From positions 43,834,881 through 43,898,880 of the forward strand of contig NC_060252.1 of the NCBI RefSeq assembly GCF_921293095.1: a stretch of DNA of 64,000 nt, read 5' to 3'. The position numbers were made by a program, and so were the translations under genes. Shown piece after piece: positions 1 through 64,000 of the stretch (positions are counted from its first letter, which is position 1; every line of letters starts with the position of its first letter). The DNA is from Ischnura elegans. Taxonomy: Eukaryota > Arthropoda > Insecta > Odonata > Coenagrionidae. The notes beneath the pieces are model-generated. The model saw only the letters and a list, made by a program, of their open reading frames with translations. It was not told where the DNA came from and did no database searches.

Positions 1-236
1 AGGAACTGAAAGGGAACTGTGGAGTATCGCATGCCAATGAAGGACCTCGTGGATAGGCCAGATCATGAGAAATTGAAGTAACATGAGTGATATTGCAGAG
101 GGAAAATTTAAAAGAAATGTCACCCAAAGGAAAACCAAGGTACAAGCACTTGAGTTAGATGAAGAGGACACAGAATAGAAGGACCTCCGTGAAATAAAGG
201 AACGTAAGTGAGAAGTGGAAGGTTGCAGTATACAGG

Positions 237-1553
237 TACTATGGGGGAAAAAAGTATCCCAACAAAGTTTGTGCCGCCACTATCGCTTCGCAGGAGAATG
301 GGTTCCCTTTCTGACCCTATACAATCCTTGGAAAGACACGAGGGAAATTCAAATATGGTTTTTTTTTCAGAAACCAAGGTTTTGAAGGTAAACTTGCCGG
401 CCTCGAACGTAATTTGCACTGTTCACCAGAATGCTGGCGCATTCGATATCCTTATTAGTGGTTGGTTAGTTTAACCCTCGTGCCTTCTTTTTTCCCTGCT
501 ATCTCCCTCTAACCCTCCTTCCCTTCTGTTCATCGCACCTGCTGAGGCACTCGTTCTGAAATTCACTTAAAGCCCATCTCCACTCCCTCACTCTGCCGTG
601 TCTGGAAATTTAAGGCAGATGTATTCGCTAAACGTAATCCGCAAGGCAGGAATGGCGAGGAACGATTTTGAGTATCAGAAAGGATCAGGAATTACTATAC
701 CTAAAAAATCATCACTATAAAAGATTTTAGTACGTCAATTGCGATTGAAAGTATTTGCTCAATTAACATGCACATGGTTGATACAAATTTAAATGATGAC
801 ACACAATTTTCCGGGATAAATTCAATAAATAGGGTAAAATAAAAATTTTAATTTTTTTTAGCCAGCAGCCAACACCAAAAAACTTTTATTTTCTGAAATT
901 TGAGACCTACATCCTTTTCTTATAAACTGTTCAAAAAACAAATTTTGTAAAATAGAAAATTGTAAATTATATAAGGCATATTTATAATTGTGAAATTATA
1001 TTGACATCGTACAAGGGTCAAATTAAATAGCTAACTTGATATAGACATAAATATCAATGGACGAAAAACATAAAACAATGTACTCACACTTCAATTGGGT
1101 CAATATTTAGTGTCACCTCCATCACAATCAATTACTCTTTGAAGCCTTTGCCTCATTGAGCCTATTAAGTTTTGAAATAATAATGGGCGTGTACCCAAAG
1201 ATTCCCATATTTCTCGAACATGAAGTTCCAGAGTCTCTTGGCTCCTTTCGCCGGCATTCTCCCATTCTCTAACCATAAGGCCCCAAATATTTTCTATAGG
1301 GTTGAGGTCCGGAGAATTAGATGGCCAGAGTAAGATAGTAATGTGCCGGTGCGATTCAAAAAAATGCATCGTAGTGTGCGCCTTGTGAATGGGACAATTG
1401 TCCTGCACAAACACAATTTCTTCACCCTCCGGCACTACCTCCTTCGCGTATGGAAGCAAGGAAGATCGTAGAATGTGGACGTAATCGCCTGATGTCATTC
1501 GTGCTGGTGTTTTGATCACAAACTTTGTTGGGATACTTTTTTCCCCCATAGTA
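237..1553 (-). mobile_element. Tc1/mariner-type element with perfect 35-bp TIRs and TA target duplications
   Basis: The inverted repeats at 239..273 and 1517..1551 match over all 35 bases. The outer end begins CTATGGGGGAAAAAAGTATC. Each end abuts a TA dinucleotide (237-238 and 1552-1553), the expected Tc1/mariner target duplication. The 1,313-bp length is typical of the superfamily. Inside, the C-terminal half of a transposase lies directly next to the right TIR on the minus strand, and about 830 bp of AT-rich non-coding DNA separates its stop codon from the left TIR. The N-terminal DNA-binding half is missing, so the copy is an internally rearranged, non-autonomous derivative. The TIRs, TA sites and transposase motifs are seen directly. 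The order of deletion and rearrangement is inferred. Confidence 0.85.
1100..1516 (-). pseudogene. Tc1/mariner DDE transposase, C-terminal half only
   Basis: The minus-strand reading frame runs out of the right TIR and ends at a stop codon at 1100. It contains the second catalytic aspartate in FVQDNCPIHKA and the third acidic residue in WPSNSPDLNPIENIW, the hallmark of Tc1-type DDE transposases. I count 35 residues between the D and the E, one more than the classical DD34E Tc1 spacing. The N-terminal helix-turn-helix domain and first aspartate (about 200 residues) are absent. The frame starts inside the TIR, so no native start codon exists. It cannot make a working transposase; it is a relic inside the flanking TA-bounded element. 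Confidence 0.8.
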
Positions 1554-1554
1554 C

Positions 1555-2228
1555 ATACCAACATTAGGACTGCAATGAAATGGATTTATGGGTAAGAGAG
1601 TAGAATTTAAAATTATTTTCTTCTGCGAAGGAGTGAGATGGCTTTACAGTTAAGCAAGGGCTGAAGGGTAGAAAAATATTTTTGCCAATATCCTATGTAC
1701 TTCGTATAGCTCAAAATGTTCATCCCATAGTTGCCGGAGCACAAATACTCCATGTACACACACATATGCTGAATTGGTAAGATAATCCACATAAATGATT
1801 TATGTATAAACAATCAAAATAGAAAAAAATAGAACTCAATTCTGGTAGAGAGTATATAAATATGCATTCATACCTGTGGTGGCTACCATAGAGGGAAATC
1901 TTGTGGCAGAACACTTGCAAAAAAGTTAAAAAAATTATTTTGTAACTTTCTTTGACTGTAACCCATTAAATGTTTTTATTAGCACTTGTAAGCAATTAAA
2001 ATTTCAAAAGGGTGTCTAACTGTTACTGATCCTATCCATCTTTATTGGTTATCTACTTATCTCTGTATTCACCATAAAGTAATATTAAAATATTTAGTCC
2101 ATACAATATCATTGGTACATGTAAACCAAAGAAAAATATGGCCCAGGTAAAACATTCTTCACACAAGATAAAAATCTAAGAAATAATTGTTTAGGAAAAA
2201 TTTAATCCATCAAAAAGAATACACTTAC
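1555..2228. other. AT-rich stretch without recognised gene
   Basis: I see no domain-bearing reading frame, tRNA-like box or repeat boundary here. Short open frames occur on the minus strand, but they have no recognisable motif and an AT-rich, intron-like composition. Confidence 0.4.
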
Positions 2229-2329
2229 CTCTGGTGAGGTATCACCTGCCTTCCGCCAAGTGTCAAGCCGACTGCCAATACCTTTTGGAGAGTATTCCCT
2301 TATCGGAAATACAACCTTCAAATAGGTAT
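2229..2329 (-). other. Exon-like open segment of unknown gene (candidate)
   Basis: On the minus strand an acceptor (gcctgcttag) is followed by a 101-bp segment open for about 33 codons. It includes YSPKGIGSRLDTWRKAGD and ends at a strong donor (gtaagtg). The residue composition looks coding, but I recognise no family and cannot chain it to neighbouring exons in phase with confidence. It lies on the same strand as the alpha-galactosidase-family gene and downstream of it, so it could be an exon of a separate gene or a chance open frame. Confidence 0.2.
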
Positions 2330-3340
2330 CTAAGCAGGCACGTTTAACTCACATTTGGTGAGGAATTTTTTTCGAACAAATCAGCCCAAAGGTATATCTT
2401 TTCCTTTTTAATGCACGAAGCAGGTTTCTGACATAACTGATAAGATAACATTATTTTCTTCCAGGAAGTGCAATGGCCTTACTGACATTTTTTGAATACA
2501 AATTAACTGATATCTCTAAAATACACACGCAGAGATAAGACTCATTCACTATTCACCTATCTATTAGAACCTGAAAGATAAATGAGGAAGAGGATCCAGA
2601 GATATATAGATAGAAATCAAGGTATTTTTAATCTTTTAGATCCTCTATGAGAAAACTTGAAACTCACCTGATAATGATAGCTATGACCGAATCAATGATT
2701 GCAATAGTCTCAAATGATTCCTTGCAGCTTAAACCAGTATAATTATCATTTTTTCCTTCAATGTCACAACCAATGACCTTCAATAAACCTCAACTAGACC
2801 TCTGATAGCATATGAAATTCCTAAATTTTATGGGAAAAATGCACAGTGGTCCCAAATCGAAAAAAGCAGGCTAAAACTAATTTTTTTTTTACTTTCTACA
2901 AGGAAATTTCAAATGGTTTATTTGAATTCTACAGGATAAGGCCAAGAATATTTTGTACCAGATTGTACCATGTGATTATTGCGTTAACCAGTGTTACCCA
3001 CCATACATGGGCATATTGATGGCAAAGTGAACGATACCTAGAAATAGTCCTTTTTAAGGAAATTCAAGTTAATACATGACTGTTTTAGTTTCATGGGATT
3101 CAAATATTATTTTCAAGGTAAGTTTGCATCACTTTACACAATATTTCGGTAAAATTTGTCTACTTCACTATTGTTTATAACAATGTTTAATTATTTTAAC
3201 TAGGTATTTTTGGGATTTTTTGTATCAAAATTTATTGATTTGGTTCTGTGATCCTCGAAGATTCCAGAGCAGAATTCTTTGAAAGAGTGAATATGTCAAG
3301 ATGGAGGAAAAAATCTGGCCTCTCCAACATTTAGAGGGTT
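2330..3340. other. Non-coding AT-rich stretch
   Basis: No recognisable gene or element. A short minus-strand segment near 2667..2720 has a possible gtgagt donor, but it is too short to call. Confidence 0.35.
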
Positions 3341-4055
3341 TTAACCCTTTCACTGCTGTGAACGTACAGGGTACGTTTGCACAGCAGGCTGTTGCGAACA
3401 TACTTTTTCTTCCTCCCGGCCAGGCACTTTGAAGGGTCCCTAATCCGGGACCTTTCCTCGATGAGCTCACCCTCGCTGGCCCCTCTCTTTGACCCTCCGT
3501 GATGGTCTTGGGGTCTTGAGATTGGGGGTCTTCCTCCCCAAAAGTGACCGCTCTGACAGCATTTTGAAAATCTATCAATCAATGTGATGATCAAAAAATG
3601 ATTGTTTGTATTGCATTCCTGCCAATCAGGCAATCAAGTACATCTTTGAACCATGTTTTGGCCAATGGCCAATTTCCGGTGGTCCGCAGCCACGTTTTTA
3701 GCATAGTTAATAAAATCGTTATTTTTCATCGCAGAAATACGGTTCAAATATGTACTTGATTGGCAGGAGTGCGATGCAAACAATCATTTTTGGACGATCG
3801 GATTGATTGGTTGATTTTCAAATTGCAGTCAGAGCGGTCACTTTTCGGGAGGGAGGCTTCCCGCTCGGAGGGTCCAAGAGACTATGACTACCGAGGGTGA
3901 GCTCGTCGAGGACAGGGTCCCGGATTTGTGGCCTTGGTGTACCACGCCCATCCTGCTGGAAGTACCTGCTCCATGGCCCAACCAAAGGCATTTTAACCTT
4001 TTCGCCACATGTGAGGAGAAGGTTTTTGGAGATTGAACAGCAGTGAAAGGGTTAA
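3341..4055. mobile_element. piggyBac-type fold-back (non-autonomous) element with TTAA duplications
   Basis: TTAA occurs at 3341..3344 and 4052..4055 and brackets a 707-bp element. Its 15-bp termini are perfect inverted repeats (CCCTTTCACTGCTGT and its complement), and the CCC start plus TTAA target are diagnostic of piggyBac-type transposons. A subterminal CTGCTGTG/CACAGCAG palindrome follows the left TIR. Long imperfect inverted arms continue inward: the stretch around 3550..3660 is the reverse complement of about 3735..3845, including a shared TTGATTGGCAG/CTGCCAATCA-type core. The element would therefore fold into a long hairpin. No transposase is present, and the open frames inside are products of the arms, not genes. 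Confidence 0.75.
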
Positions 4056-6666
4056 GTAGAGTAGGGCACCACTCTGCAGTGGATAGCTGGCCACCAGAAG
4101 ACCGAACGGCTTTATCACTCGAATATTCCTGTATCCGTGATTGAACGTTTGAATGAATTGATTCAATCGGGTGTATACTTAAAATAACTTTCCATTCTAT
4201 GAGATTTAATTCACCAAACATTTCACATTTCTTGTGTGTGCTGAAAAGTCTCCTTAAAATATTCATTAAACCAATGTTGGCTGGATTTCATGCTTTCAGT
4301 GAGACAAATTATGCATGCTTTAAAATGACTTAAGTCACTACACAAGCAAATGAAAATAGCCGCTAATTCATTTCTCTGCAAAACTTTCCTCATATGTACT
4401 TCTATAAAGCAAAGATTCCTCATATGCTGGACAGCTTTTTTAGAATGATATTCCAAAAAAGTCTAGGGGCTTGGAGAAAAAAATGCTATCTAACCCTCTT
4501 GCCACCCCTGTGCTGCCAAGGATTGTTCCAATGATCTTTTCAACACACCGTAGACATAGATATGATGGGATGAAGAGGGGCAAATTCATCTCCCAGGTCA
4601 CTGAGGGTACGCGTATCTTACAATTTATATTACAAAAATGGCTTTGATGGGAGTTCAGTGCACTCCCGTAACCAGCAATTTTAGAAACAAGAAGATCTGA
4701 TGGATATGTACTTGTGTTTTTGCCAGTTTTTTGGTACCTACCCTTACAATTGCTATGTAATGACTCAGGTAAGGATTGACATTTACATGATACAGTTTCC
4801 ATTAATTCAATACATTCTGGGAGGAAAATAAGCAATTACATCATTCGGAGGTCACATCATACAGGTAAAAGATGAATTAGTACTGGAAATATAAAAGTTG
4901 GCAACAAAGATCGTAGTTAATTAAAAAAAAAATTCTGCTTGGATTTATGGAAATTCATTAAACATGGAAGGCACTACGCACACATTTTTGAAAATGTATC
5001 AGCCCATGAATATTGCTGATGTTAAGTAGAATAATCTTTGTAATACACAACATTTTTACTATCTACAATAAAATGTGGAAAGAATGTAATGATTACTCAT
5101 TCTAAGGCTAGCCATAGATATGCTTTTTAGATGAAATAATACCTCTGGAGGATATTCTATGGCACAATTGAAGACCAAATAAGGCAACATGATACATATT
5201 TGCTTTTTAATTATAAAAATCGACTAATCATTCCCATGAAACTTAACCCATGTAACATACCATGAATATTTATTAGGAGGATTGGGATAAAGAAACTACA
5301 AACTTCATAAAATGGTAAGCAGTGAACTTAATCGGTGAAGTGCCCTTGGCCTAGTGAATGTAAATACATATGTACAAAGAACTGAAAATTAAAGAATGAG
5401 ATTTATCAAAGTTAAGTATCAAAAACTTGGAAGGCTGACTTTCTAGAAGTGATAATTGACCTGTTGTTTAGTCTGGGATGAACTCTACCATTCCTGGTCC
5501 AAACCAGCCTTCGATCAAATCAAATCATGAGTTAGTGAGCAGTAATTAACACTTACTTAAATGTGCATTAATATGAAAACATTTCAGATTCCCCCATTGA
5601 AACTTTCCACATGAGGTAAACCGCCCTAAAAATATGTATGATTAAAAAATTATATTTACTTTCGAATACAAAGCAGAAAAAAAGTTTTTTCAGTGATACA
5701 AAATTACTCTTTTATTACTTGGTATTACATACAGGAAAAATATATTGTTTCAATACCTGAGAGGCCAAATGGCACATATATGTCATATTACCTACAGTGT
5801 GATGAATTATGATTTTCTTTGAGGTACTGATCTTAAATATATATATGTCCTAATGTTTTCTCAGAATTACTCACATAATAATCAACACTGTAGATTCCAC
5901 TATACCACATTCTTAACCACTGGGGCCAAAAAATGATTTAGGAACTTCAGCTGCCATTTGAATTATTCCAAGTGGATAAAATATTTTAGCCTCCTTCATT
6001 CTGAAAAACGATAAGCTTTCACTCATCCTGAAAACATTAACTCCAGGAATAAAGGATAACCATAAAATCTCAAAATAACATCTATTCACCTGGCACAGAC
6101 TGGTAATTTACACCTACTGTGCAACGTTACGTTGTTTACACTATAATTTAACTTTATCTGATAGCTAGGTTTTCATACTTATTGCCTCTTGCTAGTAATT
6201 GGGAAAATAGGTATGATGATTTATACAAAAATCACCTCACTTTTTTCCACTCAATCAAATCGATCGCAGCATGAGATGGAAGTCAGTGGCGACCAGGTTT
6301 GTCATGGGAGATCATGTTCCATTAATTCACCAAAAGATATGTTTTATAGATAAAAGTTCTAAGCTATGGAAAAGGCCAGAACTACTGACCCTAAACACTT
6401 TATCAAAATATGTCTTGTACAATAAATGTCACATTCAGTGAATATATATTCAACAGAAACTAAAACTCTTAGCTGATAATAATGATGCCCAAAGAAATAT
6501 TCCATACTTATAAATGAAAGGTTTCAGGATTCACTTATCCCCTTCATAGGCTGCAAGGTATGTATTATGTAGGTATATAATATTGTACGAGAAAATTCAA
6601 TGTGATAAGAAAAAAGGAGAGGTATTTATTTAAAGAAGTAAATAACCAAAGGCAAATTATTCATAC
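4056..6666. other. Intergenic, no gene recognised
   Basis: This stretch is AT-rich with no domain-bearing frame. A minus-strand frame near 4440..4835 is open for about 130 codons but has no recognisable motif. A minus-strand frame ending at a TAA near 5470 reads GWFGPGMVEFIPD and looks like a possible short terminal exon, but I could not connect it to anything. Confidence 0.35.
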
Positions 6667-7134
6667 TTGAAATGAGAATTTTTCTTCCACGTTTTCTCAT
6701 GGTGAGGGCTCTTCTCCAAGTGGATAATTTCCAACCACAATCAGTATCACAACCATCTAATGAATCAAGTTGTAGCAGTTCAAATTCAATCGCTAGGCAA
6801 AAATATAAAAAAATTGGCCCTAAATAAAATGTGGAAGGTGTTAGCAATTTTATGGATGATGTCAACCAACTCCTATTTTTGTGACAACCTTTGATTAATG
6901 TCAGCATACTGACAGCTCTCCATTACATGCATATGTGCATATTTCCATTCATTTGACAATGGAAAACATTAAAACTTTAATAATAATAGGCAAATGATGA
7001 GTAGTTTCAGGAAGTCATTCACATTTGCCTAAGTCCTTTAAACTCTGGAGGTTACACCGCCTATGGCCCAATACCAGACATACCTTCCCAAGAGATGGTG
7101 TAGCTGGAATCTACAGAGTCAAATCCGAGGTATT
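6667..7134 (-). other. Two phase-compatible exon-like segments of unknown gene (candidate)
   Basis: On the minus strand, 7084..7134 (51 bp) lies between an AG acceptor and a gtatgt donor and reads YLGFDSVDSSYTISWE. Segment 6667..6792 (126 bp) lies between an acceptor (ttttgcctag) and a gtatga donor and contains CDTDCGWKLSTWRRALTMRK. Joining them restores one codon exactly (G plus CG), so they could be consecutive exons. They lie downstream of the last alpha-galactosidase-family exon on the same strand. I recognise no protein family. The splice sites and phase fit are seen; a real gene is only a possibility. Confidence 0.25.
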
Positions 7135-7807
7135 CTTAGTATGTACAACTAGGTCACAATTGGTTATTTTAAAGGTTAAGAACTAATAAACTTTTTTAAT
7201 AAAAAGTGATTCACATAGTATTCTAGCATTTAATGCTGATCACTAAACTTAAAACTATGCATAGGAAAAGAGGAGCTCATCATTAAAAGACCTAGGAAAA
7301 GCTGTTAAGTTTGCATTCATGTTTTTTTTCACCATTACATTTGCAAGTATGCTAAAATATTTGGAATCCAATGAAAAATAAGCAGTAACAGCTCTTTTTC
7401 ACAATGGTCTTTTGTAACATATCACAGTTAATGGGCATTTCTAACAAGTGCAATGTCTGGTAACTTTGTCGATTTATTGGCCAACTGGTGCCCCAGAAAT
7501 TGCAGCTAAGGTATTGCTGCTTTGTACCTCTAGCTCATCACTGGAAGTCATAATTGATTACATGTTGCAGATACCATGGGCACTCAACTAATCACTACTT
7601 GTGGATTTGTATGGCTTGACAAGCAGTGAAAATGGATATGATGACACAAAGTACGCAACACAATTGCACTTACTCATCCGATCGAGACAAGGGAGTCACA
7701 CCCGGCCCACATACTATCACAACTGGGAATCGGTCCGACCAGGTGTTGCAATCACGGTGTACAGCACATGGTCATTGTGTTTAGCTTACAGATACAACTC
7801 CAGGACT

Positions 7808-7929
7808 TCATTTGAGAAAAGGCCTGGCAACTTGGAAAACGTCATAGGGTCTATAAATAGATTGTGCAGGAGGGTAACGGCGATCCTTAAAGGATGGGAG
7901 TTGCACGTCAGCTCTCAACATTACGACAC
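7808..7929 (-). CDS. GH27 gene exon 9 (terminal coding exon)
   Basis: After acceptor gcatttcag the frame reads [13 protein letters not shown] and then a tail to [12 protein letters not shown] and TGA at 7808..7810. The conserved core ends near GVVML. The remaining residues form a basic, proline- and tyrosine-containing extension that I cannot match to a known motif. I did not find a convincing polyadenylation site, so the 3' UTR end is undetermined. Confidence 0.82.
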
Positions 7930-10900
7930 CTGAAATGCAAATATTACAAAATAAGATCAGCAATAGCAATGAATTTAAATGTAAGCTTGTATTTAAGGAT
8001 AAAAGTGACACGGAATAAACATCTACTTCAGCAAAGAATGGTTTTTCTTCATTAGGCTAAAGGAGCTCCTACTTATAATTTCATTTGAAATTTCCTAGCC
8101 TTCCACTCCCAATTAACCCGTATAGCAATGCTTTACCAGTCCATAGAAAAATTAACACAACCTTGGAAATCATGAGCAAAGCTTTTTTTCAGAAGTGGAA
8201 CAGTTTCACAACTCATTATCTATTTTGATGGTTATTAAAATAATAACTTATCAAGCTCAATGAGAGGAAATGATTCACAGTCAGTAAGAAATAATTGAAA
8301 AGGTTTAAATTAAATATTAACACCTTTAGGTGTAACTCTCCAGGTACTTCACAATGAGCAGGTAACGATGCATACAAAACAACACATACCCAATTTAATT
8401 GGATAAGTGGAAATAGATAGGTTAGAAGTAATGCACTACCTATTTTTAATTACATCCTAGAAATTAAAGGAGCTTGATTTGTACTTCAAAAGATGGAGAG
8501 AAATAGGTAAACTATGTACTCACCAGAGGGATTTACTTTCACTTTGATCTTCGTGTCTGGTGTAAGAACACCATAGGAAACTTCTTCGTACAGATCCTAA
8601 GGAAGAAAGTAATGCTTTGAGAAAAAAAAACAAGAACAATACCTTCATCACAAAATTCTATTTCCAGTTTCAGGAAATGCTTGAAAACCAAAAGGGGTTA
8701 GTAAATTTTGAAAGAACTTCAAAGAAATACATTCACATATTCATTTAATTAACAGGGTGTTACTGATATCCAACATGCCATAGAAAAAGGTATGCATACA
8801 ATCTTTTTTAATAGAAACATACAAAAATGTCATTGATCCAATTTTGTTAAGACAATCACAATCTCTACCACACTAAATTACTACATTCTTTAATGATCTG
8901 AACTCCAATATTCGTGAATTTTTCTTTAAGATGAAATCCTGGCCACCAACAAGGTTTAATCTAGTGGGAACAATTTCAAGCTCAACAATACTAAGATTAA
9001 ACTTTTCTAGTTCCACTGATAGTAAAATTTCTATTTATGATAATGTACACTTCTGGAATAGATTATGTATAGGGGTGATCATCAAAGTTTCCCCAATCCA
9101 AGGCTCTTCACACACGCCAGGTGTTTAATGACATTTATTTTTATTTAATACAAATTTATTTGCAGTGGAAAACATTACTTAAATCCATGATAAAAAGAAG
9201 AACACAATGATAATTTCCACACTTTTAATATTACAACTCAGCACCGACCATGGTTTCAACACATAAGTGTCATTATCAAGGTGAAAAATTCAGTACTCTC
9301 TCGGTATATATACCCACGCCAAGGTAGGAGGTGAGGCATATGGAATTGGCCTGATATGGCCTGGGTATATATACCAAGAGAGTACTGAATTTTTCACCTT
9401 GATAATGACACTTATGTGTTGAAACCATGGTCGGTGCTGAGTTGTAATATTAAAAGTGTGGAAATTACCATTGTATTCTTCTTTTTATCATGGATATACA
9501 GAACTTCCACAAAATCGAGCCGGATACGATTTTATAATATTACTTAAATGTTTTCAGGGTTTTCAAGACCTATGTAAAACTTTTTGATTTTTTACGCAAT
9601 TTCTAATATTTATCAACATTTTCCTGATTTTACATATTTCACCAGTAGCTGGATACCCAGAGGAAAAATATACAATCAGGGAGAGCAAAAGTAGAATTCT
9701 TTTATAAGTACTAAAGACAGGAAATGAAGCTTCTGAAAGAATTGATATAATTCATAGACAGAATTCAAACAAATAAGATGACAATAAAAGCACGTACATA
9801 TGATCACTTCATGTAATTCATTTGCCCTCATCACTTAAATTATTGTAGCTCAAACTATATGATGATAACCCAGGAGAACACAATTTTTCTACACAACCTT
9901 TCTATCACTCATTATTGCTTTAGTTTAGTATTTCAATCTATCAAGTATACACACAACATTAATCACAAGCATAGGCAGGCATGTTTTTTCCCATTCACCA
10001 ACTAATGTACGATATCTATAATTATACAAGATTTATGATGGCTAAGTAGAAAAATAGTCGTAAATTAAAAAACTTTACCTCCACAAAGTATCCTCCCCTG
10101 AAGTTCAATCCCAGCTCAAAAAGAGTAACAGCAATGTCAGATGGGGTTCCATCAGTCCTTCGGTTGACAAAGGCAACAGCAAATGAGAAGTAGCTTTGGT
10201 AAACAGGGGTTATAGGACGTGCCCAGATTTCAATTCCATTTTTCTATAAAAAAACAGATAAGGAGCAATGAAAAATATGTCAAATAAAAATACATATACA
10301 AATTGAAGACTTAATAGAAAAAGCCTTTCACAACCATCCAACGTCATCACACATTTTGCCAAAGAAATAACAACAAAGCATAGAAAATATTAAAATTTAC
10401 CCAAACGAACAAAAAAATTAGCACAAAGCATTGGGATGTATAAGAGAGCTCATACACACATTTTTTTATCATCTAGTAACATTGCACCTTTGCGACATTT
10501 AAAATGAAGAGTTATACTTGATACTATGGTATTTAAAAGCTTTATTCATAATCATAATCAAGACCATTAAAAATAAATTATCAAACAATATGAAATAACT
10601 ATCATAGTGTTTAAAATAAAATAAAAGGATAGAAATGATTTTTCAGTCACGTAAATGGAAAATTCTGTGAGAGAGCAAAAAGGACTTTTAATTATCTACT
10701 CCTTTTTCACACAGTTCAAACTATTACACATTCCATTTGATACTGGGCATCACTAATGAAATGTCCCATTTAAAGAGACTAACATCTGACCTCCTACACA
10801 GATCTATTAAAAAATTCCTTTAAGTCAGAGAGCATCATTATATACCCATTTCATGACTTGAGAAAGTTTTCTGTATAAAGTCATAATGAAAATAGCAAAT

Positions 10901-13900
10901 GGCACCCATTTACTAAAAAAATTCAGCTCATACTCAACACTCGAGATTCATTACCACAGTACTTATTGTAAGTTATTTAGCCAATTTTTCACTCTTAAAA
11001 TTCCAGCCCAAATTCATGAACAATTCTTATAAGCAGCATAAGATAATTTGCACTGAAGAGGTTAGAATAAGTATTAATTACTACACAACACATTATTAAT
11101 AACATGGTCCACAAATAGATTACAAACAATAATGATCTTTTGCGAAATATAAAATACAAGAATAAATCAAAAGTCTTCACATCTCTGCACATACCTTATA
11201 AATCCTTCTTCCTTGAATTCCCAATGGATCTTGATCAACAGCAATAATTTTCCTATTCTGCAGGATTGCTTTGTACTCAGGACGAATGGTACGTAGGTCA
11301 ACAGACATGAGGAGTGGTGCGGCTAATATAGCCCAGATGGCCATCTGAGTTTTACTTTGCTCATAGCTTAAGCCAAAATTGCCAATGATCAACTGGAATA
11401 GAAGAGGAATCATGTTCATCAATATGGTAACAAGAAGTTGCCATTGACAGAGTTACTAAACATTTTAAATAATCATATTACCATGTCTGGATCATTCCAG
11501 TGCCCTGGACCAGCATTAGGGACAATCACGTCCTGATTGTTTCCATAGTAGTCAATGATGCTCTCAACACTTGACCATGAGTCTTGGATGTCATCAAAAT
11601 TTCTCCATAAATTACAGTTGTCAATTATTGAAGAAAAATTAGGCTGTAAGAATGAAAACATGATATTTTAAATATGATGAGCTGAAACACTAAAGCCTGA
11701 TACAACAAGGCTATTGACAAGTAACCATCATTCCACTCATAACAGTTAGAAATCTCAAGAGCAATTACAAAAGGCAAGAGAGGTTGAATAAAGCTTAAGT
11801 AATCGAGACCTCCACTGCATAAACGCTCAACAATCGCCCACCGAATCAAATCCACTCATCTTTTACAATAAGGGCTATCTAGATTGAGCGTTTATGCACT
11901 GGAGGTATCGTAATGTGTTGCTAACAATCGTAGAGAAAATGAAAATATTGAAATGTTCAATATAAATAAAGATTAAAGTTCAAAAATGAGGTAATTAACA
12001 TCAATGAGTATAAACCAATCACTATAGGGGGATCGGGCAGTTGTGGTGACTACAGTGCTCGCTTCACACTCTGAGGGCACAGGTTCAGATCGTGTTCGAT
12101 CCCTGCTTGAATTTTATGTGCACAGAACTCTATCTGTCTAATGGGCAATTAAGCTGTGGCTCCATCGGTGCCTATCTTTAAGAGCAGGCTAATCAGCCGC
12201 CAGGTTTCTCTCAGGCCTTCCTCTCCTACCCTTCCCTGATAGTAAAAATGACATTATCGGTCAGAAACCTCCGCCAAATACTATACCATACCAATTGCTG
12301 TCATGTTAACTCTATATTCCTAAATTTCACATATATTTAGCAAGTTAATCATACTTATAATCTCACATTCAAAAATATTAGAAATCAGACAGATAAGTGA
12401 AATTTAAGAGGGGAATGATTTTGACAAAATTGGTTTCTATTAATTTGAAAAGATAAGGCTACTGATTCAAATTTTCAAGTTAAGCTTACTTGAAGGATAG
12501 GAGATAGATATGATAGCAAAGACATTAACAAGTTCACCTTAGTGCATGATTTTATTTGCATGCCTGGGTAGCAGCCAAAAGAGCACTTAACACATAACTG
12601 TCACTTTAAAACACTTTCTATGAATATAACATAAAGACCCACAGTAGGTGGATCACAGAACACACAGTGAGGACGACACCATAAAAGGCACCATTCACCA
12701 CCCTTTGGTGAGAGCTGTTACCACTGACACCAGGATGGACAATTTTATTAATTTTTAATATTTCCACTTAGCTCATCATATTATTGATATGCATGTTCCC
12801 CATTAGGTTAGGCATGTAGTACACAGGAAAACCACTCTAAAGACAAAAATTGCATTAATCTTCCAAGGATCCATCTTTCATAAAATTTCTTTGAAAGAGG
12901 GCCACATACTGAAATATGATTCCAACATTGCCCTATTTTAATGAACCTAAACTGCACTGCAAATTAGTTTCAGGGGACATACTACCCAGACAATCAAGAC
13001 AGTTAATATGAAGGGGAACGAATTTCAAAACCTCTACACGTAGTCACTGCCTACAGTAATAGAAATAGGAGAGTATAACATTGGAACTATTATGAGACAG
13101 CAACACCACATCAACTAGCTTCAAAACAAAATCATTAAGGTGCATATATTGCGGGTATGAATACAGAGGCCAAAAAATCACTGGCAACGCTAAGTTCTTC
13201 GATGGGTTCAAAAAAATTCTTGGGAAAAATAATAAAATCAAATAATACCACTTGAATTCTAGGGTAAGAGGTGGCGATTCAGAGCAATAGCTACCTGCAT
13301 TCCAGAATAGATTTGGTACACCGGCCAACTGCAAGAGTATACCATGGGTCGACCAGTCCGATTTAAGTGGTATCCGAACTCTGGATAACCTGTGACATTG
13401 AATGAAAATGTATCAACACCTTGCACCAGTATAGTACGTAAAAGCAACAACTTAAACGGGCAATAAAATTAATTTTCTACTGCATTAACTAAACCATACC
13501 TCTGTCCATATCCTTAGGATGTGAGTAGCAACCATCAAGTTTTACATAGTCAACTTCCCACGAAGCAAACGTGAATGCATCGTTCTCCAGATACCCCAAT
13601 ACCCCTGGGTATCCAGCGCACGTATAATTTCCAAAGTCTTCGTATATACCAAACTTCAAACCCTTGGAATGAATCTGAAAAGAAAATTCGTAAAAAAATG
13701 ATCAAATAGAATTGAAATGCTTATAACGTCCAATAAGAGCCAGAAGCATAGCTGTTAAATTAACCAACTTTAAAAACCCACCCGCTAAACATGAAAACTA
13801 GTAACTCCCACTTATGACTTTTGTCCCATGAAGGCCATCAAGCGGAGGAGTGTTAAAACAAAACGTACTTCCAATGATACTAAAAAGCTTACAACGATGG

Positions 13901-14377
13901 TGGCAAACGGCCCTAAGAGAAACATAAGATACACTTACATAATTAGATAAGTCACGCATTCCATACGGAAAACGTAGAGCATCTGGCTGTAGATTACCAT
14001 TGAAATCCCTCTCCTTCTCTAGCCAGCAGTCGTCTACGTTAATATATTCATAACCAACAGCTGCATATCCCTCAGACACAACCAAGTCTGCCATTGTCCG
14101 AAAAAGCCTATCACTGAATAATGGGGAAACAGAAATACTCAATTTAGCACATCCAAAGACACAAGTAATCCGGCGAGTATGTATTAAAGGTAAATCATGT
14201 GAGAGAAAAAGCACACAATCACCTGATGCAGTTGTCAGGATCATTTTTGCAATCTGTGTTGCACCTGAACCTTTCCCAGGCTAACCAACCCATGGGAGGA
14301 GTCCGAACCAAACCATTTTCGAGAGAATGGGCTCCCAAAAAGGTACAGACGAAAATACACAGCACCAGTGACTTCAT
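7808..14377 (-). CDS. Alpha-N-acetylgalactosaminidase/alpha-galactosidase (GH27), nine exons, 439 aa
   Basis: This gene encodes a secreted or lysosomal GH27 glycosidase that removes terminal alpha-linked GalNAc or galactose from glycolipids and glycoproteins. The exons are 14223..14377, 13939..14113, 13500..13674, 13295..13389, 11482..11643, 11195..11392, 10079..10243, 8524..8596 and 7808..7929. Every intron is GT-AG and the total is exactly 440 codons. Residues 1-18 form a signal peptide. The [13 protein letters not shown] signature follows. The nucleophile is D157 (VKLDGC) and the acid/base is D253 (GHWNDPDM). The pocket sequence is SCSWPVY, with S189 and V192 at the positions that separate alpha-NAGAL (Ser/Ala) from alpha-GAL (Glu/Leu), so I lean to NAGA-type specificity. 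N-glycosylation sequons are at N126, N178 and N202. The C-terminus ends in about 30 residues beyond the usual family end. It appears intact. Confidence 0.93.
8524..8596 (-). CDS. GH27 gene exon 8
   Basis: The exon is 73 bp, between acceptor cttccttag and donor gtgagt. It encodes [20 protein letters not shown] and VNPS. The NPSG that continues into exon 9 is conserved near the C-terminus of animal alpha-NAGAL. Confidence 0.88.
9183..9495. repeat. Fold-back pair of Penelope-type terminal repeats with hammerhead-like motif
   Basis: Arms of about 132 bp at 9183..9314 and 9363..9495 are near-perfect reverse complements separated by a 48-bp spacer. Each arm carries CACC-TTGATAATG, an ACAC/GTGT stem, GAAACC and GGTC-GGTG, a layout parallel to the hammerhead of the intact PLE at 46095. 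It is followed by a tail (taatattaaaagtgtggaaa) resembling the same PLE's terminal tail. The core carries substitutions relative to CUGANGA. It lies in intron 7 of the GH27 gene. I infer a relic of a different PLE family. Confidence 0.6.
10079..10243 (-). CDS. GH27 gene exon 7 (start of beta-sandwich domain)
   Basis: The exon is 165 bp, phase 0 at both ends, between acceptor tttatag and donor gtaaag. It encodes [35 protein letters not shown] and the ensuing strands of the C-terminal antiparallel domain. Introns on both sides are long (951 and 1,482 bp). Intron 7 holds a fold-back Penelope-type repeat. Confidence 0.9.
11195..11392 (-). CDS. GH27 gene exon 6
   Basis: The exon is 198 bp and in phase 0 at both ends. 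It encodes [34 protein letters not shown] and [15 protein letters not shown], the highly conserved end of the TIM barrel. The acceptor is ctattccag and the donor is gtatgt. Confidence 0.93.
11482..11643 (-). CDS. GH27 gene exon 5 (acid/base residue)
   Basis: The exon is 162 bp, between acceptor attcttacag and donor gtaata. It reads [17 protein letters not shown] and ends in [11 protein letters not shown], where the second aspartate (residue 253) is the acid/base catalyst. NFS is a sequon. Confidence 0.93.
11765..11910. repeat. Fold-back fragment shared with 41.4 kb
   Basis: ATAAACGCTCAA and TTGAGCGTTTAT lie about 60 bp apart as inverted arms. The minus-strand text [15 protein letters not shown] recurs with one substitution (F for L) at 41455..41500 on the plus strand. 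This marks a dispersed repeat, possibly derived from the N-terminus of an unidentified transposase. It lies in intron 4 of the GH27 gene. Confidence 0.4.
12030..12292 (+). mobile_element. tRNA-derived SINE in GH27 intron 4
   Basis: It begins GGATCGGGCAGTTGTGGTGA (A-box region) with a degenerate B box (TTCGATCCC) about 60 bp on. The body contains AAGAGCAGGCTAAT and GGTTTCTCTC, and it ends near ctataccatacc. The same head-body-tail order recurs at 42911..43200, which identifies a SINE family. It is diverged and lies in an intron on the strand opposite to the gene. Confidence 0.7.
13295..13389 (-). CDS. GH27 gene exon 4 (substrate-specificity loop)
   Basis: The exon is 95 bp. It encodes [15 protein letters not shown] and YSCSWPVYQ. 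An open frame continues upstream of the acceptor through intron 3, but family homology and phase both place the acceptor at cacag|GTTATCC. The S and V of SCSWPVY occupy the specificity positions. The 1,651-bp intron 4 follows and holds a SINE. Confidence 0.9.
13500..13674 (-). CDS. GH27 gene exon 3 (catalytic nucleophile)
   Basis: The exon is 175 bp, between acceptor tttctttcag and donor gtatgg. It reads [15 protein letters not shown] and then [11 protein letters not shown]; the aspartate of KLDGC (residue 157) is the family nucleophile. NYT is an N-glycosylation sequon. The exon ends with one base of a glycine codon. Confidence 0.93.
13939..14113 (-). CDS. GH27 gene exon 2
   Basis: The exon is 175 bp. 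The acceptor is ttattcag and the donor is gtaagtg. It encodes the [20 protein letters not shown] and DDCW segment with the substrate-contacting paired aspartates, and ends in frame after SNY. The 109-bp intron 1 (14114..14222) separates it from exon 1. Confidence 0.93.
14223..14377 (-). CDS. GH27 gene exon 1 (signal peptide, active-site barrel start)
   Basis: The start codon is at 14375..14377. It opens a hydrophobic signal peptide ([18 protein letters not shown]) followed by the conserved mature N-terminus with [15 protein letters not shown] and the paired cysteines of the first disulfide. The exon ends CAG|gtgatt after 155 bp, leaving two bases of a serine codon. Confidence 0.92.
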
Positions 14378-15613
14378 TTCTTCTCTATGCTGAAAGAAAA
14401 TATTTTCGAAATGAAGCGTTATCCTCCTTCTTCAAATGTTGAGCACTCCGCACAAACAATTAAGCACCAATAAACAGAAAAACACCAAAATATATCAATG
14501 GGGTAAGGGAGGGATTTTTCATTCACGATTTATTTGCAGCACACAACACTTTCACCGTTCCCAGAGGTTATTAACCACTCTTTACAGAACCGGAGTTGAA
14601 CGCATCTAACTCTCACTTCGAGCGATACACTTAAGGAAATCGATCCTCAGCGAACATTTAGAGCAAGGGAGAAAATATTCGCCAGGAAAGATCAACAACT
14701 TGACTTGACAACACCCACTTGTTTCCAAGAAAAATAACTCTTCCATTCACATCACTCGATGCCACTGTTTTTGAACGGTACTGCCACGATAACGCTCCTC
14801 ACTTTTTTTTATCCTGCTTTGATAAGAGGCCACTGATGGCGTTTACGGTGCCGCAGAAATCCTCGGCGCGCGATACGTTCAACCCGCAAGCTCTCTGAGC
14901 GCGAACTGTGGGAGAGACTGGGTGAGACGAGGTTTACCTGCGAACGTTCCGTCATGTACGACTCCCTAAGAGGCCGGTCTCCGTCTGTGGAAGGAAGGTA
15001 AAAGTTGTTCTGATTCGAGGCCACAACCGGAGGAGGGGAAGGGAGAGTGGGGGTATTAGGTCACTAGATCTTGTTAGCAGAGGCGAGCGTGAGGGGAGAG
15101 GAGGTTCAACGGTAGTGCAGTGGTTCATTTTAACGACTCCTTCCGCTCTCAAAGGACTTACTCAATCTCCTCCGAGCGGCCAATACACTTCTACTACTCG
15201 CGGCTGCCACACTATTCAGACCACGAATAGGTACATTGAAAAATGTGAAGTCTTGGAACGAATCATCTACATTTCCTCACACTTTGTATGGGATGGGACG
15301 ACATTTTTTTCCCGCAAGACCAGTTCTCATTTTTTATTTCTCTTCAGACTGCCGCTGAGAAAACCTGGGAATATTCTCAGGCCTTTTGCTCCGTGAAAAT
15401 TTATTGATCCGCGAAAAAATAATAATCGAAATATAAATGGAAGGAACAAATCCGCTCTCACACTAATGTAATTTCATTGATACCGCTTACCGAATTAAAA
15501 GTGTTCATGAAAGCAGAAATCACTACGATCAATAATATAACGGAGACTTCGTAAATCCGCAGAGGCACCAGTGAAGACAGACAAATGGTACGAGGAGCAC
15601 ACACAGCCTCATC
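14378..15613. other. Upstream region of the GH27 gene
   Basis: This is the presumed 5' UTR and promoter-proximal sequence of the minus-strand gene. It becomes more GC-rich from about 14.8 kb. I cannot fix a transcription start or a TATA box. Open frames here have no recognisable motif. Confidence 0.4.
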
Positions 15614-15910
15614 GGTTGCTAAGCAACCGCTCTCCTAGCGTCGTGACGTAGGTGGCGCGTCGGCATCCCATTGGCCCGGGCGGAGCTGTGGGCCTTGTGA
15701 CGCATTCATCTGCGACATGGCGCTTACGCGGAGCCGGCGTTGTGGCTGGAGGGGAGGGTTAGAGGCGCCGCCGACGGGGGAAGGGGTAGATAGGGGAGGG
15801 GGAGGAAGAAGCTTCTCTGAAGGGGGAAACAACCCCTTCCCCCCACCCTTGGTTCCACCATGCGATTGTTATGGGTGGACCAGAGCGCTGACGTCACGGA
15901 GACGTCACGA
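15614..15910. promoter_or_regulatory. GC-rich promoter-like region with RFX palindrome, CRE and CCAAT motifs
   Basis: A perfect 15-base palindrome GGTTGCTAAGCAACC (15614..15628) matches an RFX X-box. TGACGTA follows at 15644. An inverted CCAAT (ATTGG, 15670..15674) sits in a GC-rich context. A full TGACGTCA CRE is at 15889..15896, with another GACGTCAC immediately after. The region is CpG-rich against an AT-rich background. It lies about 1.3 kb upstream of the GH27 start codon and could serve that gene, a plus-strand gene beginning here, or both. Motifs are seen; promoter function is inferred. Confidence 0.5.
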
Positions 15911-16288
15911 TGGGGCTGGGAGGGGTGGAGAAGGGTAGATAACGCCCACGCAAAGGCGAGGGTGGGGGTGAATGAGGGTCGGGTTGTTTCAAGGTGGCCA
16001 AGTGATGGCAGTTCTTATCGATCCCCGAGGTGCACTGCAGAATGCAAGTTCATGGGGGCGGCATACTTTTCCGACCAAACCCAGCTGAGAGCGGAGAAGC
16101 AAAGGGAAATCAAGCAGTTTCCTCCGTCTAAGAGATTTTTCTGTGGGGTTTGGGGGCTCACCCTCAAACGCATTCTGTTCAGTCATGCCTAATCTCAAAC
16201 GCTCCCAATAGCATTCTGCTCAGCCATGCCTAAATTTTCTATCCTAATTTATTTACCTCGATTCAGCGGAGAGGTTTTCGGGAAATGC

Positions 16289-16857
16289 ACCACGTGCATA
16301 GGCGGATTTAGTGGGGGACACGGGGGCACGTGCCCCCCCCCCCCCGCGACTCTTAAAAAGTAGACAAGATTTTTAACACGGCTCCACTATCATTACCTTT
16401 GCTTTGCTTTGTGTAATTAGTAATAGATTTAAATCTAGAGAGTACTTGAAAAGCTTTTTTTTCGAACCTATATTCAGGTATCACACATAATAATACAATT
16501 AAAATAAAATAAAGAAGGTATCAAACCGAGTTGGTAAGACGCGAAAGTCGGAAAATCATTAAGTTGACAGAGAGCATGCCATGCAAAGATGAAAATAATT
16601 CGTAATGATTTCTCCGGTATTGATCGCGTGTTAATAATAAAAAAAATGTCTTGAGGAAATATAAAAGAAAACTGTCGTTATTATGTATGAAACTAATTAA
16701 TATTTTCATATTTATAACTTTTATCATAAAATAAACAAAAAAATATATTCCGCACAGTAATTGTTGTACGTCGTTCTTTATCCCAAATATGAGAAGACCG
16801 TTTGCCTATCAGGCCTCCCCCCCACAAAAAAATCCTGGATCCGCCCTTGACCGCGTG
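16289..16857. mobile_element. Non-autonomous hAT-type element, 553 bp, 8-bp duplication
   Basis: The element spans 16297..16849 with ends CATAGGCGGATTTAG and CTGGATCCGCCCTTG, inverted with a few mismatches. The flanking octamers ACCACGTG (16289..16296) and ACCGCGTG (16850..16857) match at seven of eight positions, as expected for an aged hAT target duplication. A GGGGGCACGTGCCCCC palindrome follows the left end. No transposase frame is present. The element at 25417 shares its left end and body. Confidence 0.7.
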
Positions 16858-16975
16858 TGACCATCTTCGAAGACGATAGTTTCTCCGACATTGCAGCAGT
16901 TTTCTTCTCCAAAGACCTGAAGAAGCCCGCTGCAATGCCGGCGAAACAGTCGTCTACGAAGATGGACGCATATCC
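16855..16975. repeat. Inverted pair with compact hammerhead-like core
   Basis: The plus-strand copy at 16913..16955 reads AGAC, CTGAAGA, A, a GCC/GGC stem with internal loop, GAAAC, AGTC, GTCT. This gives a complete CUGANGA...GAAA core with a four-base AGAC/GUCU stem I and the same one-base insertion after CUGANGA as the PLE hammerhead. The left arm (16864..16910) is its diverged reverse complement. It lies immediately beside a hAT element. The core bases are seen; cleavage activity is unknown. Confidence 0.5.
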
Positions 16976-17040
16976 CGCAACAGACGAAGTGAAGTACCTA
17001 TGAGCAACGATAACCGCGAACCTCTCGTGGAGAGCACATA

Positions 17041-17815
17041 CAAGGAATATTAGCGGAATAGCCCTGAAGAAATTAGGATTCGTCAAGCGTATTGTGGGAA
17101 GATTTTCGGATGAGAAATTAAAAGTGAGGTGCTATTTCGCACTCGTCCGACCACACCTTGAATATGCAGCGCGCGTATGGGATCCGGTGTAGAAAGACTA
17201 AATCCGCGAACTGAATAAAATACAAAGGAAGGCTACGCGGTTCGTCAAAAACTGCTTCGGGCGTACAGACAGCACTACCCAGATGTTAAGCGAATTAGGC
17301 TAGTAGCCGCTGGAGACTCGGAGGCTGCGCGCTAGGCTTAGATTGCTTGAACAATTGAGAATGAATATCTTTAAGAGCAACAATATTAGAACCCCACTAT
17401 TGCCGGCCTCGGTGGCGCCGGGGTAAAGTCCCCGACTGCCAACCTAGAGGTCGCGGGTTCGAATCCCGCCTGGGTGGCTTGACTACCATCCAGGGCATGG
17501 ATGTTTGTGAATGTCTAACAAGTTAATTGTAAGAGAGGACAACGCTGTCCTAAATTCGCTGTATAATAAAGACAAATTATTATTATTATTATATTTCCAG
17601 GTCCGAAAGAGGCGATAAATTAAGAGAGATGCTTTGTCGAACGGATAGATATGGGAATTCGTTTGTCTCCCGAACCACAAAGGGCTTTAATAAATGCTAG
17701 TAGTCATTTCCCTAAAGCTTTTCCTTTGTATTTGTAAACGGGCGCTGTCGTAACACCCCCTGCCACACGCCTTTTAGGCGGCTTGCGGGGTATTATGCAG
17801 ATGTAGATATCCCGA
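17041..17815 (+). pseudogene. Jockey/CR1-type LINE reverse transcriptase 3' remnant, split by a SINE
   Basis: The plus strand reads GFVKRIVGRFSDEKLKVRCY, then FALVRPHLEYAARVWDP and IQRKATRFVKNCFG, the conserved region downstream of the catalytic motif in Jockey/CR1-type non-LTR retrotransposons. Stops break it at several points. A SINE (17401..17592) interrupts it, and beyond the SINE the same protein resumes with RGDKLREMLCRTDRYGNSFV. The 3' end near 17741..17815 has a module (gccacacgccttttaggcgg, then a TACATCT-type stretch) that recurs in the opposite orientation at 25249..25300 and 32742..32790. Confidence 0.7.
17401..17592 (+). mobile_element. tRNA-derived SINE with (ATT)n tail nested in a LINE
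   Basis: It starts CCGGCCTCGGTGGCGCCGGG with an A-box-like segment. A perfect B-box arm GCGGGTTCGAATCCCGC follows at about 17451..17467. A non-tRNA body follows, and the element ends in ATT repeats (17578..17592). The interrupted LINE protein resumes on the far side, which fixes the boundaries approximately. Confidence 0.75.
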
Positions 17816-18429
17816 AAACGTCTCCGCAGAATCTTCACCATACCGCAAAAGCCTACACAAGAATTTTCCGTGGTTTTTCCTTTTCATTTAGTACCGCTTG
17901 GAGAGGTTCTTTATCCTCCTGGCATTAAACCTCGATCATAGATTTCGTGATAGATCTGAGATGAGTGAGTGAGGGGAAATGAGTGAATAGAATAGGAGTA
18001 CGAAATTTTTCGAGCCCTCACTTCTGCAAAGCATAGAGCTGAAGAAATGGAGCACAATTATCTCCACTTATCACTACGGTGTGAGCGAATGTTTATTGCT
18101 CAACATGTCCTACACGAAGGAATATGTATTTTGAATGCATTTTCAAAGTTTTCCATTCTCATAAAGAGGAGGAGACCAATTTATTCTTGGATTCCGTATT
18201 CGTAGCGTGAAACCGGTATCCTCTGTACAATGAAAAAAAAGATGAAATAACCTTTCTTAGAGGCTTTCGCTTATATGGCATGGTTTTATTATGTAGCTTC
18301 AAATGAGATCGTTAAGTTTTCTAAATCAAGTTTTTCACTGCGACTGTGAGCGCAAGGTATCGTAATAATAGGTAAGTAAATGAATCAAGGTCTTTTTAGA
18401 CCTAACGTGAGTAACACATTAAATAAATA
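17816..18429. other. No gene recognised
   Basis: AT-rich spacer between two LINE remnants. I found no motif-bearing frame. Confidence 0.35.
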
Positions 18430-18860
18430 TTTGAGGGAGAGCCCTGAAGAAATAAAAATAAGTGAATAACGTTGTACTTAGGTTTGGATGAAAAGGTTAA
18501 AAAAGAGATGCTACTTCATCTCATCTCGCACACAGCATATGGTTCATTGAATACGCGACGAGAGTATGAAATTCGGAGCAGAAAGATCGAATCAGGGGAC
18601 TGAATTCCCTGACCCGGTCGGAAACCCGAGAAGCTTTCACCCATGCTATTCACCGGGAAAAGCTCATACTCTTTAGAATGACTGAACTTAATAGAGTACA
18701 CAGGAAAGCTGAGCGATTCGTCAAAAATTGCTTCGAGTGAACACAGCGTTACACATTTCTTACACGCATATTATACTGGGAGCCGAATGAAACTCGAAGG
18801 CTAGGCTTAGGTTGTTTGAACAGATATCTTTCAGACTTACACGAATAGCATCATCTTAGA
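18430..18860 (+). pseudogene. Second, more decayed Jockey/CR1-type LINE remnant
   Basis: Segments align by eye with the copy at 17041: GAGCCCTGAAGAAAT, then gattcgtcaaaaattgcttc, then gctaggcttaggttgtttga. They occur in the same order and orientation but with insertions and many stops. It is non-functional. It may be a tandem duplicate or a separate insertion of the same family. Confidence 0.55.
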
Positions 18861-19479
18861 AGCCTATCTAGAACCAACAGAAACGATAAGACAGGAATCT
18901 GTGAAGACAGAGAAGGAATTTGAAGTGATCAGGTCATAATGTTACTAAGTCTTTCTGGATTGAAATACAACAGAATTATCTGATGCTCTTCAATTACACG
19001 TATTTTCAATGACCAATTAGAGGGCAAGGTTTTATCGATAAGTATCGCAGATGGTGCAGCTTGATGGCTGCGACACGTGGTACCATTGTGTTCTACAAGG
19101 CGTACGATCCTAAAATTCATATTTACGATGCGAACTACTATATTCCGTGCTTCGGTCTCGATTCTAGTAGTTCATAGGGATGATGTTGACCCTGAGAGGT
19201 TATATTTCATAAATACCGTTATCGTCCGCAATGCTCGGAGACTATGCCCTTGCGAAAGGAAGCTGAGGTCAAGATGTTGACACCGCGCTAAAGGTTTTCA
19301 AGTCGCACTCAAGCATCCGCAATCGAGGCTACCGCGGTGTTGATGAGATATATTTTTTCAACGTGCCTCCTTCCGGGCTGATCTTCTCAAAATAATTTAC
19401 ACCAAAGGTCAAAATTCTCCATGAAATAATTAGTTGGCATAGCCGGAATCCTAACCAGGATTTCCAGTGGGACTTTCCT

Positions 19480-19640
19480 CAGAGGAGAAGGCTAGTTTGT
19501 CGAATAGGCAGCATATCAGACCGGTAATTGGAAGATCCGAGTTCGAATACCGGCTAAGACATATCTATGGCTAAGGTCTAACAACACGTATCTCGAAATT
19601 TGGCCTGTCTGAGTTAATGCCGCTAATACTGTTAATAAAA
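19480..19640 (+). repeat. tRNA-like SINE remnant
   Basis: A B-box-like GAGTTCGAATACCGG at about 19539 follows an A-box-like stretch (gcagcatatcagaccggtaa), and the segment ends in an A-rich tail with AATAAAAAATAAAA. The arms do not fold as a standard tRNA cloverleaf, so I treat it as a decayed SINE head rather than a tRNA gene. Confidence 0.4.
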
Positions 19641-22600
19641 AATAAAATTCAAGCGAAAAACAACTCTTTGTTTGCAAACTCTTTCTTTTTCAGTTTTATG
19701 TATTTTTGGTTTTTAATTTCAATAAATATATAAAATTAAAAAAATAATTTTTTTGCTCTCCTGAAAAGTTACTATTTATGAGATACGTTTTGTTAGAACT
19801 TAGCCATTGATATATTCTTTTATAGCAAATTTCGACCTTGTTGTAAATAACTACGCATTACAGCGTGAAAGGTCATTTGTGGTTATTCGTGGTTACCGGC
19901 ACTTGACGAAAAATTACATCGTAATGCATCGCAACGATTCCCAAGCTTCCTACAGACGAGATTTGCCGCGGTAGAATTTTTTTCTCTTGAGCAAAGGGAG
20001 AACTGCCCTCAAAGGACGCCAATACGGGACCCTGGAGGCTGTCAAAGTGGCTTGCACGCATATATGTTTTTGGTTGCTCACTTCCAGGGAGTGTGAGAAG
20101 CATGGATAACTCGTCTGCAGAAGCTTGTTGGAGCTGAAAGATCATACTTTGACTGAAGTTTATTAGCAATATCACAATTTTTCAGAAAATATAGGAAATA
20201 CACATCCTATATGTCATCGTCGTGAAAATTTCACAATATGATCTTGTTTGTAGGTACTTCATAAACTAATGAACACAAAATTTTCTATCTTCCGAAGCAA
20301 TGTTATCCGGAATTTTTGGACAGTTTGACTCAACAAATGCAAAATATTCATTATTGTAAGTATATTTAAACAAAAACTTTTAAACAAAAAACAAAAATTC
20401 GTTCTACTATTAGATTGATAATAAAAATTAAATTTATTACCGGAATACTCTTTCCGGTTATAAGCGCATGAATTATGTAACTGAAGTCCGAGATGACGAA
20501 CTTGACATGACCTAAGCTGTTGGCTTCTTTCTCCAAGTGACACCTACCTATAGGAGAAAAAATACATCTAATTGTAATCAGCCACGTCACGCGCATTGCG
20601 AGCGCATTCATTAATACTTTCAAGTCTATCCTTCCTAAATACAGTCTGAAGTTATCGGTACAACGACAAAATAAAATAAAACAAATTTAATTGCAGATCA
20701 AATTTCCGCTATGAACTGGATGATTTTGCCAAAAAATCGCGGTTCGAAAGTACAAATAAATCCCACTACCGTACCACTCTTCCCAGGCATAGCAGAATAT
20801 GACACCTTTAATATATTAAGTTTGAAAAATTTCTCTTCATCTTAATTTTTACAACGTGATTAGTGTCATGAAGTCTTCAAGAATTAAATACACAAGTTTT
20901 TGCCAACGTTTCGGAAAATTTATATACATTCTTCAAGTTTTTTTTCCAATGAATGTGATGTTTTTTCATTAAAAATCGTTGTAAAAATTCGTATTCGTAA
21001 AATCGTATTAAAATTCATTGTAAAAAGCGTTGAAGAAAACATAAATATATGTCGAATCGATGGTCAAACATGTTTTCATTTAAGTCTTTAAGGCCTGTAA
21101 TCCTTGATACTAATCACCGACACCTTTAATTCCAGTGTCGTCAAAAAGTATACATAAAAATTAAAATCAGCTTTATTCGATATTGGCCGCCATTTTGAAT
21201 TTTAAGCGAAAATAAAACATGTGAGGTCAAATCGCTTAAATTGGTGTTCTAGACATTCCTACCAAGCGACATGCTTCAATCGAAATTTAAGGATATATCG
21301 GCAAAACCGAATGACTAGTCCAACGATTGCTTCTGGGGAAATTTTCGGCGCGCGACGGCCATGACGCATTCCGGGTTATGAATCCGAAAATCCCGCAGCA
21401 GTTTAAGGGAGGGAGGAGGGTGGAGGGGGGGGGGGGGAAGGGAGCATTCTCAATGAATTCCATTCATTGTCGAGAGCAGCGCGGCGTCGGGACGCGGAAA
21501 ATTTTCCACAGAGCGCACTGCTCCACACAAAAATCTCACCCCCACCCCCTAGTTAGCATCCATTCCGCCCCCTTCCTCCAAAACCGCGGTGGCGGCGTCG
21601 GTGTGCGAGGGAAAACAAACGAGTGACGAAAAGAATGCAACCGGGAGAAGGCGACACATAATGGCTCCCGCTCGGAGACGCTTGCGAAAATAAAAACAAC
21701 GTTCTCACCGTATTTAAAACTTTCGCGGTCCATATGTTGTCAATTAATAAAACTTTCGGGATGAGGGGGTATCCATTAATTATGTGTAGTGTTTAGAAGG
21801 GGGAGGGGATTAAGTCAATTCTCACCTATTCTCACGTGGGGGAAATAGAGGGTCCTGGCCAATATTACGTATTGTTTTCCACCAGTAAAAGTATTCTATG
21901 TATTCTAGACTACGATCTTGGTAATCTTAAATACTAGTCTTCCCTAATATTAAATAAAAATAAATAAACAAATTTTTTTATATTTAATGCAACGCATGAA
22001 GTATAGATTAACGCATTTACACCGAAAATACGCATAACGTGAGAGTAGAGGGAGGGGTCGAGCCAAATCTCACGATATCTGCAATCTCCAGGCTACTGCT
22101 GTTTGGACTAAAAGGTAATAATAAAATAAGTATTAAAATAGTATTTGAGTGAAATTCAACTACTTACTTCATGTTCATATAAGCATGACCAATGCCTTAT
22201 ACTCCCTACAACTAATTACGGCCACGTCCTCCTCCCGTAATTTTGGACGAATTCGAATATGACTTTCAAAGGAAAGTTTTCATTTGACCAGCATAATAAA
22301 CAATGCATGAAGTAATTGATAACATAAAAGCCCCTTTCCCATGCATGCACAGACCTCGGACGATCACTCGCATAAGTAAGAGATATTGCATACCATTAAG
22401 GCGCCGCGGGAGAAGATTAACTCTGGTAACGTTCACAAAAATGTCTCTTCTTCTTGACTTTTCATACGATATTTTGTAGAATTTTTGAACAAATTCTTAA
22501 AGCAAGCCCCTTTGAGAGAGAGTTTTTGCGGTATAGTTACTATTCCCCCAAAAATGACCACAATCCGTCCCTGCAGATCCACCTCAATTACATTAGTTCA

Positions 22601-22955
22601 GTGGCGTATATCACTGGCGTATATCCTGGGAGAAAATGTTACGATCCCTCAACTACCTCCTTTTGTTGCATCTCTGAAAGATCTACCGATAATGTCTAAA
22701 TATGACTGAGTAAAAACGTGAGAAAAAATGGGGGCATCAATTTTTATGATTCATTGGAACCTTCTTCTTCCTCTGTAGCCTTCCAATATCCATTAGAGAA
22801 AAATTTTCGGAACCATTTCTCTTCCCATTTTATGACGTGTTCAAACCATCGCGATGTTCTATCTACCTCATTTTTCTCCACACCCTTCTCTACATCACGA
22901 TTTTATCTAATTTCTTCATTCCTAATTTTTTTATTCTGTACTGAAGCACATTAGA
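19641..22955. other. Long intergenic stretch, no gene recognised
   Basis: Mostly AT-rich. A short GC-rich patch at about 21330..21620 includes a run of G at 21426..21437. Frames of 60-100 codons occur on both strands without recognisable domains. I see no splice-linked coding pattern. Confidence 0.4.
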
Positions 22956-23525
22956 GGAAATTTGATACAGTAGTAAGGACATCCGGAAGAGAATTGCATT
23001 GGCTGAGGAGGCGTTCATGAACAGGGAGGAGCTTATGAGAGGGTCGTTATAAGAGTTTAAAGAAAAGGTTAGTGAAGAGTTTGATCTAGAGTGTAGCTCT
23101 TTACGGTACGGAAACGTGGACACTAAGGAAGGAGGACGAGAGAAGACTGGAGGCATTCGAGATGTGGGAGTGGAGAAGAATAGAGAAGGTGAAGTGAACG
23201 GAAAGGAAGAGGAACGGACGAAGAGCTGGGCATGGTGGATGAGGATAGGCAGCTTTTAGATGAGATACGGAGGGGATCGAAGGTATGGATGGAGGGAGTA
23301 CTTAGCGGGGAGGTGATGCTGAAAACAGTGTTGGAGGGTAGAGTGTTGGGTAAACGAGGAAGAGGAAGGAATAGAATAGTATTTTTAGATAGGATAAAAG
23401 GGAATAGGCCTTATTCTGAATTGAAGAGGGAAGAGCTTGAAGAAAGGGGATTTTCTCAAAATTTCTCATGTACTCCATGAAAACCTACCTTAATCGGTAG
23501 TACTCTATAATAATAATAATAACAA
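22956..23525 (+). pseudogene. LINE reverse transcriptase 3' remnant (RTE/related type)
   Basis: The plus strand contains gaaacgtggacactaaggaa, then a frame with MVDEDRQLLDEIRRGSKVWM, VMLKTVLEGRVLGKRGRGRN and FLDRIKGNRPYSELKREEL. This is the typical end of RTE-like and related LINE ORFs (the ...EGRVxGKRGRGR... motif). Frameshifts separate the pieces. It ends with CCTTAATCGGTAGTACT and a TAA microsatellite (23506..23521). The same CCTTAATCGGTAGAAT end occurs at about 31702. Confidence 0.65.
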
Positions 23526-24270
23526 GTTTCAAGTGGACCTTCGTCAACAGTAAATTCTGTAGCTCATAATTTATTTTTCTCTCTTTCCTTTATGATCCAT
23601 ATTTCTGGTCCATAAATCATTGCGGTTTCTACCATAGGTCCTCGTGATGATGCTCAAATTCCAATTGCTCTCTCATGCTCTACAGCCCTGTTTCTAATAA
23701 CGAAGATCCTACGGTCTGAACCACTGTTTCTAAATAATTTGAACGGGAGACTTATTTCACGACATTTTCGTCTATTACTAAATTTCCACTGCCGCATTAA
23801 TACGTTTTGATGTTGGGTTTTCTTCGAGTATTTTTTGGTCCCGTTTTTTATATTCCTCCGTAAGTTGATGCCTTCAAGATCTAGAGAGCAATTATGACCT
23901 GGTCGCCCGCGGAAAACACGATCGCTCAAAAAAATGCAAGTTTTTCAACCGCGGTCGTCCTTGCTCCGAGGGCAATTGCGGGCGTCGCCAGCGGTCATCG
24001 GGGCGGGGAGCATAGGTGAAAGCTCGGATCCAGGAAGCCGCGCGTTGCCGCGGAGTCCATCGGCCCAGCGGCGGGGATGTAATTTCAATCGTGCAGCGAT
24101 CAAAGGAACGCGGCAGCGAGGAGGACGCCCGCTGTGCGCGAGTCTCGCGGAAGTGCGATTTGATAACAGGCGAAGGAGAAATTAACGGTCTTTGGCCGTC
24201 GTCATTGGATTGGACGCCCTGCTCTTTTGTTCCGCCCGCAGCAATTACCGTCACGGCACGCCAACCAGCT
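23526..24270. other. No gene recognised
   Basis: Includes a GC-rich patch at 23.9-24.25 kb with open frames on both strands. No motif supports coding, and overlapping frames on opposite strands are expected from the base composition. Confidence 0.35.
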
Positions 24271-24545
24271 GCTTGAAGCATGGGCGTACCCAGCTTCAGC
24301 GTGCCCAGAAGCAAAAATCGCTAAAGTCTTTAAGTAAAACAGTATTGAATTGAAACGAAAGCATTCCACAAATTTTCTTTAAACCCACGAAAAATGATAT
24401 GCATTAGTATACGATATGTAACTAAAATGAAACTATTTTTTCAAGGAAATAATCTCATTAACTAATGTCATAACTTGGTTTCAACCCCCCCAGACCATGG
24501 CTTACCTCCCTTAGTTATGATCCTGGGTACGCCCTTGATTTGAAG
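24271..24545. mobile_element. Non-autonomous hAT-type element, 259 bp
   Basis: The element spans 24279..24537 with ends CATGGGCGTACCCAG and CTGGGTACGCCCTTG, inverted over about 14 bases. The flanking octamers GCTTGAAG and ATTTGAAG match at six of eight positions, consistent with an old 8-bp duplication. It has no coding capacity. The ends are almost the same as those of the element at 28781. Confidence 0.65.
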
Positions 24546-24913
24546 AGTGGCTACCACGAACATGGACACTGGACTTGGAAGACGGTTCAGGGGTGTGATC
24601 TCGAAACTTTCCCATTAACTGACGCTTCGCCGTGGCAAAGTTACTCCATGGTGACTGCAACTCTGCCAATCCGCCGGATATACATATACAAAAATCTGTG
24701 TTAATAACGGTTAAGTAATTGGAAAGGTGGTGCAGTCGATTCAGACTGCTCGAAAAAGCATTTATTAAAAACAAATTCATTGACATATAAATATTAGTAA
24801 GTAATCAGTCTTTATTTTTAAATTAATTATATCACGTATGAAAGCCAAATCTTCAAAGATATATTTACAAAGAGTTGTACGCAGGCTAGTATTTCTTTTG
24901 AATCACATTCACA

Positions 24914-25805
24914 GAAGCGCAAAAAAAATCTTTCAATCGGTAGATATCTCATTTTCAGAGAAATAATTAGGTACCTAGACTGACAAACTTCTGGGTTCAA
25001 TCTAATTAATACCGGTGAAACTTACTATCTGAAGTAAAAATAGATTCACTTAATGACAATGAAGTTGCTTTCGATTCAAACTTCTGGAATAAAAATTTAT
25101 TTTGAAATATATTCAAATAATAATGAAGATATATGTAGATAACTAGATTTTATTATGGAAGAATGTAGCATGTGGTAGAATTATTGAAAAATAAAAAAAA
25201 TTGTACGCAGATAACAGTGTCTGTTTTACAACGTAGTTGAGACGCATGTAATCTACATCTACGAGGTACCGTGCAAGCCACCACCAGGGTGTGTGGCAAC
25301 GGCTGATTCCACTCCAGGCATTCAGAATTCATCCTAGCCTAGAACGCGCTCGTTAGCCAGACAGGCCAAGCAACCAGGACAACGACACGCGTTCAGACCA
25401 CAAAATAGGGGGGTACCATAGGCGGATCTAGGGGGGGGGGCACGGGGGCACGTGCCCCCCTCCAGAACCTTAAAAAATATGGAAGATTTTAATAAAGTCC
25501 CATTATCATTGCGTACGTTTTGCATTACGAGGTAACCTTGTGCCCCCCCCCCAGAACAAAATCCTGGACACGGCCTTGGGTGTGCCCTACCCAGAAAGAA
25601 ATCCTTATCCGCCCCTGGGGAGTTCTAATGGTACGAGCATGCCGCCATGCAAATAAAATTACTAGTTAGTGATAGAAAAACGTAAAGTGATCGATATATG
25701 TGATTCATACACGAATTAAAGCATGTCAAAAATTCATGCAGATAGTATTTACAATTATAATAAGTTATTTACTACACATGAAGAGCCTATATCACCTAGT
25801 CAGGC
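24914..25805. repeat. Diverged direct repeat, copy 1 (LINE 3' region, minus orientation)
   Basis: 24914..25300 and 25670..25805 align in order with 32421..32790 and 32893..33040. Shared landmarks are gagaaataatta, aataataatgaagatat, agataactag(a/g)ttttattatg and atgtaatctacatctac. A hAT element (25417..25617) sits inside this copy and is absent from the other. The tctacatctac module is also the 3' end of the LINE at 17.8 kb, so the repeat includes a LINE 3' end in reverse orientation. Confidence 0.6.
25409..25625. mobile_element. Non-autonomous hAT-type element, about 201 bp
   Basis: The left end is CATAGGCGGATCTAG at 25417 and the right end is CCTTATCCGCCCCTG at 25617. The flanking octamers gggggtac and gggagttc match at six of eight. 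The body shares the GGGGGCACGTGCCCCC palindrome and the following sequence with the element at 16297. No coding frame. Confidence 0.55.
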
Positions 25806-26141
25806 TATTCTAGAACAATTATTATGAGCAAGTATTATGGTTCCTCATAGTTTGCGGAAAAAATCTTAAATTAAAGGAAATTTTATTATCTTGGATTGAG
25901 ATAATAATATTTACTTTCTGTATGTTGTGGCTTATGGCTTTCACAATCAGCACATGAAATTTCGATTTACTTCCCCGATCAATCTTTTAATTATTGATGA
26001 AAATGTAAAAACTCATTTTTACTGATCAGAAATCCTGACGATAACGCTGTTCAGATCATAATTTTGCTCTAGTGTTCATCGTTACAAATCAACTGAATAT
26101 ATTTATACGAAATTTGTTGGCAAGTTTATATCCTTTACAAG

Positions 26142-26373
26142 TTCACAAATGGAAATACGTCTTCGTTGACTCCGACAGATTTATTTTCTTGGTACGACAT
26201 GTTTAGATCCATAGAAGTCATTTTCAAGTACAAAAAGTTTGAGTAGGAGTATGGTATGCTTGCTTAAAATTCAAATTTTGGTACTTTGACTTGAATCCCC
26301 TCTATGGATCGAAACATGTCGTGCCATGAAAATAAACCAGTGAAAGTCAACGAAGTCGCCTTCTCATTTGTGA
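26142..26373. repeat. Fold-back pair of Penelope-type terminal repeats
   Basis: Arms at about 26142..26232 and 26281..26373 are reverse complements with scattered differences. Each contains TTGA, an ATCC/GGAT stem, GAAACATGTC (TAAACATGTC in the left arm) and then a tail with ATGAAAATAAA. This is the order seen in PLE hammerhead-bearing terminal repeats. The CUGANGA core is degraded. Confidence 0.5.
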
Positions 26374-26789
26374 ATATCAACTTCCACATACTTAGTTAAG
26401 CCTGATACCATGGAAAGCATCGTTTACAAGTTATTCCTGGTTATGAGCACGCTAAGCTGCTGGGAGCCAGCCGAAAAAAGAAATGGAGAGGATGTATGCA
26501 TATTACCATGTCAGAAGTTTTCATCTCTATTAGTTAATATCTTAATCCATTTTGTGGCTACTAATTCGTACATGCGATGCATCCGTACGGCAACCAGAAA
26601 AATGAAGTGAATTTCCGTTTTTGATCACACGATCAAGTTATTATAAACATGATAATAGTTATAATACCAACAGTCAGTAGCGTAAATAGAATATATTTTC
26701 GGGGGGCAGCCACGAATAAAGTTTAAGGGGAAGTAATTTAAAATAAGATCAACCTACGATATTATATATTAAAAATAAATGTAACTTAT

Positions 26790-27235
26790 GGGGCACGTTT
26801 ATTATTGGGAGAAGGGCATGGACGTTGAAAGCTGCAGAGAAGTCAAGAGTGGAAAAATTTGAAATGCTGTGCTACCGTAGAGAATAAGGTAAAGTGTATC
26901 GACTGAGTAAACAACAACTGAGTGTATCGACTAAGTTAACAACAACTGAGTGTATCGACTGAGTTAATAACGACAATGCCAAGGAAAGTGGGGGAACGGA
27001 GTCTCCTAAAAACCCTAAGAAGAAGATGGAATAACTTAATCGGCCACTTCATGATAGTCTGATGAAAACAATCTTCGAAGGACAATCGGACGAGATTACA
27101 GGTAATGGACGGACCTACGTAGGACAGATTATTATTAATGATGCACAAGAGAAGAACCATTAATATGAAAAGGTAGGCAGATTGGAGTGGATTGCTGAGC
27201 CAAACCAGTCTCACGAGTGTGGACTAAGATAAGAA
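26790..27235 (+). pseudogene. RTE-type LINE 3' remnant
   Basis: Pieces follow the same order as the better copy at 40189: gggcatggacgttgaaagct (the W-T-x-x-A-A-E motif), agaagaagatggaataactt (R-R-W-N-N-L-I-G-H), then gatgaaaacaatcttcgaag and ggcagattggagtggattgc. A short tandem repeat of tgtatcgactgag interrupts it near 26895..26960. Frameshifts and stops are present throughout. Confidence 0.6.
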
Positions 27236-27913
27236 AATTCAATATTGTCAGTACATGGATTGGAAATAATACAAAAGCCCTAAGCAGTGGGTGTTAAACA
27301 GCTAAAAAACTAAAAATATTCATCCTTTCGGTGTGAGCTCTCAGTCCCCAAATAATGGCCCACTATCATGAGTAAACGCCGAAATATATGAGTTTTAATT
27401 CGATGCACTCTGTTTTAAAATCTAATAAGCGGTCACTTATACATCGATTTTCACATTCAGTTGAAAGAGATTTGAGAGAGAGAGAAAGATTTCATTTCTT
27501 CTTCCCATCCATGAGTGTGAGCATGTGGGAGGTGGTTTTGGACGGAAAGGCGGGAAGAGGAGGCGTTGGGGATGTGTCTGATTCTGCGGGCGTCATCGTT
27601 ACCTGTGCTCCGTACTTTCGGCGAGGGGAAAGTTAAAGCCACCACGCCCCTCGCAGGTTTAAAAAAGAAAAGCCCCAGTACATCTTTACATTATACTGCA
27701 GTACGATTAAGTGGGCGTGCCGTCAGTGGGGGCGTTATGACACTGGACCTGAAATATTATGCAGTCCTGCGGGAGACTGCCGGAAATCTTTTGTGGCTCC
27801 ACCTCCAGAGAGAACTTAGTGAGGTCATTTTTGCCATGAAGGGAATGAGTAGGAGGGAAAACCAAGGTACAAAGCGTTTTCTCTCCTATCGAAGGCGCGC
27901 CGTAAAGGAGTGA
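27236..27913. other. No gene recognised
   Basis: Open frames of 80-115 codons occur on both strands at 27.4-27.9 kb without recognisable domains. Confidence 0.3.
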
Positions 27914-28242
27914 AGGGTGCCCAGGGCCGGAATTAGGAGTTTTGTCTGGGGGGGGCAAAGATCAGATTCCCCTTAGCTCCCTCCTTTCCCCTCACCCACC
28001 ACTAAAGTATAATGTATCGGTAAGCAATTTTTTTTGATGCGGTAGTTGACATGATTCACCAAATGTTTGCTATTAAGAAGTTTTATTGATCTTATTGTTT
28101 GATAGTTTATAAATTAATAATCATTGTTAAATAAAAATTAAATAACTTTTAAAAATAAAATTCAAATTTTGACGCCCCCTTAAATCTGCCGCCAGGGGAA
28201 CGTGCCCACTCTGCCATTAGGAGTTCCGGGCCTGAGCGTGCC
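27914..28242. mobile_element. Non-autonomous hAT-type element, 313 bp
   Basis: The element spans 27922..28234. The left end is CAGGGCCGGAATTAG and the right end is the complement-like GTTCCGGGCCTG. The flanks AGGGTGCC (27914..27921) and AGCGTGCC (28235..28242) match at seven of eight. A G-run follows the left end, as in the other hAT elements of the window. No coding frame. Confidence 0.6.
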
Positions 28243-28772
28243 CAAAGTAAACCAGAGTGAATGGGTACTACATCAGGAAGTCCCCAGCTCTTCCCGTAGA
28301 AGCTTCATTTTTGCTCTCACAAAGGGCGCATTTTTATCGGCTGACAAAAATTTCCACTCCGAACCGACGATTGCAGATCGAACCATTTATCCCAATGCTT
28401 GCGAAGGAGTGTTTTCAATACCGAGGATTAGAATTGACGGATCATATTTATAACTGATCACGAATATAAACTTAGGTCAGCTATAGGAGAAAAGAAAAAA
28501 AAATATGACTAATTCTAAGGCGTTTGCCCATCGCCTTCTTCATACTACCTTGTCTCTGCTACCTAGTTTTATTTAATTTGCATATTTAAAGCACTAGTAT
28601 ATACCTATATAGCTCAGTTGGGGTTAGGTGATAGAAAATTCTAGGTTAAAGAAAGGGAGTGCCTAAGGATAAGCACTGAGAGATCTGTAAGTGATGCATT
28701 CTTACTTTGAGTATAACTACCTATCTTAACTCCAGCATTCCATAATTATGTATACAATTGCTACTTTATTCA

Positions 28773-29070
28773 ATGAGTCGCCAGGGCGTACCCAGGATCA
28801 AAACTAAAGGGGGGCAAGCCGTGGTCGTTCAAGTTGTAACAAAGGAAAGGTTATGTAACCAAAATATCAAGAAATTATAACAGCGCTTTATGATTTTTTA
28901 AAATTATTTGCTCGGAAAAATATTTTTATTTTAATTACACGTTTTATACTAATATCACTTTTCGTGGATTGAAGAAACTTTGTTAAAAATTTCGTTTTGA
29001 ACTAAATTTACTTTTTCTTCTAGGAGGCAGCTGCCCCTTGCTCCCCGCTGGGTACGCCCTTGATGAGTCA
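28773..29070. mobile_element. Non-autonomous hAT-type element, 282 bp
   Basis: The element spans 28781..29062 with ends CCAGGGCGTACCCAG and CTGGGTACGCCCTTG, inverted at 14 of 15 positions. The flanking octamers ATGAGTCG (28773..28780) and ATGAGTCA (29063..29070) match at seven of eight. The interior is AT-rich and non-coding. It is the best-preserved member of its group here. Confidence 0.75.
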
Positions 29071-30105
29071 TGCTCGGTGTATTTTTAAACGCTGATAATT
29101 AATTTACCGATGATCAATAGACAGTAAGGCCACTCTGTTAGCGGGAATAAATCATTCAATACCCACTTCGATCATTAGGTAGCTACTACCAATGCAGGCT
29201 TTGGATTCAGAAGCTATCTAACAAAGTGCATTTCTGTGGTGCTCAAAGCAGTTGAGCGATAAGGATATCAGTTTTTTTACGAGCTCGCGGAAATCCAATT
29301 CTATGCAGATAACTCAAGCGGAAACCTCTGGCTGCGAAAATTAACGGAAAATTCTCGTTCAACCCCCTCCGCCAATTCTCAGCGGTCTCGGCGCACGAGA
29401 TGGCGGGCTGCTCCGTCTCCAACGCCCGGAATTCCGGCGGGAAACACCGATATCCATTTAACTAGCCTCTGCCACTAGAAAATTCCATCGGAAAATAGTT
29501 CCAGAGGAGATATATACGGACCAAACATCCTCTCGGGACCTAACAGCGTTATAGCCCTAGTATCGCAACTAGAATATGCTATGAAAATGTTACTTCAAGG
29601 TTAGACCACAGCCACTGGGTTGTATGAGCATAACATAAATGATAAATCTAGAGGTTTTGCCGTGATGGACCTGCTCAAAACAAATACTTTCCGTTTATTT
29701 TGTGAAAAAGTATGCCTCTCATTTGCGATAAACACAGGCGTAATATATAGAAATAAGGTTACTCTTAATGAGGATTTTCAAATCTATAGAGAGTAATTTC
29801 AGCCTTCATCCAATGGAATTCTTACATATTAATGCATAAAAAGTTACCAGCAAATTCCTTCGAAAACACGCCTTACTATGAACATACTAAGTTTTGAGTG
29901 TCAGCTTTCTAAATATTTGTGTAAAGTTTTCAGTAACTTGCAATATATGAATGCAGATCTTTCATTTTTAACTACATATTGCTTTAGGAAGCTTTTACAG
30001 CCGACATGGTACTAATTTAATGCAATAGAAGCTAATTGAGTTAATTAGATTCAGTTTTGATGTGATAATTTCTCAAAATACCGCTGTAGACTATCTTCTA
30101 ATTGA
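29071..30105. other. No gene recognised
   Basis: Mixed-composition spacer with no motif-bearing frame or element boundary that I could identify. Confidence 0.35.
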
Positions 30106-30545
30106 TATACGAGGGCTATCCAGTAAGTAACAGACGTTTTGAAATAAAAAATGAACAAATTGAAAATAACAATTGTTATCACATACACTTCCAAGTTTAA
30201 CTCTTTGATAATTTTATCCAAATTCGCCACTTTAATTTAGGCGTTTATCATGACGTGATGCAAGCTTTTCAATACCCCTTCTGTAGATATCTGCCGCCTG
30301 CGAGTTCAATCACTGGTTTCGGCACACCGGCATGCAGTTTATTGTCAGTGTCAAATAGTTGACTAGCCAGCCAAGTCTTCATCCATGGGAACATGCGTTA
30401 GTCCCAGTGGTACCTCACCTCTCAATCCGGGCTGTATGGTGGGTTATTGAAAACTTCCCATCCCAAAGTATCCAAGAGCTCTGAGTTCAAATTATCATGT
30501 GTGGACGAGCGTTGCCGTGGAGAAACAAAACTTTCCCCGATGCTT
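30106..30545 (-). pseudogene. mariner transposase C-terminal remnant with one TIR
   Basis: A TIR-like end TACGAGGGCTATCCAGTAAG begins at 30106 and is of the kind seen in mariner elements. On the minus strand the sequence encodes THDNLNSELLDTLGWEVFNN and PPYSPD, then LASQLFDTDNKLHAGV and KLASRHDKRLN, matching the end of mariner transposases (third catalytic D in the YSPDL context). Frames change several times. No matching right TIR was found, so the copy is 5'-truncated. Confidence 0.7.
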
Positions 30546-30812
30546 GTTTTGTGTCGCGCATACCCAATTTTCTGAGTGATTATTCCTTGACCGCACAAAT
30601 AGAAAATTTGGTTCAGATTGCCATAGAAATACATACAAGACCGTACAAATAGATCTTTAGGTTCAGATTGCCATATGTGGACGAGCGTTGCAGTGGAGAG
30701 ACAAAACTTTCTTCCTGAGTTTTCCCCGATGCTTGCTTTGTGTTGCCCATGCCAATTTTCTGAATGATTATTCCTTGTCCGTACACATAGAAAATCTGGC
30801 GATAAATTTCAG
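30498..30812. repeat. Direct duplication of mariner-derived sequence
   Basis: 30498..30635 and 30674..30812 share TGTGGACGAGCGTTGC, ttccccgatgcttg, caattttctga and gattattccttg in the same order. This is about 135 bp duplicated in direct orientation, diverged by roughly 10-15 percent as judged by eye. It overlaps the upstream edge of the mariner relic. Confidence 0.6.
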
Positions 30813-31599
30813 TTGGTTTGTGATTTATCGCAATAAAAACTTACCAAGGCTCGCACTTGACAACTGGCGGGAATTTACAATTGCAGCGCTCATTCTAACA
30901 CTTCACTGTAAGTATACAAAGTTCGATAGCCACGAAGTGCAAGAGTACGGAGTATAGAAATATTTTGACACCAAGATAGCGGCGCTAGTCTCGACCAGTG
31001 CTGTGCTATGACAAAAGTTGTGTTACTTTCTCGATAGACCCCGTAAAATAACCAATTAAATATCGATCTATGCGTAACTCACACATAAAATGATAACAAG
31101 TAATTGAATAGCACTGTACTTGTAGAGGCGGAAGGAAAAACTTTGTTCGTTACATATGGGGGGATATTCACAGACACGGAGTTTAATCAATGCTTTTTAT
31201 GATAAAACATGGAATAAAGTGCTCTTGTAAGTCAATGATATCTAATTGATTCTCATTTCCGATGCATCACATATGAATCAGCCATTGTAAAGCGTAGTCC
31301 TTAAAAATAACCCCTAAGAGCAACATTCATAACTATTGCATCAATTTTCGGTATTAATGCAGGTCATAGGCAAACACCGATAACGGATCCTACTTAGGTC
31401 AGAATAATGCCTTTATTCTCGGCTGTGTCATCAACATACATGAATTGAAGGTGATGATTTGATCCTCCAAAGTATACTGAATACGGAACATAACAACTTA
31501 ATAATTAAATTAAATGTCCGTATTACTAATTAATTTGATAAATAACGCGTAAATATAATTGATAAATAACGCGTAAATATAATGGGGAAATAACATTCG

Positions 31600-31735
31600 A
31601 AGTATGCTTCTGTACGTAAGTGAGGCATGGACAATGACAGCTACGGAGAAATCAAGGGTAAAGTTTCTACTGTACTGAGTAAATACCCGATGCAAGCCGA
31701 CCTTAATCGGTAGAATAATTCTTTAATAAACGGGT
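31600..31735 (+). pseudogene. Short RTE-type LINE 3' scrap
   Basis: It contains gtgaggcatggacaatgaca and ctacggagaaatcaagggta, homologous to the E-A-W-x-M-T-A-A-E-K segment of the copy at 40189. It then jumps to the terminal CCGACCTTAATCGGTAGAAT and an ATAAA end. It represents an internally deleted LINE end. Confidence 0.55.
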
Positions 31736-31984
31736 ATATACCCCGCCCAAATGTCCAGCAATGGGTATTTGGCTGTTACGCTCGGTTCTCCATTCCATGC
31801 GATTGAGTATCGACGTATTTGCGGGTCGCAGCCACTTCATTCATGTATCCCTTCCATTCTCACCACACTCCCCTTCTCCGAGTACCCTTTACCCCATTTC
31901 AACCCCTCACACTCCAGCGCAGTCTACCTCCCTATACCCTTCCTCCCTCTCTCAAGGCCATTGACGGTATCCCTCACTCCACTC

Positions 31985-32395
31985 GAACCCCTTACAGTTT
32001 TTGCATTTTCTCGATTCTGCCAATATAAGAGAAACGCGTTGTAGTATTCGAAAGAAAGAGATTTTTGCAATAACTATGTCAGAAAACACTCAAGACGCAT
32101 GCGTAAAAGTTAATCAAATGTAACTCATATCGATAGTGAGCAACAGTATTGGAAATGTGTGCAATATATCTGATGTGAATTTTGTTGACTGCACCTCTCA
32201 CTCCATTTTTAGCTGACGAGCCCTTTACAGAGTTGTATATTTTCTCGATTCTATCACTATAAGGGAAACGCGCCGTAGGATTCGTGAGAAAGAAGGAGAC
32301 TTCGACTAAAATTATGTCTGAAAACACATAAGGTACGTTAGAGTTTCTCAACTGTAACTTATATCAATAATAATCAACATCACTATGCAGGTGAC
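31985..32395. repeat. Tandem duplication with about 233-bp period
   Basis: Two copies begin near 31988 and 32221. Shared blocks are ATTTTCTCGATTCT, (c/a)tataag(a/g)gaaacgcg, atgtc(a/t)gaaaacac and gtaact(c/t)atatc. They are diverged. I recognise no coding content or family. Confidence 0.5.
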
Positions 32396-32420
32396 TATTT
32401 ATTTAGAATATTTTTCACTG

Positions 32421-33040
32421 AAGCGTGAATAAATCTTTCATTCTCCGAGAAATAATTACCTCACCCGACAAATTTCTGGGCTATTATCTCTATTATGCCT
32501 GTCAGAATTACTATCGGAAGTGAACATAGATTAATTTAATACCAAACAAGCTGCATTCGATGCAAATAGTCGAAATAAAATTTTATTTTGAAAATTATAC
32601 GAATAATAATGAAGATATTACGTAGATAACTAGGTTTTATTATGAAAAGATACAGCATATGTTAGGAGAATTTTCAAAAAATTATTTATAAAAAGTTGTA
32701 CGCAGTTTAGAGCGTCAATTTAATCACGCTGCTGGGACGTATGTAATCTACATCTACAAGGTACCGCGCAAGCAAACATCAGGGTGAATGCATATGGTAA
32801 GTCAGCCCCAGCACTAGTCAGCACCAGTCATAGCCCTGAGGACGATCGATGTAAGGATAATAGAATAGAGTAAGTATGATAATAGTACCCTATGATAATG
32901 TTAATATAAAACGAAAAACTACCGTAAGTAATTCATACATGAAGTACAAAATGCTAAGAAATGCAAGCAAATAGCTCGTATAATCAAATATAATAAGTCA
33001 TTAACTATACATAGAGAGCCGATTTTACCTAGTTAGAGTC
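32421..33040. repeat. Diverged direct repeat, copy 2
   Basis: Counterpart of 24914..25805. It lacks the hAT element, so the hAT inserted in the other copy after duplication. It carries the LINE 3' module atgtaatctacatctacaag at 32742. The two copies are about 7.5 kb apart. Confidence 0.55.
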
Positions 33041-35690
33041 GAGATATCCCAGAGGTTAACTATAGCAGCTGTAATGTCCCCTTATTGTACGAAATCTATC
33101 GGTTTTGCAGTCTATTTCTTAACTTTGTGATCTTTTCTTACATAATACTTAGGCTCTCTCAAAATGTCTTGAACATCAGGCAAAAATCATTGTACCCGCA
33201 ATATCCGCAAAAGATTTTATGTAAATTTTTCCCTTCCATCAGTTAGTCTTACCCATTATAAATTCAATCAATTGAGTTACACTGGTATAATTATCGTAAG
33301 AATTTTCATATTTATATTTTCTCAATTTCTTATCCTTCTAACCCCCCTAATTAGAAGTATTATTCTAATACGAGTAAATTTGACGTAATAGTCGCCTTCT
33401 GAACGAATACTGAATTCTCTGCAATGAGGAAAAATTTACAGACGTAGTTACGAAATGAGTCCAGACGTCGCGACGGTTTATGTGGGTAGATTATTGCTGC
33501 GACGAGGTCCTAGAACTTTCTTGCATTTCGAAGAATGACGTCTCTGTTTCTCGCTACAGCTTCGAATGACGTCAATTCCCTTTCACTTGCATAGCGATTT
33601 ATGCCGCAATGGTCTTTCACAGCGGGGAACGCTTGGTGACTCACTATTGCATTTTGTTCCCACGATGCAGAAGGAAAGATAGCCATCGTATTACTCTCAT
33701 GAATCAACTTTCAATTTGCCATGAATGAACTGCGCGGATTAGAATTTAAATCACGTTCAGATAGATAGGATCAGTCTTGGAGCTATTAATGACTGGCAGA
33801 TGATATTTCATGCATACATTTTCCTCGTCGCAATCAAATCCCACGCTTGAGAATCTGAATTTTGAAACGATATAATTAGATCCTCCTACATCCTAATTAG
33901 CTAATTAAAATACCACTAAATTATATAATTATCCGTATAAATAAAGATTTTTACTATTAAACATGAATAAGTAATATAATTGACACATTGACTAAATTAA
34001 TCTCACTCCAACAAAAACTGGAAACATCACCAAGTATAAAATTAGATATAAAAACTCACTTCTATAAATTAAATATCGTAATTGCTGGTACAGTTTTGTG
34101 AGGCTACTGTCGGCTTAACAATTGAAACAATTGCCAGCAATATGTATTCATTTTTCTTTAAAATAATGAGATTATAATCAAATTTTGCTGAGAAAGTTAT
34201 ATTATGATACAATGTAGGGAAATATTTCGGAAAAATGTTTCTCCGGAAATATAAAATGAATATATTATGTGTAAATTTTCCTTTAAAGAAACGAAATTAT
34301 TCATGTAACCAGCAAAAATAACTTAAAACGGCAAAGAACAAGTTCATTGAACAGCCTATTTTACCCACAGGAATAAAAGAAATTAATTTACAGTTAGATT
34401 TTATCTTGTGGATTTTTTATAACATGATAATAGAATAAAACACTTCTTTAGTAATAATATGGACTTAAATGAAGAATACACCGTCCCAGTTTCCATTAAA
34501 GCGTATTAATTTCGAACTAACTATTCCAAACCATTAATTTAGTGAAGCTTAAGCAGTATTCCACGGGAGATGAAAACTTTTTTCCCTTCACTGCCCATTT
34601 AAAAAAATACTGGCATGGTTTTTTACGTAAACATTAGTTATGTGAACTTTCTCTCCGTTTTCTCAGAGGAATTTAATTTTGAAATTTCAATGCGTTTGTT
34701 GCGATTCTAAAGCGTTTTCTGAGTATTTTGATCGAATTTACTTCTGAATGATCCACTAATCTAATTTATTGGTATGGTAGCAGGCTGAACCAAGAGGTTT
34801 GCTCATTAGAGACATTGGATTCATGCTATCTAATCTAATGCTAACAACGGAAGCTAAACGAAAAGATTACCAATGAAACAGCAAACAAACACATGGGTTC
34901 AAATCGGTTTAAACCAGATTCTTTGACACCGTCCTTATAATGCAGCTATATGCTTAGAGGAAATATGCTGGTAGCTCAACCGCAGTCTTCATGGGAGGAT
35001 TGAACCGCAAACTGTCTTCAATATGATGGAATATTTTCTTATTTCTCGGGATGTCGCAAGTTCTGCACTGGAGGCGATTCATTTTAGATTCCATAACCGC
35101 GGCAACCAGCATCACTGATGCACCACCTGGCATTGGGGAGAACACAGATATCGAGTATCTCGGATGCATTCGTAAATAAGGCGAAGCAGCCAACCATTAT
35201 TACCTTGCCGTTTATTACATTGAAATGATACTCCCACACATTGGATTTATTTCACAGATCACTGTGGCTCTCTCCATCTGATACGAAGCTGTTGACAGTG
35301 GCGATCGTGTACAATCTTTTGGCTGTCACCGAGTGGAATTATACTGCGTCTATTCATAATTAAGTATTTGGCAATAATCTACAAATTTCTCTTTCTACCC
35401 TTGGGTCGAAGAAAATAAAATTAAAAAAATATTACCAGATAATTACCAGATAAAAGAAATTATACCTTCTTATTTTAAACAAAATTGATGCAAAAAAACG
35501 AATTTAATTTCACCTTCGATTGTTATCTTGTTTTCTGTGGAGATTAATAAAACTTTCTTTTAGATATTTTGAAACTTTGAATCTTTTTGATCCTAGGCTC
35601 TCGGAGGAAGAAATCCATAAAATTAATGAGGAGGCGAAAATAAAAAAAAGTAGTGAAAAGTTATGCTAAGGATATGCGGTTATTTACGTT
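33041..35690. other. Long AT-rich stretch, no gene recognised
   Basis: I see no domain-bearing open frame, tRNA or element terminus. A minus-strand 65-codon frame at 33510..33707 and a 79-codon frame at 34954..35193 have no recognisable motif. Confidence 0.4.
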
Positions 35691-35694
35691 GGGA

Positions 35695-36860
35695 TACCTA
35701 AGGCGTCTCTCAGGCTTTGAACCCGGAACCCTCAAAAAGGAAAGATGATTCCCTCCGCACGTGGACGGATCGACATGAAATGTGCTACCACCACACGAAT
35801 AGGGAGAATTCGATAGTGAATTGGTCGATTCTATCATAAGTCAAGTGCTCTGCTGAGTAAACTGCATAGAGTACGTAGGCTCAATTCCATTACCTAGAAG
35901 GCTGATCTCATTCGCCAATTCAGTTGAATTTTAATCGGTTTTCAAAAATGTCCGCGGCGCGGTGAGAGTGCAATGCGATCCTTTTTTTCCAATATTCTGC
36001 ATTGTTATGAATAATGGAGCTATTATAATAACTGAATAATGTTACTATTGCGAGGAATAGCATTGAAAAGTAACGAATTTGATAAATTACATCTTAATGT
36101 GTACACGTTTCTGTTAATACCCCAAATTATACCTTATTTCTCAGTGAAATTCGGATCAATTTGTCCGTCAGCGACACGTGTGGAGACTTTTGCAAACCCA
36201 GTTACGATATATTCGCGGTGGGTGGCAACACATTTAGAGTCCAACTTGAGGCCCTTATTTTGAAATAATCATGCGCTCTACCAACTTTGCTACTTAACTT
36301 CTACAGATCTGATGAAAATAAAACGACGAAATACAAAACTACATAAAGTTGATAAGAAATGGTGAATCAGGGTGGAAGTTTTGGGAAACAAGAGTGGATA
36401 TCCATAAGGAAAAAAAACTAGAGCGTTAGCGTTCGTGAATTTCTTTCCCGTTCCCTCGAGTGTTCTCATTCAAGTTCTCCGCGAAGCTCATTTTGTCCGA
36501 TGTGAGACGAGGGTGGCACACGAGCGGGGACTCATATAGGGCGCCACTCCTCAAGGGTCCAAGTGGGTCGACCCTCGGGCTCCCTCCTCGAGCCGAGGGG
36601 GAGTGAAGCGAGTGAGGGAATGCCGCGAAATCTAAAGGCCGCGCTCCTCTCCAGACTGAATGTAAACAGGGAAATAAATTACCCGGCCGGCAACGGAGGA
36701 GGCAGCATCCCAGGCATCCAAGATCTCCTCCAGTCCAGCATCGAGGGAAAACTCCTTCCGCACGTGGACGGATCGATGTGAAATATGTTAACGCCACGCG
36801 AATGGGGGGCATTCGAAAGTAAAATTGGTCGGTTGTATCGGAAAGGGTCGATTTTATCGA
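35695..36860. repeat. Direct repeat pair about 1 kb apart
   Basis: Near 35745..35840 and 36745..36840 the texts share TCCGCACGTGGACGGATCGA, then gtgaaat(a/g)tg, ccac(a/g)cgaat and attggtcg. A small dispersed repeat is duplicated in direct orientation. The intervening GC-rich patch at 36.5-36.75 kb has open frames on both strands but no recognisable domain. Confidence 0.5.
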
Positions 36861-37196
36861 AAAGGTCGATTATACCTAAACTGTCATTGTTGGGTGGCGG
36901 AGATGTAATTAAACGTGGTTTACACCTCTATGTTCACTGCTATAGCAGTACCTACCTCAAACACGATAGCTCGCTACTGTTATCTGCACAGAAGTTTCCC
37001 AAGAGTACCAATACCCTCATTGCTGACAGAGGTTGAAAAACTAAAGAATTAAGGGTTGCTAAAGGGAAATACTTTAGCTTCTCTTGTTTCTCAGAAAATA
37101 CGTAAAGTCATGGTTTACCATCGACCCCTCAAAGGTAATAAATTGAAAAAAGCGAATATAGTCTGAGGTTTCAGGCGAGATGGAGTGGAAACGTGA

Positions 37197-37341
37197 CATA
37201 ATGAAAATGAAAAAGCAGGAGCAATTTCCACAATTTTACATTTATTAATACTACTATTACTAAGTATTAATACTAAGTTTTACTAAGCATTAATAAATGT
37301 GAAATTGTGGAAATTGCTCCTGCTTTTTAATTTTCATTATG
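37197..37341. repeat. Near-perfect hairpin, Penelope-tail-like
   Basis: Arms 37197..37249 and 37289..37341 (53 bp) pair with about two or three mismatches around a 39-base loop. The arm reads ATTGTGGAAATTGCTCCTGC followed by ATTTTCATTATG, reminiscent of the terminal tail (gtgtggaaa...) of the PLE repeats at 9.4 and 46.1 kb. No hammerhead core remains. I infer a reduced fold-back of PLE ends. Confidence 0.55.
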
Positions 37342-38013
37342 AAAAAAAGCGAAATTAAATTTGCCGTGTTAGTCAAATCAACGTTTCCACTTGCTATGCA
37401 TCGATAGCAATGGCTTCCTACAGCATTCAGAGTTGAAATGATTCAGATTGCCTAGTAGATCAAATTAAGATCGACCGAGTCCTTATTCAATTAGTAATCT
37501 CTTCGCAGTGCTTCGCAGTCAATGTTTACTCAAACGAGTGTAACGAGAGACAGATTTCTAAACCAGTACACTTCGATGTGTAAATCAGGATTAACAGCGT
37601 GAGGGATGGTAAAACAACGAAAATCTCCCTTCACAAAAAATAAATTTGACTTATCTACGGGTTTAAAGCTTTATAAAAGCGTCCAATGGTTTACAGAAAC
37701 TTGCACCCATAAATAACCGCAAAGCTCGATTTAAAATAGCCATTAATTTAGAAAGCAAGAGTTACTCTTATAAGTAGCCGGTAGCAAGGAACAATAATAT
37801 CGTAAAACTTCATGTGATTCAGAAGAGATGTATTAGAAGTTCGACGCATTAAAATAAAATGTAATAGCACATTTCCACAATTATGTTTATAATTTAAGCA
37901 TATAATTTCGGAAATTAATATAATGTAACATTAAGATAAAAATAATGTTATTATTAATTTTATCATATAATATTCACTGTGGAAGATTGCAAATTTATTT
38001 TATTTTAACAATG
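37342..38013. other. No gene recognised
   Basis: AT-rich spacer with no motif seen. Confidence 0.35.
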
Positions 38014-38975
38014 TTAACTGAGTGTTAATCCCACATACATGGTTGTTTCTTTTGTATGGCTTGGTTGTATGGAAAAAAACAAATCAAAGGTAAAAATACC
38101 AATGATTCTAAATGATTTACCTGAAAGCCTTAAATGCCTAAATCATTTGAGTGATTAAAAAAAAAGGGGAAACTAAAAGAATATCTTAGCACAAGCTATA
38201 CAATAATCATTTCTGAGCAAAGATTCTTTCTGCAATTGGATGCTATTTCATGTGGGTGAAGGTAATTTTTTTGTAATGGAATTGGTACCACTTAAATGAG
38301 AGATATTTTCGCTTGTTGTAAAGGAAAATATTATGTTGTATATTAACTGAGTGTTAATTCCACATATATGGTGATGTTTTCTCTTGTTTGGATTGGTAGT
38401 ATAGAAAAAACAAATCAAAGGTAAAAATACCAATGATTTTTAATGATTTTACCTGAATGCCTTAAATGCCTAAATCATTTGAGTGAATTAAAAAAAAGAA
38501 GCTTAATGAATATCTTAGCACAAGCTTGACATTAATCTTTCTGGACTAAGATTTTATATGCAGTGGATGCTTTTTCTTGTGGGTGAAGGCATTTTTTTGT
38601 GATGGAAATTGTACTACTTAAATGAGAGATATTTTTGCTTGTTGCAAATGAAAATATTTTGTTGTATTTTAATTGAGTGTTAATTCCACATACATGGTTT
38701 TGTTTCTTTTTGTCTTTTCTTTATCTGTGAACGCACTCAATATGTATTTTTATGGATAATTTTATGTTTACACACTCCAGCCGGCACCTGCTGACAAGCC
38801 TTGATTGGCTTAGCAGGACCGTGAGGATATATTGCTGCTAATGTTATAAAAATCTTTTTTTTTTGTTATATTGGTTAAAGCAATTGTTTTGAAACTACTG
38901 CTGTTATCATCATTATAACACATTATTTATTAATATGTTAAATCCTTGGCAATAAAGCAGAGTTTGTAAATAAAA
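38014..38975 (+). pseudogene. LINE 3' end with tandemly repeated 327-bp segment and poly(A)
   Basis: A segment starting TTAACTGAGTGTTAAT (38014, 38343 and, as a partial third copy, 38669) repeats with a period of about 327-329 bp. Each full copy includes a short frame MILNDLPESLKCLNHLSD and then KKKLKEYLSTS-like text, the usual end of Jockey/CR1-type reverse transcriptases (N-x-L-P-E-x...F-K-K-x-L-K-x-Y-L). After the repeats come a GC-richer hairpin-like stretch, an AATAAA (38951..38956) and an A-run (38971..38979), as in a processed LINE 3' end. 5'-truncated. Confidence 0.55.
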
Positions 38976-40188
38976 AAAAATATCAACTTTAATTAGCGCG
39001 GAATACAATACTACGCAACCATCCGCTAAAAATCGTTGTCTGATGAAATATCAAAATTATAATCCGACATATACATCCGGTACCGCAACATTAAATGCGA
39101 TAAATCATTATATTTTTTCTAGGTGCGGCTTTTTATCGGGTAATACATGACTTTATTTCATCGTGATTACCAACATTTTTATTGTGGGTCCGTTGAGACT
39201 ACAGCTATCAAATCAACTTATTAGGCATAGTGGTCGCCAATTATCTATATTTAAAAAAGTGATCGGATTACGATATTGACATTTAGATATCGTAATCCGA
39301 TCGAAATTTGAATATCGTTCAGGTCCACCTATAAGTTCCGTGGAACACCGCGGTTTCATCGCCGTATCAGCGAGCGTTCATGAAATCGACTCGACCAACC
39401 TTGAGTGTGCTTGCTCCACTTGCTTCCTGACCGCGTAGAGAGTTCGATCGCTTCCCGCTCGCCCATACCTCCTCCTCCATTCTTCCTCTCTGGATAAACA
39501 CGGACTCTAGGAGGAGCCGAGGAATGAGAGGGGTTAGTACGGGGAGGTTGCGGAGAAGATAAGTAGGGGCAGGAGGAAGGACTCAGCTCAGCAGAGAAAG
39601 GCTTGCTCGGGGGAGAGGGTGTCTGATTGATTGATTGATTACTACGGGCTTTATTTGAGAGAGGCGGGATCGGTGGAGGAAATTGTAAAGGAGGGTGTTT
39701 TGGGAGGTGTCTACTACTACCCCTTCTCTTCCGACTCACTCAGTGAAGAAAAGAAGAAAGTGATTATGAAAACACATTCTTCCATCTCCACCGTAATGAT
39801 TCAATGACAGAAAATTTGCTTAAAAAAGATGCTATCAAAGAGAAATTCTCAGGGTACATTAAAAAGACAGTTCTCAACATTAGTCTTAACTTAGAATATG
39901 ACGAATTAACCTCAGTGTTTTCTAAATCATGATTGTTTCTACCGGAGACTCAATAAAATGTTGACTTATGTCCACCTACCTTGAAATTTTCAAAATTACC
40001 ATATTTTTTGTAAGAGCATGTTATGCAATAGGGGGGTTAGGGGAGGTGTATGGCTTGAGGATAAGTAGATATGATCAAGAATTTAGAAGGTAATGTGGAA
40101 AGATAGGAAAAGACATGGAGTATTATTTCATGGTTCCTATAGACAGGTTAATACATATTCATCTCCCCGCAAATGATTAACAATTAAA
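38976..40188. other. No gene recognised; contains a perfect hairpin
   Basis: The GC-rich patch at 39.35-39.74 kb has a proline- and serine-rich minus-strand frame without domain support. The hairpin at 39261..39302 is listed separately. Confidence 0.35.
39261..39302. repeat. Perfect 16-bp stem hairpin
   Basis: GATCGGATTACGATAT (39261..39276) and its exact reverse complement (39287..39302) flank a 10-base loop. It does not sit at the end of any gene I can see. It could be the relic of a fold-back element or a cruciform-forming site. Confidence 0.6.
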
Positions 40189-40795
40189 ATGAGATTCCAG
40201 TTCCGGAGATTTTTCCAACGTATCACTTGCGACGGGAGAAGCAAGAAAGAAATTATCAGTAGAATAGCCCAAGCGAAGAGAGAATTCCACAAGCACAGAG
40301 ACCTGCTAACAGCGAAAAACTTAACTATGGAAGTAAGAAAACAATTTATAAACACCTGCATTTGGAGTATGCTCCTTTATGTATGTGAGGCTTGGAAAAT
40401 GACAGCAGCGGAGAAAGCAAGGATAGAGGCCTTCAAAATGTGGTACTGTAGAAGAACAATGAGGATCAAATGGATCTACCGAGTTAGTAATGAGGAAGTC
40501 CTAAGAAGAGTAGGAGAGAAGAGAAGCCTCATGAAAACCTTAATAAGAAGACGGAATAACCTTATAGGCCACATCTTGAGACATGATGACCTGATGAAGA
40601 CAATCGTCGAGGGACAAGTGGAAGGCAAGAACGGAAAAGGAAGATCTCGAACAAAATATATGGAACGAGTAAAGAAGGATGTGAAAGAGAAGAAATACGT
40701 AGGTGTGAAAAGATTGTCTGATTGGAGAATTGAGAGGAAAGCTGCGTCAAACCAATCTTAGGATTGTTGACCAGTGATGATAATGATAATTGGCC
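40189..40795 (+). pseudogene. RTE-type LINE, C-terminal reverse-transcriptase ORF fragment (190 codons open)
   Basis: An uninterrupted frame (40189..40761) encodes ITCDGRSKKEIISRIAQAKR, then LLYVCEAWKMTAAEKARIEA, FKMWYCRRTMRIKWIYRVSN, RRRNNLIGHILRHDDLMKTI and VEGQVEGKNGKGRSRTKYME. These are the hallmarks of the RTE-like LINE C-terminal region seen in many insects. The palm domain and endonuclease are missing (5'-truncated). The element ends in a TGATAAT microsatellite at 40775..40792. Related scraps lie at 26.8, 31.6 and 52.4-53.2 kb. The start codon in this frame is incidental. Confidence 0.8.
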
Positions 40796-41429
40796 TGTTG
40801 GTTTTACCTCTCTTTGGACATTTTTACTCAAGCCAATAATTAGCTTAGCTTAGTTTCATCTTAAATGTCTCGCGTCTACTTCTTTAAGGAGGTATTTCCG
40901 TGAAGTAACAGTACATGAATATCTCTTAAATAAAAACAAAAGATAAATATACGTCCACAGCTGGTAAGATTTTCGCCTCTTCAGATCTACTGGGGTTAAT
41001 CCATTAGCTCGGGAGCGGTATATACATCCGGCATTCGCCCTCTGACGCGCAGTAGCCTGGGGAACCCTTTTTCCGGACAAAAGTCGGTTTTCCCACGTTT
41101 TGAGATATGTGTTGGTGTTATACAACTTAAAAGTGTCCTATAATGTAAAGTTTTTCATTTATAAGGAATTTATAGAATAAATTATCGGATACATACCATG
41201 ATTTTCGAACAATTTATGAAGTAAATCGGAAATATGTATGGTAATGATTTTAATGTAGGGATGTTAATGCGAAGGAATTCGAATATTTAATTGAAAGAAT
41301 TACGCTCAGTTCAGTTGTGATCGTTCAAGCGAACGACGAGTGACAGGAATCTAATCCTTCTTGTCGTGAAGTCACGGCTGGTTGCTCAGGCCTTGTCTCT
41401 CGGTGGCTACAATCAAATACGCCCATCTA

Positions 41430-41640
41430 GTACTATAATGGCTACTAGATTAGCGGATTTGATTCGGTGGGCGATTGTTGAGCGTTTTTGCAGTGGAGGT
41501 ATCGATATGCGACAGCAAACAATTGAAAAAACTATTTCCGTGTACCGCGCAGGAAATCAGCTTATACCACGCTCCACAAAATTGTTCGTTATGTGTACCC
41601 CGTACGTGCGTGGACCAAAAACGTCGTGTGAACGCATACC
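41430..41640 (+). repeat. Unidentified dispersed coding-like repeat
   Basis: It begins [20 protein letters not shown] and continues GIDMRQQTIEKTISVYRAGN. The RWAIVERxCSGG part recurs on the minus strand at about 11.81 kb. It could be the N-terminal helix-turn-helix start of a transposase, but I do not recognise the family and no catalytic domain follows. Confidence 0.35.
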
Positions 41641-41871
41641 CCAGCAAAAAGGGTTTGCACCAAGAGGATTAATAACACAGGCCAACAAAAAAAATCTGTT
41701 TGAAAACTTTTTTATTTTAATAGCTGATCTTTATAGATTTTTATGTGCCAAATCCAAACCTGGCCTTAGTTTTTTTGTATCACCCATAGTTTCCAAGCAA
41801 TGTGTATTTAATATTCAGTCTAATACCACGATACGGTACATAGGGAAATCAATGAAACACTGTGTTACATC

Positions 41872-41967
41872 ATAAAATTGTTTGTATTTACTGTTCACTA
41901 CATCGCGATAAAATTGTTTGTATTTACTGTTCACTACATCGCGATAAAATTGTTTGTATTTACTACA
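41872..41967 (+). repeat. Minisatellite, 36-bp unit, about 2.6 copies
   Basis: ATAAAATTGTTTGTATTTAC begins at 41872, 41908 and 41944, an exact 36-base period. The unit continues tgttcactacatcgcg. The first two units are identical and the third breaks off after about 24 bases. Confidence 0.85.
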
Positions 41968-42910
41968 GTGTGAAAATACAGGGTTCACTTGTCAACTGGA
42001 ATTGGTCTACATTTTCTTTCCCTTTTTTCCTTGAAGCTTCTTGTGTAGCTTTTTCTGCGATGAATCGCTTGCTGAACTTCTCGGTGAAGTACCAACAGTA
42101 ATCCCCCATTATCTTCGTTCATTAGACCTACTTTCTCAATTTTACTTTAACTATAAAAAAAGCTGTTAAATTCTAAAAATATAGCTTGATTTCATAAATT
42201 TAACTTTAAAATGTGAATAAATGGTGGGTGATACAACTTTTTAAGCTTCAAATTTGGATTCAGCAACTTAAGAAACATAAGAATAAGGTATTTTCAGTAA
42301 AAAAAGTTTTTTCATCGTTGGCCTGTGTAATTGAGTGTAGAGAACCTTTTATGTTTTCCTTTTGAGAAAGTCAAGAGGTGTGCCTACCTAGCAGGATGTC
42401 ACACCACAGAAGTGACGTAAGAAAGAGTAATGAGAAAACGACGCATTGGACGCCCTTGAAAGTAGCACAAAGGGGTTTGTAAGCATAAGATGCACCTAAT
42501 AACATCGGTTGCATTCCGTGCAGCTGTATGGAAATGTATCGTGGACAGACAAACGGGCAATCTCTATTATAAATATATGTAATAGCAGGCCACCCAGCGT
42601 TGCTCGGGAAGGGGGTGGGGAAACATGGAGCTTAGAATTCATGGTCACATAGCAGGATTTGCAGGTAAAGGACACAGCAGGTGTGGCAACCGTCATCCTA
42701 ATAAACGGAAAACTTAGTGTAAATAGGCAATATAGAAAACTCTTTATCTCCGGAATGCGAAACTGATAGGTGACGGCTTAAAACTCATCTTTATAGACGA
42801 TGTTATTACAAGATGCTATATTTTGGAAAGGTGGGAAAGTAAGCAGAGGACGGGGTATGGTTGCTAGGTGGCAATGAGTGCACTTGGGGGGTTCGGTAAT
42901 GAGAAAACGA

Positions 42911-43200
42911 CGGGGATCGGGTCGGTGTGGTGGCTAGAGTGTTGGCTTCCCACCCTGTGGGCTCGGGTTCAACTCCCAGCGGTGGCAGAGAATTTACATA
43001 GACTTGAATGTTGTGTGGTGGACATTTCAAGGACACTCCGTCTATCGGATGGTACGTTAAGCCGTGGTCCCCTTGGCGCTTTTCGTTAAGAGCAGGCTAA
43101 TGCCGACGCCGGGTTTCTCTCCAACCTTAATTACCTACCCTTCCTTCATGGCGCTAATGACCTAAGCTGTCGGTCGCCTCCTTCAAATACCATACTGAGA
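42911..43200 (+). mobile_element. tRNA-derived SINE
   Basis: The head GGGATCGGGTCGGTGTGGTG with TGGCTAGAGTGTTGGC (A box) is followed by GGGTTCAACTCCC (B box, about 42964). The body includes AAGAGCAGGCTAATGCCGAC and GGGTTTCTCTCC, and the element ends caaataccata. It is the same family as the copy at 12030, and better preserved. Body fragments of the family recur at 58.4-58.6 and 59.4 kb. Confidence 0.8.
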
Positions 43201-43504
43201 AAACGACGCAAAGGATGCGTCGAACGCAACGAGAAGTAGTGCTACGGCGCGGCGTTCAGGAGCATGAGAGGCACCTATTTACTAACTCGCATTCCTCGCA
43301 GCCGTATGGAAACGTATAACGAACAGACAAACAGACATCATCTTTTAAATATATAGAAGACTATTTTCTCACACGTAATTTTTTAATATTAGAGTTACAG
43401 GAAAATGTCGAACAGGGTCTACTCTTGATTGTTTCTGGCTTTACTTTGTGAAAATCCATTCTTAATAATAAAACGTTATTGTACTTTTCCACACGATTTA
43501 ATTA

Positions 43505-43544
43505 ATACGACCGGTTTCGTCGCAGAGGCGACATCATCAGGTAC
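43505..43544 (-). ncRNA. Compact hammerhead ribozyme motif (PLE inverted copy)
   Basis: The reverse complement is identical to the other two motifs. It lies just beyond the stop of the minus-strand copy, in that copy's terminal repeat. Confidence 0.8.
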
Positions 43545-43579
43545 AGAATCCGTTATAATAACAGTTATTTTGTTCTTGT

Positions 43580-45902
43580 TTATCTGGTTGCTATTACGTT
43601 GGTAGGGGAGGGTTGCGTTGGGGTTGGAGCGTCACTCAGCTTCAGGGGAATCTCCAAGAGCGGGGAATAGTTTACAAAAATATTTTCATTTGCTAAAATT
43701 CCATTTTTTATATGCTTCCTTATCTCCAACTCCTCCAAGCAGTCCATCCTTCTTCCCTTTCCCTCAAGGTGGAGAATTTCCGGAACAAAATTGCTCCTGT
43801 GGTCACTCTCCCATAGATGTTTCGCAAAATGCGATTTTTCTAATTCCCCGTTTCTCAAATGCCTTCCATGTTCCTCTGCTCTTACTCGGAACGAACGTCC
43901 AGTCTGGCCTATGTAATAGGTCTCACAGTCACTGCACTTGAGTCTGTAAATGCCACTTCTATCATTTAAGTCAATTTTATCTTTTGTATTGCATAATAAC
44001 GCCCTTAAATTAGATGTGTTATAATATGCTATTTTAAAGTCTTCTCTGGGAAAAAGGTTTGCGGTTGCCTGTGAAATATTTCCATAATAACTCAGTTTGC
44101 ACCAGCGTTTCTTATGCTCATTATGAATGGATGAATGGTATATCATTTTCTGTGCCCGGAGGGAGTATTTCTTCCTTAACAATTTATCTATTACACTTTC
44201 TTCGTATCTGTTTTTAACTGCAATGTTTTTGATGGTTTTGATTTCCATGGCGAGGTTCTCGGCAGATAGGGGGATGTTGAGCGCTCTGTTTAACATGGCA
44301 TGAAAGGCGGCTAGCTTATGAGAGGGGTGGTGGCGGGAGTCGGAGGGGATGACATGGTCGGTGGTAGTCTCTTTCCTGTAGATTTTGAAGTCGTAGCCTT
44401 TTTCCGAGGTTGAAATAGTGATATCGAGAAAGTTGATACTATGGTTGGATCCTTTTTCACATGAGAACTTTATGTTTTTGGCTTGTGTATTCAGTTTATT
44501 CAAAAATATGTCCAGTTGCCTCATAGTACCAGTCCATATGGCAAACACATCGTCAACGTACCTGTACCAGCAATGGATAAAATTGGTGTTCACTGAATCT
44601 TCACTGAAAATTTTTTCTTCAAACTTGTCCATATATAGTTCCGCTAAAAGCGGCGATAGCGGAGACCCCATTGCCAAACCTTCTTTCTGTCTGTAGAATT
44701 TGTTATTAAATTTAAAATAATTCTCTTCCACACACACTGTCAGCAATTTCACAAAATCGTCGAGGAAGGGTGGATCGGCTCCGGCTTTCCTCAGTGTTTC
44801 TTCTGCTATTTTAACAGCCTCGGAAATTGGAATGTTAGTGAATAAATCTTTCACGTCGAAGGATACTAACGTATGTTTGGATGGCGGGGGCTCTCTTTGG
44901 GTGAGAAGACGGCACAGTGCAGTTGAGTTATTCACCCCGTATCTTGGCTTGAATCCGGTGAATTCTCTGAAGATTGAATTGAGGTGGGAGGCTAGTTTTC
45001 TTGATGGTGCAGCAACACTTGAGACTACGGGTCTGATTGGAATGTTTGTTTTGTGTAACTTTGGAAGACCAAAAAATCTTGGTGCCTGCGGGTTCATCAC
45101 TGTTACTTTGTACATCTCATTTGTTTTAATGATACTTGGGGCAGAATTTAGGGCTTTTTTCAGCAACTTCTGAAATTTGTATGTTGGGTCATTAGGTAGT
45201 TCCACTACAGGGTTGTTCTCAATGAAATCGTTGCACTTTTTCGCGTACTCAACTTTGCCCATCACAACAACTGCGTTGCCTTTGTCCGCTTTCTCAATAA
45301 TTAAATTTTCTTCCCTTAACAGTTTTTGGACGGATTTCAAGGGTTTCAAGTCACTGGAAAATTGTTTTGCTGTGGGGTTAATTCTCTTAATTGCATTGGA
45401 AATTTTATGAGAGAACACTGATTTATGTCCCCTGTTGCTATTAAATAGGGCTGCGTCGCAGTCTATGATTAAGTTTTCAAGCTCTCTTTTGCCTATGGGA
45501 AGGTCGGGAACGTATTTAAATCCTTTTTCCAGGAGTTGGATCTCTTGCTCATTAAGTTCAACGTTAGATAAATTAACTACTCTGTTATAAAAACAGTTGG
45601 CTGGTACATCTATACGGGGCTTTTGTGGTGGAACATGGTTGTCTTCTGTGAGATTCTTCAATTTATTCATTAACACCAACCTTTTCTTGTGCGCAATTTC
45701 GCTGCTTCGTTGGCGAACGTAGTCGTCAAAAATGGTCCATTCCGTCCAACTTAGTTCCCTGCAGAGATCCAGGTGTAGACGGAATCTATATTGGGCGATG
45801 CTGTCCCTCTTCATGTACCAGCTCTGGAGTTCCTTCCTTATCCATGTCCTGCGTGCCGTCTCTAGAGCTATCTTGGCTGCTGGAGACTTGGAGGCGGTGG
45901 TT
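43580..45902 (-). pseudogene. Inverted, 5'-truncated copy of the PLE ORF
   Basis: The minus-strand frame matches the full ORF from about residue 59 (TTASKSPAAK) to the stop at 43580 with no residue difference visible. Its first 58 residues and start codon are missing. Upstream, the frame runs into the junction with the opposite-strand 3' fragment (GLERHSASGESPRAG), which is antisense repeat sequence, not protein of the element. It retains all RT and GIY-YIG motifs, but its promoter-proximal end is lost. Confidence 0.88.
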
Positions 45903-46179
45903 GGAGGAGTTGGAGATAAGGAAGCATATAAAAAATGGAATTTTAGCAAATGAAAATATTTTTGTAAACTATTCCCCGCTCTTGGAGATTCCCCTGAAGC
46001 TGAGTGACGCTCCAACCCCAACGCAACCCTCCCCTACCAACGTAATAGCAACCAGATAAACAAGAACAAAATAACTGTTATTATAACGGATTCTGTACCT
46101 GATGATGTCGCCTCTGCGACGAAACCGGTCGTATTAATTAAATCGTGTGGAAAAGTACAATAACGTTTTATTATTAAGA
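45901..46179 (+). repeat. PLE 3' fragment and terminal repeat (pLTR) preceding the full copy
   Basis: The sequence from 45901 repeats the last 52 codons of the ORF, its 3' UTR and the tail ending TTTTATTATTAAG. The same tail recurs at the right end (to 48793) and, inverted, from about 43475 on the left. It therefore acts as the upstream repeat of the tandem and contains a hammerhead motif. In the left copy about 50 bp of the next unit's 5' end (43426..43475) continue past the tail, proof that the template was a tandem or multimeric RNA. Confidence 0.85.
46095..46134 (+). ncRNA. Compact hammerhead ribozyme motif (PLE upstream repeat)
   Basis: GTAC pairs with GTAT (stem I). The core is CTGATGA, one extra T, stem II GTCGC-CTCT-GCGAC, GAAA, a three-pair ACC/GGT stem III with no loop, then C at 46130 as the predicted cleavage position. 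Because ACCGGT is self-complementary, stem III is expected to form better between two molecules than within one; small hammerhead variants acting as dimers are known from Penelope-like elements. Self-cleavage of tandem transcripts would set the RNA ends. Confidence 0.8.
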
Positions 46180-48675
46180 ATGGATTTTCACAAAGTAAAG
46201 CCAGAAACAATCAAGTTTATTGAAAACGCCAGTACAGCAAAGAAGGCTAAACTCTACCGGACCTTGACTATAAAATACAGAGTGGCATCTTTAAACATTT
46301 ACTTTAATAGTAGATGCCTTGCTCTGGGTTTGACACCGAAGTATGTGACATTAACCACCGCCTCCAAGTCTCCAGCAGCCAAGATAGCTCTAGAGACGGC
46401 ACGCAGGACATGGATAAGGAAGGAACTCCAGAGCTGGTACATGAAGAGGGACAGCATCGCCCAATATAGATTCCGTCTACACCTGGATCTCTGCAGGGAA
46501 CTAAGTTGGACGGAATGGACCATTTTTGACGACTACGTTCGCCAACGAAGCAGCGAAATTGCGCACAAGAAAAGGTTGGTGTTAATGAATAAATTGAAGA
46601 ATCTCACAGAAGACAACCATGTTCCACCACAAAAGCCCCGTATAGATGTACCAGCCAACTGTTTTTATAACAGAGTAGTTAATTTATCTAACGTTGAACT
46701 TAATGAGCAAGAGATCCAACTCCTGGAAAAAGGATTTAAATACGTTCCCGACCTTCCCATAGGCAAAAGAGAGCTTGAAAACTTAATCATAGACTGCGAC
46801 GCAGCCCTATTTAATAGCAACAGGGGACATAAATCAGTGTTCTCTCATAAAATTTCCAATGCAATTAAGAGAATTAACCCCACAGCAAAACAATTTTCCA
46901 GTGACTTGAAACCCTTGAAATCCGTCCAAAAACTGTTAAGGGAAGAAAATTTAATTATTGAGAAAGCGGACAAAGGCAACGCAGTTGTTGTGATGGGCAA
47001 AGTTGAGTACGCGAAAAAGTGCAACGATTTCATTGAGAACAACCCTGTAGTGGAACTACCTAATGACCCAACATACAAATTTCAGAAGTTGCTGAAAAAA
47101 GCCCTAAATTCTGCCCCAAGTATCATTAAAACAAATGAGATGTACAAAGTAACAGTGATGAACCCGCAGGCACCAAGATTTTTTGGTCTTCCAAAGTTAC
47201 ACAAAACAAACATTCCAATCAGACCCGTAGTCTCAAGTGTTGCTGCACCATCAAGAAAACTAGCCTCCCACCTCAATTCAATCTTCAGAGAATTCACCGG
47301 ATTCAAGCCAAGATACGGGGTGAATAACTCAACTGCACTGTGCCGTCTTCTCACCCAAAGAGAGCCCCCGCCATCCAAACATACGTTAGTATCCTTCGAC
47401 GTGAAAGATTTATTCACTAACATTCCAATTTCCGAGGCTGTTAAAATAGCAGAAGAAACACTGAGGAAAGCCGGAGCCGATCCACCCTTCCTCGACGATT
47501 TTGTGAAATTGCTGACAGTGTGTGTGGAAGAGAATTATTTTAAATTTAATAACAAATTCTACAGACAGAAAGAAGGTTTGGCAATGGGGTCTCCGCTATC
47601 GCCGCTTTTAGCGGAACTATATATGGACAAGTTTGAAGAAAAAATTTTCAGTGAAGATTCAGTGAACACCAATTTTATCCATTGCTGGTACAGGTACGTT
47701 GACGATGTGTTTGCCATATGGACTGGTACTATGAGGCAACTGGACATATTTTTGAATAAACTGAATACACAAGCCAAAAACATAAAGTTCTCATGTGAAA
47801 AAGGATCCAACCATAGTATCAACTTTCTCGATATCACTATTTCAACCTCGGAAAAAGGCTACGACTTCAAAATCTACAGGAAAGAGACTACCACCGACCA
47901 TGTCATCCCCTCCGACTCCCGCCACCACCCCTCTCATAAGCTAGCCGCCTTTCATGCCATGTTAAACAGAGCGCTCAACATCCCCCTATCTGCCGAGAAC
48001 CTCGCCATGGAAATCAAAACCATCAAAAACATTGCAGTTAAAAACAGATACGAAGAAAGTGTAATAGATAAATTGTTAAGGAAGAAATACTCCCTCCGGG
48101 CACAGAAAATGATATACCATTCATCCATTCATAATGAGCATAAGAAACGCTGGTGCAAACTGAGTTATTATGGAAATATTTCACAGGCAACCGCAAACCT
48201 TTTTCCCAGAGAAGACTTTAAAATAGCATATTATAACACATCTAATTTAAGGGCGTTATTATGCAATACAAAAGATAAAATTGACTTAAATGATAGAAGT
48301 GGCATTTACAGACTCAAGTGCAGTGACTGTGAGACCTATTACATAGGCCAGACTGGACGTTCGTTCCGAGTAAGAGCAGAGGAACATGGAAGGCATTTGA
48401 GAAACGGGGAATTAGAAAAATCGCATTTTGCGAAACATCTATGGGAGAGTGACCACAGGAGCAATTTTGTTCCGGAAATTCTCCACCTTGAGGGAAAGGG
48501 AAGAAGGATGGACTGCTTGGAGGAGTTGGAGATAAGGAAGCATATAAAAAATGGAATTTTAGCAAATGAAAATATTTTTGTAAACTATTCCCCGCTCTTG
48601 GAGATTCCCCTGAAGCTGAGTGACGCTCCAACCCCAACGCAACCCTCCCCTACCAACGTAATAGCAACCAGATAA
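46180..48675 (+). CDS. Penelope-like element polyprotein: reverse transcriptase plus GIY-YIG endonuclease, 831 aa, intact
   Basis: The first ATG after the terminal repeat (46180, MDFHKVKPETIKF) is chosen; upstream in-frame codons belong to the repeat. The order is: an N-terminal helical region; EKADKGNAVVV at about 262-272; DVKDLFTNIPI at about 407-417; GSPLSPLLAELYMD from about 470; the catalytic YVDD at 506-509; then a C-terminal GIY-YIG nuclease with GIY at 708-710, CSDC between, and YIG at 721-723, followed by a histidine-containing stretch (HFAKHLWESDH). This is the EN-plus PLE architecture: the nuclease nicks target DNA and the RT primes cDNA there. No stop or frameshift interrupts the frame, so it may still be active. 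Confidence 0.93.
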   Translation: MDFHKVKPETIKFIENASTAKKAKLYRTLTIKYRVASLNIYFNSRCLALGLTPKYVTLTTASKSPAAKIALETARRTWIRKELQSWYMKRDSIAQYRFRLHLDLCRELSWTEWTIFDDYVRQRSSEIAHKKRLVLMNKLKNLTEDNHVPPQKPRIDVPANCFYNRVVNLSNVELNEQEIQLLEKGFKYVPDLPIGKRELENLIIDCDAALFNSNRGHKSVFSHKISNAIKRINPTAKQFSSDLKPLKSVQKLLREENLIIEKADKGNAVVVMGKVEYAKKCNDFIENNPVVELPNDPTYKFQKLLKKALNSAPSIIKTNEMYKVTVMNPQAPRFFGLPKLHKTNIPIRPVVSSVAAPSRKLASHLNSIFREFTGFKPRYGVNNSTALCRLLTQREPPPSKHTLVSFDVKDLFTNIPISEAVKIAEETLRKAGADPPFLDDFVKLLTVCVEENYFKFNNKFYRQKEGLAMGSPLSPLLAELYMDKFEEKIFSEDSVNTNFIHCWYRYVDDVFAIWTGTMRQLDIFLNKLNTQAKNIKFSCEKGSNHSINFLDITISTSEKGYDFKIYRKETTTDHVIPSDSRHHPSHKLAAFHAMLNRALNIPLSAENLAMEIKTIKNIAVKNRYEESVIDKLLRKKYSLRAQKMIYHSSIHNEHKKRWCKLSYYGNISQATANLFPREDFKIAYYNTSNLRALLCNTKDKIDLNDRSGIYRLKCSDCETYYIGQTGRSFRVRAEEHGRHLRNGELEKSHFAKHLWESDHRSNFVPEILHLEGKGRRMDCLEELEIRKHIKNGILANENIFVNYSPLLEIPLKLSDAPTPTQPSPTNVIATR

Positions 48676-48710
48676 ACAAGAACAAAATAACTGTTATTAT
48701 AACGGATTCT

Positions 48711-48750
48711 GTACCTGATGATGTCGCCTCTGCGACGAAACCGGTCGTAT
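48711..48750 (+). ncRNA. Compact hammerhead ribozyme motif (PLE right repeat)
   Basis: Sequence identical to the motif at 46095, with the predicted cleavage after 48746, exactly 2,616 bases downstream. Cleavage at both would release one unit-length RNA running from repeat to repeat across the ORF. Confidence 0.8.
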
Positions 48751-48804
48751 TAATTAAATCGTGTGGAAAAGTACAATAACGTTTTATTATTAAGGGTCTA
48801 CTCT

Positions 48805-51015
48805 GCCTACCCTGAAAGTTTTCAAGGTGATAGCCTACGTGTTATGCGAGTAATATGTAGCCAAAAACGACCGGAAGAGAAGGAGGCATGTGTCCTTTTC
48901 ATACGCGGTACACCCAAAAAATTGAAAATATCATGATGGGCACAATTTTTAAACTCCGTTTTTACAAAATTATGAAAAAAGTAACTTTCAGTAAAATTGA
49001 AATTGGACCGTTCACTCAGACCAGCTATCACTTTTCATAAAAGTTATTTGGTTGATATATTTCTTATTATTTATTTTCACCTCTTTCGAATTTCAAATCA
49101 CCTTTATCCACACAATATTGCCTGCGTCCGTGATAAGTATAGACAAAGTTGGTAAAAAATTAACATTCATTTCTTAGGCAACATCAAGGTGTCACTCTAT
49201 ATTTTTTATTCCTTAACCCTGTAAAAGGTCATAGTATAAACTAAATTTTTAACTTCCTTGAGGGCTCTAACCCAAACAAAATTTTCTACACCTGTGGTTG
49301 GTGAGGAGTACGTTGTATAAAATAAACTTTCAGGTGCCATCAAAGTGTCAAAGGATATTTTTGGCTCGTCAACTCTATTGAAGGTGCTTGAAAAAAATTA
49401 AACCTCAGCTTCATGGAGCGCTTTACCCTTAAGAAAATTATCAACATTTGTAGTTGGCGTAAATAGAAATGGAAAAATACCGATTTTTCGAGCAATCGAG
49501 TTTTAAACGACATGAAAAACTCGACAACAAAAATTGAAATTTATCGGGAAGATACAATAGATACCTCAAGGGGGAAAAATTTTGGCTTTATATTTGTCGA
49601 TGGGGGACGGGGCGATTGAAACGGAGAGCCAAAGATGCGATGCGACGATGCATAGAGGGCATGAACTTGGCCTCTGCGATTTTCCGCCTACGCGCCACAC
49701 CGCACATCCGCCTCTTGTAGGTTGAGCGTGGGTGGCGGCGGATGCCGTCTCAAGGACCTCCTAGGGCGCCGGTTTCCGCCAGCGCAGCGGAAAGTGAAAC
49801 CCTTAGATAGCGATATTGAATACATTAAGTTCTTCGTAATAGGCAGCGGCTGCCATTGATACGAACGACCCAGGATTTCTTCAGCGTATGATGTAAATAA
49901 ATTCTGCATGGCATATTTTAGAGAAACGAAGCTCCAAATTTTATGAATTTGCTAATATTAAGCACTGTTAATATCATCTAAACGGCTTACTTTGGTCCAA
50001 TTTGGTAAAGGCGTAAAAAATTTATAATAAGCTGAAATTTACAGGATAACCGGATGACAATCAAATATACCAACACTTTTATCATGATTTTAACTGCATC
50101 TCAGTAGTTATTAAAAATCTAAAATTAAATGTGGAGATAAGTTCCAAAAATGGCCACCAAAATCCGATGGCAACGCTGCGATCATTAAAAGGAACGAGAA
50201 TGATAGAGCCATAACAACAAATATGTTGACTCTAACGTCCATTAAAATTTTATCAATTGTAGTTCACAGTATTTCGTAGTTTCATTACGGTATCATGTTA
50301 AGTATAAATGAAATGTTACAGTGGAACATGAGCCAAACGTTAGTATATGCAGCAATTTATTTAGACACTCTGTCAGGCTCATAGAAAATGTATCGCATTC
50401 TTTTTAGTTCGCGATAAAAATTACTATTTTATAATTATTTACTTTGATTTCAGTTTATTTGAGGTGAGTTTGAAAATAATCGTAATATCTTTGTTATACA
50501 TACTGGCTGAGAACCGTTTGTTCCATCCATACCTACCGGTATCATACCACTAGACCTTCCTTTAGTTTTTAACAGCTCTAACATCATCTTCTGATTTTCG
50601 ATGTGCTCTGGAGGGTGAACATCTTTCTTCCCTTTAATTCTATCTACTAAGAAAACCTTTATCATTTCCATTTCCACTCACCCAGCATCCTTCCCGTCAA
50701 TGATAATTTCAGAATCCCCAAAACCCCCAGTATCTTATGATCATTTAATAAGAATTAAGGGCCAACTTTACCCACTGTCTGCCCTTGAAACCTTACCATT
50801 AACATATTTAAGAAGTTGCGATGCCAATATTTTCGCCCAAAAATATTCAGGAACTTTTTGATCGCCAAATTAAAAAAATAAGGAGAGGGCTAAATATACA
50901 TCCTCTCCACGACAAACGAAGGATCACAAAACAATTTACTGTAACAATAGCCTTTCATAAGACATTGTGTCGACTGTTCATTCTCAATTACCGTATTAGA
51001 TGGGTTAACTTCTCT
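48805..51015. other. No gene recognised
   Basis: AT-rich spacer right of the PLE. Frames of up to about 75 codons have no motif. A short GC-rich patch lies at 49.6-49.8 kb. Confidence 0.4.
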
Positions 51016-51019
51016 CGGG

Positions 51020-51260
51020 ATTCCCACCGTGTTTAAAACTCCATTTCTGCCGACGCGACGTTCCGAGCTCCGACTCGGGACTCATCTTAAGAAGCAGTTT
51101 TCAGCAGGCATCATATGAAAAAGATTTGATACTATCCCGGTGAGTTAGGATGTGAGTAAACTTCTTTTGGTGTTCTTATCGGGCTTAAAATAAATTTCTG
51201 CCGACGTTTCGAGCTTCGAGTAGGATTCACAGGAATATCGTAGCAACCCAGTGGATAAAC
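51020..51260 (-). repeat. Two diverged Penelope-type terminal-repeat fragments in direct orientation
   Basis: On the minus strand CGAAACGTCGGCAGAAATTT (near 51190..51210) and CGGAACGTCG...GTCGGCAGAAATGG (near 51042..51075) each follow a stem rich in CGAAGCT or CGGAGCT. This resembles the GAAAC-GTC half of PLE hammerheads followed by a repeat tail. The 5' CUGANGA half is not convincing. Assigned by resemblance only. Confidence 0.35.
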
Positions 51261-51304
51261 CCCGTCTCTGAGCTAGAAACGCCAGAAGAAATGGAGTTTT
51301 TAAA

Positions 51305-51375
51305 CCAGGAGGGAATGTAGCTGTTAGCATACCTGGCCCACAACTGGGAGATCTGGGTTCGAATCCCGGTTAATA
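51305..51375 (+). repeat. tRNA-like segment (probable SINE head)
   Basis: A TAGCTGTTAGCATACCTGG A-box-like stretch and a perfect B-box arm CTGGGTTCGAATCCCGG at about 51352..51368 are spaced as in a tRNA. The anticodon stem does not pair and no discriminator end is evident, so I do not call a functional tRNA gene. Confidence 0.45.
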
Positions 51376-52400
51376 TAAGAGATTTTTTAATGGTGAATTT
51401 CATCCTCAGTGTATGAAACAAATGCATATTCCGAATTTAGTTTTTAAAGAACAAGGGCATGTTTTAGACGTGACGGAGAACCTGGACCATGGGCGTGAAA
51501 GATTTAGGGGTGGTAAAGTGGCGGTGAAAGATTCTCGTGGATGGAAAAAGGGTAGGTAGGTGATGCGAGGTGGAGGGAGGAGTGTCACATGAGATGACAG
51601 TGAGAAAAGGAGAAAGGATCGAGGAAGAGTGACGGATGCTGGAGACGTCTCTCCACTGTGGTGGCGGGATGGAGGAATCCAGAGCGGGTGATAAGGAGGC
51701 GAAAGCTCGGGAAAGCGCGAGTGATGTATGGTATTCGACTGATAATAAATGGAATCCACAGAATATACCCTGAAAGTAGCCTGTGCGAAGAGCGTTCGGC
51801 CTAGGAAGACTTTTTACCGCAATGGTCTGCACTAACCACGGATACAGACAATTTTGTGTGGAGTTAAACCTTCAATTAAGTTTTAGACTATTTATTTCAG
51901 TATCTCCTTCAATATCGATGATTAACCTAAAATAAAGAGTGATACTTCGACGGTGCTTTAAAATTGATTTATTAATTGGTTACAGACATGAGCTGATAAA
52001 TGTTTCGCATGCCTATGATCCATGCATTTCCTAGTTCCCATGTACAGTTTGGTCCTGTGTATGCGACTGGTGTGAGTTTCCTAGTGTTAGATGGCCTATG
52101 GACTTCTGGAATCATCAACTGACAACAGCAGAGAAGATAAAATCATGCAAAAATATTATGCAGGGGAGGATTGGAAGGCATAAATAAATGGCTTGCGTTC
52201 AAGCATAGGAAAAAAAACTATTGAAGGCGTATGGAAATATACAGAAATTATTGTTTTAGGAAACCAATAGGTCCAATTAATTTACATTGAAGTAGTTGAA
52301 CCCAAGTCATAGGCGTCCGATTATTTATGTTAAAGGGTAAAAATCTCCCAGTTGGTGAAATGGAGGCATGCACTAAATAGTATTATCTATAGGTAGAGAT
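51376..52400. other. No gene recognised
   Basis: Minus-strand proline- and serine-rich frames at 51406..51832 overlap in two registers and have no recognisable domain. Confidence 0.35.
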
Positions 52401-52409
52401 GTGTTAATG

Positions 52410-53195
52410 GCCAAATATTACGACAAGAAAGTATAGATGACAGCTGAAGTGAAAGGGGAGGCATAATATTGAACAGCGGTAACCAGAGAAAGAAATTTCA
52501 AATGATAAAAATAACGAGGATGGAATAGGGTTGAAAAAATGACGAAAAACGAACAAAGAAATTTATCAGTTAAAAATCTGGAGTTGTTAATGTAATATTA
52601 ATGTTAATATAATAATATTACGACAATAAAGCATGGACGACAGCTAAAGCGAAAGGGGAGGTATAATACGGAACAGCAGTAACCAGAGACAGAAGTTACA
52701 AGTCAATAAAAATAACGAGGATGGAATTGGGTTAAAAAACGACGAAAAAAGAAATTTATAAGTTTAAATCCTGGAGTTGTTTTAATATTAAAAAAACGAA
52801 ATTCAAAATTCATCGAAACCTATAAGCAAATCATTGCGTTGTCAAACGGCAAATAAAATCAAAATTTTTGTTTCTTTTGAAGACCGCGGTGACTCACTAC
52901 GTAAATTTTCTCCATATTTCGGGAATATCATTTAAAACTGCATAATATGATTTTTAAGAAATAGTGAAAACTTAAATAAAAAATAAAACTGAAAATATGA
53001 TATGCAAAACGAACCAAGTCGAATTTTCATGAATTTGGAATTGAAAGCATTTTTTTTACATACATCTCAAGTCACGATGGCTATATGAAAAAGAAAAAAG
53101 CGTAGCTGTGGAAAAATTATCTGATAGGAGAATTATATGAGTATTGAGCTGCCTCTAACCAATCCAAGGATTGTTTACCAGTGGCGATAACTGAG
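52410..53195 (+). pseudogene. RTE-type LINE remnants, internally duplicated
   Basis: Two direct copies about 198 bp apart (near 52417 and 52615) share TATTACGACAA, gcgaaaggggaggtataat-like and aaaataacgaggatggaat blocks. At 53100..53190 the terminal coding text of the RTE copy at 40189 recurs (ttatctgataggagaatta, ccaatccaaggattgttta, ccagtggcgataa). Heavily mutated. Confidence 0.5.
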
Positions 53196-53638
53196 TCTCT
53201 GTAAATTGGCAATATTGGTGGACGTTAGTTTTTTTCCATTAAAATTAAAAAAGAAATTGATTAAATAAAAAAAATTATTTGATGAATAAAGAAAAGTTCG
53301 AAGGCCAAAATCGCTTCTCGGACAAGCTCAGTTACAGTAGCCGGAGAGAGTGAGGAGGGGCGCTAGGGTTGAAGAGAGAGAGTGGGGGGGGATCTGCGTC
53401 ATCAAAAGTGGCACGGACACCCCCTCCATCCCCTTCCCCTCCATTGCCGCCACGTTGACTCGTCTCCAGATCTCATTCACTGGCCCTACCCCCACCCCTG
53501 ATCCCCGCCCGCCCCCAACCCCATCCTCCCCCTTGAGGATACCGCCCCACAACCTCAACACCCCTCCCCTCATGCAACCCTCTCTTTCCTCATCCTCCCT
53601 CTCCCCCCTAGTCCTGCGGCCGCAGTAAGACTGCCCCC
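53196..53638. other. No gene recognised; pyrimidine-rich target region
   Basis: The stretch at 53.4-53.6 kb is C-rich (many CCCC runs) with frames on both strands. It is the GC-rich site into which the Transib-type element inserted. Confidence 0.4.
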
Positions 53639-53643
53639 CGCCG

Positions 53644-53678
53644 CACAGTGGGGCCAAATTCGGAGAAAGTCGGCAAAA
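53644..53678 (+). repeat. Left recombination-signal-like terminus of the Transib-type element
   Basis: CACAGTG heptamer, 23-base spacer starting GGGCCAAATTCGG, then CAAAATATC in the nonamer position. Adjacent to the CGCCG target duplication. Confidence 0.85.
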
Positions 53679-54132
53679 TATCAAGGACTTGTCTGATTTG
53701 CATAAAAATTCATCTGATTGCATATTATGGGCTGGTTATTAGGAATATGCAATAAAATTTTAAGAAAAAGAAAAGCGGGAAAATAAAAAACAAATTAAAT
53801 AAATTGCATTGAACTTTTAATTGTTTTTTTACTGAGAACGGAAATAATATCATATAATAACCTTGAGAAAAACACGTAGACGTATATAATCACATTTATA
53901 TGTTTATAAATTTTATAAATATTGTTTTACAAGACAATTAATAGTTTAAGATATAAAAATTCAACTTCCAATATAGCTTTCACTACATAAATTTCAAGTA
54001 AAATATCAAATCAATCACTTCTTAATACAGATAATACTCTTTTTCTAAATAAATTCTAATATTAACAAGTTAAACGCTAAACAAATTCTTAAATATGTAT
54101 CAGAAAAAAATTTGATTCACTTTGAATTTTTA

Positions 54133-56336
54133 TTAATCGTTGTCTTCGCTTTCACTGTCCGTTGTAGATCTACTAACACTCTGAAAAAGAGCGCAGACAT
54201 CCGGTTTTAGACTTCCATTCTTTCTCGGAGGTAATGGCCGCAAGGATGAGATAAGTGGATCTGGCGATACCATTAAAATTTTGAAAAGATCTCTATTAGT
54301 ATCTTCTCTGGAGGTTTTTCTGCATTTTTTTTCCCGGAATCTCCTGAAATCTTTATTGCGCGCCTCCATAGCCTCTTCACTTAACATTCTTATGGGAAGA
54401 AGTGCAACTGCTATTACATCCGAACCATGAATTAATATTCGGTGAACTGATGCGGGCATTGGATACCATGGGTAGAGATAGTGCCTAGCTGTATGAATTG
54501 CATACTCTTGGAATGCTTGCAAATAAACAGCGTACCCACAGGAAAATGCAGCCTACAGTACCACAGGAGAGAGTTCGTAGGATTTTGTCACACCGGCTAA
54601 TTAGTTCCTCATCTAATTCAGTTACTGCGGCTGACTTTGAAGCGTTCAGGAAGAAACGACGCGCAGTATTTCCGTCGTTACTATTGCCGCTCCTTGCTTG
54701 ACGATGTCTACTAGAAGACCCATCTCAGACTTGAACTTTTTTTGAATTTCAATTTTCCTTCTCTGTATTAGATCTTTAGTATCTGTAGTTTTTTTCCATT
54801 CTAGAGTCTCTAACCGGTAGCTTACGTGTAAAAGCCATTCAAAGAATCGCATATAGGCATGGAGAGTTGAAAGTCCATATCGAAACGATTCTGTATTAAC
54901 TCCCCTTTCCAGAACTTTGTCGATGATGTTCATTTCCCGGGAGAGTGCGCCACAAAGGCAGCACCGTTGAGACGAAGTGTGTGTAATGGCGTTGCACACC
55001 TTACCGTCAATCATTGACATTATCATTGTATGGCGTACTTGAATAGGACCACAACTCGGTATGACAACATTCGAAGGTTCTAATCTATCAATTTGTGTCT
55101 GAACGTTTTGCTGTTCATAAAGTATTGTTTCCTTATTTTCTTTTTTAAACTCTAGCTTATAAATCCTGCAATACCTTGTAGATGAAGGGCGAACATTCTG
55201 CCACACCACTACCTTTGCACTATTGTCTTCTTTGTAGTACAACTGAAGAGGGACGACACGCGTCATTATAAGATCACTGTCGATAAAGTTGTCTTTAGAG
55301 ACCTGTTTTTACATAGATTGGGAGCTGCTACCATCAAGCCCCCACTCGCAGATCAAATGTAAATTTTGGAGAACGATGGGAGAAAGGGGCTCCATAACGT
55401 CCGCTTGCAGCATGGCGATTCTGGAAACAGTTATGTCAAGTAAGGCCTGTACGTTAACTTCAGCCTTACGTTCAGTGATTATGACCGCAGTGTTGCACGG
55501 ATAACACTTCTGTTTGGCTAAAAGGACCTTCTTATAAGAGGGATATAAATCTGATCCCCTTTCTATCGCCTGCGATCGTAAGGTTTGATATGATTTGTGA
55601 GACAAATCGGCTTCAATCATGAGAGAAAGGGCTTCTTCAGGGGAGTATGAATGGATGAACTTAACTCTCTTTCGACTGAGACTTTTTCCAAGCATCTGCT
55701 ATTTTTGATGCTCGAGTGGGGGTAGACTGAAGAGCCTCTTTCACCAGTCCAGCCTCTGCATCCCTGCCTTGAGCACGGAGAGCCCTTTCGGTCGCAAACG
55801 TTAGGGCCGGTGTACTCGTAGTTGCCGTCATTTCCTCCACCATTCTCATCTTACTGCGGTAGCTACTCTCCTCAAAGCCTCTTCTTGGCCGACCGCTGCC
55901 TGCAAAAATGTAATCAGCAATTTGATTGAATATACAAATACATTATAGTGTGCAACAGTACAAGTAATATGTCGATCAAAATATTTTAATTAGAATGTAA
56001 ATACAAAATTATTACGTTGAAAATATTATAAATACCTGAAGTTTTTGTGGTCGTTTTTGTAGTTCCAGGAATATTGATCACAATTTTCGCATCCAGCCAA
56101 TCTCCATGGTAGCGAAGAAAGTCTTTTTCAATGCGGTGAGATTCCATCCATTTCTTTCGCACTTCCCCACAAAGCCGCCGCACCGTCCTTTTCATTTTCT
56201 CCTCTATCACATTGTCTTTGGGAAAACCAAATACTTCATTCAAGTGAAGATATACACGCTGGTAACGTTCTTTCCATGGAAGATGTTTTTCCGTCATCAA
56301 CAGCTTATATAACTCATGCCTCGATATCGTTAACAT
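54133..56336 (-). pseudogene. RAG1-core/Transib-like DDE transposase, two exons, broken
   Basis: Exon 1 is 56036..56336 (ATG at 56336, MLTISRHELYKLLMTEK). A 136-bp GT-AG intron (55900..56035) follows, then exon 2 from 55899, joined in phase through TSGSGRPRRGFEESS. Catalytic residues survive in order: D in WGLDGSSS (55333..55335), D in MIDGKV (55006..55008) and E in SEEAMEARNKDF (54364..54366). The D-D spacing of about 109 residues is close to that of RAG1. Zinc-site residues also match: CCLC (about 54952..54963) and H-x4-H in VHRILIH (54427..54444). Breaks: a frameshift near 55670, an in-frame TAA at 55309..55311, and two offsetting shifts near 54670 and 54540, the latter beside a short duplication of TCCTGTGG. 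The C-terminus is acidic (TTDSESEDND). Confidence 0.85.
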
Positions 56337-56995
56337 AACCACGAGCACGTTTTAGAACACCGGAGAACCCTACTACCACTGGCCCTATCTCAATCACCAT
56401 CGAAAAAGTAATGGACAAAATCTTCTCGGTGGCGATATGTGAGAGGTTTTGTTGCTTCCTATACCGCGGCGCGCGCCGCGGAGCGCTTACCAAAGTAATA
56501 CATAGTTGCACTCTAAAGCAATTATCTCAAAAACCTGCGCGAACCAGCACCCAATTTTTTTCTGGCACTTTGAGCACATAACAAACATTTGATTCAAAGT
56601 AATACATCGATCCGACATCGTTAGACATTTTTTGTAGCTCAAGTGACATTTTGTGTTACTCTGAAAATTTTAGCACATGTTATGAAGGCCCTAAAAATGA
56701 CTTCTTCTAGAAGTACTAGGGCCTGATATTTAAAGGTAGTGATCATCAAGTATTGGTTATCTCGTGGAGAGAAACACTTTTTGCTGGTACTTAGCAGTGG
56801 CCGTGAAGAACTTGACGAATGAAACCAAAATCTGCGCGTGCTGGCGATGCATTTCTGCATCACTCATGTTTGTAGGGTTGCTGTCTCTACATCAATGATT
56901 GAAACGGAAATATTTCTTCAGATTCCATTGCTCCTGACATTATAATACCCAACAAAAAATATTTAAATAAAATCCGGACATTATGAATTTTAGGG

Positions 56996-57030
56996 TTTTG
57001 GCAGACCAAAACGGTTTTCGCCCCACTGTG
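56996..57030 (-). repeat. Right recombination-signal-like terminus of the Transib-type element
   Basis: Read on the minus strand: CACAGTG, 23-base spacer starting GGGCGAAAACCG, then CAAAACCCT. Starting one base earlier it reads CCAAAACCC, which matches seven of nine positions of the vertebrate nonamer ACAAAAACC. Confidence 0.85.
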
Positions 57031-57110
57031 CGCCGCCCTCAACCGTGCCCAGACCAATCCTTTGACCCTCAAAACCGCCGCTACGTGATATTCTCGTTTG
57101 ATGATCCCGC

Positions 57111-57880
57111 CCGAAAATCATCCCGAGAACACACAGAATGGTCACCCAATTCCCTCAGCCAAAATCGTTGGATATAACGTGGAGAAAACATTGTTCAATG
57201 CGAAAAATGATCAAGTACTTAACGGGGAAAACAGCTGGATAAAGTGTTCTCTGTTTTCCAACCGGGTGAAAGAGTTCATCATGTTCCACGCTTCAAGGTA
57301 CCGAAAAGTCGGCCAAGCACACAGAATAGTCATCCTGCCCCACAGCCAAAATTATTGTCTGCAATACAGAGAAAGCATGTGAAAAATGATCAGGTACTTA
57401 CCCGGAAAATTAACTGGATAAAGTATTATCTGGTTTCCAATCGGGTGGAATGCATATGAGACGCTTCTAGGAACCGAAAAGTCGGCCAAGCACACAGAAT
57501 AGTATTCCTGCCCCACAGCCAAAATAATTGTCTGCAATACAGAGAAAGCATGTGAAAAATGATCAGGTACTTACCCGGAAAATTAACTGGATAAGGTGTT
57601 ATCTGGTTTCCAAGCGGGTGGAACGTATATGAGACGCTTCTAGTAACTGAAAAGTCGGCCATGCACACAGAATGGCTCCCCTCTTCCCTGAGACAAAATC
57701 GTTGGGTTTAATGTGAAGAAAACGTTGTACAATGTGAAGAAAGATCAGTTGCTTCCCGGGGAATTCTCTGGTTAAAGTATTGTCAGGTTTCCAACCGGAT
57801 GAGAGAGTTTGACGCGAGTTGTCCGACGCTTCGAGGTATCGAAAACTCGACCATCACGGAGCACGGAATGACATGCGAGG
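57111..57880. repeat. Satellite-like tandem repeat, 173-bp period, about 4.5 units
   Basis: GAAAAGTCGGCCAAGCACAC-type text recurs near 57304, 57477 and 57650, exactly 173 bases apart. More diverged outer units start near 57111 and 57841, with longer spacing (about 190). Each unit also holds aaaaatgatca(a/g)gtactta, actggataaagt and ttccaa(c/t/g)cgggtg. The two central units are the most alike, as expected for recent unequal exchange in the middle of an array. Confidence 0.85.
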
Positions 57881-57894
57881 TGAAAATTCACTTT

Positions 57895-58230
57895 GAAGAA
57901 GCCAGGGGCGCAGCCAGGAATAAAGGCTGGGGGGGGGTGGTGGGGGGGAGGGTTTAGGTGCACTATTGCCGGGGTGTGTGGTGGTATGGAATACCCATCA
58001 GGATAAGCGATAGGTGCGAGATTAATAAATTGCGGAATTTTAAGATAAACGGTTCAAAATGGTGAATTTTACGGCTTTCTGGGGGATATTATATTAACCC
58101 TTACACTATTCTATTCTATTAGTAATATCAATCCAATTAAGTAAAATGGATTAAACTTAAAAATATCTCTGAGCTCTAGGGGGGTTTTAACCCCCAAAAC
58201 CCCCCCCCTCGCTGCGCCACTGGAAGAAAC
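57895..58230. mobile_element. Non-autonomous hAT-type element, 320 bp
   Basis: The element spans 57903..58222. The left end is CAGGGGCGCAGCCAGG and the right end is CCTCGCTGCGCCACTG, inverted with two mismatches. The flanks GAAGAAGC (57895..57902) and GAAGAAAC (58223..58230) match at seven of eight. It has G-run and C-run subterminal sequence and no coding frame. Confidence 0.72.
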
Positions 58231-58344
58231 AGAAATAACGCTTTATCATCAAAGAATGGTACGGGTTTGAATAAAAATTGAAGTTTCTTTTAAAACGTAT
58301 AAGTGTATTATTTTTAGATTTTTTTTACATAAATAAACAATTCC

Positions 58345-58625
58345 AATATGTGCGCCCTTGGTCGATCTCCGAGAGGGAAACTCGTCGTCGAAGTCGAGCA
58401 TACTCCTAACGAAAGGAGCCTAGGGGACCACGGCTTAACGTTCCATCCGACGAACGGAGTGATGCTCTTGAAGTGCCTTCCTCAAGGCTCTCAAGCAAAG
58501 ATCGGGCAGCCTCTGAAAAATCTCTGCCACGACAGGGATTTCAACTGCAACCAATGGGTGGGAAGTGGGCTCATAGGGAGTAGGCTAATTTCGACGCCGG
58601 GTTTTTCTTGTCGAGCGACTATTGG
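58345..58625. repeat. SINE body fragments, rearranged
   Basis: It contains TCCTAACGAAAGGAGCC and GACCACGGCTTAACGTTCCA in inverted sense, followed by a direct-sense piece AGTAGGCTAATTTCGACGCC and gggtttttc. These are body sequences of the SINE at 42911 in both orientations, suggesting nested or inverted insertions. Confidence 0.5.
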
Positions 58626-59384
58626 CGAATTGAAATTTATAAATTATGTAAAAACACTTTTTGAGACGAAAAATTCGAAAAAATAAACTGTAATTCTTTT
58701 TCCATTGAAACGATGTTCAAAATTACATAATTCTTTACAAATAACCCCGTAATTTGCCGAAACTCGAGCTATTGGGACTGAATTTCTAAGGAGTCAATAA
58801 AAATCCGATTAGACAAGCGTCATTCCAACTAACAATAAGACACCGAGTTTGCTGAGGGCAACTCTTGGCGACCAGTACTTACTGGATACCGTCGAAAAGG
58901 GCACTCACAGAACATTCCAACCGAAGACAAGACACAAGCGCAAAGAATATACCTGGTGTAAATACTGGACACCGCCACCAGCGTGATTCCCTGAAAAAGA
59001 GAACGTGACGTACCTCGAAGCGTCGGAGACAGAAACTCTCTCACCCGGCTGGAAACCCCAGGTGTCTTTACTCATGACTCAATGCGTAAAAGTAGTTTTA
59101 CCTCTTCAGTTATATCGAATGAAGATCTTAATTAGTTGAAGAAAAGTATCTATCACTATCACATATTTAATAACACCTCAATCCGAAATAACTGAAATGG
59201 TATAAATACAAGAGGTGATGCAGAATTTCTCTCCAGCTTTCTATGAATCTATATACCGGGTTATCATAAAAGAATGGTACGGTTCCACTAATTCATGGAA
59301 AGGTAGCAGAGATGAGGGAGCAGAAATTTTTCAGAGGCTTGAGTGCCTTGAGGAGGTCGCTTAAAGTGCAGCCTTTAGTGCGTT

Positions 59385-59475
59385 GAATGGTATGTTTAGC
59401 CGTGGTTCCCTCGGCGCCTTTCGTTAGGAGTAGACTAATGTCATCGCCGGGTTTTCTCTCTTGTCGAGCGAATTA
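59385..59475 (+). repeat. SINE body fragment
   Basis: GTTTAGCCGTGGTTCCCTCG, then gcgcctttcgttaggagtag, actaatgtcatcgccggg and ttttctctc match the body of the SINE at 42911. The tRNA-like head is missing. Confidence 0.55.
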
Positions 59476-62400
59476 GGACGTACATTATCCATACTTTTTA
59501 TGAATAGCACTCATATGATGATGGAAGCCATCCACAAGAAATCCTTGAAGTTACTCAGGAAATCACAAGAAACTCGTCCCCATCCTGATTTCGTGAACCA
59601 ACTGCGGTCCAAACATTGTTTAACGTACGAGAATTGAGCTTTTTATTATTTTTCCTTCTGAATATCGATCGCGAAGTTTTTATTACCGACAGCTATGTTA
59701 TAATTTTCTAAATTTTACAAATTAACCTGCGACTAGAAAAATTATCCTCTAATCCCAAGAACCAACCTTATGTCTAAAAACTCTATTCAGCAATGCTTAC
59801 TATCTTCAACCATTAATGACGGAGAGCAAATCTTCGATTTAGTGATTTACAATTATTTCAATATTCTTTATACTATTTGACATGATTCTATTAAAAAGGG
59901 GCAAAATATTACATGAAATTTAAACAAAATCAGCAAAAATTCCATGTTTTTCAATGACTTAAAATTAACAATTTTAAATTGGCTGTGTGTGCCTTCAATA
60001 TGTCTTCAGAAAAGCATGAATTTCAGTAATGTGTACAAAAAAATGTACTTTATCGTGAAAAACTCTCAAACACAGTGAGAAGTATCGACAAAAATTAAAA
60101 TATAAACGTTAAAAATGAACGACCATCTGGCACCAAATGGCTAAGCGTACAGGTTAAAACTGATTATTTTTAATATATCTTCAAAACCTAGGCAGTGTTA
60201 AATTAATATGCATTTCAAAAGTGTACAAAGTATGAAATTAAGTCAGAGACCAAGCGAATATCAATCAATCGTTTGAGGCTTCCATAAAATCCTTCCAATA
60301 CTCTCCTCATTCACTCTTGGCAATAATAGCTCCATCAAGGCTGAGAAATTGCATTATTCAGTTGCGAATGAATCAAGTAAACTTGGATGTGCAAGACTAC
60401 ATATAAATATTCCCTTGTATGAAAAATTGCTGTTGTATGAACTGGTTAACGCTTCGATTACAAGATGTTTTTTTTATCACATCTGAATATAACGCATCCA
60501 AATCATTGTTAAAACCTTGAAAATACCCTTACAGTCTAAATAAAACAAAGTTTTAAAGCAATAGCTTAATATATCATGGAAATAAGATTTCCTTCGCCAA
60601 ATTATTAGATAAGCGCTAATCAAATCTATTCCGATCTTCTAAAAATCCAAATAAACTTAATAAAAGCAGACTAATAGCTCAGCCTTACATTAAATAAACG
60701 GAGAATAGTCAAAAAAGCTTATACTTAATCGTTAAAAGACATTTGATAAAAATAACCCCTTTGAGATTAAAAAAGTTTAAAACTTGGCTCTATCGTACAT
60801 CACAATGAATATCTTAATTCTCAAAATCTTAGCCCAGTTACCTGTGGGAGCTTATAAAATTGTATTTTAACTTAATTAAGCGTTCTCAAACGTGATCTCT
60901 TCAATGACAACGACTATATAAAAAAAAGAGTAACATGACGCTTCCCTCCATCTGTGGAGACATTTTTGTGAAGCTAATTACCTTAAATTCTGAACAATTG
61001 ATTCCCAAGCAGAAGCCATTTGATTTCTAAAACCCAATTTTAGAAGTCACCACATTTTTAAAATCCTTTCACAACTACTCATTTAAATGAGGTCTCCTTT
61101 CTTCTAACGAGACTTAGCCAAGAACCCTTAAAGTGCTAATGAAATTACATTTTATAAATACATTAATTAAATCACAAGAAACTCGACACAAATTCTTAAT
61201 TTCAAACGCAGCAATTATAACGCAGACACTATGCATAAAACTAGCGCAGTCCTTAACCCAGCCTCGGAGAAAAAACTTTGCATAGACTTCAGCAAGAGTT
61301 TTTCCCGAGCCCGAACAATACATGTCCAAACACAGGTGAAGCCTTTTGAGTCAAAAAACCCGCCTCGCAAACTCACAACCACTCGACTCGTGCTCCCTCA
61401 CCCCCGCTCGCTACCCCATTCAGCGGCCCTTTCCCTCTTGCGTTTCCCCACAACCGCGCTTACGCCCTCTTGGCAACGAAAAAAAAGAACGAAAAACATA
61501 ATAACCTGCATACCACCCGCACCCTTCCATGCGCTGCCCTCCTTAACCCCCTCATAACCTCCTCCGTACACATACATCCCTCTATTTTTGAATAATTGTT
61601 CATTTTTTTTGGCTCAACCTCCCCTTATCCGCAGGGGATATGAGGGGAAAACCCCTCTAGTACTCCCTACCCCTTTTCCCTCAGTGCTCTCTCCGCGCAA
61701 ACTCACAGGATTCCCTCTTCCCCTGCACACCTCCCTTCTCACGTACCCATCCTCTCCTACCAATCGATGTTTCCGGTGGCGCGGGGGAAGGAGGGACTCG
61801 CACTCTGGGGGGGATGAGGGGAAATACGGGGAGGGGGTTGAAAGTTGGGGGTAGGGTGAGGAGGGTTTTTGTAGTGGGAAAGGGGTTGGGGGTTTGGAAT
61901 TGGGTGGAGAGCGAGGAGGCGACAGAGGATGGTCACCAGGAGTATGCGTGTGGAAGGGGTGGGTGGTTGAAGATAACGGGGGGTGGGAGGGTGGAGGGGA
62001 TCGGGGCTTGATGGGAAGGGTCTTTGCGAGGGCGCAGAGGCGCCAGTTCGCGCGCGCGTGGACGGTTGCAAGAGCGTAAGCGCCGGGGAAGAAAGGAAGG
62101 GACCAGAAACGACGAGGAGTCGTACGAAAACGGAGACACGTAGGGAGAACATCTTCCCCAGCCGAGATTTCTTGGACCTCTTTCCTTCCACTCGAAGGGA
62201 ATGAAGTGTTGACGCCCCCCGCAAAACCAATTGGCACTACTGTCAGACCGGGAAGTGTTTCACGAGGAGACGCACAAGAATCGGCAGTAGTCCACCAACG
62301 AACGGAACAGGAAACGATACACCGATCTGAGTCGTGCATGGTACCTGGCGGAACCCCATCGGAAAGGAGGGAAGCATTCACAAATACTCAACGAAACGAA

Positions 62401-64000
62401 GAAGACAATCAGAATAAACGGAAATAACACTCACAGAGAGGAAGAGGAGCCGGAGAATATTAACAAAGCGTGTAATTACGAGTGCGTGTGATCATATTTT
62501 GGTTTAGTTCCTGGAAAAAAGGTGTTTGTTCCGCTACCTTGGTGGACTTCCATCATATTTTGGCGAAAGATAAGCTACAATCAGGGTTGTTTCTAATGTA
62601 ACTGATCGTTCTACATTAAACAGGATCGTTCAGCTATCAATGGAACACTTCCGTACCGGTTAAAAACGTGTATTGAGGCTGAAAAACGAGTCAGTTGTAC
62701 GCCGAAAATTTACCGCACAGCGATTTCGCGTCGCTCCCCACTTCGCTTCGCCGAATGCAGCATCGCTACCCCCGCACACACGTCTGTCTGCCGACCCGCG
62801 GGAGAGGAGGTCACCGAGGGATATTTCACGGATGTAATTAAGTACTCGCCGTCACCTCTCGCCGCGAAATGTTCATCCGTGCGACCGGGCTGAAATCCTT
62901 CGTCGGTGAATTGGAACCGGGCATTCGTATTTTATGATCCGGATGACCTCATCTCAGTGTGAAGTGATAACTCGGCTGGTTCTTTCACAAAAAAGGCTTC
63001 CTTTATCTCAAACCACACGGTAAATGTAACACCTGTGAATTTTATTACGATTCCTGGTCCTCAGGATACGTTTTCCTTCGGTTAAGTTGCTCCATTTCAT
63101 GCTCTTCGGTCGGGTGTGTGTTGCGCTAAAGCGCTATCGCCAATGACATCGATTCGGCCGCTTTGAGAGAAAAGGAAAGTACAAGAGGGGAGGCGGTGGG
63201 CAGAGGGATATTCATTCAACCCCTAGCGAATACAACCACACACACATATACATCAGGTGGACCAGAAATTCTGTCGTCTCGGCCTTGTGCGAAGCTATTT
63301 AAAAAAAATTAAATACAGCATGTAACATTGAAGAGAATTACGTGTTCATTATTGTGACCCAGTTAGTATGCTGTCTCTGTAAGTTCAGCTGTTTTCCATT
63401 ACTTATTTATTCTTTTAAGTTCTTTCAATAATTAATCCCTTGAAAAAACGGTCATACTGCAATACGTTTAGAAGAAAACTACAAGGAAGGCCCAGTGTGT
63501 GGTCTCGTTAGAGTGAAAATAAAAGAAAAGCATAGATTTGAAAAAAAGAGTATCAATTTTAAAAAGTTTTCATTATACTGGAAGCTGCTTTCCTGACCGA
63601 TGGAACTCATAACCCATTTATCCTCGGGAATAGGCTTTTAAGTATTGCGCGAGACCTGGGCCACGGTGACCGTGACATCTAATCCTCTGTAACCTATTAA
63701 TGTGCCCTCAATAAGGACTAGACAGCAGTAAGACAAAGTTTTTTCAATCCCCTCCATCTAATGCTAATTGTGAACGTGTGAAACAGGAAGAAGGAAAGAA
63801 GTGCAATAGATAGTGGAATAAATTAACACAGTATAGAAAGATGCTTACGTAGAATACCCATCCTTTACATGTAATTGTGTGAAACGAGAGGGAAGAAGTG
63901 CAGTGAATAGCGGAGATAATAATCCAGGAAAGAAACGAATATCAATCAGCTTCTATTAGGACCTTTTCTCATACTTTCCCTGGGGAAAATCCACACCCTT
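59476..64000. other. No gene recognised; contains a GC-rich region at 61.4-62.9 kb
   Basis: 59.5-61.2 kb is AT-rich and intron-like. From 61.38 to about 62.45 kb the sequence is GC-rich, with long overlapping open frames on both strands (up to 255 codons) that are mostly low-complexity proline, serine or glycine text without a domain. 62.68-63.2 kb is CpG-rich. A promoter or first exon of an unseen gene to the right is possible but not shown. Confidence 0.35.

Follow-up and report, generated by a model that had tools for sequence, protein, structure and literature searches.

A Transib family in Ischnura elegans with palindromes at damaged junctions, most likely P-nucleotide scars of RAG-type flank hairpins

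Introduction

Transib transposons generally have CAC-type heptamer ends and are flanked by 5-bp target duplications (PMC8289069 and PMC7204232, in the parts of both papers available). Their ends have symmetric spacers of 20-22 bp, with 12/23 asymmetry in a few families (PMC8355894, available in part), and a genome typically carries no more than one or a few autonomous Transib copies (PMC4411706, available in part). HzTransib of Helicoverpa zea (6pqn series) consists of a single gene without RAG2, and its catalytic triad has been published as D126, D225 and E436. RAG and HzTransib both introduce a nick at the heptamer, after which the flank is sealed into a hairpin, and for HzTransib this flank hairpin has been formed in vitro (PMC6941560, in the available part of the text). 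The same source groups Hermes, a hAT transposon, with RAG; hAT elements (Hermes, Ac/Ds) likewise excise through flank hairpins. The amphioxus ProtoRAG/RAGL elements also have a RAG1-related transposase, CAC ends and GC-biased 5-bp duplications (PMC8289069, PMC7204232, in the same parts), and are recognised by a convergent RAG1L-RAG2L gene pair.

Here we describe an element found in a 64,000-nucleotide stretch of the Ischnura elegans genome (NC_060252.1, positions 43,834,881 to 43,898,880), referred to as the window, together with its genomic copies. The transposase of the family is homologous to that of HzTransib over chain residues 8-458 with the same triad, and as in HzTransib there is a single gene without RAG2. 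The Ischnura family is a different and apparently divergent one. Its copies number in the dozens and preserve a record of repair junctions, and its ends differ beyond 11 bp, whereas those of HzTransib have been termed symmetric (PMC8289069, available in part). Unlike ProtoRAG/RAGL, the window element has no RAG2-like gene that we could find, and its match to RAG1L is weak. By itself it is an ordinary Transib, one more family in a well-known superfamily. The part worth following is the hairpin-like scars in its broken relatives.

Results

Ends of the element in the window

The features of the element are listed in Table 1. A first-pass annotation of the window had proposed a RAG1/Transib-like transposon with CACAGTG at both termini and an exact flanking duplication of CGCCG, and direct reading of the DNA bore out both points. 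The left end reads CACAGTG GGGCCAAATTCGGAGAAAGTCGG CAAAATATCA, and the right end, as its reverse complement, CACAGTG GGGCGAAAACCGTTTTGGTCTGC CAAAACCCTA. The two ends are identical over their first 11 bases and agree at 23 of 40 positions over 40 bases. In both of them CAAAA starts exactly 23 bases inside the heptamer, as had been claimed, and there is thus no 12/23 asymmetry in this element, again in agreement with the annotation.

The vertebrate RSS nonamer has the consensus ACAAAAACC. When the ends were scored against it, the right end agreed at 7/9 positions with a spacer of 21 or 22 and at 4/9 with a spacer of 23, and the left end at 5/9 at best, a value also reached at spacer 23. The RSS nonamer is therefore not found at spacer 23, and the nonamer likeness of the two ends is weak. 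The 23-spacer signals described previously thus hold for CAAAA at both ends but not for a nonamer, and the likeness to the vertebrate nonamer that had been seen at the right end holds at spacers of 21-22 but is weak at 23.

Table 1. Features of the Transib element and its flanks (positions in the window)
Feature	Positions	Strand	Basis
Left target-site duplication CGCCG	53639..53643	.	direct reading
Transib element, 3387 bp	53644..57030	- (transposase reading strand)	direct reading, genome DNA search; family by protein match
Left terminal heptamer CACAGTG	53644..53650	+	direct reading
Left CAAAA motif, 23-bp spacing, weak nonamer likeness 5/9	53674..53682	+	end scoring
C-terminal transposase fragment; H-x4-H 54427-54444, catalytic E codon 54364-54366	54133..54522	-	ORFs, motif scan; aligned to HzTransib via open copy L028
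Transposase fragment; second catalytic D codon 55006-55008, CxxC 54952-54963	54646..55266	-	ORFs, motif scan; 6pqn E 2.7e-34
Transposase fragment; first catalytic D codon 55333-55335	55309..55695	-	ORFs; L028 counterpart aligned to 6pqn
Segment absent from 10-copy deletion subfamily (L031-L040)	55524..55928	.	copy comparison
Candidate 136-bp intron GTATTT...TTGCAG, predicted only	55900..56035	-	sequence reading
120-aa open frame, possibly N-terminal exon, without Pfam match	55986..56348	-	ORFs, Pfam
Right CAAAA motif, 23-bp spacing	56992..57000	-	end scoring
Right terminal heptamer (CACTGTG on + strand)	57024..57030	-	direct reading
Right target-site duplication CGCCG	57031..57035	.	direct reading

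Transposase and family assignment

The catalytic codons of the window copy sit in three separate open frames, and its transposase is therefore broken. One 206-aa transposase piece matched the HzTransib chain 6pqn (Table 1). A copy elsewhere in the genome, L028, has a 514-aa open frame, which matched 6pqn with an E-value of 2.6e-116 over chain residues 8-458, and the amphioxus RAG1L chain 6b40 with an E-value of 2.4e-6. Residues D126, D225 and E436 of HzTransib correspond to 6pqn chain positions 109, 208 and 419, a constant offset of 17 by hand count, and align to D136, D245 and E453 of L028. The minus-strand transposase with RAG1-like DDE residues that had been proposed is thus supported by alignment of the triad to HzTransib through L028, and the D-D spacing, previously given as about 109, was measured as 109 in this open copy. 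The CxxC and H-x4-H motifs of the predicted zinc site were both located in the window copy, so that the DDE triad and both zinc motifs of Transib transposases are present. The suggested comparison with Transib and RAG1 found similarity to HzTransib and to amphioxus RAG1L, in keeping with the proposed kinship.

No significant Pfam match for a transposase was obtained with the window and L028 frames scanned, and the family assignment therefore rests on the PDB chains. In the frames scanned Pfam detected no RAG2-like domain, and no open frame of at least 80 aa lies wholly inside the element beyond the four minus-strand frames; the element thus has the single gene, with no RAG2-like gene, expected of a Transib. 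Open reading frames and Pfam likewise revealed no convergent RAG1L-RAG2L gene pair in the window element, and membership of the RAG2-containing ProtoRAG group was rejected on ORF content, Pfam and the PDB-chain matches. The description of a RAG-family element without RAG2 therefore stands as far as the frames of the element are concerned. A RAG2 profile search of the whole genome gave no match, but as the control genomes gave none either, this negative carries little weight. Judged by its protein matches and ends, the window element is a Transib, present as a full-length but inactivated copy.

Genomic copies, target duplications and empty sites

A DNA search of the 1.72-Gb genome returned at least 55 matches (40 of 88 candidates scored), and pattern scans allowing up to three mismatches found at least 41 left ends and at least 44 right ends. 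Other Transib families of the genome gave at least 157 matches (150 of 1146 candidates scored). The retrieved loci were sorted into 31 two-ended copies, 10 copies with the left end only (L027, L028, L030, L042, L044, L047-L051) and 13 with the right end only (L045, L046, L054-L064). Inverted terminal CACAGTG heptamers were present at both ends of 28 of the 31 two-ended copies. As the ends of the other genomic copies coincide with the CACAGTG sites, the boundaries first proposed for the window element are confirmed.

Identical 5-bp duplications that begin directly at the heptamer flank 27 of the 31 two-ended copies, and 24 of these are of the form CGNCG (CGCCG in 10 copies, CGGCG in 5, CGTCG in 5 and CGACG in 4). 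CGGCC, CCCCG and CTCCG were each found once. The exceptions were L015, which has a damaged left end; L016, with mismatched duplications; L041, an old copy with one mismatch; and L023, which has lost two heptamer bases and has the duplication CGTGG (by eye). The flanks of L035 and L037 are 99.5% alike, and the two were counted as one insertion.

Among the retrieved loci, paralogous empty sites containing the target once were identified for six insertions, at identities of 94% (L014), 78% (L035), 90% (L039), 77% (L040), 84% (L042) and 99% (L049); the targets of the L014 and L039 sites had one mismatch each. The empty site of the window copy itself was not found among the retrieved loci, so the empty sites that the first-pass annotation had suggested looking for were recovered for relatives of this copy but not for the copy itself. 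Together with the empty sites, the duplications identify the GC-rich 5-bp target duplication of Transibs, and the ends and duplications are beyond chance across copies.

The whole genome was also scanned for pairs of facing ends, with GCCCCACTGTG and CACAGTGGGGC matched exactly in that order and 0-20 bases between them. This yielded one site, detected on either strand, whose termini are separated by 5 bases (CGGTG), and no signal joint; by exact pattern no facing ends lay 0-4 bases apart in the genome. Both termini at the single site are absent from the lists of left and right ends. A signal joint was considered here, and the site is read instead as two abutting insertions. A (TTAGG)6 run was also met once in the genome, within a contig, so that telomere repeats of the arthropod type were not seen.

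Recent movement

In a comparison of 30 copies, seven copies of 3362-3363 bp (L011, L013, L014 and L016-L019), lying in different places, were 99.88-100% identical to their nearest relatives, which indicates recent movement. Among the ten internal-deletion copies, eight (L032-L039) were 99.80-99.97% identical to their nearest relatives, and L031 and L040 98.95% and 98.78%; the value for the window copy was 98.30%. The deletion common to L031-L040 leaves both ends in place and is joined at a 2-bp microhomology (by eye).

Of 36 left-end copies scanned, two (L028 and L029) have a single open frame that contains all three exact motifs, D, D and E; this test would miss copies with substitutions inside the motifs. 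In the seven near-identical copies the catalytic motifs are split over separate frames, and their recent movement was therefore probably in trans. Most of the 31 two-ended and 23 one-ended copies look non-autonomous.

Palindromes at damaged junctions

The target duplication was recognisable at the truncated side in 11 of the 23 one-ended copies, with one mismatch in L064. No recognisable duplication was found within the 120 bp searched in L028, L044, L046, L048, L051, L056, L057, L059, L060 and L063, and L050 and L062 were left out. The 11 copies, a subset of the 23, were combined with L015, which is two-ended with a damaged left end, to give a sample of 12 junctions. All 12 come from one genome and one family and were read from the assembly, in which errors are possible.

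At each junction the arm of a zero-loop palindrome was measured, centred on the boundary between the target duplication and the element-side sequence. The arm was 20 nt in L030, 11 nt in L015, 7 nt in L042 and L049, 6 nt in L045, and 4 nt in L058 and L061; shorter arms were found in L064 (3 nt), L047 and L054 (2 nt each), L027 (1 nt) and L055 (0 nt). One or two element bases are possibly included in the 7-nt arms of L042 and L049, and in L027 the one base of the arm is part of the heptamer, which is intact. The junctions of L055 and L027 thus have no P nucleotides, and two others have 2 nt only. With the boundaries marked by slashes, the L030 junction reads ...TTCGGAGGGTTGAGGCGAGG/CCTCG CCTCAACCCTCCGAA... 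and the L015 junction ...TTTAAAAGGCCG/CGGCCTTTTAA/CAGTGGGG. At junctions with an arm of at least 2 nt, no longer arm appeared when the centre was moved by up to 12 bases, the only tie being L047 at +12. Two damaged ends outside the count have a readable duplication, namely that of L023, which lacks 2 bp of the heptamer, and the right one of L046, which has an extra G; both had at most 1 nt by eye.

The loss of element sequence at junctions with an intact flank duplication ranged from 2 bp to about 3 kb, the extremes being L015, where 2 bp of the heptamer are missing beside the 11-nt palindrome, and L049. The filler in L030 repeats adjacent element sequence (by eye). In L027 the heptamer alone is retained before the right duplication; truncation by a cryptic internal end was considered for this copy, which is read instead as an internal deletion with short microhomology. 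Among the loci examined, no complete excision footprint (duplication, P nucleotides and duplication without the element) was met.

Comparison with control sites

The controls were 2304 different sites in the window and the loci at which pentamers of these kinds occur, with the junctions excluded. Arms of at least 4 nt were found at 7 of 12 junctions and at 16 of the 2304 control sites (Fisher p 2.7e-12), and arms of at least 6 nt at 5 of 12 junctions and at none of the controls (Fisher p 1.4e-12); six controls had arms of at least 5 nt. In an earlier control that did not exclude the junctions, arms of at least 6 nt occurred at damaged junctions alone (7 of 1883). The idea of palindromes was formed on the first junctions, and L058, L061 and L064, retrieved afterwards, had arms of 4, 4 and 3 nt. 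L064 is the weakest junction, its one-mismatch duplication having been accepted with the palindrome already seen.

When the flanks of six damaged copies were rejoined, the arm was 0 nt at the 5′ edge of the target in all six and 0-2 nt at the 3′ edge. The palindrome was also absent, by eye, from the actual paralogous empty sites of L042 and L049. The palindromes thus postdate insertion, and palindromes already present in the targets are rejected on the basis of the empty sites and the rejoined flanks.

Discussion

Taken as a whole, we regard it as highly probable that this is a recently active, cut-and-paste Transib family whose damaged copies reflect hairpin opening with P nucleotides followed by aborted gap repair. 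The account starts from what is observed (the family, ends, duplications, empty sites and palindromes) and adds to it that the palindromes would derive from transposase-made hairpins and the truncations from gap repair. The transposase, a DDE protein resembling the RAG1 core and with no RAG2 found, cuts exactly at CACAGTG, and the element inserts into GC-rich CGNCG sites with duplication of 5 bp, as the copies and empty sites show. The flank left at excision would be sealed as a hairpin with its tip at the heptamer/flank boundary, and off-centre opening by the host would leave self-complementary P nucleotides; because the hairpin tip would lie there, a zero-loop palindrome centred on that boundary is predicted. 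Repair would often recopy the element from the sister chromatid from one side and stop early. The truncated copy, once joined to the other flank, would then be one-ended, retain both duplications in full and have a zero-loop palindrome where it was joined. The flank hairpin demonstrated in vitro for HzTransib (PMC6941560, available in part) is here suggested indirectly by zero-loop palindromes at damaged junctions, as read from the sequence. Most likely, these palindromes are scars made of P nucleotides that RAG-type flank hairpins left behind and that aborted gap repair then fixed.

The main alternative to gap repair is cleavage at a single end, after which the hairpin is opened and the resected end of the same transposon religated, in a joint of the V(D)J open-and-shut or hybrid type, without sister-templated repair. 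The hairpin step is common to both, and the same flank palindromes would result; the loss of just 2 bp of heptamer beside the palindrome in L015 suits such a joint. The loss of hundreds to thousands of bp with the readable flank duplications whole, and the templated filler in L030, fit interrupted copying better. We therefore consider an open-and-shut type of joint possible but unlikely, and sister-templated gap repair that was aborted is preferred because the flank duplication is kept while element loss runs from 2 bp to about 3 kb, and because of the L030 filler. Gap repair also draws support from the internal deletion of L031-L040, with its retained ends and 2-bp microhomology. Palindromes could also arise with no transposase-made hairpin, if broken ends undergoing alternative end joining were extended by fold-back (snap-back) synthesis. 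End-joining polymerases can create inverted repeats at breaks, and L030 does have templated filler; snap-back synthesis, however, requires a loop of a few bases, whereas the palindromes here have zero loop and are centred exactly at the cleavage boundary, which makes this origin improbable.

It would be simpler still to suppose an ordinary Transib and nothing more, the palindromes being due to chance or to targets that were already palindromic. CGNCG is itself nearly palindromic, GC-rich flanks raise the number of chance matches, and one short junction alone could be chance. The whole junction set speaks against this reading, which we hold to be very improbable: arms of 6 nt or more are absent from same-kind pentamer controls, the arms lie on the element side of one duplication while rejoined flanks give 0-2 nt in 6/6 cases, the actual empty sites of L042 and L049 have no palindrome, and the 20-nt zero-loop palindrome of L030 is impossible from a CGNCG core. 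As to the family, a RAG-like (ProtoRAG/RAGL) element that has lost RAG2 could be proposed in place of a Transib on the strength of the weak but real match to amphioxus RAG1L. Since the E-value of the match to HzTransib is lower by about 110 orders of magnitude, and neither a RAG2-like Pfam domain in the scanned frames nor an extra frame of at least 80 aa wholly inside the element was found, this proposal can be given almost no credence.

On the reading of flank hairpins opened off-centre, it is likely that this genome keeps a natural in-vivo record of the host opening and joining RAG-type hairpins, in which the scars of Transib excision hold as many as 20 nt of P nucleotides. If so, one half of V(D)J joining, the coding-end half in which a flank hairpin is opened off-centre, P nucleotides result and the ends are joined, would already act on ordinary Transibs, with no RAG2, in the hosts where these occur naturally. 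The damaged relatives would then matter more than the element, as evidence, read from the sequence of a natural genome, for the step of flank-hairpin formation by which Transib and RAG are linked. Among the titles and abstract openings listed from the open-licence literature, a collection without the main Transib papers, no Transib scars of this kind are reported. The 31 two-ended and 23 one-ended copies give unusual statistical power, though most look unable to move on their own. Zero-loop palindromes at the joints of truncated copies offer a simple survey for any genome, which could ask what hairpin openers hosts use, how long P nucleotides are, and whether the coding-end half predates RAG2.

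The Ischnura junctions share with V(D)J recombination by RAG1/RAG2 at RSSs the CACAGTG heptamer, cleavage at the heptamer boundary and P-nucleotide-like palindromes on the flank side of joints. They differ in that the window element lacks 12/23 asymmetry, has a weak nonamer and has no RAG2 that was found, and in that the Ischnura joints, unlike coding joints, retain transposon sequence. Palindromic footprints are also left by hAT transposons, which make 8-bp duplications and have an offset palindrome centre. The transposase of the Ischnura family is different from theirs, and its palindromes are centred on the transposon end itself, with an offset of 0.

Related Transib sequences in the genome

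A protein search of the same genome, in which 150 of 1146 candidates were scored, returned at least 157 Transib-like matches. The matches listed include groups approximately 38–49% identical to the window protein, and some have open frames of 500–700 amino acids. Several of those listed lie near chromosome ends. No arthropod-type telomere repeats were seen in the assembly in a search for (TTAGG)6, which returned a single, contig-internal run.

Junctions and target sites

At the L061/L067 inner junction (L061 being a copy of the window family), the CGCCG flanking the copy lies immediately beside an apparent end of a different Transib family, consisting of CACAGTG, 23 bases and then CAAAAGACA. 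This arrangement suggests insertion into the target duplication of an earlier element. At another locus, L068, one 5-bp CGGTG separates two Transib-like termini that point towards each other; in one of these termini 23 bases are followed by ACAAAAGTA, which matches the vertebrate nonamer at 6 of 9 positions at exactly this spacing.

Copies L014 and L020 are both inserted at GACCTGAAGACGCCGGTTG within a repeated sequence; this target motif is seen in the left flank of L020 and in the flanks of L014, and is possibly an insertion hotspot. The repeated sequence is also present nearby in inverted orientation.

Insertions and neighbouring repeats

Copy L029 is interrupted by an insertion with termini CCCTCTCC...GGAGAGGG and TTTTAA on both sides, which looks like a piggyBac-type TTAA element. 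In the window, two 100% identical arms about 450 bp apart, each side with an RVT_1 (reverse-transcriptase) open frame, form an inverted repeat. Either a LINE-like element was duplicated here in inverted orientation very recently, or the palindrome is a product of the assembly. Degenerate tandem-like repeats lie a short way to the right of the window Transib element.

Positions of the features described
Feature	Position	Size
Inverted repeat, arms	window 43461-45902 and 46353-48794	2442 bp per arm
Degenerate tandem-like repeats	window 57198-57853	about 180-300 bp
Insertion in L029	L029 3346-4481	1136 bp
Facing termini	L068 88-114 (C1:168500212-168500238)	
(TTAGG)6, sole occurrence	C6:60955455-60955484
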